This document shows, piece by piece, positions 1 through 64,000 of a stretch of DNA of 64,000 nt. The notes beneath the pieces were generated by a model. That model did not search any database. It was not told the DNA's origin and worked only from the letters and a program-made list of their open reading frames with translations. Each line of letters opens with the position of its first letter. Position 1 is the stretch's first letter. Source of the DNA: Ignavibacteria bacterium (GTDB taxonomy: Bacteria; Bacteroidota; Ignavibacteria; Kapaibacteriales; Kapaibacteriaceae); assembly GCA_013204605.1 (NCBI GenBank), contig JABMNI010000021.1, forward strand, positions 70,424 through 134,423, in the 5' to 3' direction. The translations under genes were made by a program, and so were the position numbers.

Positions 1-3000
1 TTCCGACCTTTGTTGCTCGCTTGATTGTTGACCGTTTTGACCAATCTGCTGACTTCCCTCGTTAATCGATTGTTGCTGATCGGCTAGATTCTGGAGTCTT
101 TGAAAGGGGCTCATCCCCTTCCCCTCGCCCATTCCAGGTTTCTGACCCTGTCCGCCTTGCCCGTTGCTGTCACCCTGCATCATTCCGCCCAAGGCATCGC
201 TCATACGCTGAGCTGCGCTGTTCATTGAGCTCATGGCACCACCTTGCGATTTCGATGAGGCCTGGCCGTTTCGGTCTTCCATTTGTTTCATCGACTCTTG
301 CATATTCTGCAGCGCATCACCCATGTCTTGAGCCATTTCTGGAGTGACGGCAGTTGATTTTTGACCCAACGCCATCATGCTGTTCGCCAAATTTTGCATC
401 GACTCTTGAATTTGTTTTTGTTTCTGTGCTGACTTCGGAAATTGGGAACTGCCCGCGTCCATAGCTTCCATTTGCTGTTTCAGGGCCTCCTGCTCTTTCG
501 ATAATTCAAGCAAATCATTCATGCCCTTTTGCATTGCCTTCATTGTTTCGCGCTGGGCATTCTTCTTCATCTCACGTTTCAGCTGCTTCATTTGCTGAGC
601 AAACCGCTGTATATTTTCCGACGCCTGCTTTTGCGATTTTCCCGCGTCCTGCATGTCGCCCTTCTCCATATCCGATTGCGCAGACTTCATCTGTTGCTGA
701 GTCTGTTCCTCTTGCAGTTGTTGCTTTGCTTGTTCCATTAAATTGGTCGGCATGTCTTGCCCAATTTCCTTCATCAACTTCTCAAGGTCCTTTGTCTCCT
801 CGGCCATTTTATTAAACTCTTCGGTGAGCTGCTTTTGTTCCTTAGCTAGCTTTTCACGTTCACTCTGATTTTGACCATTCGAATTTTCGGTCTTCTTTTT
901 CAACTCGTCTTGTTTCCTTGCCAGCTCCTCTGCTCGTTTGGCAATTTCGTCGGCCTTCTGCTCGGCCTGAGTGCGTTTTAACAGCGCCATTGTACGTTCG
1001 ATGTTCTTCCTAAACTCTTCCTCGTTGAATTTAAACTGCTTCATCATCTTCTCCATTTCTTCTGGAGAAATTTGCTCCATTGCCTTCTTCATTTGCTGCT
1101 GCATTCGCTCGAGTTCCGGACTCTTCACCTCGCGCATTAATTTTTGCAGCTCCAAATATTTTTCCAAGGTCTCGGGCGAGATTGCTTTGTTTTCCTGCAA
1201 CTTCTGAGTCATCTCTTCCAATTTCTGAGCTGCCTCTTCCATTTTCTCTTGCAATTTCTCCTGACGCTTCAAAAGTTCTTCAGCCTTCTTCTTGTCAGCC
1301 CACTGCATTTGCTTTTGCGATTGCGACTGTTGTTTTTGCATGTCGCGCTGCAGTTCTTCGGCTTCCTTCTTTATTTGTTCGGTCTCTTTTACCAATTCCT
1401 TCAAGTCTTTCTGCACCTCTTTGTGGGTTTGATCAACCTGACCAAACAACTCATCCAAACTTGGATGCCTAACTTTTAAAATTCCGGTTCGAGAAGTTTT
1501 TGGACCACTAATTATGTCGTTGTCTTGAACCTCCACGTAAAACTCATACACATCATCTGTTGTGATACCAATTTTTGCAAGGTTCCACACGTACGAAACT
1601 TCGGCAGAAGATTCTCTCTTGTCGAAGGGAATATCTATAGCACTAAATTTTTCTTCAGGCTTCGAATACTTAGAAAACGCCATCCGGTACATTAATTTTA
1701 ACGCGGTGAAACCATAGTCATCATTCACAACAATCGACATTGGCAGTAGTGCCTTAGGATCTATATCAATATCGGTTTTAGGCTGTCGGAGCGACACGCT
1801 TGGAAACGCATCACTCAATACCATAACGTTGTTTCTAACTGGGTCAATATTGGTTTGGCCGTCCTTATCGTGCAACCTAAAATGGTATGTACCAGAGTGC
1901 TGTACGGAAATTCTCCCTGTAGCAGTGCCTCCAGAAACCATCATTGCAATCAAGCTCGTATCCAATTTGTTTGTATCTGCCGAGCCCCTTTCCAAAACTA
2001 TATAGGCTTTACTGAGTTCTTTATTTGATGTAAGCGAGAATTGGACTACCGAACCCTTCAAGGCAGTAATGTCGGGCTGCCGCTCATCAATTTCCATGCG
2101 TGCCAACCGCGTGTACGAAGGTGGTGCCACGCTTCCGCTAAACGTTCTGATAAGCGGTCTGTCTATCACGGTAATCTGGCCGGTATCGGAATACACTCCG
2201 GCCTCAAGCCAAGGTGATTCGGCATACAACGTTGTGGTTGAGTTGATATGCGCAATCTGATACGAATACGAATTGGCAGAATCTGACTGAACGGTAAAAG
2301 GCGAGAAACGATCGGCGCCGCCCTCTTTAACCCACAACGTAATAGACGCAGGAGCAACGCCGGTTGCCCTAACACTTACCACCACGCTCTGACTTCGCAT
2401 TGCAGTATCAGATTGCGGATAAATTTTTAGAGTGAAAGGGGCTGGGGGGAGATATGAAGTGTTGTAGTTAACAATCCGAGTAAACGCAGCGCCAACTGAG
2501 TGTGGAAATACGCTTAGCAAAATAGCGGTTATGCCAAGGCTCAGGACTGCGTACAAGAATAGAATCTTACTTGACTTTTTATCTATGATAATCGAAAAGT
2601 CTTTGTTCTTCACTTGCTCCGCCACATGCTCGAACGCCGCACTACTAAGGGCTTGACTTCCGCCGCCGCCGGTTGATGCATGCAACTGCATGGCGTTACA
2701 TAGCTGGTCAGAAACTTCCGGATAGGCATTGCCAACGCGCAACGCATATCGATACATTTTATCGGTGCCCGCTATGAAGAAATTTGCAAGTTTGAAACTA
2801 TTTCGATGTATATAAAAGCCGCCCAAAAGTCCGGCTAGCATGGGAAAGAAAAAGAATACTGTTCGTAGTTGAATGGTACCGTGTAGCCACCACTCAAGAA
2901 AGGTTTCCAGTAGCAAAACCGCGGCTGCAACGCAAACTACTGCCGACAATAATCGGAGTATATGCCACGCCCACTCTAGGCGGGCGGTAGCTTTAAGGCG

Positions 3001-3036
3001 ACCCTGCAGTTTGGAAAATTCAGTACTGTTGCTCAT
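1..3036 (-). CDS. DUF4175-like membrane protein with long Gln/Lys-rich coiled coil (C-terminus cut by window edge)
   Basis: A reading frame of at least 1012 codons runs without a stop from ATG at 3036 off the left edge. Residues ~20-80 hold two membrane segments and ~155-175 a third. A stretch with periplasmic beta-type character follows, to about residue 510. After that comes a very long, charged helical region rich in Gln, Lys, Glu and Met (for example repeated EEMEKMMKQ-like heptads), predicted coiled coil, which turns into a Gly/Gln/Met-rich tail. This matches the DUF4175 architecture. In Bacteroidota such proteins sit beside DUF4159 genes, as here (23 nt downstream of the DUF4159 stop). 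Molecular function is not established. Three ARGGGGCT motifs lie inside it. The family call rests on architecture and neighbourhood, not on a search. Confidence 0.65.
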   Translation of the reverse strand, partial: MSNSTEFSKLQGRLKATARLEWAWHILRLLSAVVCVAAAVLLLETFLEWWLHGTIQLRTVFFFFPMLAGLLGGFYIHRNSFKLANFFIAGTDKMYRYALRVGNAYPEVSDQLCNAMQLHASTGGGGSQALSSAAFEHVAEQVKNKDFSIIIDKKSSKILFLYAVLSLGITAILLSVFPHSVGAAFTRIVNYNTSYLPPAPFTLKIYPQSDTAMRSQSVVVSVRATGVAPASITLWVKEGGADRFSPFTVQSDSANSYSYQIAHINSTTTLYAESPWLEAGVYSDTGQITVIDRPLIRTFSGSVAPPSYTRLARMEIDERQPDITALKGSVVQFSLTSNKELSKAYIVLERGSADTNKLDTSLIAMMVSGGTATGRISVQHSGTYHFRLHDKDGQTNIDPVRNNVMVLSDAFPSVSLRQPKTDIDIDPKALLPMSIVVNDDYGFTALKLMYRMAFSKYSKPEEKFSAIDIPFDKRESSAEVSYVWNLAKIGITTDDVYEFYVEVQDNDIISGPKTSRTGILKVRHPSLDELFGQVDQTHKEVQKDLKELVKETEQIKKEAEELQRDMQKQQSQSQKQMQWADKKKAEELLKRQEKLQEKMEEAAQKLEEMTQKLQENKAISPETLEKYLELQKLMREVKSPELERMQQQMKKAMEQISPEEMEKMMKQFKFNEEEFRKNIERTMALLKRTQAEQKADEIAKRAEELARKQDELKKKTENSNGQNQSEREKLAKEQKQLTEEFNKMAEETKDLEKLMKEIGQDMPTNLMEQAKQQLQEEQTQQQMKSAQSDMEKGDMQDAGKSQKQASENIQRFAQQMKQLKREMKKNAQRETMKAMQKGMNDLLELSKEQEALKQQMEAMDAGSSQFPKSAQKQKQIQESMQNLANSMMALGQKSTAVTPEMAQDMGDALQNMQESMKQMEDRNGQASSKSQGGAMSSMNSAAQRMSDALGGMMQGDSNGQGGQGQKPGMGEGKGMSPFQRLQNLADQQQSINEGSQQIGQNGQQSSEQQRSE

Positions 3037-3059
3037 GTCAAGTGCTTGTGGATTCGGGT

Positions 3060-3719
3060 TTAGTGAGTAAGGGCATACACAATAATATTTGTGCCAATCT
3101 TGAGAGAACTCTCTCTCTTGTCGGGTGGATCATGGTGTACCTCTGGATCAGCCCAGCCGTCACTTGGATTTGTCTCGACGGTATAAAAAACACACAAACG
3201 CTTTCCAACAAACAAACCGAAGCCTTGCGATGGTTTATTGTCGTGCTCGTGAATTTTAGGCAGTCCATTACTAAACACAAAATGGGAATGGTATAGGTCG
3301 TGATCGAACGGTAACTCAACAAACTCCTGTTCAGGAAACACTTTTTTCATTTCTTTACGAATGGATTCGTTCATTCCGTAATCATCATCGATATACAAGA
3401 ACCCACCATTATCCAGATATGCCCGTAATTTTTTTGCCTCGGTGGCAGAAAAATTTACCGTACCATGCCCTGTCATGAAAATCAGCGGATACAAAAACAC
3501 ATTATCCGAACTCAGATCTACAAACTCGTACACCGGATCGACATTAATGTTTGTGTTTGCCTTAACATAACGCAATAGGTTAACCTCACCACTCGGATCG
3601 TTGTACCAATCTCCACCGCCGCTGTATTTGAGGCGCGCAAGTTTTACTGCAGACTCTTGCATGGGCATGAATCCGAACGAAAGCAACGAAATTGTAAATA
3701 TGGTTATTCGAACCAGCAC
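3060..3719 (-). CDS. DUF4159 family exported protein
   Basis: A 219-residue protein with an N-terminal signal peptide (hydrophobic residues ~4-18) and a compact alpha/beta domain. The segments PLIFMTGHG, LRAYLDNGGFLYIDDD and the C-terminal KIGTNIIVYALTH are typical of DUF4159, a class I glutamine-amidotransferase-like fold usually lacking catalytic residues. The listed start is GTG at 3719, which overlaps the end of rsmG by 16 nt; an in-frame ATG at about residue 18 would remove the signal peptide, so I keep GTG. The DUF4175-like gene follows after 23 nt. DUF4159 proteins normally accompany MoxR/BatA-type and DUF4175 membrane genes; their biochemical role is unknown. The product is probably periplasmic. 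Confidence 0.75.
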   Translation of the reverse strand: MLVRITIFTISLLSFGFMPMQESAVKLARLKYSGGGDWYNDPSGEVNLLRYVKANTNINVDPVYEFVDLSSDNVFLYPLIFMTGHGTVNFSATEAKKLRAYLDNGGFLYIDDDYGMNESIRKEMKKVFPEQEFVELPFDHDLYHSHFVFSNGLPKIHEHDNKPSQGFGLFVGKRLCVFYTVETNPSDGWADPEVHHDPPDKRESSLKIGTNIIVYALTH

Positions 3720-4432
3720 GTAACTACCTTTTTATCATCCTCAGTAAAAGATGGAACGCCAAACATCTGAATGTTCTGCTCCTTTACTACCAAACCACTA
3801 TGAACGCGCTTAGCTTCGTGTATCTCATCTTCCAAATTTCCGCCCTTCAGAAAGGCGTATTTGCCTCCCGGCGACAACAAATCCTTCGACCATTCAATTA
3901 TTTCAAACATCGGAGCCACAGCGCGCGATACGATAACGTTGAAACCGTTGACATAGTTTTTATTCGATACCAATTCTTCCACTCTGACATGCACAACCTC
4001 GATATCCTTCAACATCGTATGCTCGGCAAACATTTTTGTCATTTGTGCTTTTTTACGGATTGAATCTACCAAGACACATTTCAAATCAGGTCTAGCAATT
4101 TTTAATGGGATTCCGGGTAAGCCCCCTCCCGTGCCAATATCCAAAACTCGAGCCTTGGGTTTGAAGTCGACATATTTCAGCAATGTCAAGGAATGCAGAA
4201 TGTGTTTTTCCCACACATTATCGGAGTCTTTGCGCGAAATCATATTCACTTGCAAATTCCACAATTGCAACTCGCCCACATATCGCTCAAGAGTAAACAC
4301 CTGCTCTTTTTCAAGCAGTATGTTGTTTGCCGAACACGCGGTCCAACAATCAATATTCGACATTCTTGGTAGGATGTCAGGCGTCTCAGTGGGTTCGATG
4401 TTTTCCGATGCAGTATCTTCGTTCTCAGTCAT
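3704..4432 (-). CDS. rsmG: 16S rRNA (guanine-527-N7)-methyltransferase RsmG
   Basis: RsmG (GidB) transfers a methyl group from SAM to N7 of G527 in 16S rRNA; it is cytosolic. The SAM-binding loop LDIGTGGGLPGIPL is clear, followed by the acidic VLVDSIRKKAQM strand and the SRAVAPM segment typical of the family. The start is uncertain: ATG at 4432 has a GGAGAA-like ribosome site upstream, ATG at 4363 gives a 219-residue protein closer to the usual ~210, and the frame opens at 4462. With the 4432 start the initiation codon overlaps that of the divergent glycosyltransferase on the other strand; the 23 residues before 4363 are acidic and disordered. DUF4159 and DUF4175-like genes follow in the same operon. 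Confidence 0.92.
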   Translation of the reverse strand: MTENEDTASENIEPTETPDILPRMSNIDCWTACSANNILLEKEQVFTLERYVGELQLWNLQVNMISRKDSDNVWEKHILHSLTLLKYVDFKPKARVLDIGTGGGLPGIPLKIARPDLKCVLVDSIRKKAQMTKMFAEHTMLKDIEVVHVRVEELVSNKNYVNGFNVIVSRAVAPMFEIIEWSKDLLSPGGKYAFLKGGNLEDEIHEAKRVHSGLVVKEQNIQMFGVPSFTEDDKKVVTCWFE

Positions 4433-5066
4433 GCAACCATTCTTCTCCGTTATCATTTGCACCTATAACCGCTCAGCGCTGCTTCCAAGAGCGCTCAACT
4501 CGTTGCTTAAACAAACGTTTTCTGATTGGGAAGCAATTGTAGTAAACGATGGGTCGGCCGACAACACGGTAGATGTTGTACAAAACTACGTAGATAACGA
4601 TTCGCGCTTTTCATTGACTTCGATTGACAATATAGGAATAGGCGGGGCTCGAAACGTTGGCATTAAAACAGCGGCCGGATTGTTTGTTACGTTCTTGGAC
4701 AGCGATGACGAATACGAGCCCAATCACCTTGAAACACGGCGCGCCATGATTTTGGACAATCAGGAGGTGGAATTGTTATACGGTGGACTTCGAATTATTG
4801 GCAATCCCTACGTGGCAGACAAGGACGATAGGAAGAAAAAGGTTCATCTTGATCAGTGCGTTGTGGGTGGAACGTTTGTAATTCGGCACGATGTGTTTGA
4901 ACGAATTGGACTCTTTGATGAAGTACGGTACGCCGACGATGCTATGTTTTACGACCGTGCCAGCCACAACGGTGTTGTAATTGGCAAAACAGAGTTTCCA
5001 TCATACGTATACTACCGCGATACGCCCGATAGTCTTTGCACCCAATATGAAACTGCGGTAGACTGA
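4431..5066 (+). CDS. Family 2 glycosyltransferase
   Basis: A 211-residue GT-A-fold transferase. It begins with the classical SVIICTYNRS strand-loop, has VVNDGSADNT for nucleotide binding and FLDSDDEYEP carrying the DxD-type metal motif, and keeps the FDEVRYADDAMFYDR segment with the acidic acceptor-site residues. It has no membrane segment, so it is a short cytosolic or peripheral enzyme. Donor and acceptor cannot be told from sequence. The frame is open upstream to 4131, but that part is antisense to rsmG and ATG 4431 gives the expected N-terminus. Its stop shares one base with the ATG of nth (TGATG), suggesting coupled translation, although the two functions look unrelated. Confidence 0.88.
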   Translation: MQPFFSVIICTYNRSALLPRALNSLLKQTFSDWEAIVVNDGSADNTVDVVQNYVDNDSRFSLTSIDNIGIGGARNVGIKTAAGLFVTFLDSDDEYEPNHLETRRAMILDNQEVELLYGGLRIIGNPYVADKDDRKKKVHLDQCVVGGTFVIRHDVFERIGLFDEVRYADDAMFYDRASHNGVVIGKTEFPSYVYYRDTPDSLCTQYETAVD

Positions 5067-5740
5067 TGGCAGCAAAAAAATCTTCCCAGGCAAAAGAATC
5101 TGATAACGCAAAGGCGGCGCGTTTACAGAAAATTTTAATCCTTCTGAAAGGGGCTTACCCAGACGCTAGAGTAGGACTAAACTTTGAAAATGCGTTTGAG
5201 TTATTGATTGCAACCATGTTAAGTGCTCAATGCACTGATGAACGTGTAAATCAAGTTTGCGAAGAACTCTTTAAAAGATTTACGTCACCCTCTGACTTTG
5301 TTGCTGCGCCACTTGAGGAAATTGAGCAAGCAATTTTCAGCACCGGATTTTACAGGAATAAAGCCAAGAATATCAAGGCTTGTTGTGAAACACTACTGAT
5401 TAGATACCAGGGACAAATCCCGCGTACGCTTGATGAGTTGGTTAACCTGCCTGGGGTGGGTAGAAAGACCGCAAATTGCGTGTTAAGCAATTGCTACAAT
5501 ATTCCTGGAATAACCGTTGACACGCATGTAATTCGAATCAGTAAACTACTAGGGCTTGTAAAAATTACCGACCCAGTAAAAATTGAGTTCGCGTTGATGG
5601 AGTTAATGCCAAAAACATCTTGGAATGAGTTTGATCTCTTAATAATTACGCACGGACGTCGTACCTGCAAGGCTAGAAAGCCAAATTGCGCGGAGTGTGC
5701 AATTTCAAAACTATGTCCAAGTGCATTTACTTTTGCTTAA
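5066..5740 (+). CDS. nth: Endonuclease III (DNA glycosylase/AP lyase)
   Basis: Removes oxidised pyrimidines and cleaves AP sites in base-excision repair. The helix-hairpin-helix LPGVGRKTAN carries the catalytic Lys. VDTHVIR holds the catalytic Asp. The C-terminus has the full 4Fe-4S cluster pattern Cys-x6-Cys-x2-Cys-x5-Cys (residues ~200-217). Length, 224 residues, is normal with a short Lys/Ser-rich N-terminal extension. The start overlaps the preceding stop by one base. One ARGGGGCT motif (5148-5155) is embedded in codons for Lys-Gly-Ala. Confidence 0.96.
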   Translation: MAAKKSSQAKESDNAKAARLQKILILLKGAYPDARVGLNFENAFELLIATMLSAQCTDERVNQVCEELFKRFTSPSDFVAAPLEEIEQAIFSTGFYRNKAKNIKACCETLLIRYQGQIPRTLDELVNLPGVGRKTANCVLSNCYNIPGITVDTHVIRISKLLGLVKITDPVKIEFALMELMPKTSWNEFDLLIITHGRRTCKARKPNCAECAISKLCPSAFTFA

Positions 5741-5835
5741 AATGTCACACTTTGCGCTTCGATAAGAACGGTAAGTTTGCAGTTGTCAATTTTCTGTATC
5801 CAACTTTCAGTAAAAAAACATTTAGTCAGAATACG

Positions 5836-7821
5836 TTGAATTCCATTAGAATTGTCATAATCGCCGTTTTAATTTCCATTAGCACCCTTGTTTTGAATGG
5901 ACAAGAACGCCGTCCGGAGTACGGACTTTTGTTGGGAATAGGATTAAACAACCATTCCGCCTCTTTCACTCAGCTAGGCACCTACGCTTCTTGTTGTCCC
6001 GAATTTACCAGCGGATCTGGTACTGGTTTAAGTGCTGGAGTATTTTACACAGCGCCATTTTCCAGACTGTTTAGGCTTCAGTTTCGGCTGACGTACAGCA
6101 CGGAGTCGGGTTCATTGTTGTACGACGAACGCTCATTTGTGGCTGACCTCCGCGATACCGCCAAGGTAGTTGACGCTGTATTCGCTCATGATTTGCAGGC
6201 CACGCTATCGAGCGTTGGTGTCGCGCCTTTAGCCGTCTTCAGAATTTTTGGTGGTTTCGATATAAATGCTGGTTTTCGGATCGCATTAACAACCGCATCG
6301 AGTTTTGTTCAAAAAGAGACGTTATCAAAGCCGGATGACTATGGCGCATACCTTGGTGCCGGAAGAACCTGGGTAAATCATAGTGCCGAAATTCCCGAGG
6401 CCAGCTCGCTGAGGGTAACCGGGCAAATTGGAGCCCGATACGTATTGCCTTTGAACTCAAAAAAGACGTTCTTTCTTGCGCCAGACATTCAGTACCATAT
6501 ACCCATTACCGGTGTAGCAAGCGGAGTCACTTGGAACGTTTCTCAGTTGGCAGTTTCACTCAGCGTTGGATGGACTCCCGAATCCAAGGTGGTTGTTGAT
6601 ACCTTCCAGGCCCCAATTCCACCGCCCCCAGCCATTGTTGTTACACCTCCGCCTCCTACTACGCATTTCGACGTGTACGGAGTTCAGGAAGACGGATCGG
6701 AGAGTTTGAATCCGCAGATAGTTGTGGAAGAAGTAAACGTTGTAGATTTTTTACCGATGCTCGGTCACGTGTATTTCGATGTTGGATCAAGTCTGATCCC
6801 AGAAAGATATTTGACTGCATCTGAGTTAGCAGTTAAAGACACCTCTAATCTCTCTGTTATGGATGCCATACATGGAATGCCGGGAATTGTAGCTAAACGC
6901 ATGCACGGAAGCCCTAGTAGCATAATAACCTTGGTTGGTACAACATCGGAAGAAACTGGAGACAATGGGCTCGCATTGGCTCAAGCTCGGGCACAAAGCG
7001 TTCGTGAATTATTGATAAAGTTTGGAATAACTGCGGATAGAATAAAGCTTGAATCAAGAAAGTTACCGAAGCTCCCAACAAGATCCAGTGAAGTATCCGG
7101 TGTTGACTTTGCGTTTGCGGAAAACCGCAGGGTCGAGATAACATCACTCAGGGCTTCGATACTTGGGCCCTACTTGCTACAATCGAAAAAGAGAACCATA
7201 AAGCCCCTTGGAATAAAGTTGAATACTAGGACGGAATCTCGCGCAGGCGTTGAGTCTAAGGTGTTGACAATAAAGCAAGATACGGCAGTCATGTACACAA
7301 ACAGGAATCTACAAATCGACGGTGAGTATTTTGTAAATCTACAGTCTCAGATCAACAGAGATTGGACAGAAGCACCACCTTTGGCTGAGTTTTCAATTAC
7401 TGATAGTTTGGGAGTGTCGGCAAAGACTTCCAGGACGATTCCAATTTCATTGCTCACACTTCAAAAGAAGCGTTCAGAACGAATTGCGGATGTGGAAATA
7501 GAGCGTTACAGTCTGATTTTGTTTGGATTCAACGATGTTACGATAGACGGGGAGAATGAAAGATTGCTTGAATATGTTAAGTCGAGAGTGCGTTCAAAAT
7601 CTGTTGTGAAAATAATTGGAATGACGGATCAGTTGGGCAGTGATGAGTACAATCGGAGTCTGTCGAAACGAAGAGCGCTTGAGGTTGCAAGAATATTGGG
7701 TCTGTCAGAGGCCAAGGTAGAAGCTTTAGGGGAAGACAGTCCGCGATTCACAAATGAGCTTCCAGAAGGACGTGCTTACAATCGAACCGTGATGATTGAA
7801 ATCGCAACTCCCACTGATTAG
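5836..7821 (+). CDS. Outer-membrane protein with beta-barrel-like N-terminus and two OmpA domains (copy A)
   Basis: The frame is open from 5686, but an ATG there would overlap nth and add ~50 odd residues. TTG at 5836 places a signal peptide (VIIAVLISISTLVLNGQ) at the N-terminus, so I choose it. Residues ~30-260 form alternating beta strands with a CCPEF motif, and a Pro-rich linker follows. Two OmpA-type peptidoglycan-binding domains follow at ~310-440 and ~560-660; each ends in the family's asparagine/arginine pattern (ENRRVEI, YNRTVMIEI). The gene at 12268 shares the same plan, including the CCPEF motif, so the two are paralogues. It is probably anchored between outer membrane and peptidoglycan. 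Partner is unknown; the neighbouring T9SS-tagged protein is a candidate. Confidence 0.82.
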   Translation: MNSIRIVIIAVLISISTLVLNGQERRPEYGLLLGIGLNNHSASFTQLGTYASCCPEFTSGSGTGLSAGVFYTAPFSRLFRLQFRLTYSTESGSLLYDERSFVADLRDTAKVVDAVFAHDLQATLSSVGVAPLAVFRIFGGFDINAGFRIALTTASSFVQKETLSKPDDYGAYLGAGRTWVNHSAEIPEASSLRVTGQIGARYVLPLNSKKTFFLAPDIQYHIPITGVASGVTWNVSQLAVSLSVGWTPESKVVVDTFQAPIPPPPAIVVTPPPPTTHFDVYGVQEDGSESLNPQIVVEEVNVVDFLPMLGHVYFDVGSSLIPERYLTASELAVKDTSNLSVMDAIHGMPGIVAKRMHGSPSSIITLVGTTSEETGDNGLALAQARAQSVRELLIKFGITADRIKLESRKLPKLPTRSSEVSGVDFAFAENRRVEITSLRASILGPYLLQSKKRTIKPLGIKLNTRTESRAGVESKVLTIKQDTAVMYTNRNLQIDGEYFVNLQSQINRDWTEAPPLAEFSITDSLGVSAKTSRTIPISLLTLQKKRSERIADVEIERYSLILFGFNDVTIDGENERLLEYVKSRVRSKSVVKIIGMTDQLGSDEYNRSLSKRRALEVARILGLSEAKVEALGEDSPRFTNELPEGRAYNRTVMIEIATPTD

Positions 7822-7966
7822 TGTAAATAGCCATAATTAGTGTGAATACCCTTTTTAGAGTCAATTCCATAAGTATTGTTCTACTTAAAAGTCTGGTTAT
7901 TGGTAACTTGGGGAGTTTTTGAAAGTAGGTCAAAGTGTGTTTCGAACATTAATTAGCAGGTGAGCA

Positions 7967-10900
7967 ATGAGGGTGCAGAACGTGGCGACCATAATAGTCG
8001 CTTTTCTCGCAGCCGTGGGTTTGGTGTTTTCGCAATCGATAGTAATTGTAAATACCAACGCACGCACTTTTCCATCGGTAACTGTAAAGGCATATTCCTT
8101 TGATCCTACTGGGGCTCTGCAGAATATTGATAAAGGCGACGTTTCAGTTTCTGATGCAAGTTTGACGGTAGATCACACGGTGACATGTGACCAGCCCACA
8201 AGTGGCCGAGCGCTATCTGTAGTGGTAATGTGCGACGTTTCATCGTCTGCAAACGATGGTACACCGAGTGCAATCGTTTTGGCAAAGGCCGGAGCACTAG
8301 CAATTCCAAAAATTGCTGCAGCCACGTCGGACGAAATAGCACTGCTCTCCTTCGATCAAGGCGCAACGCTTAGATATGGCCTTTCCACAGATAAGGTGAA
8401 ATATGAAACTGCAGTAAATAATTTAGTGAAAGGTAGTGGAACTAATCTTACGAACGGATTGTTGTCAACGCCTATGGGTGCACTTGTCCATTTACAGAAC
8501 GCAAAAAACCAAAGGGCGTTAATCATATTTCTGGAATCCCCTACGTCGATCAGTGTATTGCCAGTTTTATCGCAGGCGAGAACGTACCGAATTCCAATAT
8601 ACATAGTGGCGTTGCGCACTCAGCTGACAGAGGAATTGAAACGAGTTGCAGATAGTAGTGGTGGAGCGTGGACCGAAAACGTAACCACGGTGGCCGAGGC
8701 ACAAACGTTTGCGCGGGCCTACGCAGCGCATGCTAAGAATTTGCCTGGGTGTAATATTTCATGGGTAACAAAATCACCGTGTACTGAAATTCACCCGGTG
8801 TCTATTGCCAGAGGATCTTCACTACGAGCATTAACGTACACCGCTGCCACTACACTATTGTCGGGACTACAGTTTTCGACAACGGGAATCGAGTTTGGGA
8901 TTTCTGGCGTCCCAATAGAGCGTAAAGTGACAATTACGGCCCGTAATGCCGACGTTACAATAAATTCTGCAGCAATGGCTTCTGGACCATTTACATTAGT
9001 TACACCTATAGCGGCTGGAACTGTAGTAAAAAAGGATGCCTCTATAGATATCACAATCAAATACACCCCACTTAATGCAGTTGGAATTTATGGTACTTTA
9101 CTTTTTGCTACGGATGCCTGCAGAGTGAGCCCATTGTATTTTCACGGTGGAGCATTAACTGATGGCCAACGTATTAAAATTGAAACACCACTTGAGGGCG
9201 CCAAATTTTTGGCAGGAAGCACTACGAATATTGCGTGGAGTAATACGCTGCCGGATGACCTTGTGCGAATTGATGTTTCGTATGACAATGGGACAACATG
9301 GCAATCTGTAGCTGAAGCTGCGAGTGGCTTGAAATACAAATGGCTTGTTGGACCGAAGGTTAGTAATGAAGTTAAATTCCGCATTCAAAGGACGCTAATT
9401 GACAGTTCAAAAATCGTCATTTACCGTGGGAACTCTCAGCCCGTTTACGATGCAACATTCATCAATGATAATTCTTCTGTAGTGTTAGGAGGGCATGACG
9501 GTACAGTAAGACAGTTTAACGCTATAACCGGGGCTTCAGAAAAGTTACTTGGCACGCACTCAGATTGGGTATGGAGTGTTGCAGCCCACCCCAATTTGCC
9601 AATTGTGGCAACTGGAAGTCACGATGCTACCGTAAGAATTTGGAATTATACAACTGGCGAACGCGTGGCCACCATACCATCAGGATCTAGGGTATGGTGT
9701 GTAAACTTCTCGCCGGATGGGAAAAAATTGATAATTGGTTCAGAACGTTTGTTCTCTATCTATACCGTGGGCGAATGGCAAAATGCCGATACAACGGTAT
9801 TTATTTCTGATGGTCCTGTTTATAACGCAAAATATAGTGGAACTGGAAACCGGTTCGTGATAACTCACGGACGGTTGGCAACAATCTATAATTCTACTAC
9901 ACTTGCCGAAGTGAAAACCCTAACGGGTCACACCGCAGTTGTGTACACAGCGGCACTGAATTCTGATGGATCGAAAGCATGCACCGGTGGTGCTGATTTT
10001 ACGTTAAGAATTTGGAATGGAGAAACCGGTAGCCTGACTAAAACCATTACTCCGGCTGTTGGATCTGTGTTGGCTACGCAATACGCCCCAGACGGCAACA
10101 AACTAGTGGCCAGCGGTGTTGATGGTGTTGCGAAAGTTTATGAAGCGCAGACACTGAAGTTGTTGCACACATTTGCCGGCCACCAAGGAATAGTGTACGG
10201 AACTAAGTATAATAATACCGGTAAAAAATTGATTACTGCTTCGACTGATTACACAGCTAGATCTTGGGATATTGAAGACGCAAAACTTGTTGAAGACTCT
10301 ACGAAGTACACCGTGTCAATTCACAGCGGCGAGCCCACGGCGCAGTCTGTAAATTTCGGTTCGGTTGTGATTGGCACGGGTAAAGACATTCGTTCCGATG
10401 TAGTTTCAAATGGAGGCACAGAGCCCCTTTCAATAATTTCTGCTCGTTTGATCAGCGGCAATATCGACGAATTCGACATTACATCAACCTTCGCGCCTTT
10501 CACCTTAGAAGCGGGTGCAAAACTATCGTTAGTCGCAAATTTTGAGCCGCTTGCTGTGGGAGCGCGGGCCGCTACTGTTGAAGTATTGACTGGTGTTGGA
10601 CCAGTGCTGGTTGAACTAACGGGCTCTGGTGTTGGAAGAGAGTTAAATATACCAGTGGTAGTGAATTTTGGTCGGCACATAGCACTAACTACCATTGTGG
10701 ATTCACTTATTGCTATCAAGCTACCTGCAGGAAACCAAGGACCGGAAACAATTACGAAGATTACTTTGAGTGGTGTTCAGTCTAATCACTTTTCTATAGT
10801 GTCCGGTGGTGAAGGGTTCACCCTGACTGGTAATCAACAACACTCATTGACTTTGCGATTTCAACCATTAGACCTCGGAAAATTTGCTGCGGTAATTGAG

Positions 10901-12268
10901 ATTACACTTGATAATGGTCAAGTACGAATAATTAGATTGTACGGCGAGGGAACGGGCGACGCCTCGGTTACTTTTTCATCAACTGGAATTTTGTTTGAAA
11001 CTGACAAGTGCAGTGCTGTCCCTAGCGCAAAAGTCATTAAGCTAAGGAACAACGGAAATTCGAGTTTAACCGTGTACGCAGCCATTATCGATGGTGTGAA
11101 CGCTGCTGAATTTGCTTTAACCTCACTGGGAACATTCCCAATTGAAATTCCCCCCGTTTCTGAACGCGATCTTGAAATTACATTTACACCTCAGACAGCT
11201 GGTGTTAAGGATGCACGACTTATTGTTTCTACTAACGCTATTAATGCTGACAATGGGACCTCGACTATCCCACTGATTGCTAGAAAAGATTCGTTTGGAT
11301 TTGAATTGACAAGACCTACCGTGAATTTCAATAATATTGCCGAGGGCGATGCCGCAGTTGAACGCTTGCTTTTATTAAACACCGGTACCGTGGGGTTACG
11401 TTGGAGCAGAAACCCAATTGATCTCGGTTCATTTAGAATTGAATCCGTTATACCGGATGTAACGCCTCCCGGATCATTTTCCGAGATTACTGTCCGCTTT
11501 ATGGGTGGCACGGTTGGAACTCCTTATTCAGCTACGTACAACTTTGTTGATTCAACTTGTGGAAGAACGCAAACATTAATAATGAATGCTTCAGTTCGCA
11601 GCTACATTGGATGCACGCTTCGTGCTGCGACTACATCTGGTCGCACCGGTAGTGTCACGGCTGTTCCTGTGTACATAACAAAAAAAGTGAACTTCGATCG
11701 TACAAACATCACAACTATTCGCGCGCGAATGTTAGTAAACGGAACTCTCCTCACGCCGACGGGCGACAAGGGTACGTTACGCGCAGATGGAATGCGGGAA
11801 TTCACGATTGATATTCCAATTCCGTCGTCAGATTCGTTGGCTACAACCCTTAATTTCAACACAACATGGGGTAACGTTACAGCTTCGGTTGTTGTGTTTG
11901 ATTTAGTAACGACAGATGATACGGTTTTGGTTCGCACTCAAGACGGTAGCGTATTGATCGAAGATATTTGCCGTCAGGGTGGCCCTCGATTAATCAGTCT
12001 AAAGGCGAATAGTGCATCAATTAAGTTTTGGCCGCAACCGGCCACGGGGGAGACTTACGCCGATGTAAGTATTCTTGAAAGGGGGCTCACTTCAATAAAC
12101 ATGGTAGACATAAATGGCAGAATGGTTATGCGTATTGCGGATCAGTATTTCGATCCCGGTGTATATAGTATACCAGTTCTAGTTACAGGGCTCGAGAACG
12201 GACTTTACTTCGTTGTAATGCAAACACCTACTCAAAGATTTTCGACACGTTTTGAGGTGGTGAGATAA
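7967..12268 (+). CDS. Giant secreted protein: vWA domain, seven-bladed WD40 propeller, ASPM/HYDIN-like repeats, T9SS sorting domain
   Basis: 1433 residues. Signal peptide at 1-22 (ending GLVFSQ). A vWA domain at ~80-265 has a MIDAS DVSSS motif, although the usual third acidic loop is degenerate. An Ig-like/choice-of-anchor region spans ~270-480. Seven WD40-like blades occupy ~488-775, with the repeated pattern GH...VWSV/VYTA...GS/GGxDxTxRIWN. Several choice-of-anchor-D (HYDIN/ASH-like) beta domains follow at ~785-1150. The C-terminal ~80 residues are a T9SS type A sorting domain (WPQPATGE ... MVDINGRMV ... GLENGLYFVVM). It should be exported by T9SS and displayed at the surface. WD40 and vWA folds suggest scaffolding or adhesion; no enzyme motif is seen. 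Its stop overlaps the next gene by one base (TAATG). Confidence 0.85.
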   Translation: MRVQNVATIIVAFLAAVGLVFSQSIVIVNTNARTFPSVTVKAYSFDPTGALQNIDKGDVSVSDASLTVDHTVTCDQPTSGRALSVVVMCDVSSSANDGTPSAIVLAKAGALAIPKIAAATSDEIALLSFDQGATLRYGLSTDKVKYETAVNNLVKGSGTNLTNGLLSTPMGALVHLQNAKNQRALIIFLESPTSISVLPVLSQARTYRIPIYIVALRTQLTEELKRVADSSGGAWTENVTTVAEAQTFARAYAAHAKNLPGCNISWVTKSPCTEIHPVSIARGSSLRALTYTAATTLLSGLQFSTTGIEFGISGVPIERKVTITARNADVTINSAAMASGPFTLVTPIAAGTVVKKDASIDITIKYTPLNAVGIYGTLLFATDACRVSPLYFHGGALTDGQRIKIETPLEGAKFLAGSTTNIAWSNTLPDDLVRIDVSYDNGTTWQSVAEAASGLKYKWLVGPKVSNEVKFRIQRTLIDSSKIVIYRGNSQPVYDATFINDNSSVVLGGHDGTVRQFNAITGASEKLLGTHSDWVWSVAAHPNLPIVATGSHDATVRIWNYTTGERVATIPSGSRVWCVNFSPDGKKLIIGSERLFSIYTVGEWQNADTTVFISDGPVYNAKYSGTGNRFVITHGRLATIYNSTTLAEVKTLTGHTAVVYTAALNSDGSKACTGGADFTLRIWNGETGSLTKTITPAVGSVLATQYAPDGNKLVASGVDGVAKVYEAQTLKLLHTFAGHQGIVYGTKYNNTGKKLITASTDYTARSWDIEDAKLVEDSTKYTVSIHSGEPTAQSVNFGSVVIGTGKDIRSDVVSNGGTEPLSIISARLISGNIDEFDITSTFAPFTLEAGAKLSLVANFEPLAVGARAATVEVLTGVGPVLVELTGSGVGRELNIPVVVNFGRHIALTTIVDSLIAIKLPAGNQGPETITKITLSGVQSNHFSIVSGGEGFTLTGNQQHSLTLRFQPLDLGKFAAVIEITLDNGQVRIIRLYGEGTGDASVTFSSTGILFETDKCSAVPSAKVIKLRNNGNSSLTVYAAIIDGVNAAEFALTSLGTFPIEIPPVSERDLEITFTPQTAGVKDARLIVSTNAINADNGTSTIPLIARKDSFGFELTRPTVNFNNIAEGDAAVERLLLLNTGTVGLRWSRNPIDLGSFRIESVIPDVTPPGSFSEITVRFMGGTVGTPYSATYNFVDSTCGRTQTLIMNASVRSYIGCTLRAATTSGRTGSVTAVPVYITKKVNFDRTNITTIRARMLVNGTLLTPTGDKGTLRADGMREFTIDIPIPSSDSLATTLNFNTTWGNVTASVVVFDLVTTDDTVLVRTQDGSVLIEDICRQGGPRLISLKANSASIKFWPQPATGETYADVSILERGLTSINMVDINGRMVMRIADQYFDPGVYSIPVLVTGLENGLYFVVMQTPTQRFSTRFEVVR

Positions 12269-14334
12269 TGAAAAATACTATTAATCAACTCGTTGAATCA
12301 CATAGAAATGTGAATAGAATTATGCCTCGTTTAGTTTATGTGATTGCATTTTTGATCGTGGCTGTTGTAGCCATGAAATCTCAAACCGATAACTCTAAGG
12401 AGTCTAGCCTTCGCGTTGGTCTTTTCGGAAATGTCGATTATTCACTCTATTCGGCATCGTTTTCGCAATTGCCTGGAATACCAAACTGCTGTCCTGAATT
12501 CAAAAGCGGATCAGGCGTTGGTTGGTTAGTTGGGTTGTCGTATCTCGCCCCTATTTCCGAAGATCTAAATTTACATTTGCGCATGCACTATGGTGCGCAT
12601 AATGGAATGTTTTCGGTTACAGAGACAAAGGAAATTGTTGACGGCAGTGATAACCGTGTTAATGCTACGATAACTCACGAACTAACTGGTACATTTAATC
12701 AAGTGAGTCTGGAACCATTACTTGGATACAAGGTCACTTCTGAATTCTCTATCCTTGGTGGAGTTACAGTGGGTTATTTGTTGTCATCAAAATTTGAACA
12801 ACAAGAAACACTCTCGTCACCCGACAATGCAGTTTTCAGCACTGGTTCAAAGGTGCGCAATTACGACAACACAGATATTCCAGGCGCACAATCAATTGCA
12901 CTTGGATTAACTGTTGGCGCTAATTATGATATTGCCTTGAATTCGTCGAAGACAGTGTTTTTGAGTCCAGAAGTTCTATTCTCATTTTCACCGTTGTCGG
13001 TTGCGAAGGATGTGAGTTGGACAATCCAGCATCTTCGAGGCGGTCTGCAATTGAGCTTCATTCCGCCAGCTATAGAGGACACTTTGTCAGATTATGAGCT
13101 TTACGAAGTTGTACGTGCCATAAAGCCCCCTACCAAGGGCACTCCGGGCGTTCAATTTGTATCTGATGTTACGGTATCGGGTTTGAGTTCTGATGGCAGA
13201 CAGGTAGCTGTTTCTAGTGTGAAAGTTGAAGAGTTTGAATCAAATCGGATTCGTCCAATTCTTCCATACGTGTTTTTCGACGAAATGTCGGCAACCATCC
13301 CGCAGCGATATCCAAGTGTGAATGAAACGCAGCGTGAAAACTATAGCATGGATAATTTTTACAATCTCGATGCCATGGTTACCTACTATCAACTTCTCAA
13401 CATTGTTGGTAGGCGCATGGAGGACAATCCTGCCGCTACAATAACCTTGACGGGTTGTGGTGATAAATCAGAATCTGGAGTGGCAGATATGGGTACCCGC
13501 CGAGCATCGGCCGTAAAGAACTATTTGACAAGCAATTGGGGTATCAGCGACAGCCGTATTACAACAATGGGCCGTGAATTACCTGAGCAAGCGTCCAATT
13601 CAGCCGACGCGGATGGCAGAGAAGAGAATAGACGCGTAGAAATTTCAAGCAATAGTTCGGTTATTTTGGCCCCAGTAAGTTCAAAGGATACTTTAAGAAG
13701 TGTTGAACCAGCCGGACTTAGGTTTTCGCCCACTATTGATCCGCGAGTGCCAATTCATTCATGGACACTTTGGGTAACTAGCGGAGATAGGATAATTAAA
13801 GCCTTTCACGACGGCGATCCGGTTCCAGCATCGGTTGACTGGCGGATTGCAGATCAGGGTGGAAATCATATCAAGAATACTACTCAGTTAAAGTATTTAG
13901 TAGCAGTTCGCGATAGTGCCAGCCAGTTGATTCCGTCGGCTACTAAAACGATTCCTGTTACGGAGATTACTCTTGCGAGTAAGTTGAAATCTGGCGGACC
14001 TGATAAGACTGTGGATCGTTATTCAATGATCTTGTTCCCTTTTGACAAGTCAGATTTAACTGTGGACAATATGGAGATTACACAAAACATTAAGAATAAC
14101 ATCCAACCTGGAGCCCGGGTTAGTATCATTGGTTATACTGATAGGTCTGGCGGGGAAGAATACAATCAGAAACTTAGCGAGCAGCGTGCGAAGTCTGTGG
14201 CGCGATCTTTGAGTCAATCTGAATCGGCCGCTACTGGCGTGGGTGAGCGTCTACCATTGTACGACAACAATTCCCCAGAAGGTAGATTTTACTCGCGGAC
14301 GGTGGAAGTTTTTGTTGAGACTGATCGCAAGTAA
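12268..14334 (+). CDS. Outer-membrane protein with beta-barrel-like N-terminus and two OmpA domains (copy B)
   Basis: 688 residues, paralogous to the protein at 5836. It has the same order: signal segment, beta-rich region with a conserved CCPEF motif, an OmpA domain at ~332-457 (YVFFDEMSATIP ... ENRRVEIS), a beta spacer, and a second OmpA domain at ~588-685 (LFPFDKSDLT ... GYTDRSGGEEYNQ). ATG 12268 overlaps the upstream stop (TAATG), which favours coupled translation; the internal ATG at 12322 would give a more usual signal peptide. Placing two such proteins on either side of one T9SS-tagged propeller protein suggests that they form or anchor one surface assembly. That is inference. Confidence 0.82.
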   Translation: MKNTINQLVESHRNVNRIMPRLVYVIAFLIVAVVAMKSQTDNSKESSLRVGLFGNVDYSLYSASFSQLPGIPNCCPEFKSGSGVGWLVGLSYLAPISEDLNLHLRMHYGAHNGMFSVTETKEIVDGSDNRVNATITHELTGTFNQVSLEPLLGYKVTSEFSILGGVTVGYLLSSKFEQQETLSSPDNAVFSTGSKVRNYDNTDIPGAQSIALGLTVGANYDIALNSSKTVFLSPEVLFSFSPLSVAKDVSWTIQHLRGGLQLSFIPPAIEDTLSDYELYEVVRAIKPPTKGTPGVQFVSDVTVSGLSSDGRQVAVSSVKVEEFESNRIRPILPYVFFDEMSATIPQRYPSVNETQRENYSMDNFYNLDAMVTYYQLLNIVGRRMEDNPAATITLTGCGDKSESGVADMGTRRASAVKNYLTSNWGISDSRITTMGRELPEQASNSADADGREENRRVEISSNSSVILAPVSSKDTLRSVEPAGLRFSPTIDPRVPIHSWTLWVTSGDRIIKAFHDGDPVPASVDWRIADQGGNHIKNTTQLKYLVAVRDSASQLIPSATKTIPVTEITLASKLKSGGPDKTVDRYSMILFPFDKSDLTVDNMEITQNIKNNIQPGARVSIIGYTDRSGGEEYNQKLSEQRAKSVARSLSQSESAATGVGERLPLYDNNSPEGRFYSRTVEVFVETDRK

Positions 14335-15461
14335 TGAAGTTGTTGATCTTTAACTGGCAGGATAGAACACATCCTCTGAGTGGCGGAGCTGAAGTTCACT
14401 TACACGAAATATTTGGGCGAATGGCCCGAGCAGGTCACGACGTTACGCTTGTGTGCTGTGGTCATAGGGGCGCCAAACGGAAAGAGCAAATGGATGGTAT
14501 GACCGTGTATCGCATTGGTAGACGGACAACCTTCAATTACTCGGTTTCGTGGTGGTGGCGATTTCACGGAAAGAAAATTAATCCGGATATCGTTATTGAT
14601 GACATAAACAAAATCCCATTCTTCACTCCCCGCTTCGTTAAAAAACCAATATTGGCGCTAATCCATCACTTCTTTGGTGACAGTATATTCAAAGAAGTTG
14701 GCATTGCAGCTGGTTCGTATGTGAAGTATTTCGAAGACAAGGTCAGCAAGGTATATTCTCACACCAGGGTATGCGTAGTATCGGAGAGCACCAAACTTGA
14801 ATGTTTGGAAAAGGGCTTTTCGGCATCTCAAATTGATATTGTGTACAACGCCATCAATCAGTCCGATTTTCCTATGCGTGTGGGAGTTAAGGCCGAAGTT
14901 CCGACTGTTGCATCGTTTGGCAGACTCAAAAAATATAAATCAATCGATCACCTTGTTCAAGCAATTGCACTTGTTAAAAACACTATTCCAAACGTCAGGT
15001 TAAGAATTGCAGGAACTGGTGATGAACAGCCTACTCTTGTTACCTTAGTCCACCAAATGCAATTGCACGACAATGTTGAATTCTGTGGCTACATTTCAGA
15101 CACTGATAAAGCCCCTTTACTTTCTTCAGCACACGTGGTTGTGAACACTAGCATAAAAGAAGGTTGGGGTATAACTAACCTTGAGGCTAACGCGTGTGGT
15201 ACAACGGTGATCAGTGCCGACGTTCCAGGACTACGTGATTCTGTTCGAGACGGTTACTCTGGTCTGCTATATCCGTATGGCGACGTAGAAGCATTGGCTC
15301 GTCTGATTGAACGTGTACTGGTGGATGTGGAATTACGCAACCGTCTAAGCAATGGAGCGGTTGAATGGGCTTCAACTTTTACCTGGGAACGAAGTGCGCG
15401 TGAAATGACCGATATTTGCGAAAAGACAATAGCACAATGGAACGCATCTCGACCTTCATGA
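14334..15461 (+). CDS. Family 4 glycosyltransferase
   Basis: 375-residue GT-B enzyme. The N-terminal glycine-rich acceptor loop LSGGAEVHLHEI, the linker PTVASFGRLKKYKSIDHL and the donor-site KEGWGITNLEANACGT (the E-x7-E retaining-GT motif) define GT4. No signal peptide or membrane span, so it is cytosolic. It is coupled by TAATG to the OmpA copy B gene and overlaps the next gene by 25 nt. The context suggests that it glycosylates, or supplies glycan for, the surface proteins of this locus, but donor and acceptor are not visible from sequence. Confidence 0.9.
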   Translation: MKLLIFNWQDRTHPLSGGAEVHLHEIFGRMARAGHDVTLVCCGHRGAKRKEQMDGMTVYRIGRRTTFNYSVSWWWRFHGKKINPDIVIDDINKIPFFTPRFVKKPILALIHHFFGDSIFKEVGIAAGSYVKYFEDKVSKVYSHTRVCVVSESTKLECLEKGFSASQIDIVYNAINQSDFPMRVGVKAEVPTVASFGRLKKYKSIDHLVQAIALVKNTIPNVRLRIAGTGDEQPTLVTLVHQMQLHDNVEFCGYISDTDKAPLLSSAHVVVNTSIKEGWGITNLEANACGTTVISADVPGLRDSVRDGYSGLLYPYGDVEALARLIERVLVDVELRNRLSNGAVEWASTFTWERSAREMTDICEKTIAQWNASRPS

Positions 15462-17464
15462 TATTTGCATTGGTTCTACTGACACTTGAATCAATCCCCT
15501 CACTGGCTCAAAGATTAATTGATAGCAAGGGTACAGACTTTTGGGTTGCATTTCCTCCCAACGATAGAGGTGGAGGAAGTGCTGATTCGTACTTGTCTAT
15601 CTTCATAACGGGCGACAAGACTACCAACGTAAAATTAGCAGCTCGCCGTTTAACCGGTGAAATTGATTCAATAAAATTTGTCGTGCCAGCTAATACAGTT
15701 GTTAGCACTAGATTGGAATTCGAGCTGTATGAATTGGTAGGGAGAAATTATCCATCCGGACCAAACAACGATAATCAGCGTGCTTCTCCTGCAAGTGTGC
15801 ACATTCTTGCCGATGAAGAAGTTTCTGTATATGCACTTACAAGAGAGGTTAAAACATCCGACGCGTGGCTCGTTATGCCTGTTGATGCTCTTGGTACTGA
15901 TTATAGAGTCATATCGTATTCGTCCGATGTGAGATCTGCCGGTTTCTTCCCAGTATACTTCCCTAGCCAATTTGTGGTTATAGCGACGGAAGACAATACC
16001 TCGGTTTCATTTTCCCTATCAACAAAAAGAACTGCAACTAATAGTAACTCTGGTGACTTCAGTACGGTTTTGAACAGAGGCGAATCGTATCTAGTTCAGG
16101 CTTACATGAACAGCTCGAATAGGAATGATGATTTAACTGGAAGTAGAGTGCGTTCTGACAAACCCGTAGTTGTTTTGGGTAGTCACAAAAGAGCACAAGT
16201 ACCAATACTATCAAACGATGCGTCTCGAGATATACTGGTAGAACAATTGCCTGCCGTAGACACTTGGGGCAAGAATTACGTTGTAGTACCTCTAGTGCCA
16301 CCCGCCAACGCAGTAAAAGATGGACAGACTGACGTTACTATTTGTCGTGTTTTAGCCCATCAGGATAGCAGCATGGTGAGCATCAATGGTGCGCCTGGAT
16401 GGAGGCTAAATGCGGGGATTAGGTGGGACATGCCCCTAACGAAACCGCTTGTGATTACATCCAACTATCCCGTTTTAGTTGCAATAATAGATAGATCGGC
16501 AAACAGAAGTGGATCTGGAAACGCGTCCCTTGATGGTGACCCGAGCTTGACCATTATTCCTCCGATTGAACAGTTCCTGGACAAGTATCGGGTAGTTTCC
16601 ATTGAGCCTAGAGAACCCGGAAACGAATTTTATAATGCGCATTACCTCACACTAACTTCACCTTTGCTTGCAAGCGGAACGTTGAAAGTTGATGGAGTTA
16701 CGCAACCCGCACTGACGCCCATACCGGGTTCGACCCATGGCTACGTTCATGTACCTGTAAAGAATGGTTCGCATTTCGTTCAAGGCGATTCCGCATTTGG
16801 AATTGTGATTTATGGCTATGGCCCCGCAGAGTCATACGGCTACACCGGCGGCATGGCCTTCGAAAAGTTGTTTGCGCCGTCAATTCGATTGCGAGCGTTT
16901 AATCTATCTGGAAAACCTGGAAAACGCGACTCCCTAATAGTGGTTGTGGATTCAATATCAGAGCAGGCTAGTTTCGATGCTATGGGTGCACGTAACGTGT
17001 CTGGCGAAATTCGGTTCAACCAAACCATGTTTGTACCAGATAGCCCCCTAACAGCAGACTTCGCGGAATACGTGAACTACAAATTCACTCATTCGTTTGA
17101 CACACTGCGAATTGGTGACACAGTAGCAACAATAACGGGCACGTTAGTATTGGGAATGAACGACGTTGATAGTATTGTTCCCCACTCAATAGTTTGGAAG
17201 CAAATCGACAATTCACTAGTGTCGGTAAAATCTACTTCTATACCTGGCTTAATCACCACGTTAGAAATTTGCGATAAAAATGGAATGCGGCTTTTTTCGC
17301 CTCTGCAAGCTCAACCTAATTTTGTTCAGTTGTATTCATACAGCGGCCTGCTACTTCAGGTAGTTCCTGATAGTCAATTTGAAAACGTAACTGAAGCGCT
17401 CGGCAATGGCGTGTATTTTGTTAAAAGGGGCTTAACAATTACCAAACTGTTAGTTGCTCGATAA
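15437..17464 (+). CDS. IgGFc-binding-family secreted protein with putative T9SS C-terminal signal
   Basis: I place the start at ATG 15437, which gives a signal peptide (FMIFALVLLTLESIPSLAQ); the frame opens at 15416. The ~430 residues after cleavage match the IgGFc-binding N-terminal domain family: GTDFWVAFPPN, SVYALTREVKTSDAWLVMP, SDKPVVVLGSHKRAQVP and VDTWGKNYVVVP are family hallmarks. The last ~70 residues (YSYSGLLLQV ... GNGVYFVKRGLTITKLLVAR) look like a divergent T9SS type A sorting domain. The protein is probably surface-exposed or adhesin-like. The family name comes from a mammalian protein and does not mean that IgG is the ligand here. Last gene of the 5836-17464 plus-strand run. Confidence 0.75.
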   Translation: MERISTFMIFALVLLTLESIPSLAQRLIDSKGTDFWVAFPPNDRGGGSADSYLSIFITGDKTTNVKLAARRLTGEIDSIKFVVPANTVVSTRLEFELYELVGRNYPSGPNNDNQRASPASVHILADEEVSVYALTREVKTSDAWLVMPVDALGTDYRVISYSSDVRSAGFFPVYFPSQFVVIATEDNTSVSFSLSTKRTATNSNSGDFSTVLNRGESYLVQAYMNSSNRNDDLTGSRVRSDKPVVVLGSHKRAQVPILSNDASRDILVEQLPAVDTWGKNYVVVPLVPPANAVKDGQTDVTICRVLAHQDSSMVSINGAPGWRLNAGIRWDMPLTKPLVITSNYPVLVAIIDRSANRSGSGNASLDGDPSLTIIPPIEQFLDKYRVVSIEPREPGNEFYNAHYLTLTSPLLASGTLKVDGVTQPALTPIPGSTHGYVHVPVKNGSHFVQGDSAFGIVIYGYGPAESYGYTGGMAFEKLFAPSIRLRAFNLSGKPGKRDSLIVVVDSISEQASFDAMGARNVSGEIRFNQTMFVPDSPLTADFAEYVNYKFTHSFDTLRIGDTVATITGTLVLGMNDVDSIVPHSIVWKQIDNSLVSVKSTSIPGLITTLEICDKNGMRLFSPLQAQPNFVQLYSYSGLLLQVVPDSQFENVTEALGNGVYFVKRGLTITKLLVAR

Positions 17465-17558
17465 TATTTTCAGCTCGCGGTTGCACAAAATCAGTGAGGT
17501 AGTCATGCACGCCTGTGTTTTGTGGTAAACTTTTGAACATCGAAGTTCAAGATCTGCG

Positions 17559-19874
17559 TTAGTCTACTCGATTGGTAGTGGTTGATTTTGAGTTACGGAT
17601 GAGTCTAACAATTGAGAAAAAGAATCCCGCAACCATTGTTATCACACCTATCCATACCAATGATATCAGGGGTTTAACGGAAAAATCAATTGTAAAAGTT
17701 TCGCGAGGAGCTGCTGATTGATCCGATGTTTTCCTAAATGTTAGATCGGCGGTTGATTTAGATGGGTCGGCATTGTTTCGGACAATCTTTGTTACTCCAA
17801 CAATAACGCTCGTGCCTGGAATACTCACCCAACCAGGAATAAATTCCATGCCGGCATCAGAGTTTGTGATTTGAGTAACAGTCTTAACCTGCTCCACCGC
17901 AGCACCATTTGCTGTTTGCACATTTATTACCGCACCAATTTGAATCTCGCCATTGGGCCCCGGACCTTCCTCCATGGGCATTGTAAAACGCTCTATCGTC
18001 ACCACTACGCTTGTATCATACGGCAACTTATTTGAAACGCCACGCTGTACCGTGATTGTCTCGCCAACGTCCTCTACTCCCGTTGCCTTTGGACTTACAT
18101 ATAGGTCATTAAGAAATCCCCATCGTATGCCAGGCTCTAAGAACGCACTCTGTCGTTTATTATAATCGCTCCAATACAACACAGCCGAAACAGTTTTACT
18201 CGAACCGTCTTTAGCAATATTTACGTGGTACTTGAATTTTTCTCGGTCGGTAAAATGCTTTTCAATTTGTTCCTTGCCCTCATACGTTAACACGTACTCC
18301 CCAACCTGAACGGGTTTCCCTTGTACTAAAACTGCATGATGGTGAACTGTGTACGATGAAGTTGTAATAACGCCCATGATCAGCAAAGCAAATCCAGTAT
18401 GCGAGATGTAAGCACCGGCAGAGGTTGGAGATGATGTTACTATTCTGAAGCCGGTTGCCGCATTTACCGCCAACGACAGCCAAGCGCCAAATGCAAGCGC
18501 AAGGAAGCCTACTTCTTGTATACCATAGGCATACGTGACAGCCGTGCCCACAATGGCAACGCCGGCGCCAACAAGGTATCTCTTTTTGAAAACGGAAAAA
18601 TTCGTTTTTCGCCATTGAAACGCAATGGAAATTGCGTTGAGAATCAACACGAATGGAATTAGGTACATGTGGACGTTGTTGTAGTAGTCAGTTGCCACAG
18701 CAACCTTTGGCAGACCCATTATTTCCATGATTACTGGCCAGGAGGTGCCTACGGTAACAAAAATCGCGCTAGCCATGATTAGAGCAGCTCCAATGGCTGT
18801 TGTGAACTCTCGAGTTGTACTTGAAAACTCTTCTCGGTTCACATCCATGTCTTTTCGTCTGATTAACAGCAAGGATATGCCAGCAATGGAAAACGTAGCC
18901 ATGAACAATAGTAGTATCCAAAAGGCAAAATTTCCCGGATCAACAAACGAGTGGACTGATGTATCACCCAGAATACCGCTCCGAGTTAGAAACGTCGAAT
19001 ACAGCACCATAACGAATGCAGAAACAGCCAATACCATGTTGGTTTTTACTAGTCCACGTGTTCTGCGCTGAATGAGCATAGTGTGGACGAGTGCAACACT
19101 TACCAACCACGGAATCAATGAAGAGTTTTCAACCGGATCCCAACCCCAAAAACCACCCCACCCCAGGGTTTCGTATGCCCAAAAGCCCCCTAGCATAATT
19201 CCAAAGCCCAAAATAGCGGTTCCAAATAGCGTCCACGGAAGCGCCACGTTAATCCATTGCTGATACTCTTTCCGCATTAGTCCAGCCATTGCAAACGCAA
19301 AGCTTACGGTCATCGAGGCAAATCCAGTGAACAATATGGGAGGGTGAATGGTTATCCATGCGTTGTGCAGTAATGGGTTGAGCCCCTTACCCTGCAGCGG
19401 AACATCGGCCGGCAAAATACCTTGCGATGCAAAACTCTCCCAATAGAACAGGAACGGATTTTTTGCGACTAACAACAAGGTTAAAAAGCACAGAATTGCA
19501 CCGTACACCACCATCACGTGTTGTTCGTAGCCTCGTTTTTTACTGTATTGCAAAAGGAAGACTCCTATTGCAGCTACCAATAGCGTCCACAGCAAAAAGC
19601 TACCCTCTTGCCCCGAATAAAAACACGCGATAAGTAAGTGCAATGGAAGTTCGGTTGAAGAATAACTCCACACGTAGGTGTATTCAAATCGATGCTGCAC
19701 AATATCAATTATGAGCATCAAGCTAGTTAGTACTAGCCCCGCGAACAATCCTCGGAAAATTCCCCTAGCCCATTTTGTATAGACGGAGTTTTGCGTGCGT
19801 ATGGACAATGCATAGAGCGCAGTGGCTGTTACAGCGGAACCAAACAAGGCGTGAATTAGCAGTTGACCTATCAT
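17559..19874 (-). CDS. ccmF: Cytochrome c haem lyase subunit CcmF
   Basis: A 771-residue polytopic membrane protein of System I cytochrome c maturation; it transfers haem from CcmE to apocytochrome CxxCH sites. The tryptophan-rich WWD motif WGGFWGWDPVENSS sits at ~239-252, with about 14 membrane segments and a large periplasmic domain near the C-terminus (~510-730) before a final span. The conserved NPLLHNAWITIHPP segment supplies a haem-ligand His. Four nt overlap with the upstream OB-fold gene (ATGA), in the order ccmC-D-E-x-F. No ccmA, ccmB, ccmG or ccmH is in the window. Convergent with the gene ending at 17464. Confidence 0.95.
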   Translation of the reverse strand: MIGQLLIHALFGSAVTATALYALSIRTQNSVYTKWARGIFRGLFAGLVLTSLMLIIDIVQHRFEYTYVWSYSSTELPLHLLIACFYSGQEGSFLLWTLLVAAIGVFLLQYSKKRGYEQHVMVVYGAILCFLTLLLVAKNPFLFYWESFASQGILPADVPLQGKGLNPLLHNAWITIHPPILFTGFASMTVSFAFAMAGLMRKEYQQWINVALPWTLFGTAILGFGIMLGGFWAYETLGWGGFWGWDPVENSSLIPWLVSVALVHTMLIQRRTRGLVKTNMVLAVSAFVMVLYSTFLTRSGILGDTSVHSFVDPGNFAFWILLLFMATFSIAGISLLLIRRKDMDVNREEFSSTTREFTTAIGAALIMASAIFVTVGTSWPVIMEIMGLPKVAVATDYYNNVHMYLIPFVLILNAISIAFQWRKTNFSVFKKRYLVGAGVAIVGTAVTYAYGIQEVGFLALAFGAWLSLAVNAATGFRIVTSSPTSAGAYISHTGFALLIMGVITTSSYTVHHHAVLVQGKPVQVGEYVLTYEGKEQIEKHFTDREKFKYHVNIAKDGSSKTVSAVLYWSDYNKRQSAFLEPGIRWGFLNDLYVSPKATGVEDVGETITVQRGVSNKLPYDTSVVVTIERFTMPMEEGPGPNGEIQIGAVINVQTANGAAVEQVKTVTQITNSDAGMEFIPGWVSIPGTSVIVGVTKIVRNNADPSKSTADLTFRKTSDQSAAPRETFTIDFSVKPLISLVWIGVITMVAGFFFSIVRLIRNSKSTTTNRVD

Positions 19875-20227
19875 TCGCTGAATACCTGTGAAGCGTGAAA
19901 ATATGGCGTCTCGCCGCCGTGTACGTGTCCCACAAATCGCACTTTCTGGCCATCTTTAAAGGGGCTATGTGGTTCACTCCCTGTAAAGTCCACGTAAAAC
20001 TGTGCGTCGTCTGAATCGGTACAAAGGAGTTTATCACTCGCCGTTTTTGCACTAACAATCACAACGTCCACTTCAACTTTTTTTGCCTGATCTTCCGACA
20101 CGGATTCGGATGACATTTTAACAGCCCCGGCAAAGGTTGTTTTGTCGACGGTGCCGTACATCGCAGCAAAGTAGAACGCAATCGGGAGCAGTACTACCGC
20201 GCTGATAATTATGATTTTTTTTAACAT
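19871..20227 (-). CDS. Small membrane-anchored OB-fold-like protein in the ccm cluster
   Basis: 118 residues: one N-terminal membrane anchor (IIIISAVVLLPIAFYFAAMY), then a predicted small beta-barrel of OB type (VEVDVVIVSA ... AQFYVDFTG ... DGQKVRFVGHVHGG). It resembles CcmE in size and topology and lies between ccmE and ccmF, overlapping ccmF by 4 nt. It lacks the haem-binding HxxxY or CxxxY motif of CcmE; the only His near the end is in PYFHASQVF. It may be a degenerate CcmE paralogue or an accessory factor. I do not recognise a named family. Confidence 0.6.
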   Translation of the reverse strand: MLKKIIIISAVVLLPIAFYFAAMYGTVDKTTFAGAVKMSSESVSEDQAKKVEVDVVIVSAKTASDKLLCTDSDDAQFYVDFTGSEPHSPFKDGQKVRFVGHVHGGETPYFHASQVFSE

Positions 20228-20295
20228 GGGGAATTTTTTGGAGGTCTAGTAATGTGGTAGTCTAGCAAAGCATTAGTCCTGCAAAGTTCATGGCG

Positions 20296-20673
20296 CTAGC
20301 TCTTCGCCGGTCCACTCTCATATTTAGATGGGCACTTTGTGAGTACATTAGAAGCTTTCATCGTTCCGTTTTCAACACGGCCTTTAACCACCACGCTTAT
20401 TGCAATTTCGAAATTATTGGGTTTCGCACCTAATAGCTCTACCGGTATCTCTCGGTCCTGATCGTCCTTCATGGTGAATCGAAAAATGTTATTCTTCTCA
20501 TCGTACGATGAACCTTTCTCCTTCACCCAACTACCCACTATTTGTACGGTCTTCCCAAGTTGTTCCGCTCTTGCAATATCTTCATACGGTACCGAGCCCG
20601 AAACAAGCGCAAAGTATCCTACCGCCATCAGCGCGACAATTACTATACCGGCAATAACATATTTCATTTTCAC
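20296..20673 (-). CDS. ccmE: Cytochrome c maturation haem chaperone CcmE, CxxxY type
   Basis: 125 residues: N-terminal membrane anchor (~5-25) and an OB-fold periplasmic domain (GKTVQIVGSWV ... FRFTMKDDQDREIPVELLG ... ISVVVKGRVENGTMKASNVLTKCPSKYE). The final CPSKY is the CxxxY variant of the haem attachment motif; most CcmE proteins use HxxxY. CcmE carries covalently bound haem from CcmC to CcmF. It overlaps ccmD by 4 nt. A 68-nt gap separates it from the OB-fold gene downstream. Confidence 0.88.
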   Translation of the reverse strand: MKMKYVIAGIVIVALMAVGYFALVSGSVPYEDIARAEQLGKTVQIVGSWVKEKGSSYDEKNNIFRFTMKDDQDREIPVELLGAKPNNFEIAISVVVKGRVENGTMKASNVLTKCPSKYESGPAKS

Positions 20674-20807
20674 TTTAGTTCTGCCTTCTTTTCTAGTTTA
20701 CGTAATGACGTATCAACTCTGTTAACATACAACGCTATACCAATCCAAATAATCATGGCGGTAGAAAGTACCACGTACATTGGATTTTGAGTTAAAAATT
20801 CAATCAT
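20670..20807 (-). CDS. ccmD: CcmD-like small membrane protein
   Basis: 45 residues from ATG 20807 (the frame opens further upstream, inside ccmC, but 20807 is the first plausible start). One membrane span (MYVVLSTAMIIWIGIALYV) is followed by a charged helix, RVDTSLRKLEKKAELK, the classic CcmD layout. In System I, CcmD helps release haem-loaded CcmE from CcmABC. It starts 4 nt after the ccmC stop and overlaps ccmE by 4 nt; position and topology support the call more than sequence does. Confidence 0.8.
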   Translation of the reverse strand: MIEFLTQNPMYVVLSTAMIIWIGIALYVNRVDTSLRKLEKKAELK

Positions 20808-20811
20808 AGTA

Positions 20812-21876
20812 TTATCGAGTAATTTGTTCCTGTGGCCGTTTTGAATCTTCCAACAACTTCGTTGCACGAATTTTCAAATTTGTAAGCCAGAAGAAGACGA
20901 GTGTGAATGAAAACAATGACCAACCAAAAATGTACTGTTTTGTAATGTTTATCGCGTCGGACTTAGGGCTAAGCAACGGACCAATATTTGAATCGTCGGC
21001 ACTACCTGGGTGAAGCCCCGGCATAAGGCGCGGAAGTACGAACACTAAGAATGGCACGGTGACAAATGCGACTATGGAATATGCCGAGCTTAATCGCGCC
21101 CTTTTGTAAGGGTCTGAAATTGCACTACGAAGTAAGAAATACGCAGCATATACCATAAGTAACAAAAAGATCGACGTCTCACGTGGATCCCAATTCCAAA
21201 AGGATCCCCAGTTGAATTTCGCCCACACAGCTCCGGTTGAAGTCGCAAGAATTGCATACAATGTGCCCACACTTGCAACGGCACTCGAAGTAATATCGTG
21301 ATTCAAATTTCTGGTAGTTAAGAACCGTATCGCGAAAATCATTGATAGCAAATAAGCAACAACGGCTACCCATGACATTGGAACGTGAAAGAAAATTATT
21401 CGGGCACGCTCTGCTAGTCCAATAATATATGGAAGGGTAAAGAATGGGTCGCCCTGTCCAATACTAATCATTTCAAAATCAGTATCTGAACCACGTCTCC
21501 GCACGTTTACAATGTTTAGTGCATGAGGGCTTTTCGTTAACGATTCTAAAATCGATCGAGACCCGAACAGCGACATTTCCACGCGGTCATCTCTACCGTC
21601 ACTAACAGTTATAGCTAACCGCCTCAAATCGTCCGTTTTAATGGACGAACCGATTCTCACAAGAACTGGAACAACTGCAGTGGTGTCCATCCTGCCCATG
21701 ATAACGGCATCAGTAAAGGTACCTGCCACGGGAGGATACAAGCCGAGAAAAACCGTAACTGCCACTGCCATTACTACCAGGGCCCTCCACCACGTTGGTT
21801 TGGATCTATATAAACTTGGGAAGAATCCAAGTGCGATGCCGAGGAGGGTGCCTCCAAGCATTAGAGCAAATTTCAT
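20812..21876 (-). CDS. ccmC: Haem exporter/handling protein CcmC
   Basis: About 354 residues; the start may be ATG 21876 or the ATG three codons earlier (21885). It holds the WWD motif WGSFWNWDPRETS (~226-238), the first conserved haem-ligand His in IFFHVPMSW and the second in GLHPGSADD. It is longer than classical CcmC (~240) because of an extra N-terminal part: two membrane spans and a ~90-residue extracytoplasmic domain (~55-150) of unknown role. CcmC attaches haem to CcmE. Follows rsbW after about 18 nt on the same strand. Confidence 0.92.
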   Translation of the reverse strand: MKFALMLGGTLLGIALGFFPSLYRSKPTWWRALVVMAVAVTVFLGLYPPVAGTFTDAVIMGRMDTTAVVPVLVRIGSSIKTDDLRRLAITVSDGRDDRVEMSLFGSRSILESLTKSPHALNIVNVRRRGSDTDFEMISIGQGDPFFTLPYIIGLAERARIIFFHVPMSWVAVVAYLLSMIFAIRFLTTRNLNHDITSSAVASVGTLYAILATSTGAVWAKFNWGSFWNWDPRETSIFLLLMVYAAYFLLRSAISDPYKRARLSSAYSIVAFVTVPFLVFVLPRLMPGLHPGSADDSNIGPLLSPKSDAINITKQYIFGWSLFSFTLVFFWLTNLKIRATKLLEDSKRPQEQITR

Positions 21877-21894
21877 ATCGCACAAAACTACGGC

Positions 21895-22335
21895 TTAATG
21901 AACTCTATGCTTGCACAAAATCAATTGGTTCTTGGTGCCGGGTGCGGTAGCCCGAAGGTATCGTACTTCATCCATAACCTTATTCATCAATAAAATACCT
22001 AGCCCCCCTCTTCTCGGATGCTGGAAATACGCGGTCATATCCGGAGAATCAGCTTGTGCGGGGTCGAAGGCAGCTGATGAATCAGAAATGGTAACATAAA
22101 TATTCTCCATGTCTGCCACAAAATCTACAACGATATCTTTTGTAGAGTCGAGACTATATCCATGAACAATCAAGTTGGTGCAAGCTTCATCCACAGCCAA
22201 AACTATTCCATTCCGTTCTTCTGGATCAAGTTTAATTTGCTGAAGAGCATTTGAAATGAAATTTCGAATAGCAGAGAGTTTAGCTGTGGCGGCCTTTACT
22301 GTAATTGAGTCGGTATGGTGTATAACGTTGCTCAT
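21895..22335 (-). CDS. RsbW/SpoIIAB-type serine kinase, anti-sigma-like
   Basis: 146 residues of the GHKL ATPase fold. N-box VDEACTNLIVHGY, G1-type ISDSSAAFDP, and G2-type RRGGLGILLM near the C-terminus. In partner switching such a kinase phosphorylates its STAS antagonist and binds a sigma factor or other target when free. It overlaps the STAS gene by 4 nt, in the order phosphatase-antagonist-kinase. No sigma factor lies next to it, so the output target is unknown. The product is cytosolic. Confidence 0.88.
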   Translation of the reverse strand: MSNVIHHTDSITVKAATAKLSAIRNFISNALQQIKLDPEERNGIVLAVDEACTNLIVHGYSLDSTKDIVVDFVADMENIYVTISDSSAAFDPAQADSPDMTAYFQHPRRGGLGILLMNKVMDEVRYLRATAPGTKNQLILCKHRVH

Positions 22336-22688
22336 CCACCAAGAGAAAAAGATTCTATAGCTTGAGGAACAGACTTGTAAATTGTAAACAATGCTGGGAA
22401 ACCGAGGAGGTCAAAAACGGAGAAAACCTTTTCCGTCATGGCAGCCAACTTGATGTCACCACCGGCTAGTCTTACGGGCTCAATGAAAACCATAAACACT
22501 CCGAGACCCGCACTGCTTATATATTCTAACGTTGCAAAATCAACCACAATCTTTGTGCAATTCTCATCTATAGCTTGCTGCATGTTACGCTCTAAGTCAG
22601 ATGCCGTGTGAGCATCCAAATATCCACCAATCGAGATAACACAAACACCATCTGGTGATTTGCTCGTCGATGTTTTAAACTCTGTCAT
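22332..22688 (-). CDS. STAS-domain anti-sigma factor antagonist (RsbV/SpoIIAA type)
   Basis: 118 residues forming one STAS domain. The phosphorylation-site loop YISSAGLGVF has the conserved Ser, preceded by KIVVDFATLE. When dephosphorylated, such a protein captures the RsbW-type kinase and releases the kinase's target. Overlaps of 4 nt on both sides tie it to the phosphatase and the kinase, which fixes its partners with good confidence. It is cytosolic and of normal length. Confidence 0.92.
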   Translation of the reverse strand: MTEFKTSTSKSPDGVCVISIGGYLDAHTASDLERNMQQAIDENCTKIVVDFATLEYISSAGLGVFMVFIEPVRLAGGDIKLAAMTEKVFSVFDLLGFPALFTIYKSVPQAIESFSLGG

Positions 22689-24823
22689 AATACCGCTCCC
22701 AAACTGTTTGTCCCGTTTGTCTTTTCATTCGCCGTGAACAACATTCCAATCACCGTAATATCGTCGTGTTGCTCTGTTGCACCAGCATGCTCCCCTAGTA
22801 ACGCCATTGTAGCCTCAACAATTTGATACGCCGATGCAGGTCTCAGCACATCAATTAAGTTAGCTACTGTTTCAAATCCAATTTCCTCCAAGCTTGCGTT
22901 TCGACGCTCATTAACACCATCAGTTGTCAATAGGCAAATATCACCTTCCCTAACAACAAATGAAACTTCTTCAATGTGTGAGTCGAATATTGCCGGCGCT
23001 GCAATGCCAATGGCAATACCATTTGGTCTGCAAATTGAGGTACCACTTTCACGTCGAATAATGGCCGGCGTGTGACCCGCTCGGGCTATTCGCAGCTCCG
23101 AGGTTTCCGGGTTAAACTCCGCACACATCATTGTAATGAATGTGTGTTTCTCCATGGACCCTTTGAGAGTGGCATTTACACTACACAATAAATCCCTAGG
23201 ACCCTCAGCACTTCTTGCTTCGGCCAAGACTGTTCCCTTTAAGGTTGCCATATACATTGCGGCAGGAATTCCCTTTCCTGATACATCGGCAATAATTATC
23301 CCAAAACGACCATTAGGGAACTCTAGAAAATCAAAATAGTCTCCACCAACCTGCGTAGCAGGAATGGTTGTTGCACCCAACTCCATTCCAGAAATTTTCG
23401 GAGAACTTCGGGGTAGTAGTGAAGCTTGAAGTTTTCGGGCTACCTCGAATTCCTTTTCAAGACGTTCCTTTTCCGTTGCTGTGTCGGTCAATCGTTTCTG
23501 GTCTAAGGCCACCCCAATCGTATCCGCAAACGCCGTTAGCAACCTAAGATCATCGGTTTCAAACCCGTATTCAATTGTGCTGAACATTACAAGTGTACCT
23601 TCTCGCCGATGATTGGCAACAAGCGGTACTAAGATTAACGACTGAATTGTAGATGTAACCGCAAGATCCGGAAATCGGTCACGTAGTGATGGAATCAGCA
23701 AGGGTCCATCAAGAGTAGTGAAAAGTCGGTCAATTTGTCTGTTGGTATGCAAGTGTCGAACGTAGTCAGCGTGAACAAGCTGAGCACCTATAACTCTGGG
23801 AGCTGATCCCTCGAACAATTCACACCACGCTCCATGTGCCCTACAAACTTTTTGCGAAAACAATGTGGCAGACGCAAGTAATTGATCAACGTCGGCTGAC
23901 TGAACTATGAGCCTGTTTAGAGCTGCTAGAGACTCTACTTCGCTCGACCTGCGATCGACAATATTGCTATTTGGCAATGCCGCAACAACCGCAAAAAATA
24001 ACCGAAGAAAAAACACAAATCCGAAGAGGTTGATTAGCGCCGGAAGTACTGCTCCACTTCGAATAAAGAACAACGTCGAAATTGTTATAAACGAATCGTG
24101 AGAGAAGGCAAGCATCGACGCTAAAACAATAGAGGCGAATGCACCACAAGCACATAACCACAACAATCTAATTTTCTTGTCCAATGGTGTAGTAGTTAAC
24201 CATCCTAGTCTGCGCACATTCATGAACGTAACAATCGCACCAACAATGGTAAGTAAAATTGCCGCATACTTAAATCCTGATTCAACTTGGTCCAAGACAT
24301 AAAACAGCCAAACAACTAGTACCACCAGGGCCTGAATTGTCAAATAGACTTTTGTAAATTTATGTCGGCGGATTATTAGTAGAGAAGTAAAAAATCCTGC
24401 CAACGCGATCGAAATGACAAACGTGCCCAACGCAATTAACTGAGTTGAAACAACCGCAAACAAATTGGAGGGGGCTCCCCCGCTGATATCCGACGGTAGA
24501 ATGGCGGCAAGGAGCAGTAATGCGAGCGCAGATACTGCATAAACTGAAATCGAAGACGCTATAGTTTCGTACGCAACGTCCTTCGAAATACGATCCTGAA
24601 AATAAATAAATGTGAGTGCGACAATTATCCCCAATATCACATCACTTACTAACGCCAACAATATCTCGGCCCACAATACCGATGAAACGGAATTTTCGCC
24701 AATCACACACCAAAAGAAAACAAACAACATCCTGCTAAGAGTTAACACCAACCCCAATAGAAATAGTGTGGTCGATATTGAACGTCTGGATGTACTGTCT
24801 GTTGGTAATCTAAACATAGTCAT
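22685..24823 (-). CDS. Membrane-bound GAF-SpoIIE PP2C phosphatase (RsbU type)
   Basis: 712 residues. About eight membrane segments fill ~15-290. A GAF-like sensor domain spans ~305-460, then a short coiled helix (EKERLEKEFEVARKLQ). The SpoIIE/PP2C catalytic domain (~470-700) shows GGDYFDF, IADVSGKG, AGHTPA, LTTDGVNE and HDDITVIGM with the metal-binding Asp residues intact. It should dephosphorylate the STAS protein encoded next. The membrane part suggests that the signal is sensed in the membrane or periplasm. First gene of a co-directional run that continues into the ccm genes. A TTG-17 nt-TATCTTTC sequence near 24930-24960 could be a promoter but is weak. Confidence 0.9.
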   Translation of the reverse strand: MTMFRLPTDSTSRRSISTTLFLLGLVLTLSRMLFVFFWCVIGENSVSSVLWAEILLALVSDVILGIIVALTFIYFQDRISKDVAYETIASSISVYAVSALALLLLAAILPSDISGGAPSNLFAVVSTQLIALGTFVISIALAGFFTSLLIIRRHKFTKVYLTIQALVVLVVWLFYVLDQVESGFKYAAILLTIVGAIVTFMNVRRLGWLTTTPLDKKIRLLWLCACGAFASIVLASMLAFSHDSFITISTLFFIRSGAVLPALINLFGFVFFLRLFFAVVAALPNSNIVDRRSSEVESLAALNRLIVQSADVDQLLASATLFSQKVCRAHGAWCELFEGSAPRVIGAQLVHADYVRHLHTNRQIDRLFTTLDGPLLIPSLRDRFPDLAVTSTIQSLILVPLVANHRREGTLVMFSTIEYGFETDDLRLLTAFADTIGVALDQKRLTDTATEKERLEKEFEVARKLQASLLPRSSPKISGMELGATTIPATQVGGDYFDFLEFPNGRFGIIIADVSGKGIPAAMYMATLKGTVLAEARSAEGPRDLLCSVNATLKGSMEKHTFITMMCAEFNPETSELRIARAGHTPAIIRRESGTSICRPNGIAIGIAAPAIFDSHIEEVSFVVREGDICLLTTDGVNERRNASLEEIGFETVANLIDVLRPASAYQIVEATMALLGEHAGATEQHDDITVIGMLFTANEKTNGTNSLGAVL

Positions 24824-24973
24824 GTTCGAAGAATTGCCTTGGTACGAATAAAGCTTTAGCTAGTTGCAGACCGCTGACACTAAATACACATGAAGGTCAT
24901 AATCATAATAATCTAGTTTACTAGAATCAGCTAATTCAATCGAAAGATAATTCAATAACATGCTTACAATACA

Positions 24974-25447
24974 TTAATTGTCACCGAGAAATATCACTCC
25001 AGTAGCAGTAAACATTGGTATTCGTCTATTTCCTGTAATCGAATCAACTTCCGCATCCGTTCCAAGCGTGCTTTTTACTATTGCTTTACCCTCTTGTTCA
25101 GTTACAAAGGCAGACTTCAACGTACCCTCCATAATCACGCCACCTACCAAGTTGATGGGAACGGTAAAGCCCCCTGCCTCGAATGTAACACGCATTGCAG
25201 TTCGTCCATCGGTAACAACCATCCAGCACCCTTCATCCTGACACACACTTAAAACGTCGCCTTTTACCACTACTAGCTTATTAAGAAACTGGTCTTGTTT
25301 GGCTTGTGAAACAGTGAGCATTTCGGCATCGGTATTTGGTCTGACACCAACAAAGTCCCGTTTTGAACAGCCTGCTACGAGTAATACGGCCACACAGCAA
25401 ACTGCTATGCCAACCCCAAGCAAACGACTACCCGCCAGATAGGCCAT
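24974..25447 (-). CDS. DUF4920-like lipoprotein
   Basis: 157 residues with a lipoprotein signal: a hydrophobic stretch ending in LLVAGC, with Cys-27 as the lipidated residue. The mature domain is beta-rich and carries CQDEGCWMVV, the Cys-x4-Cys-Trp-Met signature of DUF4920, a small OB-like family in Bacteroidota of unknown function. It is probably anchored in the periplasm or outer membrane. It follows the tRNA-Thr gene on the same strand after ~50 nt. The 150 nt beyond its stop, before the rsbU start at 24823, hold nothing else that I recognise. Confidence 0.7.
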   Translation of the reverse strand: MAYLAGSRLLGVGIAVCCVAVLLVAGCSKRDFVGVRPNTDAEMLTVSQAKQDQFLNKLVVVKGDVLSVCQDEGCWMVVTDGRTAMRVTFEAGGFTVPINLVGGVIMEGTLKSAFVTEQEGKAIVKSTLGTDAEVDSITGNRRIPMFTATGVIFLGDN

Positions 25448-25495
25448 GCGAACTCCAAAGAAATAATTTCATGTGCAATGCTGTTTGAATAGTTG

Positions 25496-25568
25496 AGCCA
25501 ACGACCGGACTTGAACCGGTGACCTGTTCATTACGAATGAACTGCTCTACCAGCTGAGCTACGTTGGC
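25496..25568 (-). tRNA. tRNA-Thr (anticodon CGT)
   Basis: The reverse complement folds as a standard cloverleaf: a 7-bp acceptor stem GCCAACG/CGTTGGC, a D-arm starting GCTCAGCTGGTAGAGC, an anticodon stem GTTCA/TGAAC with loop TTCGTAA (anticodon CGT at 34-36) and a T-arm ACCGG-TTCAAGT-CCGGT. Length 73 nt including discriminator T. CCA is not encoded; the next bases are CAA. Threonine identity follows from the anticodon. Confidence 0.97.
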
Positions 25569-25594
25569 ATTGTTATGCTTGTATACTGGGTTTG

Positions 25595-25602
25595 CAAAGA
25601 TA
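25595..25602 (-). promoter_or_regulatory. Possible Bacteroidota -7 box for tRNA-Thr
   Basis: TATCTTTG on the minus strand matches TAnnTTTG and lies 27 nt before the mature tRNA 5' end, leaving a leader of about 20 nt. No well-spaced -33 TTG is visible (the nearest TTG is only 11 nt upstream), so this is weaker than the promoters at 28905 and 59485. The tRNA may instead be cotranscribed with the genes upstream. Confidence 0.35.
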
Positions 25603-25617
25603 CAAGGCCTAACCAAC

Positions 25618-26295
25618 TTACTCGTTTGAAAGTGCTTTGACGTATTTATCCACGTACGTACCTACCACGCTGCGCTTGTACTGCATTATGTAACGCGGAT
25701 GCTCAAGGAACACAACATGTTGATATTGCATTTCAGGTTGTATGTACTTTTCGAAATACGACTTTAGCTTACCGGTTCCAAGAACAACACATTTATCACT
25801 TCGCAACTCGAACCTGTGTTGTGCTTTCATACATTCAAGTATAAACGGAATCATGCGTTGCGAAAATTTTACATCGTCGTAAAAATTGATGTTCACGTTG
25901 TTTTTCAAAAAACCCAACGGACTCAATGCTGATAAATAGTTTTGTTCGTAAAATTTATGCGCGCCGCCATATTCGGATATCACACGATAGATAAACTCAG
26001 CTGATGACTCTCGTCTACCCTCAACACTCGACTCAATTTTCAAGTCGTATCGCAATGCATACGGATCGGTGAACGATAGCCCGGTTAAGCCGGCCCCAAA
26101 GCGCCCGGGATTTATTCCCCAAATCGGCAAACGCTGCACTCTCTTTGAGTAATACTTGCGGCACATCTCAACAACAACTCTGCAGGTTTCCGCGTTTGAA
26201 TACGGATTTAGTATTGAAAAACCACCGGGCAACGCAACATTGCATTCCAATGTTGTGAGGAAATTTGATATCTCATTTTCAAATCTCGCCGCCAT
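25618..26295 (-). CDS. SMUG2-type (DUF4918) uracil-DNA glycosylase family protein
   Basis: 225 residues. The motif IWGINPGRFGAGLTGLSFTD is the water-activating/uracil-binding motif I of this branch of the uracil-DNA glycosylase superfamily, and VFLEHPRYIMQ near the C-terminus is the family's second motif with the conserved His. It would remove uracil or related deaminated bases from DNA in the cytosol. The start lies 2 nt after the stop of the M32 peptidase gene, so the two are cotranscribed. Substrate preference cannot be read from sequence. Confidence 0.85.
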   Translation of the reverse strand: MAARFENEISNFLTTLECNVALPGGFSILNPYSNAETCRVVVEMCRKYYSKRVQRLPIWGINPGRFGAGLTGLSFTDPYALRYDLKIESSVEGRRESSAEFIYRVISEYGGAHKFYEQNYLSALSPLGFLKNNVNINFYDDVKFSQRMIPFILECMKAQHRFELRSDKCVVLGTGKLKSYFEKYIQPEMQYQHVVFLEHPRYIMQYKRSVVGTYVDKYVKALSNE

Positions 26296-26297
26296 GT

Positions 26298-27788
26298 TTA
26301 GCCGTACACGTCCTCAGCTTTTTTACCGATGTATTGCAAAAAGTCATATGCGGCAAGGGGCTTACCACATACTCTAACAGATATCTCGGTTGGAGTTTCA
26401 GTCCGACCAACTCCGTGAACATTTGTCCTCAACCAATTCAAGACCGGTGCAAAATCTCCATTGGCTACAAGGGCTTTAACATTTGGAATAGCAACCTGCA
26501 TTGTGTTCCATTGCATTGCAGCAAATAGTTTGCCTAGCGAGTACGAAGGGAAATATCCAATTCCACCAAATGACCAGTGTACGTCTTGCAAACATCCCTC
26601 GGCGTCGTTTGGAGGAACGACACCTAACGATTGACTCATCTTATCATTCCAAGCAGCTGGAATATCGGCCACAGCTAACCGACCATTGATTAAATCGTTC
26701 TCGATTTCATATCTCAGTATGATGTGCAGATTATACGTCAATTCGTCGCTTTCAACGCGGTTAAGAGACGGAGTAATTTTATTTATCGCTTTGTAAAAAT
26801 CACGCGGCGTAACATCCGCTAATTGAGATGGAAATTGATTTTTCACAATTGGGAAAGCCCACTCCCAAAACTCTTCACTGCGAGCTATTGTGTTTTCCCA
26901 AAAAAGCGATTGCGACTCATGGATGCCCATACTTGCCCCACCAGCGCCCGACGTGCGGTCTAACTCGGCAGCGACACCTTGCTCATACATGCCATGACCC
27001 GCCTCATGGATTAGGCCAAACAAACAAGAACGGAGATCATTTTCACGTACTCGAGTTGTTAGACGAACATCAGTATTAGAAAACGAGGTGCAGAAAGGGT
27101 GCGTTGACAAATCAATGCGGCCGGTATTAGAGTCGAATCCGAGCGTTTGAATAATTTGCTTCGCTACCTTCATTTGAGAGTCGCCATCGTAATGGCGGTA
27201 CAAAATCTCATCGGAAACCATGGACTTATTCGCGTCAATTGATTTAAGAATAGCCGTTGTACCGTCCTTCAACTGCTGAAATATCGGCGTTAAAGATTCT
27301 ACGGTAAGACCCGGTTCGTATTCATCTAGCAAAGCGTTGTACAAATTTCCACCAACGCTGGTTAGCTCGGCTTCTTGCTGCTTAAGTCTGACGATAGATT
27401 CTAAATGTGGTTGAAAGATCGAGAAGTCACTACTTGCTCGAGATTTTTTCCAGGCATCCTGTCCTTTGGACGTAACACGGGCTAACTCATCGATAAACTG
27501 TGGAGACAATTTTTGAGATCGTTTTTGATCTTCGATAAACCTGCCTATAATTCGCTGCTGTAAAGCCGGCAATTCAGACTTATAAACTTGGGCATCTTCA
27601 ACAATCCGATTAGCTTCATCGTTAGTGTTAAATCCATGTATCAACGTAGACAATGTGGCTATCTGCTCAGCTCTAGCATCCACTGCTCCGTCTGGCATAT
27701 ACGTCTCTTGATCCCAGCCTAGAACCGCGGTGGCGGCACGCAGGTCGGATATCTTATGCATTAAGCTAAGTAATTCTGAATAGGCCAT
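26298..27788 (-). CDS. M32 family metallocarboxypeptidase (Taq type)
   Basis: 496 residues, the normal size of the family. The zinc motif HEAGH in LIHEAGHGMYEQG (~262-274) is followed by the conserved MGIHESQSLFWENTIAR containing the third zinc ligand Glu. Supporting segments are GWDQETYMP near the N-terminus and GIGYFPSYSLG near the C-terminus. No signal peptide, so cytosolic. It removes C-terminal residues from peptides in a metal-dependent way. Lies 16 nt after queA, in the order queA-M32-SMUG2. Confidence 0.95.
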   Translation of the reverse strand: MAYSELLSLMHKISDLRAATAVLGWDQETYMPDGAVDARAEQIATLSTLIHGFNTNDEANRIVEDAQVYKSELPALQQRIIGRFIEDQKRSQKLSPQFIDELARVTSKGQDAWKKSRASSDFSIFQPHLESIVRLKQQEAELTSVGGNLYNALLDEYEPGLTVESLTPIFQQLKDGTTAILKSIDANKSMVSDEILYRHYDGDSQMKVAKQIIQTLGFDSNTGRIDLSTHPFCTSFSNTDVRLTTRVRENDLRSCLFGLIHEAGHGMYEQGVAAELDRTSGAGGASMGIHESQSLFWENTIARSEEFWEWAFPIVKNQFPSQLADVTPRDFYKAINKITPSLNRVESDELTYNLHIILRYEIENDLINGRLAVADIPAAWNDKMSQSLGVVPPNDAEGCLQDVHWSFGGIGYFPSYSLGKLFAAMQWNTMQVAIPNVKALVANGDFAPVLNWLRTNVHGVGRTETPTEISVRVCGKPLAAYDFLQYIGKKAEDVYG

Positions 27789-27804
27789 TTTTGTCTTCGA
27801 TTAA

Positions 27805-28851
27805 TTAAATGATCATCAATGCATCGCCGTAGGCAAACATTCTATACTCGCTCTTCATAGCTTTTTTGTAGGCTTTGAAAAGCGCCTCTTTGTTTCCTAG
27901 AAACGCTGCCGAAAGAAGAAGTGCCGGTGAAGCCGGTAGGTGGAAGTTTGTGATAAACTTATTCGCGATTTTGAATTCGTAAGGCGGATGAATAAACTTA
28001 TCAGTCCAACCTTTATTTGGCTTAACAATTCCTGATGTTAAAACTGAAGACTCTAACGCCCTAACCACGCTTGAACCAACTGCATACACGTTATGCTTGG
28101 ATTTCAACGCTTTGTTGATAGTATCAGCCGCTTCTTTGTTGATCTCAAAGTACTCACTGTACATTCGGTGCTTTGTTAAGTCTTCAACTTCAATTGTCTC
28201 AAATATCCCCTGACCAATGTTTAATTGAACCTTAGCAATTTTAATCCCCTTTTTTTCCGCAGCTTTCAATAGTTTTTCCGAGAAATGCAGACCCGCAGTT
28301 GGAGGCGCAATTGAACCGACCTTATTTGGATTCGCAAATACACATTGGTAAGAAGCCTTGTCATCATCTGTCGGTTCGCGTTTGATGTACTCCGGGAGTG
28401 GCATTTGACCTATTCGATCAATTATTTCGTGCAAATCGCCATCATAAGAAAACCGAACGGTACGTCCGCGTGAAGTAGTGTTATCGATTATCTCGCAATA
28501 ACACTTATTATCATCAAAGTAGATTTTGTTTCCAATTCTCACTTTGCGGGCCGGCTCAACTAGTACATCCCAAATGCGCTCTGCTGCCTTCAATTCCCTT
28601 AGCAACATCACTTCAATTTTCGCGTTTGTTTTCTCTTTCTTGCCGAAGAGTCGTGCTGGAAACACCTTTGTCTCGTTCACAACTATCACATCGCCTTTCC
28701 CCATGTATGACAGCACATCTTTAAAATGCTTCTCCTCAATTTCTCCCGTTTCACGGTTCATAACCATGAGCTTACTGCTTTCACGTGGATCGGCCGGATA
28801 CTTTGCAACGGCATTTTTGGGGACGGCAAATTTAAATTCTGATAGTTTCAT
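27805..28851 (-). CDS. queA: tRNA preQ1(34) S-adenosylmethionine ribosyltransferase-isomerase QueA
   Basis: 348 residues, family length. QueA transfers and isomerises the ribosyl part of SAM onto preQ1 in tRNA to make epoxyqueuosine. Hallmarks: AKYPADPRESSKLMVMNR at the N-terminus, VIVVNETKVFPARL, SIAPPTAGLHFSEKL in the middle and NFHLPASPALLLSAAF near the C-terminus. Start ATG 28851. It has its own well-formed promoter at 28905-28935 and heads the run queA-M32-SMUG2. Confidence 0.97.
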   Translation of the reverse strand: MKLSEFKFAVPKNAVAKYPADPRESSKLMVMNRETGEIEEKHFKDVLSYMGKGDVIVVNETKVFPARLFGKKEKTNAKIEVMLLRELKAAERIWDVLVEPARKVRIGNKIYFDDNKCYCEIIDNTTSRGRTVRFSYDGDLHEIIDRIGQMPLPEYIKREPTDDDKASYQCVFANPNKVGSIAPPTAGLHFSEKLLKAAEKKGIKIAKVQLNIGQGIFETIEVEDLTKHRMYSEYFEINKEAADTINKALKSKHNVYAVGSSVVRALESSVLTSGIVKPNKGWTDKFIHPPYEFKIANKFITNFHLPASPALLLSAAFLGNKEALFKAYKKAMKSEYRMFAYGDALMII

Positions 28852-28904
28852 TCATACTCCAAAAGGCGAAATGGGACTTGGCACGATGCGCGCCAAAAAG
28901 ACTA

Positions 28905-28935
28905 CAAAAATACGACCAAAAAGGCCCCATAGCAA
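28905..28935 (-). promoter_or_regulatory. Bacteroidota-type promoter for queA
   Basis: On the minus strand TTG (28935-28933), 20 nt, then TATTTTTG (28912-28905) matches the TTG/TAnnTTTG pattern used by the primary sigma factor of Bacteroidota. It predicts a start near 28898 and a leader of about 47 nt before queA. The spacing equals that of the rplS promoter in this window. Confidence 0.6.
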
Positions 28936-29043
28936 TCTAAAAATTGCCTTTATCGCCTTTTTATTCAATGATTTACCGTATTTCCTTGCTCAATTCAGTA
29001 AAAGCCCCGAGTTTTACAGTTTGTATCAATTTCAACAAACTAA

Positions 29044-31071
29044 ATGCCCGCATTTACACTTAACACAAATTACCAGCCCGCGGGCGATCAGCCGACCGCT
29101 ATTGCGGAGTTAGTTGAGGGAATGAAAGAGGACCGAAAGTTCCAGACATTGCTCGGTGTTACGGGATCCGGTAAGACCTTTACCGTTTCCAACGTTATTG
29201 AACAGACTCAGAAACCTACACTTGTAATCTCACCTAACAAGACATTAGCTGCTCAGTTATACGGAGAGTTCAAATCATTCTTTCCTGAGAACGCAGTTGA
29301 ATTTTTCATCTCGTACTACGACTATTACCAACCAGAAGCATACATAGCCAAAACAGATCAGTTCATTGAGAAGGACTTTTCAATAAACGATGAAATTGAT
29401 AGGCTGCGTTTAAGAGCTACCAGCGCCCTTGTTGAAGGCCGCCGAGATGTTATCGTGATTGCATCGGTGTCATGCATATATGGAATTGGTGCAAAGGAAG
29501 ATTTCAAATCTGAACTGCTGCTCATTAAGGTTGGAATGAAAACTACCAGACAGCAACTTCTTCACAGACTTAATGACATCCACTACAGCAGGAATGATTT
29601 TGAGTTTGGGCGCGGCACATTTAGAGTTCGCGGTGATGTTATTGAAATCATTCCAGGTTTTGAGGAAAATCGAGCAATTAGAATTGAATTGTTTGATGAT
29701 GCTATTGAGCGAGTGTCATGGATTGACAAAAGAGACGGTCGTGTTCTTGAGAGAACTGAGAGTGTTTTGTTGTACCCCGCCCGATTATTTGTTACTTCAA
29801 AGTCAAACCTAGCTCGCGCTACGGTTGCCATCAAGGAAGAGTTGGCCGATCGACTAAAAGAACTGCGAGCAATGGACAAGATGATTGAAGCGCAACGATT
29901 GGAACAAAGAACAATGTTCGATCTCGAAATGATGAAGGAAGTTGGATATTGTTCAGGGATTGAGAACTATAGTATGCACCTGTCAGGTCGTGTTCCCGGT
30001 GATACTCCAGCTTGCCTTATTGACTATTTTCCTGACGACTTTCTTTTAGTTATAGACGAAAGCCACGTGACCATTCCCCAGGTTCGAGGAATGTATAATG
30101 GCGACCGCGCAAGAAAAACAACGTTGGTGGAACACGGTTTCAGACTTCCATCTGCTTTGGAAAACCGTCCGCTCCAATTCGATGAATTCAATAGTCATAT
30201 TAATAAGGCCATTTTCGTAAGCGCAACGCCAGGTGATTATGAACTAGAACAGTGTATGGGGGTAGTAGTTGAACAAGTGATCCGTCCAACCGGATTGCTT
30301 GATCCCCGAATTGAAGTGCGACCAGTTAAAAATCAAATTGACGACCTCATTGAGGAAATTCGACGAAGGACAGTTGCAAAGGAACGGGTACTTGTTACTA
30401 CACTGACAAAACGGATGGCAGAAGACCTAAGCGATTACTTACACAACTTGAACATCAAGGTAGCCTATATTCATAGTGACGTGGTTACTCTGGAACGTGT
30501 AGAAATTATTCGCGGCCTTCGTCTGGGAAATTTCGACGTGTTGATTGGTGTGAATTTACTCCGAGAGGGTCTTGACCTACCCGAAGTTTCTTTGGTTGCA
30601 ATTCTTGATGCCGACAAAGAAGGCTTTCTGCGAAGCGAGAGATCGCTTATGCAAACCGCAGGGCGAACCGCTCGTAACGCGCAAGGCTTGGTCATTTTCT
30701 ATGCAGATAGAATTACTAAATCAATGAACGCGGTTATGGAAGAAACGAATCGTCGACGTGCACTTCAAGAAACGTATAATACAGAACACGGCATCGACCC
30801 AACAACTGTTTACAAATCGATTGAAGAAATACTTGGATCGACTTCTGTTGCTGACATTCATACAGAGCAAACACAAAAACGATACGATGCTGCCGCTGTA
30901 AAAGTCCGTCGTGCGGCCGAGCCGATTGCTAAGTATTTAACGTCCTCGCAACGCTCTGAACTCATCGATCAAATGTTTGAAGAAATGAAGAACGCAGCGA
31001 GAAATTTAGATTTTGAACGTGCAGCGGAACTTAGAGATGAAATTCAAGTTTTGAAAACCTTAAATTCGTAA
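29044..31071 (+). CDS. uvrB: Excinuclease ABC subunit B
   Basis: 675 residues, full length. UvrB verifies damage and loads UvrC in nucleotide-excision repair. Walker [10 protein letters not shown] (~37-45), beta-hairpin region [10 protein letters not shown], helicase motif LVIDESHVT, motif [20 protein letters not shown], the arginine-rich QTAGRTARN, and a C-terminal UVR coiled-coil domain ([16 protein letters not shown]) for UvrC contact. The 192 nt upstream, shared with the divergent queA, hold the queA promoter; no clear promoter for uvrB itself. No ARGGGGCT motif lies in it. Confidence 0.98.
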
Positions 31072-31093
31072 CCTTCTAACTTCACATTTCAAT

Positions 31094-31123
31094 ACTTCAA
31101 CTCACTTCAACTCACTTCAACTC
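31094..31123. repeat. Three tandem 10-bp repeats (ACTTCAACTC)
   Basis: Three exact copies of ACTTCAACTC in a row between the uvrB stop (31071) and the TTG start of the next gene (31146). Such short perfect repeats can vary in copy number by slippage. They end 22 nt before the start codon, so they lie in the leader or promoter of the downstream glycosyltransferase. Confidence 0.9.
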
Positions 31124-31145
31124 CATTCGCGAACCGAAAAGCCCC

Positions 31146-32318
31146 TTGAAAAAGATTCACGTTCTTTTCACCTCCCACTCGTCCGTTATTGATGTGTATC
31201 AGGATAAGCTGCGCTACATTGCTGCCGATCCGAACATCAAACTGACAGTATTACTTCCAGAACGGTATTTGGAAGGGAGTAAGGTTGTGAGCGCAAGTTT
31301 GGGTGACGGCTCGTACGATGTGATCACATTGCCCACGGTGTGCGGCGAGCAGGGTTTACAAAACAGATTTTGGTATAAGGGGCTTTCCAACACGCTCAAA
31401 GCCGTTAATCCAGATATAATTCATGCCGAGGAAGAACCAGAAAGTTTGGTGACGGCGCAGCTAATTTTTAACTGCAGAAAACTCAAGAAGCGTCCAAAGT
31501 TTGTTGGATTCACGTGGCGCAACATGACATTCCCACTGGAGGCGAAGTCCTCCTGGAATTGGAAGAGTCTACTACTCTCAACTGTGCAACGTTACTCTTT
31601 GAATAAACACGACATGATAATCGGTGGCAGTCATTTATCAGAGAAGTACATTCGAGCCAGCGGATTTCGTGGCCCAATGCGACTAATTCCGCAATACGGT
31701 GTGAATCCGGAAGTCTATTTTCCCATATCACGCAACATTACATCTGCAAACGGTAGCGTCGATTCTGAAAAGTTCACGATTGGTTTTGTTGGGAGAATTT
31801 TGGAGATGAAGGGGCTGCATGTTTTGGTAAATGCAATGACAAGGCTGCCCTCAGATTGCGAGTTGGTCATATTAGGAAGCGGTGAGTTTTTGAGCAACAT
31901 TCAGAATTTAGTTTCGGAGTTGAAGTTGACTTCTCGGGTGAAGTTTAAGAGTGGAATACCCGCTCGAGATGTGCCAGAAGTAATGCGGATGTTTGATGTT
32001 CTTTGCATTCCTTCCCTAACTTCTTCGTTGTGGCGTGAACAATTCGGTAGGGTTATTATTGAAGCCATGGCTTGCGGCACTCCGGTTGTAGGGTCATCCT
32101 CAGGCGAGATTCCTTACGTGATTGGTGACGCAGGATTGGTTTGTATGGAGAATGACGTTGATGCGCTGGCTGACGCGCTGAATAAGCTATACGTAGATAG
32201 CGATCTGCGTAATAGCATGCGTTTGAAGGGCATCCAACGAGTTGAAGCTAATTACACAAATCAAATCATTGCGCAACAAATACTTGAAGTGTATCAAACA
32301 CTTACTGAGAAACTATGA
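31146..32318 (+). CDS. Family 4 glycosyltransferase
   Basis: 390 residues, GT-B fold. IGFVGRILEMKGLHVLVNAM opens the donor domain and EQFGRVIIEAMACGTPVVGSSSGEIPYVI carries the E-x7-E motif. An acidic DIIHAEEEPES loop lies in the acceptor domain. The start is TTG at 31146, supported by the MKKIHVLF-like N-terminus; the TTG overlaps an ARGGGGCT motif (31140-31147) and two further copies are in the gene. It is coupled by a 4-nt overlap to a methyltransferase. Probably acts in surface-polysaccharide assembly; specificity unknown. Confidence 0.9.
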   Translation: MKKIHVLFTSHSSVIDVYQDKLRYIAADPNIKLTVLLPERYLEGSKVVSASLGDGSYDVITLPTVCGEQGLQNRFWYKGLSNTLKAVNPDIIHAEEEPESLVTAQLIFNCRKLKKRPKFVGFTWRNMTFPLEAKSSWNWKSLLLSTVQRYSLNKHDMIIGGSHLSEKYIRASGFRGPMRLIPQYGVNPEVYFPISRNITSANGSVDSEKFTIGFVGRILEMKGLHVLVNAMTRLPSDCELVILGSGEFLSNIQNLVSELKLTSRVKFKSGIPARDVPEVMRMFDVLCIPSLTSSLWREQFGRVIIEAMACGTPVVGSSSGEIPYVIGDAGLVCMENDVDALADALNKLYVDSDLRNSMRLKGIQRVEANYTNQIIAQQILEVYQTLTEKL

Positions 32319-33043
32319 ACTACCGAGAACACTTTTATTCGAATTACACCTCGTCTCAAGCTCGTCATACTTCAAAAGAAGATTTGATGAGAACGGTAGC
32401 AGAAAATGGCAAATCAATTGTAACAGATGTTTTGCCTCATATTTCCGGAGATAAAGACATCACGATCCTTGACCTGGGATGTGGATTCGGAACACTAGTC
32501 CTGTGCCTTCAACGATTGGGATACAGAAATGTCAGTGGCGTGGATATCAGCAAAGAGCAGATCGATGTTGCAATTGAGATTGGTGCAAAGAATGTTGTGG
32601 TTGGAACTTTGCATGAAGCGCTAAGCAACACGGTCGAAAAAGTTGGCGTCATAACAATGATCGATGTGATAGAACACCTTACAAAAAATGAAGCAATTGA
32701 GGTTCTGCAGTCGTGCTACGACAAGCTAGAAGAAGGCGGCACAATTGTTATGCGAACCCCTAATGTAGATGCGTATTTTGGGACGGTACTATCATTTGGT
32801 GATTTGACGCACGAAATGCATTTAAACAAACTATCTGCCCAAGAACTGTTTGCTTCATTGCCGTACAAATTTGTACAGATCTTACCTGCAAGGCACAGCG
32901 ATGCCAACCTTGCTGCCAAAATATTGAAAACTATGATGTCCCCTTTTACAGCCTTGTTTCATCGGCTGCAATGTGTTGCTTATGGAATGAGCTCATCAAT
33001 GCTACTTACATCCGCAAATATGATCATCGTTGTGCGGAAATAG
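32315..33043 (+). CDS. Class I SAM-dependent methyltransferase
   Basis: 242 residues. Motif I ILDLGCGFGTL, acidic loop VSGVDISKEQ, post-motif TMIDVIEHL and motif III LEEGGTIVMRTPN define a UbiG/type-11-like methyltransferase. The substrate is likely a sugar or polyprenyl-linked glycan given its 4-nt overlap with a GT4 gene, but this is context only. The last ~60 residues are hydrophobic and may touch the membrane. It converges on and overlaps by 20 nt the next gene on the minus strand. Confidence 0.88.
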   Translation: MNYREHFYSNYTSSQARHTSKEDLMRTVAENGKSIVTDVLPHISGDKDITILDLGCGFGTLVLCLQRLGYRNVSGVDISKEQIDVAIEIGAKNVVVGTLHEALSNTVEKVGVITMIDVIEHLTKNEAIEVLQSCYDKLEEGGTIVMRTPNVDAYFGTVLSFGDLTHEMHLNKLSAQELFASLPYKFVQILPARHSDANLAAKILKTMMSPFTALFHRLQCVAYGMSSSMLLTSANMIIVVRK

Positions 33044-34166
33044 TCAGCTCCTCAATCAGTTTGGAAACGATTCTTGCGGATGAGTCCCAGCTGAAATCTG
33101 CAGCCCTCTTTATGCCTTTTTGAGACAGATCATTCCGTAGGTTTTCATTTGAGAAAACAGCTGACATCGCTTCTGCGACTGCTTTCTCATCTAGATGATC
33201 TACTAAAATTGCACTGTCACCTGCCACTTCAGGCAATGATGTTACGTTGCTACATATTACTGGTACCCCACACTGCATAGCTTCAAGAACAGGTATTCCA
33301 AATCCTTCGAAATGAGGAATGAACGTTAAGGCAATTGCCGAACCCATCAATTTGGCAAGATCAGTCTCCGACACGTAGCCTGTAAATTTCACCGAATGCG
33401 CATGCTTCATGTTTGCCAGAGCCTCAGCTACTTCGGGGTCGCCCCATCCCTTAGCTCCCACAATTAGCAACCGAACTTCATTATCACTATTATTCTTAAA
33501 AAGGTCGAACGCTCTAAACAACCTTGCTATGTTTTTTCGCGGCTGTACTATACCCGTGTATATGAAGTAGTCACAACCATTCGTCCATTTTGATTTTGTA
33601 TCGTCAATCTCAGCAATTGATGCTGGCTTGAATATCGCTCTAGCTGCATTATACACCACCGTTATCTCATCGAGAGGAATACCATATTGCTCGCTGATGT
33701 CCACACGAGAAAACTTACTTACGGTAGCTAACTTGCTTGCCTTCAAGGCACAATCTCTATACCGCTTTCGATAATACCGAATCAAACCCTTTTTCAGTTG
33801 TGCTGGGTAGTGAATGAATCCTAAGTCGTGTATAACATTGACTGTGGGAATTTTACTACGAACGGGGATGAAACCGTCCAATGATATCAGCACATCACAT
33901 GCAAGAAATTTAGAAGCAAATAGAAGCGAATATTGATACCATATCTCAAAGAGAAATGGGAATCTCATTACTGCGCGAGGAGGTATGAGATAGCCTTTTG
34001 TATTCTCCGCATATATAAAGTCAGATGAGAATGGTCGGTCAAAAAAGAATTTAAATTCGTGTTGTGGATTCATTCTCACCACTCTACGCAATATTTCATG
34101 CGTAAACCAGCCTTGACCCTCTAGCTTGTTTAGTATTAACATTCTTGCGTTTACACCAATAATCAT
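33024..34166 (-). CDS. Family 4 glycosyltransferase
   Basis: 380 residues. N-terminal IIGVNARML, the mannosyltransferase-like VNVIHDLGFIHYP, the donor-domain start FIYTGIVQPRKNIARLFRAF and PHFEGFGIPVLEAMQCGVPVI with the E-x7-E motif place it in GT4 near mannosyl/rhamnosyl transferases. It is transcribed against the neighbouring glycan genes, and its 3' end overlaps the methyltransferase by 20 nt. A near-match -7 sequence (GATATTTG, 34217-34210) lies in its upstream region. Confidence 0.9.
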   Translation of the reverse strand: MIIGVNARMLILNKLEGQGWFTHEILRRVVRMNPQHEFKFFFDRPFSSDFIYAENTKGYLIPPRAVMRFPFLFEIWYQYSLLFASKFLACDVLISLDGFIPVRSKIPTVNVIHDLGFIHYPAQLKKGLIRYYRKRYRDCALKASKLATVSKFSRVDISEQYGIPLDEITVVYNAARAIFKPASIAEIDDTKSKWTNGCDYFIYTGIVQPRKNIARLFRAFDLFKNNSDNEVRLLIVGAKGWGDPEVAEALANMKHAHSVKFTGYVSETDLAKLMGSAIALTFIPHFEGFGIPVLEAMQCGVPVICSNVTSLPEVAGDSAILVDHLDEKAVAEAMSAVFSNENLRNDLSQKGIKRAADFSWDSSARIVSKLIEELTISAQR

Positions 34167-34320
34167 CTTGCAAATTCCAAGTTGTTAATAAAAGATTGTG
34201 GTTCATGCTTCAAATATCTAGTCCGAAAAAAGTGGTTACGCAGCTATTATAGGGTCTAAACTGTAGCTATATATAACACCCAGTCAATTATTATCACCTA
34301 CTCGCGTCCGACGGCTTCCG

Positions 34321-34328
34321 TATCTTTG
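34321..34328 (+). promoter_or_regulatory. Possible -7 box upstream of the Wzz-like gene
   Basis: TATCTTTG matches TAnnTTTG and lies 31 nt before the ATG at 34360. No TTG is present at the expected distance upstream, so only half of the promoter pattern is supported. The rest of the 193-nt divergent gap holds nothing else that I recognise. Confidence 0.35.
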
Positions 34329-34359
34329 ATCGTTTTTAAAATGCCACTGGAAACCATAA

Positions 34360-35499
34360 ATGCCGAACGAATTTTCAGCTATTCAAGTAATGGGTGCGTT
34401 ATTTCGAAAGAAATGGTGGATTATTGCAATTTCAGCAATAACAGCCATCGGTACCTATGCCTACGTTAGAACGCTACCTGAATACTTCAAATCTACGGTC
34501 AATTGCGTCCCTCCTCGCATTGATAACTCAATGTTGGGTGGTGGGATAGGTGGAGTAGGGTCGGCCTTGAAGGATTTCGGCTTAACAAAACTAGGTGGAA
34601 AACAAGGTGACGGATTTGAATTCATTGTGATCCTCTTTACTCGATCGATTAGAGACTCCATGATAAGGAGATTCGATCTTGCCAAGGAGTATGAGATGGA
34701 GGGAAAGCCTTTAGAAAAGGTCAGACTCGAATTCGAAGACAACCTGCAGATCAACTTGCATTTCGAAGGTAACTACGAGATTTCGATTTGGAGTCGAGAT
34801 AGTCACAAGGCCGCTGACATGTGTAATTACTTTGTCGGACTGGCAAATGAAATTGCTAACAGGGTTCATCGTGAAGAGGCCACAAAATCAACGGAGTACT
34901 TGAATCAGCGCATAGACTTGATTGACAGCGCGTTGTTTGCGCTTACGGATTCGCTTTCGCGGTATTCGAAAGACTACCTCCTTTTTGCCCCCGTCGAGCA
35001 GGCAAAGGCTTCTGCGTCGGCAGTTTCTGAAATCATGGCAAACATTATGAAACAAGAAACTGTATTGGGGCTTCTCGAACGCAATTATGGTGCTGAAGAC
35101 CCTCAGGTCCGCGCACAACGAGCGCTAGTATCGGACTTAAAGAAACAACAACTATCGTTACGGACTGAGCCCGGTTTTGGTGGTGATTTTAAACTTACCG
35201 ATGCAGCTGGGTTAGGTGCGCAATTTCTGAGACTCACATCGGAGTTTGAAGCGCATGCCAAGCTAAAGGCATTTTTACTTCCTACACTTGAACAAGCTCA
35301 ATTAGATAAGAATAAAACAACCCCTTCATTAATTGTGGTTGATCCACCGCAAGCGGCGGATAAGAAAGACCGCCCTAAAAGAGCATTGATAGCTGCAGGC
35401 AGTGGAATTGGTACTGGAGTACTTGCTATCCTATTTTTTATGATGCTACCAGTTTATTCGAACTTTAAGAAATTGATATCGAAGCCTGAAAATCTGTGA
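34360..35499 (+). CDS. Wzz/chain-length determinant-like polysaccharide co-polymerase
   Basis: 379 residues with a membrane segment at each end (WWIIAISAITAIGTYAYV near 20-37 and LIAAGSGIGTGVLAILFFMM near 345-365) enclosing a periplasmic, partly coiled-coil domain. A Pro-rich VVDPPQAADKKDRPKRALIA lies before the second span, the usual Wzz/PCP signature. It would set chain length of the polymer made by the product of the next gene, with which it overlaps by 4 nt. No tyrosine-kinase domain. Confidence 0.85.
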   Translation: MPNEFSAIQVMGALFRKKWWIIAISAITAIGTYAYVRTLPEYFKSTVNCVPPRIDNSMLGGGIGGVGSALKDFGLTKLGGKQGDGFEFIVILFTRSIRDSMIRRFDLAKEYEMEGKPLEKVRLEFEDNLQINLHFEGNYEISIWSRDSHKAADMCNYFVGLANEIANRVHREEATKSTEYLNQRIDLIDSALFALTDSLSRYSKDYLLFAPVEQAKASASAVSEIMANIMKQETVLGLLERNYGAEDPQVRAQRALVSDLKKQQLSLRTEPGFGGDFKLTDAAGLGAQFLRLTSEFEAHAKLKAFLLPTLEQAQLDKNKTTPSLIVVDPPQAADKKDRPKRALIAAGSGIGTGVLAILFFMMLPVYSNFKKLISKPENL

Positions 35500-36839
35500 A
35501 CACAATTAACATTGAACTTCTTCTGCCATTCCTCATTCCGTGTCTGATTGCAGTGTGCTACGCTATGATGAGATCACCAAAAGTTTGGCTTGGGATTTCA
35601 ATACTTTGTTTGCCGCTCTTCTTGCAACTATCTGGCGAAGGATTGTCTGTTACAGAACTAGTTTTTGGCGTTTTCTATACCATACCAGTAGTGATTTGGA
35701 TTGTTTGGACTTGGGCTACTACTAATACAAATTTAATCCGTTGGTGGGGTGATTTTTTCATTTTTCTATTCCTAGCCCTGTCGATATTGAATTTATTGGT
35801 AGCGGTACTCAATGATGTAGATCCGATTTCCTGGTTGTCTGAGTGGTCACTTTTCTTCTTGCTACTTTATTACTTTCCTTTGCGTGAAGTTTTTGGTCGG
35901 TCCGAAAGAGACTTTAAACAGATGTTAACGGTTAGTGCGGTATCTGGACTACTAATGGCACTCTCCAGTTTGTACATGTACAAACAAAAAATGTCTATGG
36001 GATTTGCATTCGCCTACCAAGTTTGGTCTTCCAGAAGCGTGCTCCTTGGACCGGTCTTTCTCCTTGTAATTTTTATTGCCCTCGTAATGCTGTTTCATTC
36101 TAACTTTCGAGGCAAGCTCCTTCTTACGGGGCTAATAGTTGTCAATTCATTGGCGTTGTTTTTAACTTTTACTAGAACCCTGTGGATTTCGTTCTTTCTT
36201 TGTCTGCCAATTATTATGATGCAGCTTCGGCCGCGGCAGAATCTAAAACTTATGGTTACAATGGTTGGCATGGCCGGTTTGGCTTCCGCTGGTATGTACG
36301 TATACAATCCTAGGTTGACGACGATTGTTAGTAGAGTGGTTCAAAACAGATTTCTTTCTTCTACGCAGTTAAGCGGCGGAGATGGCTCATTTGAAACCCG
36401 ACTTGTAGAGGCAAAATCTGCGATTACTTTAATTAAGCGCTATCCGCTAGGTGGAAGTGGACTCAGAAAACAATTTTTGTCATGGACATTCACGGACAAT
36501 TATCATGGTTACCACTCTTTTGTTCACATCGGATATGTAGGCTTGGTATACAAACTTGGATTTCCAACCGCCATTATTTTTTTCATTTGTATAGGCCTAT
36601 TTTTCGTGAGAGCCTTTGTCACCTATTGGAAAACGAGGAATTTTAGCAATAGGAGTGTAACAAAAGCCGTTTCGATAGGCATCGCGGCATTTATGCCTTC
36701 ATTATTGATAATTCTTTTTATGGCGGGATTCTTCGATGAGCGATATGGTGAAATTATGTTCGCATTCGTCTTCGCCTGTACGTCAATAACATATGAGTTG
36801 GCCATGCGTGCGCCAACAGAACTTCAAACAATACAATGA
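35496..36839 (+). CDS. O-antigen ligase/polymerase-like membrane protein
   Basis: 447 residues with about 11-12 membrane segments and a larger extracytoplasmic loop (~270-345) containing ETRLVEAKSAITLIKRYPLGGSGL and HGYHSFVHIGYVGLVYKLG. The pattern FTRTLWISF, then the loop with conserved Arg and His, fits the Wzy_C/WaaL family. GTG start at 35496 overlaps the previous stop. It probably polymerises or ligates the glycan controlled by the Wzz-like protein. It is not RodA/FtsW despite the PBP2 gene that follows with a 4-nt overlap. Confidence 0.83.
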   Translation: MNTINIELLLPFLIPCLIAVCYAMMRSPKVWLGISILCLPLFLQLSGEGLSVTELVFGVFYTIPVVIWIVWTWATTNTNLIRWWGDFFIFLFLALSILNLLVAVLNDVDPISWLSEWSLFFLLLYYFPLREVFGRSERDFKQMLTVSAVSGLLMALSSLYMYKQKMSMGFAFAYQVWSSRSVLLGPVFLLVIFIALVMLFHSNFRGKLLLTGLIVVNSLALFLTFTRTLWISFFLCLPIIMMQLRPRQNLKLMVTMVGMAGLASAGMYVYNPRLTTIVSRVVQNRFLSSTQLSGGDGSFETRLVEAKSAITLIKRYPLGGSGLRKQFLSWTFTDNYHGYHSFVHIGYVGLVYKLGFPTAIIFFICIGLFFVRAFVTYWKTRNFSNRSVTKAVSIGIAAFMPSLLIILFMAGFFDERYGEIMFAFVFACTSITYELAMRAPTELQTIQ

Positions 36840-38770
36840 AAAATAGCAGTGGTGATGGTGAGTTTGCTTCGTTGACGCGTCAAAGAATTTTCAGGTACGC
36901 GGTGCTTGCGATTTCGATAATTTACATAGGTCGATTAGGCTGGCTACAGATTATTCAAGGTAATGACTATCGACTAAAAGCCGAATCTCAGGCTATTAAA
37001 CAGATTAAGGTTGAACCTTTTCGAGGTATGATGATCGACAGGAATGGACGCGCAATCGTGCAAAACTATCCCGGATTTTCAGTTACCGTAACTCCCTACG
37101 AGTTTACCAATGAGTCCGCTTTGCGACTCTCTAAAATCCTAGGTGTTTCAGATTCCGTGATTTGGGTTGAAGTTAGGAGAGCCGCTGCATATAATAAGTT
37201 CAATCCTGCAAAAATTCCGGCCGGACGTGACGTGTCTTTTGAAGTGGTTAGCCTTATTGAAGAACTTCGGGACGAATTACCTGGGGTTGATGTAATAATC
37301 GACCCGAAAAGACTCTATGCATTCGATGGTCACGCTTCCCACTTACTGGGTTATACTAGTGAGGTGAATGAGTCGCAATTAGGGAGATTAGGAGATTCCT
37401 ACGACCCCGGCGATATTACGGGTAAGACTGGATTGGAGAATGCCTACGAGGCATTCATTCGCGGACAAAAAGGGTTGCATTACGTGGCCGTTAATAAAAA
37501 CGGTCAAATGGTATCTAGTTTTAACGACGGCAAAAGTGATTTAGCCGCATTGGAAGGTTTCGACCTGTACCTCGGATTGGACACCGACCTTCAAGTTCTT
37601 GCTGAAAAGCTTATGAACCCATACAAAGGTGCAGTGATAGCGTTGGATCCAAGCACAGGAGAAATTTTAGCGTATGTCTCAAAGCCTGACTTTGACCTGA
37701 AGCTCTTTTCCGGCAGAATTTCTAGGGCAGATTACAAGGCCGTTTCTACAGCTCCTGGTATTCCTTTGTTCAACAGGGTGAGCACGGCGGCATATCCACC
37801 AGGGTCAACATGGAAACCACTAATGGCACTAATGGCATTGCAAGAAGGTGTTATAACTGAAAAAACAAAACTTGTCTGCAATGGGGGATTTCAATTCGGC
37901 AATCGTTTTGCAAAGTGTCACGGAGGCACGCACGGAGCCATCGATTTATACACAGCGATATCGAAATCCTGCAATGCATTTTTTTACCAGCTCGGGGTAA
38001 AAATGGGTGTTGATAGGTTCACGTATTACGGAACGCTTTTCGGTTTTGGACAGCGTACGAGAGGTGATATCATTGAAGAAAGTGCCGGTATCCTTCCTTC
38101 GAGAACTGTGATGGACAGGTTGTATGGTAAAGGGAAGTGGACAAATTATGCTTTGATGAATTGGGGAATTGGTCAAGGAGAAGTAAACGTAACCCCACTA
38201 CAAATGTCGGCCTACATTTCTACGATTGCTAACGAGGGCACATGGTGTCAGCCGCATGCCGTGCGAGCTATGTACAACAAGGTGCTTAAAAAAATGCAAC
38301 CCATATCGTACGAACGCCGTGAAATCCCCATTGATAAAGATCACTTTCGCGTTGTTAAAAAAGCAATGCGGCAAGTAGTAACCGATGGTACCGCTAGGTT
38401 CATTAACATGCCCGATATTGAGGTTTGTGGTAAAACTGGAACTGCCGAAAGGGGTGGTGGGGCGAAGGATCAATCCTGGTTTGTGTGCTTCGCACCAATG
38501 CACAACCCAAAAATTGCTTTGGTTGTAACTGCCGAAGGTGGTGGATTTGGCGCTACAACTGCTGGTCCAATTGCTCGCAAGCTGCTTGAACTTTTCTTCC
38601 ATAACCAGTGGCCAGAGGAATTTCGAAGAGATTCCAAATCCATTCAACAACAAAGTGATTCGTCCGATGCTACCGTTAACGAAAGCTCAGATAGCCCCTT
38701 TCTCAAGCCATTAAAGAAAAGGCCATCTACACCCAAACCACAGGTTCCAGCAGTACTATCCGTTAAGTAG
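36836..38770 (+). CDS. mrdA: Penicillin-binding protein 2 (transpeptidase)
   Basis: 644 residues. One N-terminal membrane anchor (~20-40), a PBP dimerisation domain (FRGMMIDRNGRAIVQN ... GKTGLENAYE) and a transpeptidase domain with SxxK in PPGSTWKPL (~320), SxN as SCN in AISKSCNAFF (~376) and KTG in EVCGKTGTAE (~532). It crosslinks peptidoglycan during elongation. PBP2 genes usually sit with mreC/mreD/rodA; here the gene is coupled to an O-antigen-polymerase-like gene by 4 nt. A Ser/Pro/Lys-rich tail of ~45 residues follows the catalytic domain. One ARGGGGCT motif near the end. Confidence 0.95.
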   Translation: MKNSSGDGEFASLTRQRIFRYAVLAISIIYIGRLGWLQIIQGNDYRLKAESQAIKQIKVEPFRGMMIDRNGRAIVQNYPGFSVTVTPYEFTNESALRLSKILGVSDSVIWVEVRRAAAYNKFNPAKIPAGRDVSFEVVSLIEELRDELPGVDVIIDPKRLYAFDGHASHLLGYTSEVNESQLGRLGDSYDPGDITGKTGLENAYEAFIRGQKGLHYVAVNKNGQMVSSFNDGKSDLAALEGFDLYLGLDTDLQVLAEKLMNPYKGAVIALDPSTGEILAYVSKPDFDLKLFSGRISRADYKAVSTAPGIPLFNRVSTAAYPPGSTWKPLMALMALQEGVITEKTKLVCNGGFQFGNRFAKCHGGTHGAIDLYTAISKSCNAFFYQLGVKMGVDRFTYYGTLFGFGQRTRGDIIEESAGILPSRTVMDRLYGKGKWTNYALMNWGIGQGEVNVTPLQMSAYISTIANEGTWCQPHAVRAMYNKVLKKMQPISYERREIPIDKDHFRVVKKAMRQVVTDGTARFINMPDIEVCGKTGTAERGGGAKDQSWFVCFAPMHNPKIALVVTAEGGGFGATTAGPIARKLLELFFHNQWPEEFRRDSKSIQQQSDSSDATVNESSDSPFLKPLKKRPSTPKPQVPAVLSVK

Positions 38771-38996
38771 GTTCAACTTTACGCGACGTCATCCCATTGA
38801 GTTAGTGATGGTAGTCTAAAATTTGCGAACCAGTTCGACGCCTCATCAGGTCCACACCGTCAGTCAATTCAAAATTCAAGCATTAGTCCTCTCTCAACCT
38901 TATCCCAACGATTTCTCATCGATAACCCAACGCTCCAACATTATTTTACCCTCAACGATATCTCAAGGATCAAGCATTATTCAACGACGAATTTTT

Positions 38997-40151
38997 ATGC
39001 TTGTAATACCAGCTCTGATCTTGACGTGCCTGTTGAGTTCTTGTTCTAGTCAGCCGGCGAAAACCGAGATTTCGTTCTGGCACTTTTGGTCGGAACCTTC
39101 TCAAAAAAAAGCCCTGCAAAATCTGCTCGACAGTTTCCAACTTCAAAACCCAAACATCGTTGTCAGTTTAACAGAGCTAAGCTGGGCCGACGGCAAAGCA
39201 AAGCTGCAACTCGCTTTCAATTCCGGAACAGCCCCCAATGTTATTCACCTAGGCTTAGATTGGATGTCAGAGTTTGAGCGCGATTCTGTACTTCAGATAT
39301 TACCCCCGTCACTTCAAACCCCGCTAATTGTTTCTGGGAAAGGGGCTTTGTGGACCGTAAACTCACGCGCCTGGCTTCAAAACTTAGCGGCTAGTTCGAA
39401 ATTCGAGTGGGGACTCTGCAGCAGTGATGCACATAACGTTATTAAGCGAGTATTGCCTTTGATTTGGATGAATGGTGCTAAAGACTTCTATAGAACAATC
39501 CCCCTTTCCGCAACTTTCGACTCTTCACTTGTGAATACTCTTTGGAATATTCGGCGCAATGTAGTTCCGAATGCTCTCATTGAGACGTCGAAAAATTTGG
39601 ATGAATACCTAATTCGCGGAGAAGTGAAAAATCTGTATTCAGGTACTTGGATGATAGATATCGCCAAGACTCGGGACATTAACAGCATCAAAGTAATTCC
39701 GAGTTTTTCCATATTGAATGGCGACGTGCTGTGCATTACTTCTGCCTCTGCCAATCCAAAGGCTTCGGAAAAACTAGTAGCCTACTTAACGAAGCCTCAA
39801 AATGCTTTATCATTTTGCAACTCTGTTAGTGATGCAGGCTTTCCATATACCTATACAGCGACACCAACTTCACCACCAACATCAACGCATACATCAACGC
39901 CTACCACTACCAATTCACAGTCTTTCCCGAACAATGATTTGCAACAAGGTTTCGCAAACACTGTGCGCACGGCAAAGCCCCTTCCCAGCCATTTGTCTGT
40001 GCCGGCAACAGAACGTGTAGTTGAGGACATGATCGTGGCCTCATACACTATTTCAACAAAAGCCGAGATGGAACAATTGGTTTTCAAAACTCGAAAGAGA
40101 GTTAATGAAATAGAGGCTGAACTAGTAAAAAGACATCGCAAGAATCTTTGA
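38997..40151 (+). CDS. Extracellular solute-binding lipoprotein (family 1, sugar type)
   Basis: I start it at ATG 38997: the next residues are a lipoprotein signal ending LLSSC, while the frame open from 38823 would bury the signal. The mature part begins ISFWHFWSEPSQKKAL, the hallmark of family 1 sugar-binding proteins, and contains LQLAFNSGTAPNVIHLGLDW. 384 residues, slightly short. An unusual Thr/Pro-rich insert lies near residues ~280-305. No permease or ATPase gene is nearby, so the transporter is elsewhere or the protein has another role. Two ARGGGGCT motifs lie inside and one just after. The 226-nt gap before it (38771-38996) shows no clear signal. Confidence 0.8.
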   Translation: MLVIPALILTCLLSSCSSQPAKTEISFWHFWSEPSQKKALQNLLDSFQLQNPNIVVSLTELSWADGKAKLQLAFNSGTAPNVIHLGLDWMSEFERDSVLQILPPSLQTPLIVSGKGALWTVNSRAWLQNLAASSKFEWGLCSSDAHNVIKRVLPLIWMNGAKDFYRTIPLSATFDSSLVNTLWNIRRNVVPNALIETSKNLDEYLIRGEVKNLYSGTWMIDIAKTRDINSIKVIPSFSILNGDVLCITSASANPKASEKLVAYLTKPQNALSFCNSVSDAGFPYTYTATPTSPPTSTHTSTPTTTNSQSFPNNDLQQGFANTVRTAKPLPSHLSVPATERVVEDMIVASYTISTKAEMEQLVFKTRKRVNEIEAELVKRHRKNL

Positions 40152-40180
40152 TGTATCAGGGGGCTTTGGGGTATGACGCT

Positions 40181-40756
40181 TCAAATTGATTGAATTGAAG
40201 CACCAGAGGATAGTTGAGATTTCATGACCTGCCACTTTTCTGCCATCCTCATAATTGAGGTCTCGGTGGTGTAGTTTTTCAGCTCATCTAGAGTAATCCA
40301 AGCAAGTTCTTTTGATTCGTGATTTTTTTTAAAGTTCGAAGTGTGGGCGCGTAAAATATATCGGATATCAAAATGATAATGCTCAAGATCGGATTTATGC
40401 GGTGGTATAGAGTGAACGTCAATGTCGAATATTTCAGTGGATAGAAATTTGAACAATTCAATACCCGACTCTTCTGTCGCTTCCCTACTAGCAACCTCCA
40501 TCACATCGGCATTTCCATCGGCGTGTCCACCCAGTTGTAGCCATTTGTCGAGTTTTGTATGATGTGTTAATAACACATGTTGCAAATCAGGGCTAACAAT
40601 CCATGCCGAACCTGTTATGTGGCCAAAGGTATTTGACCTTTCAAAACAATCCTCATATGATTCAACAAAGCGGATCACATGGTTTACAACGCTCAATTCG
40701 TCTTCATACTTCTCACGGTACACGCTTAGTTGCCGAATTAATAACTCTCTGCTCAT
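40181..40756 (-). CDS. Nudix hydrolase
   Basis: 191 residues from ATG 40756; the frame opens further upstream inside truA on the other strand and those residues look non-coding. The Nudix box reads GHADGNADVMEVASREATEESGI: the REATEESG core with metal-binding Glu residues is intact, but the first Glu of the consensus is Ala. It hydrolyses a nucleoside-diphosphate-linked substrate that cannot be named from sequence. Divergent from truA with only 12 nt between start codons, so their promoters must overlap each other's genes. Confidence 0.9.
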   Translation of the reverse strand: MSRELLIRQLSVYREKYEDELSVVNHVIRFVESYEDCFERSNTFGHITGSAWIVSPDLQHVLLTHHTKLDKWLQLGGHADGNADVMEVASREATEESGIELFKFLSTEIFDIDVHSIPPHKSDLEHYHFDIRYILRAHTSNFKKNHESKELAWITLDELKNYTTETSIMRMAEKWQVMKSQLSSGASIQSI

Positions 40757-40768
40757 CAAATTCCCTTT

Positions 40769-41548
40769 ATGGCACGATTTACATTTACGATTGAATACGA
40801 AGGTACAAGGTATTCCGGCTGGCAAGTTCAAAAAAATGCCCGAACTGTCCAAGGCGAACTCATTGGCGCGATTGCAGATGCACTTGGAACGCGAGATTTT
40901 GAGTTCATGGGTTCGGGTCGAACCGATGCAGGTGTTCATGCAAAAGCTCAAATTGCACACCTCGAGGCTCGGACGGTACTTTCGCCACGAATTCTAATGC
41001 TTAAAATTAACGACTCGTTACCTTCTGACGTTCACGTCTTGAACATTGAAAAAGCACCACCAAGATTTCATGCACGGCATCACGCTGTTTCTCGCGGCTA
41101 CCTTTACCAAGTGTCGCAACGGCGCACTGCCTTTGGAAAGCGATTTGTTTGGTGGGTTAAGGACGAATTGGATGAGGCCAAAATGAGAAAGGCCTGCGAA
41201 ATTTTTGAAGGGTTTCACGATTTCAGGTCGTTTACTGCCGATGATCCGGAAGAGAAATCTACCACCGTTGACCTTTTGGAATGTTCAATAGAGAAGCAAG
41301 GAGCTTTATACCTTATTCGTATTCGCGGTTCGCATTTTCTTTGGAAGATGGTAAGGCAAATGGTAGGGCTTATTGTAGAAGTTGGTAGGGGGCGGGTAAC
41401 GTTGGACCAGGTACACTCGTTTCTTAAGCACGAGTCAGACATTCCCGCAAAATATACTGCGCCACCGTCAGGTCTATTCCTTGACCACGTCCTATACTCC
41501 AAAACCGATATTGCACCCCCGGTTCAGTCATTACCCAACATTCAATAA
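40769..41548 (+). CDS. truA: tRNA pseudouridine(38-40) synthase TruA
   Basis: 259 residues. N-terminal YEGTRYSGWQVQ, catalytic GSGRTDAGVHA with the nucleophilic Asp, HHAVSRGYLYQV and FLWKMVRQMVG near the C-terminus are all family signatures. It converts uridines 38-40 of the anticodon arm to pseudouridine. ATG 40769 agrees with the conserved N-terminus. msrB follows in the same direction, 19 nt after the stop. Confidence 0.97.
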   Translation: MARFTFTIEYEGTRYSGWQVQKNARTVQGELIGAIADALGTRDFEFMGSGRTDAGVHAKAQIAHLEARTVLSPRILMLKINDSLPSDVHVLNIEKAPPRFHARHHAVSRGYLYQVSQRRTAFGKRFVWWVKDELDEAKMRKACEIFEGFHDFRSFTADDPEEKSTTVDLLECSIEKQGALYLIRIRGSHFLWKMVRQMVGLIVEVGRGRVTLDQVHSFLKHESDIPAKYTAPPSGLFLDHVLYSKTDIAPPVQSLPNIQ

Positions 41549-41567
41549 TGGTAATTCATTGTCAACT

Positions 41568-42149
41568 ATGAGAACTTTAATCTATTCCGCACTTGTACTT
41601 AGTATCTGCGTTATTGCCTGCAAATCGCAGCAAGAAACCGATATACTTGAAAAACAGAATTCGGGTTACAAAACAGCTGCAGGTGAACAACTAGCTACGA
41701 GTGATAAGTCATTTATAAAAATTTATTCAACAATTGAAAAGAAAGAGCTTGAAGTGGAGAAAATCGTTAAATCTGATGATGAATGGCGTAAGGAATTGAC
41801 GCCCGATGAATTCAGGATTGCTAGAAAAAAAGGAACCGAACCTGCGTGGACTGGTGAATACGTAGACAACCATGATAAGGGCATTTATTTGTGCAAGTGT
41901 TGTAACACGGAACTGTACAAGAGCGAAACAAAATATGAATCCGGAAGTGGATGGCCCAGCTTTTATGATGTTGTATCTAAAAATAATTTTGAGTTTGTAG
42001 AAGACGGTTCGCTTTTGGAGGCGCGCGTTGAAGTTACATGCGCCCGGTGTGGAGCACATCTTGGTCATGTGTTTAATGATGGCCCGAGTCCAACAGGACT
42101 TCGGTACTGCATGAACTCCGCATCCTTAAATTTCAAAAAGGGGGAGTAG
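41568..42149 (+). CDS. msrB: Lipoprotein peptide-methionine (R)-S-oxide reductase MsrB
   Basis: 193 residues from ATG 41568, which gives a lipoprotein signal ending VIAC; the frame is open from 41481 inside truA. The catalytic domain starts at WRKELTPDEFRIAR; CKCC and CARCGAHLGHVF supply the four zinc Cys, and RYCMNSASLNF holds the catalytic Cys. It reduces methionine-R-sulfoxide in proteins, here probably in the periplasm. A ~40-residue linker separates the lipid anchor and the domain. The stop codon lies in the rising arm of a terminator hairpin. Confidence 0.94.
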   Translation: MRTLIYSALVLSICVIACKSQQETDILEKQNSGYKTAAGEQLATSDKSFIKIYSTIEKKELEVEKIVKSDDEWRKELTPDEFRIARKKGTEPAWTGEYVDNHDKGIYLCKCCNTELYKSETKYESGSGWPSFYDVVSKNNFEFVEDGSLLEARVEVTCARCGAHLGHVFNDGPSPTGLRYCMNSASLNFKKGE

Positions 42150-42170
42150 CGCTGCTACTCCCCTTTTTGA
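42135..42170 (+). terminator. Rho-independent terminator after msrB
   Basis: A long inverted repeat: GGGGAGTAGC pairs with GCTACTCCCC around a GCT loop, extended outward by A5/T5 (one extra G bulges), with a T-rich tail. It starts within the last codons of msrB. Because the outer arms are A and T runs it could also work for the convergent RND gene ending at 42207. Confidence 0.8.
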
Positions 42171-42206
42171 TTATTTTTCGAATCAGACTTAGATAGCTGT
42201 TTCGAA

Positions 42207-45200
42207 TCAAACTTGGTTGGCTGTGTCGGATTCTGGTCCGAGGATGATTTTCTTAAGCCACTTTCCAGATATATCTTGTAGATAATAAAAACACGGAACT
42301 AACACCAAGGTTAAGAACGTTGAAAAGGTTAGTCCAAAGATAATTGCCCAAGCCAAGGGTCCCCAGAACGCAACACTATCTGAACCAATGTGGATGTGCG
42401 GATCTTGTAGGTTAATAAGCGACCAGAAATCGATGTTCAAGCCAATAGCTAAAGGCACTAATCCCAAAACTGTTGAGGCCGCAGTAAGTATCACCGGATT
42501 GAAACGAATAGCGCCACCCTCAATGATTGCCTCGCGCAATTCATAACCATCTCGACGTAATACATCGGTGAAATCCACAAGTACGATTCCGTTACGAACC
42601 ACAATGCCCCCTAACGCGATTATACCCACACCGGTAATAACGATAGAGAATTGCAGCTGGAAGATCACGAAACCGAGCAACACTCCAATCACACTGAATA
42701 ACACGGTCGACATAATCATAAGCGGTTTGCCGATCGAGTTAAACTGTGTTACCATGATCATGAGAATTAAACCCGCCGCTATGCCGAACGCAAAAGACAG
42801 AAAGTCCTGCGTCTCTTTTTGCTCCTCTTGGGCGCCTGTCAACCGAATGTCATAACCCGACGGGACATTCAGACCTGCTATTGCTTGTTTGATTTGCTTG
42901 TTCACGTCGGTGGCGTTAAAACCTTCTTCAATTAAAACGTTCGACGATAGAGTAACCACTCGACGCTGATTTTTTCTGTTGACGCCGGAGAATGTAGATG
43001 CATATTCCACTTTAGCAACGGAGGCAATTGGCACCTGTCTGAAGTTACCAGAGCTCATTTCTCTAAATGTAATTGGTAGGTTGACAAGGGCGTTCATGTT
43101 TTGTCTCGCCGACTCCTTAATTCGAACTTGTACAGGGTACTCCTCTTCACCAACTCTAATCTTTGTTGCCTCGGCACCATACAATGCATTTCGCAAGGCC
43201 ATACCAATTTGTGCCGAAGAGATGCCCTCAAAATTGGCCTTTTCTCTATCCACAACTATTGAAACTTCGGGTTTATTGCGCTCTAAGTTTGATTTCAATC
43301 TTTCGATACCCTGTATTTGCAATGAGTCAACCACCAAATGCTTCACTTTGGCAGCCAAGATCTCCAGCACGTCGAAGTCATCTCCAGCGATCTCGATATT
43401 CACGTCCTTACCGGTAGGAGGGCCATTTGCTTCTTTCTCTACAGAAATCTCGGCACCCGCGATGTCCTTCAGGGCATCACGAAACTTTGTTAAATACTGA
43501 CTAGTCAGCTCGCCATCACGTTTTTGAAACTCTACAAACCCAACTGATATTTTTGCTTTGTTTGGAGTAACCGTGCGGTCGGGATTTCTCGGATCGCCAG
43601 CACCAATACCAACATTGGTAACAACATTTTTGACCAGCTTGTTATCCTTGCCCAAAATTTTAAGCACTCGCTGCTCAACCACTCTAGCAATTGAATCGGT
43701 TACCATCGCATCCGTACCAATTGGCATCTTAATGTACACGTATGAGTAATTCGGCTCCCCACTTGGGAAGAACACCGGTGACTTTCCAAACATCGATGTC
43801 AAAATGAACGTTACAATCAACAACGCCACCATGCCTAGCGTGAGAGCAAACGGGCGCCAGCCTTGTAGAATGAATCCGAGCGTTTTGCGGTAGAGCTGCA
43901 TTAACCAGGGTAGAAAATGCGTCTGAAACGGGTTTATAAGCTTGGGAGTGATAAATACTCGATTGACGAAGAAAAACGCCAGGTTGAGTCCGATTAGCAC
44001 CAAAAACCACACAGCATTCGACAATAAGCCAATTCCCACTAGCAATCCGATTAACACGCCTGCTATCGTCAGTCTTCTTTTGGTAAGGGGCTTTGACTTA
44101 CTCGACATAAAGTCGACGGCAAAAACGGGGTTGATGATGTAAGCGACAACTAATGACGCCGTAAGAGTAATTATCAACACAGCCGGCAGATACACCATGA
44201 ACTTGCCAATTAAACCCGGCCAAAAAAGCAACGGGAAGAACGGAGCAAGAGTGGTAAGCGTACCGGCTACAACAGGCCCAAACACTTCCGCAGCCGCGTA
44301 TCTCGCTGCCTTTTCTACAGGATAGCCCTCTTTGGTGTGGAGTCGGTGAGTGTTTTCAATAACAACAATAGCATCATCAACCACGATTCCTAACGCAAGT
44401 AAAAATGAAAACGTAACAACAATGTTGAACGTAAAATCGAGGCCAGGCAGAACCATGAACGCAAGGAATGAAGACAATGGCGTTGCCATTCCTACAAAAA
44501 GTGCATTCTGCACACCCATGAAAAACATCAACAAGAGCGTAACGAGAATGAAACCTATGATGATTGAATTCACCAAATCAGAAATACTTGTACGCGTGGC
44601 AATACTCATGTCGTTAGTCACTACCGCTGTAACATTTGGAGGCAGTTTAGATTTGGAGTATTCTTCGACAATTTTTTGAATTTGATCTGAGGCATCTATC
44701 AAATTCTCACCCGCTTTTTTCAGCACACTAAGAGAGACAACTGTTTCACCATCAAGTCTGGCAAAACTCTGCTGCTCCATATTTGTTTCTTTTACCGTTG
44801 CAATATCGCGGACATAAACAGTGTTTCCCCTAGCCCCCTTCACAATTACACTTTTAACTTCGTCGGCGGAACGGAATTCACTTGTTACTTGGACGTTCCT
44901 ACGAACTCCTCCAACCACAAAATCACCACCGGAAATATTGACGTTCTCTCCACTGATCGCTCTTGTAAGGTCATCAAAAGAGACACCTAAGGCCTGCATG
45001 AGAAACGGATCTACATCTACTCGAACTTCCTTATCTAGCGCTCCAATGACGTCGACGCGGCGAATTTCTCGCAGAGATTCAATTTTGTCTTGAAGTTCAT
45101 CGGCGTACTTTTTTAGATTGTCAAGTCCGACGTTTCCAGCAATGTTCACAAACATTATCGGAAACTCTGAAAAGTCAATCTCCGCTACGTCTGGACCTTT

Positions 45201-45590
45201 TGTTAAATCATTTGGTAGATCAGCTTTTGCCCTATCGACCGCATCAGACACCCTTTGCTTTGCTAATGTTGGAGTGATATCTGTTGTAAACTCTACGGTA
45301 ATTACAGAGGCATCTTGTATTGACTGACTAGTTACCTTTTTCACATCAGCAACGGACTTAATTTGCTTCTCAATTTGCCTTGTAATTAGATTTTCGACAT
45401 CTATTGGGGACGTCCCGGCATTAATTGTTGTAACAAGTATGGTTGGAACTACTACGTCAGGAAACTGCTCTTTTGGCAGTCTGACATACGAGGCGTATCC
45501 TATAATGAAAATAATGGCGGTGAGTACATAGATCGTGGTTCTGTTCTCTACGGCCCACGCTGTAATTGGAAATGATTTGTGTTGAGACAT
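42207..45590 (-). CDS. RND family efflux transporter (AcrB/MexB-like inner-membrane pump)
   Basis: 1127 residues with twelve membrane segments in the usual 1+5+1+5 order and two large periplasmic loops. YASYVRLPKEQFPDVVVPTI at the N-terminus and LALGIVVDDAIVVIENTHRL in the first bundle (proton-relay Asp pair) are RND hallmarks; ALGGIVVRNGIVLVDF marks the second bundle. Proton-driven export of small molecules. Last gene of the tolC-tetR-mfp-rnd run, 37 nt after mfp. The longer insert after the first bundle (~505-545) has additional hydrophobic segments. Confidence 0.95.
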   Translation of the reverse strand: MSQHKSFPITAWAVENRTTIYVLTAIIFIIGYASYVRLPKEQFPDVVVPTILVTTINAGTSPIDVENLITRQIEKQIKSVADVKKVTSQSIQDASVITVEFTTDITPTLAKQRVSDAVDRAKADLPNDLTKGPDVAEIDFSEFPIMFVNIAGNVGLDNLKKYADELQDKIESLREIRRVDVIGALDKEVRVDVDPFLMQALGVSFDDLTRAISGENVNISGGDFVVGGVRRNVQVTSEFRSADEVKSVIVKGARGNTVYVRDIATVKETNMEQQSFARLDGETVVSLSVLKKAGENLIDASDQIQKIVEEYSKSKLPPNVTAVVTNDMSIATRTSISDLVNSIIIGFILVTLLLMFFMGVQNALFVGMATPLSSFLAFMVLPGLDFTFNIVVTFSFLLALGIVVDDAIVVIENTHRLHTKEGYPVEKAARYAAAEVFGPVVAGTLTTLAPFFPLLFWPGLIGKFMVYLPAVLIITLTASLVVAYIINPVFAVDFMSSKSKPLTKRRLTIAGVLIGLLVGIGLLSNAVWFLVLIGLNLAFFFVNRVFITPKLINPFQTHFLPWLMQLYRKTLGFILQGWRPFALTLGMVALLIVTFILTSMFGKSPVFFPSGEPNYSYVYIKMPIGTDAMVTDSIARVVEQRVLKILGKDNKLVKNVVTNVGIGAGDPRNPDRTVTPNKAKISVGFVEFQKRDGELTSQYLTKFRDALKDIAGAEISVEKEANGPPTGKDVNIEIAGDDFDVLEILAAKVKHLVVDSLQIQGIERLKSNLERNKPEVSIVVDREKANFEGISSAQIGMALRNALYGAEATKIRVGEEEYPVQVRIKESARQNMNALVNLPITFREMSSGNFRQVPIASVAKVEYASTFSGVNRKNQRRVVTLSSNVLIEEGFNATDVNKQIKQAIAGLNVPSGYDIRLTGAQEEQKETQDFLSFAFGIAAGLILMIMVTQFNSIGKPLMIMSTVLFSVIGVLLGFVIFQLQFSIVITGVGIIALGGIVVRNGIVLVDFTDVLRRDGYELREAIIEGGAIRFNPVILTAASTVLGLVPLAIGLNIDFWSLINLQDPHIHIGSDSVAFWGPLAWAIIFGLTFSTFLTLVLVPCFYYLQDISGKWLKKIILGPESDTANQV

Positions 45591-45627
45591 TGTCTTGATT
45601 TTTAGTGGTGTAAATAAACTGAACTGG

Positions 45628-46740
45628 TTACTCTACTACTCGGACTTTTTGTCCTGCAGCCACATCCAGCACGCCTCGAACAACCAACTTTTCTGTGACA
45701 TTTAACCCGGCAATGATTTGCACGTTTGGACCAGAAACCAATCCAAGGCTCACTTCTCGCCTCTCCACTTCATCTTTATCATTCACAATAAAGACGAAGC
45801 TTTTTTCATTTTCACGCACTACGGCATTCATCGGAATTGCCAACGCTTGCTGAATCACTTGGTCGGTTATTGACACATTGCAAGTGGAATTTGGACGCAC
45901 GCCCAAGGCCTTGCCGTTTACGGGAATCTCAACTCTAAATGTTCGGTTCAGTGGGTTGACCAATTTGGAAACCGTACCAATTTTTGTACGAATTGTATCG
46001 TTTGTTTCCGTAAGTATAACAACAACTGGATCTCCGGTATTAACGGTTGAAACATATACTTCAGAAAGGTCCACAAGAATTCTATTGTCAGAATTATTCA
46101 CAATAGTCATGATTGGCATTCCGGGCATTATGTTTTCGCCAACCTTGGGTAAAACGTTGTCGACAAATCCACTTGTAGGAGCATAGATTTTCGACAATGA
46201 GAGTTGTTCCTTTAAAGACTGCAATCGCTTTTCCAAACTCTCAAGTTGATTCTTAGAAGATAGGTACTGAATTTCACTGCCTGCTTTTTGTTCGTATATG
46301 CGTTGTTGCTTTTGAAACAAGGTTCTTGCAAATTCCAGCTGAACCTCTACTTCATCCATACTTCTTCGAACAATTTCAGCATCTAATTCCACCAACAGCT
46401 GACCTTTATTAACAGACTGTCCGTTAACTACCTTGATACCCGTTATCTGTCCTGCGGTTCTGGGAGTTATCGAAACCGACGATCTAGAATCAACCGAACC
46501 CTTCACATCTATTTCATGCGCAAAGGATGCTTCGCGGATAGACAGAACCGTCACTGGCGTCAATTCCGTAACGTCAACAGCACTACCAACAGTGGTTTCC
46601 AAATCACGAATTTGATCGTCGAGTTTAGCTCTTTCAACTCTTAGTTTCTTTAACTGTTCCGTTGGATTTATCTCAGTCTTATTACAAGCTTGTACAACAA
46701 AAAGCACACAAACTATTGTAAACACGAAACCTAAACGCAT
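45628..46740 (-). CDS. RND efflux periplasmic adaptor (membrane fusion protein), lipoprotein
   Basis: About 370 residues from ATG 46740, which gives a lipoprotein signal ending VVQAC; an alternative ATG at 46809 overlaps the tetR stop (ATGA) but adds 23 residues before the signal. A coiled coil follows the signal (~25-45). Next come the lipoyl half-motif ITPRTAGQITGIKVVNGQSVNKGQLLVELD, a helical hairpin (~125-175), the second lipoyl half (YAPTSGFVDNVLPKVGENIMPG) and beta-barrel domains. It links the RND pump to TolC in the periplasm. Confidence 0.92.
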   Translation of the reverse strand: MRLGFVFTIVCVLFVVQACNKTEINPTEQLKKLRVERAKLDDQIRDLETTVGSAVDVTELTPVTVLSIREASFAHEIDVKGSVDSRSSVSITPRTAGQITGIKVVNGQSVNKGQLLVELDAEIVRRSMDEVEVQLEFARTLFQKQQRIYEQKAGSEIQYLSSKNQLESLEKRLQSLKEQLSLSKIYAPTSGFVDNVLPKVGENIMPGMPIMTIVNNSDNRILVDLSEVYVSTVNTGDPVVVILTETNDTIRTKIGTVSKLVNPLNRTFRVEIPVNGKALGVRPNSTCNVSITDQVIQQALAIPMNAVVRENEKSFVFIVNDKDEVERREVSLGLVSGPNVQIIAGLNVTEKLVVRGVLDVAAGQKVRVVE

Positions 46741-46805
46741 AATTATTCCTTGAACGAATAAATGATAATTCTTTACTACTAAATACTTCATAACATTACT
46801 TGTTT

Positions 46806-47504
46806 TCATTTGCTCGACGTCTTCTTTTTCTTAAAGTCAGTCAGGTCAGCATTGCATAGCCCGCGTACAATTAGGGTTGCAGTGTCAATCAGCAACTTCT
46901 CAGGATTTACATCCAACCAATCCGCCGGCATCATCCCATTTCTAATAATAACCATGGTTCCTTTAAGGGCAATAATAATCTGCATTACTACTTGATTGGA
47001 TGGTTGCGTAATATGGAAGTCGCCTTTACTTACACCTTCATCAACTATGCACGTCATCAAACTCATTAACGTTTCATTAGCACACAAAAAACGAGTTGAC
47101 ACATCACTCTTCGTACTCGCCGCGCTAAGGCTCTTGACAGATACATGGGTCATTTCTTCTGGAACCTGAGTCATTACTCGATAAATAAATTGCTCACGTT
47201 TAGAGAATCCATAAAAAACTTGTACCGCGTTCAAAAGCTTTTTGCTAGCGGGCTCATCCCCATGCACAACTTCCTTAATTCCTTTAATGAGTTGTTCTAA
47301 ATCTTCGGCGATCAAGGTCATCATCAGTTCATCTCTGCTCTTGAAATACAAGTAGAGAGTTCCTTTGGCTAACTCGGCTTCTGATGCTATTTTCTCCATG
47401 GTTGTTCCATGCAGACCGTGTTTCAAAAACGCCTTCTTAGCAGCTTTCAAAATCACTGCCACACGCTGTTCTCGTTCACGTTCCTTTCGTTCCAACAATC
47501 CCAT
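46806..47504 (-). CDS. TetR family transcriptional regulator
   Basis: 232 residues. The N-terminal helix-turn-helix domain reads AFLKHGLHGTTMEKIASEAELAKGTLYLYFKSRDEL, the canonical TetR recognition region. The C-terminal ligand-binding domain is diverged, as usual, and ends in a Lys-rich tail. It lies between tolC (5-nt gap) and the adaptor gene, so it should control its own operon, with an efflux substrate as inducer. A palindromic operator candidate precedes tolC at 48902-48931. Confidence 0.93.
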   Translation of the reverse strand: MGLLERKEREREQRVAVILKAAKKAFLKHGLHGTTMEKIASEAELAKGTLYLYFKSRDELMMTLIAEDLEQLIKGIKEVVHGDEPASKKLLNAVQVFYGFSKREQFIYRVMTQVPEEMTHVSVKSLSAASTKSDVSTRFLCANETLMSLMTCIVDEGVSKGDFHITQPSNQVVMQIIIALKGTMVIIRNGMMPADWLDVNPEKLLIDTATLIVRGLCNADLTDFKKKKTSSK

Positions 47505-47509
47505 TTCGT

Positions 47510-48865
47510 TTATTCCGGAAGTTTCAAGTACTGAGCTTCTATGTTGCCACAGACGCGATCATACTCTGCGTTCATTGAGTAATAATCAAACAACGCTTGC
47601 AAAGAGTTAACTTTTGCACGTGCTAATGACGTTTCGGCATCATTGATTTCCAATACACTTCCAGTCCCTTCTGTGTATCTGATTCTAGATATGTCATAAC
47701 CACGTTGTGCCTGCATCACGGTTGACTTCTGAGCATCAATTCTACGTTTAGCAGAGACCAATTGATTGATAATTGTGCGTACAGAAAGCTTGATTCCATC
47801 AGTAAGCTGAGCATGTTGCATTTTCAATGCTAGAAAGTCTACGTTCGCCTGTTCAACTTTTGCCTTTGTCCTAGTTCCATTAAAAACGTTGAAACTAAAA
47901 TTCAAACCAACTACTGCTGAGGTTGCGCTCACAAAATTGTTAAACTGATCGCTTTGACCTTGGTTTTGCCAATTTCCGAATAAATTTAACGTTGGATAAT
48001 ATTCGGAACGATAAATAGTTGTGATCTCATTTGACACATTCATTTGTAGCGTCAAAGCCTTCAAATCCAAATTCTCCCTCAATGCCTTTACAATCGAACT
48101 ATCTTCAGCGGGTACGTCTGTTGGAATTGGTAGGTCTGTTAGAACAGGCTCAACATTGTTATCCAAATTCATTGCCAGATAAGTCAATAAAGATGATACG
48201 GCGTTTGAGTAGCCTGCTTCTGATTCAGTAACCTGCGGTTTCACATTATCTACCGTCACACTTGCGCGAATCTTATCAAACTCAGCCACAAGACCCTCAC
48301 TGAATAAAGCCTCAATATTGCGAAGGTTTTCTTCGGCATTCTTTAGCGTTGATTTTGCAATTTCACGATACTGATTTGCAGCAAGCGCAGAGTAATATTT
48401 CTTTTTGGTCTCAGTTACTACCTCGGCAACGGCTGCTTTATATCTGGCTTCTGCAGCGGTAGCATAAATTTTTGAGGCTCCGATTCCCGAAAAGACTGCG
48501 CTGTTAAAAAGGACCTGTGTTAACTGCCCGCCAATAGAATAGGCATTTGAAAGTCCGGTTCGTATTGCTGTTGTTGTAGCGTTTTGACCGCTACCACTGG
48601 TAATGAAAAATACCGGAGCTTGAATGTTTCTGTTATAGCCAGCATTAAATGACAAAACGGGTAGCGCACTTCCGATTGCTTCGCTCACCTGAGCATCTGC
48701 TTTATTGATCCCCAAGCGAGCCAGTTGAACGTTTCTATTTTGTCTAATAGCCGTTTTGATGGCCTCATCCAATGTTATGGGGCGTGTTTGACTTAAAGCC
48801 GCAGTAATTCCTGTAATTGATAGAACAGTTACCATAGCTATTCTAACCAGAAATTTATTCATCAT
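47510..48865 (-). CDS. TolC family outer-membrane efflux channel
   Basis: 451 residues with a signal peptide (~1-25, ending AALSQ). The two duplicated helical/beta repeats of the family are visible: LDEAIKTAIRQNRNVQLAR near the N-terminus and the second half beginning VKALRENLDLKALTLQMNVS; LNFSFNVFNGTRTKAKVEQA and RIRYTEGTGSVLEINDAE are typical. It forms the trimeric outer-membrane tunnel for the RND pump encoded downstream. First gene of the operon. Confidence 0.94.
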   Translation of the reverse strand: MMNKFLVRIAMVTVLSITGITAALSQTRPITLDEAIKTAIRQNRNVQLARLGINKADAQVSEAIGSALPVLSFNAGYNRNIQAPVFFITSGSGQNATTTAIRTGLSNAYSIGGQLTQVLFNSAVFSGIGASKIYATAAEARYKAAVAEVVTETKKKYYSALAANQYREIAKSTLKNAEENLRNIEALFSEGLVAEFDKIRASVTVDNVKPQVTESEAGYSNAVSSLLTYLAMNLDNNVEPVLTDLPIPTDVPAEDSSIVKALRENLDLKALTLQMNVSNEITTIYRSEYYPTLNLFGNWQNQGQSDQFNNFVSATSAVVGLNFSFNVFNGTRTKAKVEQANVDFLALKMQHAQLTDGIKLSVRTIINQLVSAKRRIDAQKSTVMQAQRGYDISRIRYTEGTGSVLEINDAETSLARAKVNSLQALFDYYSMNAEYDRVCGNIEAQYLKLPE

Positions 48866-48901
48866 ATTGACCTAAATATTTATGACTTACCATCTAAATA
48901 A

Positions 48902-48931
48902 TGACTATCAGTCACAAAATTACTAATAGTC
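48902..48931. promoter_or_regulatory. Candidate TetR-family operator upstream of tolC
   Basis: TGACTATCAGTCA (48902-48914) is a perfect palindrome with half-sites TGACT/AGTCA around three bases. A second related copy in opposite orientation, ACTAATAGTC (48922-48931), matches GACTATCAGT at 9 of 10 positions when reversed. Together they form a paired inverted arrangement 37-66 nt before the tolC start. That is the expected place for binding by the TetR-type regulator of this operon. Confidence 0.6.
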
Positions 48932-48974
48932 TTGTAAAAAGCAAGCCCGTGAACGAGCTACTGGTATTATTGTT

Positions 48975-49490
48975 TCACAATGCAGAAAATATGTTTAGCG
49001 CTTCAAGATGCGTTGGAACTACCCAAGTCGCACTTTCCTTCTCAAAGTCCCCTATCAATATCGTCCGTATACCTGCAGCTGAACCGGTCTGTCCATCTGA
49101 CAGACTATCTCCGATGAAAACCGACAAGTTAATATTGATATCATGCTCAGCCACGGCCTCGAATATCATTCCTGGTGCTGGTTTTCGGCGTGAGCTGTTG
49201 TTTGACTCCAGGTCTGCGCAGTAATAGATGTCGTCGAAATAAAACCCCAATTTTTCATGCACTAACTCTTGCATGAACTGATGAATTAGGGTAAGATCAG
49301 TTTCACTCATTAGCCCCTTACCAACACCTTGTTGGTTTGTAATTACTATAAGTTTGTAATCACGTTCATGACCAATTGACAGAATTGGTAGAATTTCGGG
49401 GATGAGAACAAAATCATCTGGAGAGGTAACGTAGCCCGCCACGATGCGCCTGTTAATTACTCCATCTCTATCTAGAAACAGTGCTCTCAT
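48975..49490 (-). CDS. HAD-IIIA phosphatase, GmhB-like
   Basis: 171 residues. HAD motif I FLDRDGVINR with both Asp, motif II VITNQQGV, motif III Lys in SRRKPAPGMI and motif IV IGDSLSD are intact. Sequence and size fit D-glycero-D-manno-heptose-1,7-bisphosphate phosphatase (GmhB). The zinc loop of GmhB (Cys-x-His ... Cys-x-Cys) keeps only the first Cys (YYCADLESNN), so it is a zinc-less variant or acts on another sugar phosphate. It overlaps the preceding GT4 gene by 23 nt. Confidence 0.8.
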   Translation of the reverse strand: MRALFLDRDGVINRRIVAGYVTSPDDFVLIPEILPILSIGHERDYKLIVITNQQGVGKGLMSETDLTLIHQFMQELVHEKLGFYFDDIYYCADLESNNSSRRKPAPGMIFEAVAEHDININLSVFIGDSLSDGQTGSAAGIRTILIGDFEKESATWVVPTHLEALNIFSAL

Positions 49491-50676
49491 GTTGGTCCAA
49501 CGATTGTACTACGGTGTCGATTTGATTATCTACTAGTGCCCAAGAGTGTGTCTGTTCCATTAACAACCTTGCATTGTACGAAAGTTCCGAGCGAAGTGTT
49601 GGGTTGCTCAAAGCCTCAGCAGCTAGGTTTGCCATTTCAAAACTATTACTGGCAACAAGACAATGAACTCCATGTTGAGCTTCTATTCCTTGTAAACCAC
49701 TGGGAGTGGTTATCACAACGCATCCTGCGCTCATTGCTTCCAATATTTTATTCTGAATTCCCGATCCACCTCTGTGTGGATGAATGAATATTGCATGACT
49801 ATGGATATGGGGCAATAAATCTGGAACATCGGCAAGTAATTTGACGCCAGGGGTCAACATTGAACGAAGTTCCGATAGTGGACAGGCACCAGCGATTGTA
49901 AGCGTGGCCGAAGGTTGAAGTGTTTGGATTTTGGGTAGAATGTCTTCAATTATTGTCTTCGCCATAATATGGTTTGCAAGCACGTCCAATTTACCCGTAA
50001 ACAATATCCCGCTTCGCGATTCATGATTGTCGATGTACGAATAGCGATCCAAGTCAACGCCATTGGTAACGGTATCGTACGACCGGGTACTATTCAAACT
50101 TGTCATAGCTTCAACATCTTCTGGGCTGACGAAAGTTACCCTGTCGAAACTATTGACTACTTCAGGCTCATACTTTAACAATTTTGAAGTTTCCCACCAT
50201 CGAACAACTTTCTGCTTAAAATTATGAGCTACATCGCGCGACCTACTTTGATATTCCACACGGCAATCCTCTGAAATGAGGATTTTCTTTAGGTCATTCT
50301 TATCACGCAAATATTCGGCAGTTCGCATGAAAAAACTTATTCCGATATCGACCTTTTGTGTTGACAATATTTCGTCAACCCTTGCTCTGAAATCCGGCCG
50401 AGTATAAAAGGCAATTTCTAACGGAAGATTTGTCCACAAAGTTCGCAAACAACTGAGTCCAGCCCAAAATGGGTTCAGAGTTATAGAGTGAACTTCCACG
50501 CCAATTTCGCGGATGGCATTCAATTGGCTTTGTGCCGCGGTAACACCATGATTAAATGTGACGAGTATAACACGATTGCTTAAAGCTAAATGCTTTAGCA
50601 GGTTGTACGATTTAATCCGATCTCCCCCTATCAACGGCCATGGAAAACGAGGCGTGAGGAACAACACCGTCTTCAA
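49468..50676 (-). CDS. Family 4 glycosyltransferase (exopolysaccharide type)
   Basis: 402 residues. The N-terminal LTPRFPWPLIGGDRIKSYNLLKHL acceptor loop and the FTGKLDVLANHIM and GGSGIQNKILEAMSAGCVVITT donor motifs resemble the group of sugar transferases linked to exosortase or EPS loci. It is coupled to wbaP upstream (4-nt overlap) and to the HAD phosphatase downstream. Likely adds a sugar to the polyprenyl-linked intermediate started by the WbaP-like enzyme. Confidence 0.87.
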   Translation of the reverse strand: MKTVLFLTPRFPWPLIGGDRIKSYNLLKHLALSNRVILVTFNHGVTAAQSQLNAIREIGVEVHSITLNPFWAGLSCLRTLWTNLPLEIAFYTRPDFRARVDEILSTQKVDIGISFFMRTAEYLRDKNDLKKILISEDCRVEYQSRSRDVAHNFKQKVVRWWETSKLLKYEPEVVNSFDRVTFVSPEDVEAMTSLNSTRSYDTVTNGVDLDRYSYIDNHESRSGILFTGKLDVLANHIMAKTIIEDILPKIQTLQPSATLTIAGACPLSELRSMLTPGVKLLADVPDLLPHIHSHAIFIHPHRGGSGIQNKILEAMSAGCVVITTPSGLQGIEAQHGVHCLVASNSFEMANLAAEALSNPTLRSELSYNARLLMEQTHSWALVDNQIDTVVQSLDQHESTVSR

Positions 50677-52175
50677 TAACCACCTCGTCCCGTAATAACC
50701 ACCCTAACTGTTTTCATCAATATGTAAATGTCTAAGAACAAAGACCAATTTCTCATGTAATAATAATCGATATGAGTTCTGACGTTGAAATCAACTTCAT
50801 TTCGCACGGAAACCTGCCATAATCCAGTAACTCCTGGTTTCGTACTGCGGTACAAAGCTAGGAACGCTCGTATCTCATTCGTATTCTTTCCTATTAGTTC
50901 CTTGGAAGTAAATGGACGCGGACCAACGAGAGACATCTCGCCCTTTAACACATTTAATAGTTGAGGCAACTCGTCAATTGAATACTTCCTTAACCAGGCG
51001 CCTAGCCTGTCAACTCTAGGATCATTCTTGAGTTTATGAAACCGTTGCCATTCGTCAAATGCTTCTGGATCTTTGTCGAGAATTTCAGTAAGGGCTTCTT
51101 CAGCGTTAGGAACCATGGTTCGAAACTTATTCATGACGAATTGTTTTCCATTCTGGCCAACTCTAGCATGTCTAAAAAAGACAGGCCCTTTTGATGTAAG
51201 CTTAAGATATCCGGCAATCAACACCATAATCGGAAATGCTAGAATGAATAGCGGTACAGTAAGTACCAAATCCAGTAGCCTCTTCTTAAATCGCAATGAG
51301 GGTTCCATTAAGCGTTGCTCAATCTCGTTGCTCATCAAAATATCTGATCGAGTGTTCGAAATCCAAACAACTGATGGATGCACGTTTTCCCCGACAAAGG
51401 TAATATGACTCAAATGTTGAGTGTAATTATTAACGATTGTCTGAGCCAATGCACTTTGGCTATTTGGCATTGTTACAATACCATGAGTAACCCCAAAGCG
51501 TTTGCATAAGGCACTAATGTTTTCGAGTCCACTAACAATTGGCACTCCAGAATAATATCCGTACTCGGCCTCTGTCGACTCTGGTTCTACTACAACCAAC
51601 GGCCTAAGACCTATGCTGGAGTGAGTTTTAAGAGAGTCAATGATTCTCGTCGCCATAACATGATCGCCAATAATAACCGTTGGCATTCCATACCATTTTT
51701 TTGCGCTAAGTAGTTTGCGGAACAACGTCCGACATCCGTAAAGCACAGGAATACTGAGCAACCATGACAACAACAATATAGATCGACTATACGGAACCGC
51801 GTCTCTTGTCAAAAAACTAATCGTGGCAACCGTTGCAAATACGCTAGTTAGCGTGTAAAAAGTTGTTCGTAGTTCAGCTATTGCACAAATCCCGTACCCC
51901 GGGTAAATACCTCGCCAATAGGAACCCAAAGCATTTCCTAACACAACAATCGCAAATACCGGCACGTAGGTGGTAAGCGGCAAAATGTCTGCACTTAGGA
52001 ACGATCTCATATAGAAAGTCAGCAACAGTACACAACTCAATACCATGCTATCACCCGCCAAAAGTATCAACGAGGTTCTTCTGCTGTTACTCTTAATGGA
52101 CGTCAACAAAGCTCTGTGCGGTGACGAGCGCTTAATTGCTTCGCTGATCTGAGATAAGGTTGGGGGCGTTAACAA
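50673..52175 (-). CDS. WbaP/WcaJ-like polyprenyl-phosphate sugar-1-phosphate transferase
   Basis: 500 residues. Four to five membrane segments (~35-150), a Rossmann-like central domain (VIIGDHVMATRIIDSL), a further membrane helix (~300) and the C-terminal catalytic domain: KFRTMVPNAE, YSIDELPQLLNVLKGEMSLV followed by GPRP, and KPGVTGLWQVS. It starts surface-glycan synthesis by moving sugar-1-phosphate onto undecaprenyl phosphate at the inner membrane. Start codon TTG at 52175. One operon with the GT4 and HAD genes. Confidence 0.93.
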   Translation of the reverse strand: MLTPPTLSQISEAIKRSSPHRALLTSIKSNSRRTSLILLAGDSMVLSCVLLLTFYMRSFLSADILPLTTYVPVFAIVVLGNALGSYWRGIYPGYGICAIAELRTTFYTLTSVFATVATISFLTRDAVPYSRSILLLSWLLSIPVLYGCRTLFRKLLSAKKWYGMPTVIIGDHVMATRIIDSLKTHSSIGLRPLVVVEPESTEAEYGYYSGVPIVSGLENISALCKRFGVTHGIVTMPNSQSALAQTIVNNYTQHLSHITFVGENVHPSVVWISNTRSDILMSNEIEQRLMEPSLRFKKRLLDLVLTVPLFILAFPIMVLIAGYLKLTSKGPVFFRHARVGQNGKQFVMNKFRTMVPNAEEALTEILDKDPEAFDEWQRFHKLKNDPRVDRLGAWLRKYSIDELPQLLNVLKGEMSLVGPRPFTSKELIGKNTNEIRAFLALYRSTKPGVTGLWQVSVRNEVDFNVRTHIDYYYMRNWSLFLDIYILMKTVRVVITGRGGY

Positions 52176-52256
52176 CTCACAATTCCATTTGAATAATTGT
52201 CTGCTGAATCAGCAAATTCCGTGCAAAATAAGGCTTTTTGCCGCACATCTAACATA

Positions 52257-54305
52257 TTACCAAGCAAGGATTCTTTCAATTTCATTAGAGATTGTTACTG
52301 TTGACGGTATAACAGCTTCCATTAGTGCCCTATTATACGGAATCGGAATGTCCGCAGGAGCTAGTCTGCCCACCGGTGCATCGAGGTGCTGGAAAGCCCC
52401 CTGCATTATCGTGGCAACAATTTCAGCACCGAACCCACACGTCCATCCATCCTCATGAACTACCAAACAACGTCCGGTTTTTTTAACCGAATTTAAAACT
52501 GCTTCGGTGTCCCACGGAACTATTGTTCGTAGGTCAATCACCTCGGCATCAAAGCTCCCGCTTTGAACCACTCCAATAACTCTATGCACCATCTCTCCCC
52601 AGGCGACTACTGTAACTCGGCTTCCGGCCTGAACAATCCTTGCTTTTCCAAAAGGCAGCATATAATTGTCACCGGGATAAACACCCCGGCCCGGACTCGT
52701 GTCCTGAATTGCCCTGTGCTCCAAAAAAAACGTCGGATCGGAGCCTCGCAGGGCCGTTCTAAGTAACCCCACTGCGTCTTGGGCATTCGATGGCATTACC
52801 ACTTTCCAACCCACCGTATGGGCAAAAATCGACTCTCCGCTAACGCTATGCCAAGGGTCGCCAGTTCGTTTACTAAAACCAACAGGAATCCGCAACACCA
52901 TCGGCGAGGCAAAGTCACCATTAGTTCGCCATCTAATAGTTCCACAGTCATTTATCTGCTCCATTGCAGGATCGAGATATTTACGGAATTGAATCTCTGG
53001 AACAGGCATCAGACCGGCATAAGCCATTCCTACGGCGCGCCCAATTATGCCCTCCTCACTTAGAGAGGTATCAAAAACTCGATTTACCCCGTGCTTGATT
53101 TGCAAATCAACAGTGGCTCCGTGAACTCCGCCTTTCACCCCAACATCCTCTCCAAAAACTACTATCCGATTGTTCACTTCAAGCTCCCTGTCAAGGGTTC
53201 GCTTTACAGCTTCAATAAGATTGATTCTTGGACCAGATTCTTCGACAGTATCCGTACCCAGAATTTGTTCTATTCCTTCGGCTAGTAGCCCTCCATGTAA
53301 GGGGGCTTTCCCATCGTAAAATGTGTGCGTAAAAACATCTTCTACTAAAGGTTGTGGCTCCGCCAGCGCGTCGGCACAGCCCTGCTTTACTTCTAACTCC
53401 ACGTCCAAAACAAATTCCTCCCACGAGGCATCCGTGAAATATTTTTTCTTTACTAAGAAATCACGGAGATGTGTAAGTGGATCTCGACGTTCGTCATCCG
53501 CCTTTTGTTCGAGCGTTTTATAGGATTGGTTGTCGGCCCCGCTGTGACCACACATACGCGGGACGCGAACGCGAATCAAGGCTGGACTTTTTCCTTCTCT
53601 AACATGCGTCAATGTCTTGGAGATAATTCTTTCTGATTCCTCTGGATTCGTTCCATCAATTTCTACAATTCGAAGGTTTCCAAATGCAGCTAAATTCTCA
53701 GCGATGTTTGAACCGGGGGTCTGGAATTCTGAAGGAACGGAAATCCCCCAGCCGTTGTCCTCAATAAAAAACAACATTGGCAAGTTTTGGGTTGTGGCAA
53801 TATTTAAAGCGGCCCAAAACCCGTTGGTGGCCGTGGAACCATCACCACCTAACGCGACTGCGATAGCCCCTTTCCATTCAGAATTTTCCAGAACATTTAC
53901 GTGATACGTAATTGCTTGCGCCCAACCCACACAGGGGGTATACTGCGCGCCAACGTCACCCGAGGCTGGAAGTACGGTTACGCCAAGCAAATTTGGCAAA
54001 TGATGGACAACGCCAATATCGCGACCGCCACTTCTACTTCCGGCGTTGGCTAAAGGGCCGGCAAAGGCCTGCCTATAGCTCATGCCGGCGGCCAGAACCA
54101 GGGGTCTTGATCGGTAGTAGACGGTTGCGGCGTCGCGTCCCTGCCTAAGTCTGTGACCTAATATCGCTTGCGCGAGTTCGTGGCCCTTGGCCGAGAACTG
54201 ATAGGTAACCTTTCCAGCCGGTACCAATTCGGTCTCCTCGATAGCATCGATTAATCTACTTGCGAGCACCGTTCGAGCAACATCCTGCCATTCATTTTTT
54301 GTCAT
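52257..54305 (-). CDS. Fused alpha-beta E1 component of a 2-oxoacid (branched-chain type) dehydrogenase
   Basis: 682 residues: an E1-alpha domain (~1-330) with the thiamine-diphosphate motif GGDGSTATNGFWAALNIA ... IEDNGWGIS, fused to an E1-beta domain (~350-682) with VVFGEDVGVKGGVHGAT, FDTSLSEEGIIGRAVGMAYA and LAPADIPIPYN. In many bacteria the two are separate genes. Together with E2 and E3 (not in the window) it would decarboxylate a 2-oxoacid, probably branched-chain; pyruvate cannot be excluded. A TATTTTTG box (54318-54311) just before the ATG could give a nearly leaderless mRNA. Confidence 0.9.
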   Translation of the reverse strand: MTKNEWQDVARTVLASRLIDAIEETELVPAGKVTYQFSAKGHELAQAILGHRLRQGRDAATVYYRSRPLVLAAGMSYRQAFAGPLANAGSRSGGRDIGVVHHLPNLLGVTVLPASGDVGAQYTPCVGWAQAITYHVNVLENSEWKGAIAVALGGDGSTATNGFWAALNIATTQNLPMLFFIEDNGWGISVPSEFQTPGSNIAENLAAFGNLRIVEIDGTNPEESERIISKTLTHVREGKSPALIRVRVPRMCGHSGADNQSYKTLEQKADDERRDPLTHLRDFLVKKKYFTDASWEEFVLDVELEVKQGCADALAEPQPLVEDVFTHTFYDGKAPLHGGLLAEGIEQILGTDTVEESGPRINLIEAVKRTLDRELEVNNRIVVFGEDVGVKGGVHGATVDLQIKHGVNRVFDTSLSEEGIIGRAVGMAYAGLMPVPEIQFRKYLDPAMEQINDCGTIRWRTNGDFASPMVLRIPVGFSKRTGDPWHSVSGESIFAHTVGWKVVMPSNAQDAVGLLRTALRGSDPTFFLEHRAIQDTSPGRGVYPGDNYMLPFGKARIVQAGSRVTVVAWGEMVHRVIGVVQSGSFDAEVIDLRTIVPWDTEAVLNSVKKTGRCLVVHEDGWTCGFGAEIVATIMQGAFQHLDAPVGRLAPADIPIPYNRALMEAVIPSTVTISNEIERILAW

Positions 54306-54334
54306 AGGTGCAAAAATACGAGGGAACGATTTGG

Positions 54335-54342
54335 TAAGTTTG
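54335..54342 (+). promoter_or_regulatory. Possible -7 box upstream of the T9SS-tagged secreted protein
   Basis: TAAGTTTG matches TAnnTTTG and lies 29 nt before ATG 54371. No TTG at the usual -33 distance, so support is partial. On the opposite strand TATTTTTG at 54318-54311 may serve the divergent E1 gene. Confidence 0.35.
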
Positions 54343-54370
54343 AGGATTAACTAATTAACTAGGAAATTAT

Positions 54371-55327
54371 ATGCTTTTCGAAAAACTGAGTCGTTGCCGG
54401 GTGACCGCCGTAATAGTTCTACTACTTGGTATTATGCTTTGCTTCGGTTCGAATGTTCAGGCACAACTAATATCTCCGTTTTTACCTACTGATTGTGTTA
54501 ATGCAGCAAAGACAGCCGCAAATGCAAAAATTCCTAATTCTCAGCTGATTGCCATTGCGTCGATCGGTTTCGATGTAGACGTTCTTGGCACAAACGTGTA
54601 TACCGGTATGAAGGTCGAAACTGGATTGGCAAATGTTTGGATTTATGTTTTTAGATCCACCACCCCTAAAGACACCGCAGTGGCAATCTTGCAGGCTAGG
54701 GCTCTTGGCTCATGCATAGATCCATCTTCATTGATAGGAGCCACCAATTTGGACATTCCTTTGGGTAATTTAGGGTCTACTCCCGTACCCGCTACGTATT
54801 TGAAAGGAACTGCTTTATTCGCAGCCTTAAACTCGAGTAACTCGTTTAAGGCATTTCATGCCAAGTACAAAAGCGCTGAACCAACTGTGGTTGCCTTAGG
54901 TACTGTTGAACAAAGTGTTCCCGGTTTTGACGTAGGTACTTCCGCATGGCTGTTAACTTGGAGCCCAGATTCTACAGATCCAAGCAGTGGAATGACTTGT
55001 GTGGTTGATTCTAAAACTGGAAAGACATTTTGCCTTGGTGATGAATTATTGTCGGTAAATGAAGATCCATATACCGAGGATTGTAAAATTTATCCAAACC
55101 CTGCTGCAGAAATTGTATATGTTACGTTGCCTGGGGAAATGTTGAATGATTTCATTCGAGTTGATGCAATAAATTTAACTGGAGAGGAATTCGAACTGTT
55201 TAATGGCAGGTCTGACAATGGTCAAATGTTGGCGTTGAATATTCGATTGCTTGCGCCAGGTGCCTACACCTTTCGTCTTCGTGGACTTAACACCTACAGA
55301 TCAATTCCCTTAACCGTTGTAAAGTAA
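54371..55327 (+). CDS. Secreted protein of unknown function with T9SS type A sorting domain
   Basis: 318 residues. Signal peptide at ~1-33 (VIVLLLGIMLCFGSNVQAQ). The middle (~35-225) shows no domain that I recognise; it has paired Cys (DCVNAAK, GSCIDPS, MTCVVDS, TFCLGD) that could form disulfides. The last ~80 residues begin CKIYPNPAAEIVYVTL and end in a GAYTFRLRG-type strand, the type A T9SS sorting domain, so it is predicted to be secreted or surface-attached. glyA follows after 39 nt on the same strand. Confidence 0.75.
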   Translation: MLFEKLSRCRVTAVIVLLLGIMLCFGSNVQAQLISPFLPTDCVNAAKTAANAKIPNSQLIAIASIGFDVDVLGTNVYTGMKVETGLANVWIYVFRSTTPKDTAVAILQARALGSCIDPSSLIGATNLDIPLGNLGSTPVPATYLKGTALFAALNSSNSFKAFHAKYKSAEPTVVALGTVEQSVPGFDVGTSAWLLTWSPDSTDPSSGMTCVVDSKTGKTFCLGDELLSVNEDPYTEDCKIYPNPAAEIVYVTLPGEMLNDFIRVDAINLTGEEFELFNGRSDNGQMLALNIRLLAPGAYTFRLRGLNTYRSIPLTVVK

Positions 55328-55366
55328 AATTTACGATGTACAAAATTTTTAGATTATCTACACCCT

Positions 55367-56665
55367 ATGTACCCAATTCTTAAATCAACGGACCCTGAAG
55401 TTTTTAATGCGATCGAAGGAGAGCTTGGTCGTCAACGAGATAAAATCGAATTGATAGCGAGCGAAAATTTCACTTCGTTATCTGTGATGGAAGCTCAGGG
55501 CAGCGTTCTGACTAATAAATATGCCGAAGGATACCCCGGCAAGAGATATTACGGTGGCTGCGAATGGGTAGACATTGCAGAGAACATAGCGATAGAAAGA
55601 TTGAAAACGTTGTTTGGTGCAGAATATGCCAACGTGCAGCCCCATTCCGGTTCAGGCGCAAACATGGCGGTTTATTTTTCCTACCTCAAGCCCGGCGACA
55701 CTGTATTGGGAATGGAGCTTTCACACGGTGGGCATCTTACTCATGGTTCGGCTGTCAACTTTTCCGGAATCTTCTACAATTTTATTGGGTACGGGTTAGA
55801 CAAGGAATCCGGCAGAATAGATTACAACGTTGTCCGTGACCTAGCTCATAAAAACAAACCGAAAATGATCACGGTAGGTGCCTCTGCATACTCCCGCGAG
55901 ATTGATTTCAAACTTTTTAAAGAAATAGCCGATGAAGTTGGCGCGTTTCTCTTGGCTGACATTGCGCACCCCGCAGGTTTAATCGCTAAGGGTCGGTTAA
56001 TGAGCCCTGTCCCCTATTGTGATGTTGTTACAAGCACAACGCACAAGACTTTAAGAGGTCCAAGAGGTGGACTCATTTTGCTAGGCAAGAACGTAGAAAA
56101 TCCGTTCGGAAAAGTAGCACCAAAAAGTGGCCGTACTAAATTAATGGGTGAACTTCTCGATTCGATGGTAATGCCCGGAATTCAGGGTGGTCCGCTGATG
56201 CACGTTATTAGTGCCAAGGCGGTGGCTTTTGGTGAATGCCTAACAGACGAGTTTGGTGCCTATACAATTCAAGTTATCAAGAACGCTCAGGCATTGGCTA
56301 AAGAGTTGATTGCAATGGATTACACAATTGTATCCGGTGGCACTGACAACCACGTAATGCTAATTGATTTACGCAACAAGAACATAACCGGGAAACAAGC
56401 AGAGAATGCCTTAGATGCTTCAGGAATTACGTGTAACAAGAATGCGGTTCCTTATGATACTCAACCACCTTTAGTTACAAGTGGAATTAGAATAGGCACC
56501 GCTGCCATGACTAGTCGAGGAATGAACGAGGCTGACATGGCACAAATTGCTATGTTTATAAATCGAGTAATCTCAAACATCGGAAATGCCGATGTGTACG
56601 AAAGTGTGAAAAATGAGGTGAAGGCATTCTGCAACGCGTTTGCGCTTTATCCAACACTAAAGTAG
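55367..56665 (+). CDS. glyA: Serine hydroxymethyltransferase
   Basis: 432 residues. PLP enzyme converting serine and tetrahydrofolate to glycine and methylene-THF. [11 protein letters not shown] near the N-terminus, [15 protein letters not shown], the PLP-Lys motif [15 protein letters not shown] (~226-240) and [14 protein letters not shown] near the C-terminus are all present. Convergent with tsaD with only 11 nt between stops and no clear terminator. Confidence 0.98.
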
Positions 56666-56676
56666 ACTACTAGAAT

Positions 56677-57678
56677 TCAGCTTGTCATTCGAATAGGTTT
56701 GGGGTTAACAGTCACATTCAAACTTGATGGTTGCGTACCGTTCTGCATACGCAGTTCAGCTAGAAATCCAATCATTGCAGCATTGTCAACGCAATACTGT
56801 AGTGACGGCAAAAGCAAATTGAATTTCGATCGCTTGCATTGCACTAAAAGCTTTTCTCGCAAGCGGGAATTAGCACTCACTCCACCAGCAATACAAATTG
56901 TTTTCACATCATATTGGTGCGCAGCACGGATTGATTTATCAACTAACACGTCAACAATAGCCTCCTGAACAGATGCCGCAACATCATTTTTACGAACAGT
57001 TCCCTCATTCTTTTCTAAAAACAATCTGACCGCGGTTTTCAATCCGCTAAACGAAAAGTCAAATGCATTTGAACCACTTAGCCCCCTAGGAAAATGGAAC
57101 TTTTTAGGATCTCCAGTTCTGCTAAGTGCATCAATGAGTGGCCCGCCCGGATACCCCAGACCCATCATTTTGGCAGTTTTATCGAAAGCCTCGCCAGCCG
57201 CGTCATCCCTGGTGGAACCAATAATCTCAAATTGATCAACTGAGCGGATAAAAACCAAACTAGTATGACCGCCGCTCACCACTAAACAAATAGACGGGAA
57301 CTCCAAGGTTGAATGTTCAATGTAGGCCGAATAAATGTGCGCCTCAATATGATTTATTGGGAAAAGGGGCTTGGCATAGCGCAGGCAGAGACCCTTTGCA
57401 AAGTGCAAGCCGACCAATAGTGATCCAGCTAACCCCGGCCCGTTGGTAACGGCAATAGCGTCTATATCCTGAATTGTTTTGTGTGCCTGGCGCAATGCTA
57501 AGTCAGCAATTTGCGCTATACCTTTTACGTGCTCCCTGCTTGCAAGCTCTGGTACTATTCCGCCATATTGATCGTGCAAAGTCTGCGAAGAAACCTGGTT
57601 ACTTAACACCTTGAAATCACTTACAACGGCGACCGAAGTATCGTCGCACGATGTCTCTATTGCAAGAATAGTTGCCAT
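56677..57678 (-). CDS. tsaD: tRNA N6-adenosine threonylcarbamoyltransferase TsaD
   Basis: 333 residues. AIETSCDDTSVAVV at the N-terminus, the metal-binding HIEAHIYSAY, VVSGGHTSLV, GYPGGPLIDAL and CIAGGVSANSRLREKL are family signatures. It makes the t6A37 modification of ANN-decoding tRNAs with TsaB/C/E partners located elsewhere. It starts 2 nt after the cinA stop, so the two are cotranscribed. Two ARGGGGCT motifs. Confidence 0.97.
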   Translation of the reverse strand: MATILAIETSCDDTSVAVVSDFKVLSNQVSSQTLHDQYGGIVPELASREHVKGIAQIADLALRQAHKTIQDIDAIAVTNGPGLAGSLLVGLHFAKGLCLRYAKPLFPINHIEAHIYSAYIEHSTLEFPSICLVVSGGHTSLVFIRSVDQFEIIGSTRDDAAGEAFDKTAKMMGLGYPGGPLIDALSRTGDPKKFHFPRGLSGSNAFDFSFSGLKTAVRLFLEKNEGTVRKNDVAASVQEAIVDVLVDKSIRAAHQYDVKTICIAGGVSANSRLREKLLVQCKRSKFNLLLPSLQYCVDNAAMIGFLAELRMQNGTQPSSLNVTVNPKPIRMTS

Positions 57679-57680
57679 TG

Positions 57681-58949
57681 TCAGTTACTCGCTTCGAGCT
57701 GGCTTAAGAGTCCTTCATCATCACGGACATACTGCAGTAGCATCCATAGTGCATAACCCACACTTCGTTCTCTGTTTGCTTGCCGGTCAGAACCAAATTG
57801 GTATTTCGTAGCCACGGTTCCTTTTGGTCCCGACACACTAATCCAGACTGTACCCACGGGTTTGTCTGCAGTGCCGCCATCGGGTCCGGCAATTCCAGTA
57901 ATTGCTATGGCAAAGTCACTCGCAAGTTTTTGCTTTGCACCCGTGGCCATTTCAATTGCCGTTTCTCTGCTTACTGCTCCAAAAGTGGCTAGCGTGCTAC
58001 TGTTCACTTGGAGTAATTTTTCTTTTAAGTCATTGGTATACGTCACAACTCCACCAAGAAACCAAACGCTACTGCCTGGAACTTCTGTAAAGGCAGCTCC
58101 CAACATTCCGCCGGTACATGATTCCGCTACCGAAACTGTGCGCTTTTCCTTAACCAGCAATTCTGCGATAGTCGGAATAATGGAATCCGTTCCTATAAAA
58201 TACCTTCCAATCTTTTCATGCAGGAAAGTTTGCAACTCATCCAACTGTGCAATTGCGCGAGTTTTGTTCGATGCAGTAACTCCAATTCGAAGTCTGACGC
58301 CCCTATAGCTAGGCAATATTGCCAAGCCTGCACCGGGCAAATTTTGCGATATATCGCCAATCATATCAGACAAATTACTCTCTACAATTCCTGCGGTATG
58401 AAATGTCCGGTAGAAAGGTCTAGCTGTATTCTTGTCGTCTTCACTTATCAGAGGTAATACCTCACTAACTAGCATCTTTCGCATTTCAAAGGGAACGCCT
58501 GGAAGACAAAATACCTGCAATCCATCACGGTTAAAAAACAGACCAGGTGCAGCGCCAACTGAATTCTCCAACAATAACGCTGACGCAGGTACAACGGCTT
58601 GTGTTGCGTTGGTAGCGCTTAATATTGAGTTCCGTGCGGACATCAACTTTTTAAGCCTTTCTAACCACACTTGGCTAGTAACTAACTCATCACCAAAATA
58701 ATCTGCCAATGCTTTTGAGGTAACGTCATCGTGGGTTGGCCCTAATCCCCCGGAGGTTACAATAGCATCGCAATTCAATTTTAACCAGTTAATCGCTTGA
58801 TGAATCTCCGGTATATTATCAGCAACCGAAACCTGCCAGCGAACGTTGTGACCGGCAATTGTGCACTGTTCCGCCATGAACGCGGCGTTAGTATTAATCA
58901 CCTGTCCGACTAAAAGTTCATCACCGACAGTTATGATTCCTATGTTCAT
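57681..58949 (-). CDS. cinA: CinA family nicotinamide-nucleotide amidase
   Basis: 422 residues. N-terminal MoaB/COG1058 domain (MNIGIITVGDELLVGQVINTN; VTSGGLGPTHDDVT) and C-terminal amidase domain (SVAESCTGGMLGAAF; AITGIAGPDGGTADKPVGTVW). CinA recycles nicotinamide mononucleotide from NAD breakdown; historically named for competence induction. The ATG follows directly after four 19-bp repeats (58951-59026), and rplS ends upstream at a terminator, so cinA-tsaD probably has its own promoter. Confidence 0.95.
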   Translation of the reverse strand: MNIGIITVGDELLVGQVINTNAAFMAEQCTIAGHNVRWQVSVADNIPEIHQAINWLKLNCDAIVTSGGLGPTHDDVTSKALADYFGDELVTSQVWLERLKKLMSARNSILSATNATQAVVPASALLLENSVGAAPGLFFNRDGLQVFCLPGVPFEMRKMLVSEVLPLISEDDKNTARPFYRTFHTAGIVESNLSDMIGDISQNLPGAGLAILPSYRGVRLRIGVTASNKTRAIAQLDELQTFLHEKIGRYFIGTDSIIPTIAELLVKEKRTVSVAESCTGGMLGAAFTEVPGSSVWFLGGVVTYTNDLKEKLLQVNSSTLATFGAVSRETAIEMATGAKQKLASDFAIAITGIAGPDGGTADKPVGTVWISVSGPKGTVATKYQFGSDRQANRERSVGYALWMLLQYVRDDEGLLSQLEASN

Positions 58950-58950
58950 A

Positions 58951-59026
58951 ATCTTTACACAGCAATAAAATCTTTACAAAGCAATAAAATCTTTACAAAG
59001 CAATAAAACCTTTACAAGGCATCAAT
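58951..59026. repeat. Four tandem 19-bp repeats in the cinA leader
   Basis: Units at 58951-58969, 58970-58988, 58989-59007 and 59008-59026. On the minus strand the unit reads TTTATTGCTTTGTAAAGAT. Units two and three are identical; the first and last have a few changes. The array ends 1 nt before the cinA start codon, so each copy repeats the TAAAGAT sequence that is the likely ribosome-binding region of cinA. Copy-number change would alter the leader. Confidence 0.88.
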
Positions 59027-59037
59027 CTCAACAAGGC

Positions 59038-59066
59038 AAAAAAAAAGCCTCGTTTGACCGAGGCTT
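59038..59066 (-). terminator. Rho-independent terminator after rplS
   Basis: On the minus strand an 8-bp stem AAGCCTCG/CGAGGCTT with a 6-nt loop is followed by a run of nine T. It begins 5 nt after the rplS stop and separates rplS from cinA. Confidence 0.93.
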
Positions 59067-59070
59067 AAAT

Positions 59071-59451
59071 TTACGACAGTTTTTGTCTGATCTTTTTCTC
59101 GCTCATCCCGCGGAGGTAATAAAGCTTGGCTCGTCTAACGTGGCCCTCTTTAAGTACAACTATCGACTGGATAATCGGAGAGTTTAACGTGAAAATCCTT
59201 TCAACGCCAACGCCGTTCGAAATTTTTCGCACGCGAAAGGTCTCATTAATACCTCCACCTCGACGAGCAATAACAACGCCTTGGAAATTCTGAATTCTTT
59301 CTTTTTCACCCTCAATAACACGCACGGCAATTTTAATCGTATCACCTGGATTAAATCGGGGGGCTGCAGAGGTGTCACCGGCACTGTCAGCTCTCATTTG
59401 AAGAGCCTTCGCTGATTCTCTGTTTTCAATATTTCTTACTTTGGGATGCAT
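59071..59451 (-). CDS. rplS: 50S ribosomal protein L19
   Basis: 126 residues from ATG 59451; the frame opens 12 codons earlier at 59487, but [15 protein letters not shown] is the natural N-terminus, and the longer form would start before the predicted transcript start. [52 protein letters not shown] and [20 protein letters not shown] are L19 signatures. It sits at the 30S-50S interface. It stands alone with its own promoter and terminator, not in the usual rpsP-rimM-trmD-rplS operon. Confidence 0.97.
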
Positions 59452-59484
59452 TGGATTCCTGCCATTCGATGTAGTATAGGACAG

Positions 59485-59515
59485 CAAATATAAGGTAAAA
59501 TCGACTTAAAACCAA
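59485..59515 (-). promoter_or_regulatory. Bacteroidota-type promoter for rplS
   Basis: TTG (59515-59513), 20 nt, then TATATTTG (59492-59485) on the minus strand is a perfect TTG/TAnnTTTG pair. Predicted start near 59478 with a leader of about 27 nt to ATG 59451. The remaining ~140 nt up to the EF-G start hold no equally good promoter on the plus strand. Confidence 0.65.
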
Positions 59516-59657
59516 CCTAAACAGGGATATGCGCTCAAACGGTGTTCTTAGTAATGAGTTTTTTTTAAAATCCATGTTTTTCTCACATATTTGGGACTTG
59601 GTTTTTGTTATGTTCATTGTTTAAAGCATGTAAAACAATCTTAATAGGTACCCAATT

Positions 59658-61790
59658 ATGAAAAATTATGATGCTCACCATATCCGCAACGTCGCAGTAT
59701 TAGGGCATGCGGGGTCAGGAAAAACCACGCTCGCTGAATGTATGCTCTTCGAATCGGGCGAAATTACCCGTCGGGGCACGGTTGAAGAGCAGAACACTGT
59801 GTCTGATTTTCACGAAATTGAACATGAAAGAAATTCTTCTGTATTAGCCAGTACTTTATTTGCCGAATGGCGCGATTATAAAATTAACATCATAGATACC
59901 CCGGGGTTTATAGACTATGTCGGCGAAGTAATTGGTGCCCTAAGAGTAGCCGATACTGGGATTATGGTACTAAACTCGCATCATGGTGTTGAGGTGGGTA
60001 CGGAGACAATCTGGAAGTATACAAAGCAGTTTCAAACGCCAACAATGTTTGTAGTTAACAAGGTCGACCACGAACAAAGTAACTTTTGGAAAACAGTAGA
60101 TCAAGCTAAAGATCGATTTGGTAGAGAAGTTACCGTTGTGCAATATCCTCTGAATGAGGGCACAGGATTTAACACGATTATTGATGTATTGAAAATGACG
60201 GCGTATGAATTTGGTCCGCAAGGGGGCAAGCCTGCAAAGAAATCAATTCCAGAGTCTGAGTCTGAGCGCGCTGCCCTTTTACACAATCAATTGGTGGAAA
60301 TCATTGCTGAGAACGATGAAAATCTCATGGAGCACTACCTTGAAAAAGGTGAGTTAGATGAAGAGGAAATGAGATTGGGTCTGACTACATCATTGATAAA
60401 CCGGCAGTTGTTTCCATTATTCTGCACGTCGGCTAAACATGATATGGGAACCGGAAGAATTATGACATTTATCGATGTCGTAATTCCGGCTCCGGTTGAA
60501 ATGCCAGGAATTCTCACAACTAATGGGCAATTGTTAAAGGCCGATCCTAATGGGAAAGCTTGTCTATTTGTTTACAAGTCTATGAGTGAAGCGAATGTTG
60601 GTGACATGTCATACTTCAAAGTGTATTCCGGGACAGTTAAACACGGGATGGACTTGGTTAATGAGCACACGGGAGTAACAGAGAGAATCGGTCAGCTGTT
60701 CGCTGTAAACGGCCATAAAAGATTTGAAGTTGATCAACTCGAGGCCGGCGATATAGGCGCGGCTGTTAAACTCAAAAACACTCATGTAAACGATACGCTG
60801 CATCAGAAGGGTTTTAATCTGATCATTCCTCCTATTGAGTTTCCTCCACCCAAGGTCAGGTCATCAGTTGTTTCTAATCGTAAGGGTGACGAAGACAAGC
60901 TCGGCCTAGCTTTAAATCAGTTGCACGAGGAAGATCGTACACTTGTTGTAGAGCATTCAAGTGAGTTGAATCAGATAATACTCCTTGGTCAAGGAGAAAT
61001 GCATTTACAGACTGCTAAATACAGATTGAACAATAGGTTTAAACTTGACGTTTCATTTCAACCCGCGAAAGTGCCGTATCGCGAGACAATTAGAAAAAGT
61101 GTAGATACATCATATCGTCACAAAAAGCAATCGGGAGGCGCCGGTCAATTCGCAGAAGTTCACATGCGTGTCGAGCCGTATTTCGAAGGCATGCCAGCTC
61201 CAGCTGGAATAAATGTTAGAGGTACGGAAGAACACCAACTAGCTTGGGGCGGAAAACTTGTGTTTATAAATGGGATAGTTGGAGGTGTGATTGACCAACG
61301 GTTTTTACCTGCAATTCTCAAAGGCGTTATGGAGAAAATGTATGAGGGTCCTATTACAGGTTCGTACGTTCGTGACGTCAGAGTGAGTGTTTATGATGGT
61401 AAAATGCATGCGGTTGATTCTAACGAAGCCGCTTTTAAAACTGCTGGGCGAATGGCATTTAAAGATGCTTTCGTAAAAGCTGACCCGCAACTATTGGAGC
61501 CCATTTACAATGTTGAGGTGGTTATACCTGAGGATCAAGTAGGCGACGTTATGAGTGATCTTCCGGTTCGCCGAGGAGAGATCGTTGGAATCACCGTTGA
61601 CGGTCACTATCAAACGTTACAGTGCAGGATGCCATTAATGGAACTTGACAATTATTCCACTATTTTGAGAAGTCTAACACAAGGACGGGCTTCGCATTCC
61701 GCAGAGTTTACTGAATATGTCCCAGTTCCGGCAAATCTTCAACAAAAGTTTCACTCAGAATATCTTCTGCACCTACATGAGGATGACTGA
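59658..61790 (+). CDS. Elongation factor G paralogue (EF-G2-like) with altered GTPase centre
   Basis: 710 residues with the five EF-G domains. P-loop GHAGSGKTT, NKVD (G4) and SAKHDMG (G5) are present. The G3 motif reads DTPGFIDYVGEV: canonical EF-G has DTPGH with the catalytic His, here replaced by Phe. The G2/switch I region (HERNSSVLAS) lacks the canonical RGIT. Domain IV (GGAGQFAEVHMRV) is intact. Bacteroides EF-G2 proteins with similar changes have been reported to translocate without GTP hydrolysis. So this is probably an alternative translocase rather than the main EF-G; the main fusA should be elsewhere, near rpsL/rpsG. Confidence 0.88.
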   Translation: MKNYDAHHIRNVAVLGHAGSGKTTLAECMLFESGEITRRGTVEEQNTVSDFHEIEHERNSSVLASTLFAEWRDYKINIIDTPGFIDYVGEVIGALRVADTGIMVLNSHHGVEVGTETIWKYTKQFQTPTMFVVNKVDHEQSNFWKTVDQAKDRFGREVTVVQYPLNEGTGFNTIIDVLKMTAYEFGPQGGKPAKKSIPESESERAALLHNQLVEIIAENDENLMEHYLEKGELDEEEMRLGLTTSLINRQLFPLFCTSAKHDMGTGRIMTFIDVVIPAPVEMPGILTTNGQLLKADPNGKACLFVYKSMSEANVGDMSYFKVYSGTVKHGMDLVNEHTGVTERIGQLFAVNGHKRFEVDQLEAGDIGAAVKLKNTHVNDTLHQKGFNLIIPPIEFPPPKVRSSVVSNRKGDEDKLGLALNQLHEEDRTLVVEHSSELNQIILLGQGEMHLQTAKYRLNNRFKLDVSFQPAKVPYRETIRKSVDTSYRHKKQSGGAGQFAEVHMRVEPYFEGMPAPAGINVRGTEEHQLAWGGKLVFINGIVGGVIDQRFLPAILKGVMEKMYEGPITGSYVRDVRVSVYDGKMHAVDSNEAAFKTAGRMAFKDAFVKADPQLLEPIYNVEVVIPEDQVGDVMSDLPVRRGEIVGITVDGHYQTLQCRMPLMELDNYSTILRSLTQGRASHSAEFTEYVPVPANLQQKFHSEYLLHLHEDD

Positions 61791-61806
61791 TATCAGAAGT
61801 TGCTGG

Positions 61807-62565
61807 CTATCGTTTATATAGTATGATCTTGCGTCCAATCTTGGGTTTGAGAACCATGCTCGTTTCTTTCCGTTCCAATTCATAAACGGTCGACTTCCCG
61901 TTTTCTCGCCAAAGAGTCACGTATACCCGAAGCCTGGAGTCAACCTCTATTGATGTTCGCACACGTTTGGTGTTTAGAACAGCCGTCATATCCGTATTAA
62001 ACACGCTGAGGCCTCCCTTGCTATCCGTATAGGAGCCCGCCAAGAGGCTCGAATTAAGCATTCTCTGCAATAGAAATTCTGGATCCTGATTAGCGGAAGG
62101 AAGTTTTCCAAAAACAATCGGTGGCAAATCAATCGAGTCGAGCCGGTGAAGCACAATGTAATTGTGTGCCTCTTTATCAACCGTTATCAACCAGAACGGA
62201 CCATCCGCGGTTCCGATTACCCACCTCATACCCATCTTACCAACTAGAGATTTTCGTAAGATCAGCTCTACTCTGGTATCCAGAGCCATAGCCACTACAA
62301 CATTACCCTCTAAATCTGTACTGTCTATTTTAATGAAAAGGGGCTTTTCGTTCCTCAACTCGTTAGCTGCTAATTTCACAGAACCACTTTTTCGCAGTTC
62401 TTTCATGTATTCAGCATTAAACCATGTACCATGGTATTCAGCTGCATCTTGAGCAAAGGATAGAGTGCTTGATAAAATTACAAAACAGTAGAATCCAAGC
62501 CCTAACAACACATTGAGTATCGTCGATTTCAGAATATTAGCGTTGCAAATCTGCTTGAAAACCAT
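61807..62565 (-). CDS. Secreted hypothetical protein
   Basis: 252 residues. A longer-than-usual signal peptide (VLLGLGFYCFVILSSTLSFAQ) precedes a mature domain of ~210 residues starting EYHGTWFNAEYMKELRKS, a beginning like those of small beta-barrel or lipocalin-like proteins (GTW). It is beta-rich, without Cys in the mature part, and ends KPKIGRKIILYKR. I do not recognise a family. It starts 2 nt after the dehydrogenase gene and is probably cotranscribed. One ARGGGGCT motif. Confidence 0.7.
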   Translation of the reverse strand: MVFKQICNANILKSTILNVLLGLGFYCFVILSSTLSFAQDAAEYHGTWFNAEYMKELRKSGSVKLAANELRNEKPLFIKIDSTDLEGNVVVAMALDTRVELILRKSLVGKMGMRWVIGTADGPFWLITVDKEAHNYIVLHRLDSIDLPPIVFGKLPSANQDPEFLLQRMLNSSLLAGSYTDSKGGLSVFNTDMTAVLNTKRVRTSIEVDSRLRVYVTLWRENGKSTVYELERKETSMVLKPKIGRKIILYKR

Positions 62566-62567
62566 CG

Positions 62568-64000
62568 TTATAATTTTTTACTCACAGACTTAGCTTGAAG
62601 GAACAAAAGCAAATAATCTCTTCCACCAGCTTTTGAATCTGTACCGCTCATATTGAATCCACCAAATGGATTCCCACCAACAAATGCTCCGGTACACTTT
62701 CTATTGAGATACAGGTTACCACAGTGAAATTCCTGTTTTGCTCTTTCAATTTTTTTCTGATCGTTTGAGAACACAGCACCCGTCAACCCAAAAATTGTAT
62801 TATTAGCAATGTTCAAAGCATGATCAAAATCTTTTGCTTTAGTCACAGCGAGAACGGGTCCAAAAATTTCCTCCTGCATTATCCGCGCAGTTGGTTTCAC
62901 GTTGACAATAACAGTAGGCTTAATAAAGTATCCTTTAGCCCCCTTCACTTTTTCGCCACCAGCGATGAGCTTGCCTTCTTTTTTACCAATTTCGATGTAC
63001 GATAGAATCGATTTTTCAGCTTTTGCAGATACAACCGGACCTACCTGTGAATCGTTAGCTGGATCTCCAATTTCCAGAGCGTCTACAGCCACCTTTAATT
63101 TTGCTACGTACTCGTCGTAAACATCTTGGTGCACGATGGCTCTTGAGCACGCCGAGCACTTTTGACCTTGAAAACTAAACGCAGCCGCAACGGTAGAAGC
63201 AACGGCATTGTCGATATCTATTCCTTTGTCAAATATCATTGCGTCCTTGCCACCCATTTCCGCCACAACGCGCTTAATCCATATTTGACCTGGCTGAGGT
63301 TTTGCAGCTAACTCATTGATACGTAAACCAATCTCCATTGATCCTGTAAAGGAAATAAACCTAGTTTTAGGATGAGTCACCAAATAATCCCCTGCTTCCG
63401 ATCCGCTGGCAACAAGAAAATTCAACACTCCAGGAGGTAAACCAACCTCTTTCATAATTTCAACAAACAGCCAACCCATCATTGGTGAATCGCTGGAAGG
63501 TTTTAAAACAACCGTATTGCCACAAACAATTGCAGCGGCCGACATTCCAGCCAGAATTGCAAACGGGAAATTCCATGGTGGAATTACAACGCCAACTCCA
63601 AGAGGTATGTAAAACATCTCATTTTCTTCGCCCTGCAAGGGAACTATTGGTTGCTTCTCAGAATAGCGCAGTGCCTCGCGACCGTAGAACTCTAGGAAAT
63701 CAATTGCCTCGCATGTATCCGCATCGGCTTCTAAATAATTTTTTCCAACCTCAGAAATCATCCACGCATTAATTTCCAATCTTCGCCTGCGCATCACATT
63801 TGCAGCCTTAAACAGAAAAGCGGCTCTTTTGGGCATTGGAACTTTTTTCCAGGTTTCAAAAGCGGCGAGTGCTGACTTCATAGCTTTTTCAGCATCGTCC
63901 TTCCCAGATTTCTGAAACACCCCAATGGTTTCCTTAACATTTGAAGGGTTCAGACTAACAGTTTTCGCCTTTGTTTTAATATTCTTACCGTTTATCACGT
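62568..64000 (-). CDS. Delta-1-pyrroline-5-carboxylate dehydrogenase (N-terminus cut by window edge)
   Basis: At least 476 residues of an aldehyde dehydrogenase. IPPWNFPFAILAGMSAAAIV, NTVVLKPSSDSP, ISFTGSMEIG, VVAEMGGKDAMI (general-base Glu), FSFQGQKCSACSRAIVH (catalytic Cys) and GPVLAVTKAKDFDHALNIAN match the RocA/PruA branch that oxidises P5C to glutamate in proline breakdown. The GTG at 63998 reads as the Val/Met before INGKNIKT; in this family about 35-40 residues normally precede that point, so the real start lies beyond the right edge. Final signature: GGFNMSGTDSKAGG. Confidence 0.9.
   Translation of the reverse strand, partial: VINGKNIKTKAKTVSLNPSNVKETIGVFQKSGKDDAEKAMKSALAAFETWKKVPMPKRAAFLFKAANVMRRRRLEINAWMISEVGKNYLEADADTCEAIDFLEFYGREALRYSEKQPIVPLQGEENEMFYIPLGVGVVIPPWNFPFAILAGMSAAAIVCGNTVVLKPSSDSPMMGWLFVEIMKEVGLPPGVLNFLVASGSEAGDYLVTHPKTRFISFTGSMEIGLRINELAAKPQPGQIWIKRVVAEMGGKDAMIFDKGIDIDNAVASTVAAAFSFQGQKCSACSRAIVHQDVYDEYVAKLKVAVDALEIGDPANDSQVGPVVSAKAEKSILSYIEIGKKEGKLIAGGEKVKGAKGYFIKPTVIVNVKPTARIMQEEIFGPVLAVTKAKDFDHALNIANNTIFGLTGAVFSNDQKKIERAKQEFHCGNLYLNRKCTGAFVGGNPFGGFNMSGTDSKAGGRDYLLLFLQAKSVSKKL

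Follow-up and report, generated by a model that had tools for sequence, protein, structure and literature searches.

Probable Partners of Type IX Secretion Cargos

In the species that have been studied, cargos of the type IX secretion system (T9SS) follow two routes: type A cargos are passed to PorV, as in Flavobacterium and Porphyromonas, and type B cargos are passed to PorP/SprF barrels. A comparable arrangement is TpgA, a peptidoglycan-associated partner that is encoded beside its trimeric autotransporter adhesin. A wider question in the field is what directs different T9SS cargos to different final sites at the cell surface.

Each PorP/SprF barrel serves one cargo and is encoded directly downstream from it, and in both the SprB-SprF and PG1035-PorP systems the part that is recognized is the cargo C-terminal domain (PMC9143113, PMC12618676). 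The PorP/SprF shuttle gene, which is located directly 3′ of a type B cargo gene, is required for secretion of that cargo (PMC12618676). PorE is a T9SS lipoprotein whose OmpA domain ties the surface-cargo complex to peptidoglycan (PMC9143113).

Layout of the Locus

The window analyzed here is a 64,000-nt stretch from a bacterium related to Candidatus Kapaibacterium (GCA_013204605.1, contig JABMNI010000021.1, 70,424-134,423). It carries five genes on the plus strand in the order that had been given in the preliminary description, namely OmpA-A, a large protein here called PROP, OmpA-B, a GT4 glycosyltransferase, and an IgGFc-binding-family protein. The features are as follows.

5836..7821, + strand: OmpA-A, 661 aa from a TTG start; signal peptide, outer-membrane beta-barrel with a CC loop, two OmpA domains
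7522..7785, + strand: second OmpA domain of OmpA-A, of the peptidoglycan-binding type; residues 563-650 give the best PF00691 match
7967..12268, + strand: PROP, 1433 aa; secreted protein with vWA, seven-bladed WD40, Ig-ASH, and T9SS-sorting parts
8219..8704, + strand: PROP vWA domain, residues 85-246 (PF13519, PF00092, orthologue alignment)
9413..10327, + strand: PROP seven-bladed WD40 propeller, residues ~483-787 (structure model, PF00400, PDB matches)
11579..12001, + strand: PROP pre-sorting beta-sandwich, terminating in the C..GG.RL signature at 11969-11992 (structure model, alignment)
12029..12253, + strand: PROP T9SS C-terminal sorting domain (TIGR04183, marginal)
12268..14334, + strand: OmpA-B, barrel-OmpA-Ig-OmpA; its start overlaps the stop codon of PROP by 1 nt
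12412..13059, + strand: OmpA-B 8-stranded outer-membrane barrel, residues 49-264 (structure model; OmpA barrel 1bxw among matches)
13321..13650, + strand: OmpA-B first OmpA domain (structure model, family alignment)
13675..13968, + strand: OmpA-B beta-sandwich between its two OmpA domains (structure model)
14002..14328, + strand: OmpA-B second OmpA domain (structure model; D625 and R640 invariant)
14334..15461, + strand: GT4 glycosyltransferase, adjoining OmpA-B in the family (PF00534, PF13439)
15437..17464, + strand: IgGFc-binding-family secreted protein (PF17517, E 4e-58); the ORF could begin at TTG 15416

Overlaps of 1 nt had been proposed for these genes, and this is true of two of the four junctions: PROP/OmpA-B and OmpA-B/GT4 overlap in a TAATG at 12266 and 14332. 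The other two are a gap of 145 nt between OmpA-A and PROP and a 25-nt overlap between the GT4 and IgGFc genes. The TTG start of OmpA-A at 5836 gives a length that agrees with orthologue starts in two relatives (L048 and L049); the longest ORF runs from 5686.

Barrels with Two OmpA Domains

The preliminary description had viewed the two OmpA proteins, which share 32% identity, as peptidoglycan anchors. Both do match PF00691 in two stretches each (64.8 and 77.8 bits; cut-off 27.2), but an additional N-terminal region had been overlooked. Both proteins carry an N-terminal 8-stranded outer-membrane barrel, as judged from a structure model of OmpA-B. This comprises residues 49-264 in the model (pLDDT 86), where a CC motif (12487-12492) occupies the loop joining barrel strands 1 and 2, and the domain scan yields a weak PF13568 match for the barrel region. 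Structural matches to OmpA-B (1bxw, 3td3, 5u1h) cover barrel and peptidoglycan-binding folds. The protein resembles OmpA/OprF, which have an 8-stranded barrel and one periplasmic OmpA domain, but it differs in that a beta-sandwich separates a degenerate first OmpA domain from a second one, and in belonging to a large family of paralogues associated with T9SS cargos.

The two OmpA domains are not equally conserved. D625 and R640, spaced by 15, are invariant in the second domain (27/27 aligned members), and OmpA-A likewise retains the Asp and Arg of the diaminopimelate site in its second domain (MTDQLGSDEYNRSLSKRRA). In the first domain, the Asp of this site is variable across the family.

This barrel-OmpA-OmpA family has about 5-37 matching copies per genome in the order. 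None was found in other orders of the class among those listed, and three weaker matches occur elsewhere in the phylum.

Neither protein belongs to the PorP/SprF or PorE family. The locus was rejected as a PorP/SprF system because TIGR03519 is absent from the NCBIfam protein-scan matches of OmpA-A and OmpA-B, and because OmpA-B is modeled with 8 strands of OmpA type rather than the 14 strands of the FadL-type PorP/SprF barrels. PorE was rejected because its model, NF052230, gives 36.3 bits for OmpA-B and 23.1 bits for OmpA-A, far below the cut-off of 600. PorE comprises TPR, beta-propeller, carboxypeptidase-like, and OmpA domains, whereas OmpA-A and OmpA-B have no propeller. It is also a separate periplasmic lipoprotein adjoining PorP, whereas here the anchor and the barrel are in one protein. 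The match to the TpgA model (NF047726, 45 bits, cut-off 350) involves the shared OmpA domain only. OmpA-B is similar to TpgA in being an OmpA-domain partner encoded with a surface protein, but the secretion route is different and the TpgA partner has no barrel.

The vWA-Propeller Protein and Its Probable Secretion Route

The domains that had been assigned to PROP were borne out in large part. A vWA domain is evident (PF13519, 32.5 bits; PF00092, 22.9 bits), although its metal site is only partly retained: DxSxS is present, the Asp of the third motif is replaced by Glu (FLES), and the metal-site Thr varies among orthologues in the alignment. The structure model has a propeller of seven blades, with 27 strands plus one closing strand by manual count, and the best compact solved relatives in the PDB are seven-bladed WD40 domains such as 5yzv and 7big. 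Domain scans likewise confirm Ig/ASH domains. The sorting domain is a closer call, as TIGR04183 (cut-off 23) scores 23.8 bits in the genome scan but 20.7 bits in the protein scan. The joining of vWA, propeller, and sorting domains in one chain had been called unusual, which does not hold here, because there are many such paralogues, including the ASH domain, across the order.

T9SS machinery is present in the source genome. SprA reaches 875.5 bits summed (cut-off 200), the PorV family is represented twice (151 and 144 bits, cut-off 90), and a PorU-like protein located at G000:C14:48345-51968 falls below its cut-off. No PorP/SprF protein (TIGR03519) was found in this genome, nor any over the cut-off in the order members tested, with a search whose positive control, on 80 genomes of the phylum, gave matches above the cut-off in 17.

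Only the type A sorting model matched PROP in the NCBIfam scan, with no match to a type B model, which is unlike the type B cargos of PorP/SprF. Type A domains are handled elsewhere by PorV, and the presence of PorV-type proteins here weighs against a docking role for the barrels.

The marginal sorting score raises the prospect that PROP has no working T9SS signal and acts in the periplasm as a scaffold with the OmpA proteins. We regard this as very unlikely. The C-terminal Ig-like domain is retained in 18/18 orthologues and is modeled as a separate strand-rich domain, and the translocon is available. A further point in favor of this proposal, the existence of fused homologues, is considered below.

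A Recurring Cargo and Barrel Cassette

Evidence stronger than synteny at this locus comes from the recurrence of a cargo and barrel cassette across the order. Adjacency was counted from profile searches and retrieved genomic regions rather than whole-genome gene calls, and on this basis 8 of the 18 family genes in the source genome have a same-strand sorting-domain cargo directly upstream, with a spacing of -46 to +17 nt (p ~6e-7 for 8/17 if the background is assumed to be 5%). Two further family genes, including OmpA-A, have such a cargo directly downstream. Among single-OmpA-domain genes of the same genome, adjacent sorting-domain cargo occurs in 0/5.

The same pattern is seen elsewhere in the order, where eight other families supplied 60 barrel-OmpA-OmpA genes of full length. 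TIGR04183 is found in 28/46 same-strand genes directly upstream, versus 5/90 non-adjacent genes from the same regions (Fisher p 3e-12). Enrichment persists when all 59 are counted (p 2e-9), and downstream neighbors carry the domain in 6/35 cases. Spacing from cargo to barrel gene is often of the translation-coupling kind. This pairing is not described in the papers found on Kapabacteria type IX secretion or OmpA, or on T9SS with OmpA-family partners.

Because the pairing recurs across the order, we infer that the barrels are probably dedicated docking anchors for secreted proteins. The position of OmpA-B, directly downstream from a T9SS cargo gene, is that of a PorP/SprF gene; unlike in those systems, peptidoglycan-binding domains share one chain with the barrel.

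An adjacent cargo is missing for roughly half of the family genes (8/18 in the source genome), and a full-length propeller homologue in L061 has no neighboring partner. These observations speak against docking. The absence of adjacent cargo also fits the proposal that the genes are merely co-expressed, with barrel-OmpA-OmpA proteins serving as general tethers that stabilize the envelope under heavy T9SS cargo and make no specific contact. OmpA-type proteins do tether the outer membrane to the wall in other bacteria, and synteny here extends to housekeeping neighbors. This proposal nevertheless appears unlikely given three properties of the cargos, described next.

Co-variation, C-Terminal Signature, and Fusions

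Among 39 pairs, variation in the last 110 aa of the cargo tracks variation in the partner barrel (r 0.40, p 2e-4). The correlation is 0.39 (p 2e-4) when permuted within genomes and 0.34 (p 0.004) when other domains are controlled for; for the cargo N-terminus against the barrel it is only 0.12. It is the barrel rather than the tethering OmpA domain that co-varies best with the cargo C-terminus, which speaks against co-expression alone. Among orthologues, PROP co-varies most with OmpA-B, and this co-variation favors the downstream gene as the likely PROP partner. Pairs that were duplicated together would co-vary without contact, an objection to docking that permutation within genomes lessens but does not remove.

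Paired cargos also have a distinct C-terminus, again at odds with co-expression only. The strict C..GG.RL pattern occurs in 14/39 paired cargos versus 0/40 unpaired T9SS cargos. With a profile built from other families, the paired cargos of the source genome can also be told apart (p 2e-4). That the strict pattern is found in only 14 of the 39 is itself a point against docking.

Finally, one genus has fusion proteins that join the vWA-WD40-ASH portion to the OmpA half; what they lack is precisely the barrel and the sorting domain. Such a union of propeller and OmpA half counts against co-expression without contact. Lacking both parts, the fused forms are expected to be periplasmic, which fits poorly with an obligatory surface role and lends some support to the periplasmic scaffold; however, the fusions are limited to this genus among the loci seen.

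How the Cassette Might Function

We lean toward the view that the locus is one of many two-part surface cassettes, in which cargo-specific anchors dock a T9SS cargo and hold it to peptidoglycan. By analogy, the best reading is that the cassette would work like PorP/SprF plus PorE, built on a different barrel. PROP would cross the outer membrane via the T9SS translocon, and its C-terminal domain would be received by the cognate barrel of OmpA-B. The second OmpA domain of OmpA-B would then grip peptidoglycan, leaving the propeller exposed on a post fixed to the cell wall. OmpA-A may be a second, more diverged mount, or perhaps a second subunit, and the vWA domain and propeller could form the outward ligand-binding or adhesive part. 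It is a slightly less than even bet that the order has swapped PorP/SprF and PorE for a single-chain receptor-clamp, an 8-stranded OmpA-type barrel that would bind a distinct cargo C-terminal domain and hold peptidoglycan with its own tail, with each copy dedicated to its own cargo.

The barrel might instead be a shuttle, collecting cargo from the translocon and required for its export, with final attachment achieved otherwise, by PorU-type lipid transfer, or with release. The precedent of PorP/SprF (PMC12618676) and the PorU-like protein noted above are compatible with this. We consider it improbable, because a pure shuttle would have no need for the invariant peptidoglycan-binding Asp/Arg pair, and because the provision of each cargo with a partner of its own points to binding that is lasting and stoichiometric.

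If docking by dedicated anchors is correct, then an unrelated type of barrel, one that includes its own wall clamp, has come to provide cargo-specific docking, and a large, mostly unnamed paralogous family of a poorly studied order gains a function. Testable cargo-receptor predictions would follow from gene order alone.

The GT4 and IgGFc-Binding-Family Genes

The preliminary description had suggested that the OmpA proteins form a mount for the T9SS protein. The pairing across the order, the co-variation, and the fusions support this, but not in its five-gene form, wherein both OmpA proteins mount the propeller, the GT4 glycosylates it, and the IgGFc protein is a fifth part of a surface organelle. 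The order OmpA-A, PROP, OmpA-B, GT4 is indeed intact in every same-family relative whose contig permits a check, and GT4 is immediately 3′ of OmpA-B in 17 relatives. However, the IgGFc gene is absent from two same-family genomes (L041 and L047), and the five-gene set is not conserved outside the family among the loci examined. Synteny alone was rejected as evidence of function because the housekeeping or unrelated neighbors nth, rsmG, a DUF4159 gene, and ccmF are equally conserved in order. Moreover, in the loci examined, neither GT4 nor IgGFc genes adjoin any other cassette of the barrel-OmpA-OmpA type. The five-gene organelle is therefore highly improbable. Glycosylation of the propeller protein by GT4 is likewise not supported by anything except adjacency, and GT4 is no general part of the cassette.

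The family identities of both proteins agree with those proposed earlier, and the sorting domain of the IgGFc-binding-family protein scores 12.7 bits only.

The locus and its proteins

Five genes, all on the same strand, occupy positions 5836-17464 of the window:

5836-7821, +, OmpA-A (TTG start at 5836; 661 aa, equal in length to its orthologues)
7967-12268, +, PROP, a propeller protein
12268-14334, +, OmpA-B
12487-12492, + (OmpA-B), NCCPEF vicinal cysteine pair in the first barrel loop; same loop in OmpA-A
14334-15461, +, GT4, a glycosyltransferase
15437-17464, +, IgGFc, an IgGFc-binding-family protein
upstream of the five genes, endonuclease III gene (HhH-GPD, PF00730)
downstream of the five genes, other strand, ccmF

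The 1-nt overlaps reported in the preliminary description are found at two of the four junctions, where the terminal TAATG of the PROP gene starts OmpA-B and that of OmpA-B starts GT4; the others are a 145-nt gap between OmpA-A and PROP and a 25-nt overlap between GT4 and IgGFc.

The combination of a vWA domain and a seven-bladed propeller proposed for PROP was confirmed by a PF13519 match, by seven WD40 blades in a structure model (residues 262-1433, mean pLDDT 84.9), and by PDB matches to seven-bladed WD40 domains. Beyond the propeller come Ig/ASH domains and a beta-sandwich that precedes the T9SS sorting domain, whose score is right at the model's cut-off.

The flanking proteins had been described as double-OmpA proteins. 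Two OmpA domains are indeed present in OmpA-B, but an 8-stranded barrel (residues 49-264) had been missed. In the structure model (27 aligned sequences, mean pLDDT 86.4), the barrel leads into a short beta domain and then OmpA domains 1 and 2, which are separated by a beta-sandwich. Among the Foldseek hits are the barrel of E. coli OmpA and the domains with which OprF and Acinetobacter OmpA bind peptidoglycan. An invariant Asp and Arg, spaced by 15 residues, occur in domain 2 of 27 of 27 members, within the context TDxxG...LSxxRA as in solved OmpA domains, and we take this pair to be the diaminopimelate site, as in Acinetobacter OmpA. The Asp of domain 1 is not conserved among the 27 aligned members, and the twin-cysteine motif NCCPEF, located between strands 1 and 2 of the barrel, is near-universal among them.

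A recurrent cassette

We counted 18 barrel/OmpA-OmpA family genes in this genome (2.69 Mb, 86 contigs), including three that encode a barrel alone and some that lack the barrel. For eight of the 18, the immediate same-strand upstream neighbor (-46 to +17 nt) encodes a cargo whose C-terminus is of T9SS type; for two, one of them OmpA-A, such a gene is the immediate downstream neighbor. Two of these cargos lack a match to TIGR04183, the T9SS type A sorting-domain model, and were assigned via homology to the PROP C-terminus. None of the five single-OmpA genes in this genome adjoins a T9SS-type cargo.

Sampling of eight genomes from eight other families included all 60 full-length members among the matches listed, 46 of which have an upstream neighbor on the same strand. 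TIGR04183 occurs in the last 120 aa of 28 of these 46 neighbors versus 5 of 90 non-adjacent genes (Fisher p 3e-12); because these controls come from the same regions as the cassettes, general surface-gene enrichment is partly accounted for. For downstream neighbors the count is 6 of 35. A -4 overlap is frequent among the pairs of cargo and barrel-OmpA-OmpA genes. At one locus (L067, G030:C69), four tandem propeller-like T9SS genes lie beside one barrel-OmpA-OmpA gene, and their products could share a single anchor.

The closest working parallel is the PorP/SprF system, in which a barrel is encoded directly downstream from its cargo and receives it via the cargo's C-terminal domain (PMC12618676; PMC9143113), while PorE supplies the wall anchor (PMC9143113). 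Barrel-OmpA-OmpA proteins would unite the cargo reception of PorP/SprF with the wall anchoring of PorE. The domain architecture, the recurrence, the co-variation and the fusions are computational results; on the proposed reading, PROP would be secreted and then dock on its barrel protein, which may anchor it stably to the cell wall with the vWA domain and propeller serving an outward-facing function.

Co-variation of cargo and barrel

Among 39 cargo-barrel pairs, distances over the last 110 aa of the cargo correlate with those of the partner barrel (r 0.40, p 2e-4), versus 0.27 for OmpA domain 2 and 0.19 for domain 1; the value for the cargo N-terminus and the barrel is 0.12. The C-terminus/barrel correlation is 0.39 (p 2e-4) by within-genome permutation and 0.34 (p 0.004) with the other domains controlled for. 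The pattern C..GG.RL immediately precedes the sorting domain in 14 of 39 paired cargos versus 0 of 40 unpaired T9SS cargos of this genome, a contrast whose p-value is optimistic because the pattern was picked after inspecting the paired set. A profile trained on other families also scores the paired cargos of this genome above the unpaired (p 2e-4). The sole unpaired outlier, a T9SS cargo (L206, G000:C35:30782-31583) with a C-terminus in the score range of the paired subtype, may rely on an anchor encoded at a distance.

Conservation and fusions in relatives

PROP orthologues (36-43% identical) are present in all but one of 22 same-family genomes searched, the exception (G020) having solely weaker matches, and are split across contigs in two. 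Named records among them are labeled Candidatus Kapaibacterium, Ignavibacteria bacterium, or similar, and the present genome is a relative of Candidatus Kapaibacterium. The five-gene order holds in these relatives as far as their contigs reach, within DUF4159-rsmG / GT2-nth-OmpA-A-PROP-OmpA-B-GT4-IgGFc / ccmF, except that two loci (L041 and L047) have no IgGFc-family gene between GT4 and ccmF, so the other genes of the locus can do without it. Synteny of the five genes is weak evidence because unrelated housekeeping genes are equally kept. Co-variation with PROP among orthologues is highest for OmpA-B (raw 0.71, partial 0.44), followed in raw value by OmpA-A (0.52, partial 0.23) and GT4 (0.44, partial 0.26). 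One full-length propeller homologue (26%; L061:7955-12313) has no adjoining barrel-OmpA-OmpA gene.

In three loci of one genus, g13 (L064:8051-12907, L065:7924-12714, and L170:5231-10102), vWA-WD40-ASH is fused to tandem OmpA domains. The barrel is missing from these proteins, whose match to the anchor model starts at position 293-294, and a sorting domain was not found in them either. The cargo and anchor halves are therefore physically joined, minus exactly both parts of the proposed interface. This arrangement implies a periplasmic location for the fused forms and so points against an obligatory surface role. A match in G028:C6 suggests a further fusion of this type.

Distribution and secretion machinery

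The barrel-OmpA-OmpA family is abundant in all same-order genomes sampled (5-37 matches each in eight genomes). Among the genomes listed, those from the remaining orders of the class gave no match at E 1e-40, and three elsewhere in the phylum match weakly. SprA and PorV are present in this genome, and PorP/SprF was not found there. In an 80-genome phylum sample, 17 genomes score above the PorP/SprF cut-off, none of them members of this order. A PorU-like T9SS sortase is encoded on the same contig beyond the window (G000:C14:48345-51968, minus strand), with a score of 157.7 bits that falls short of the curated cut-off (420). Within the window, positions 59658-61790 encode an ordinary 710-aa GTPase resembling Elongation-factor-G.
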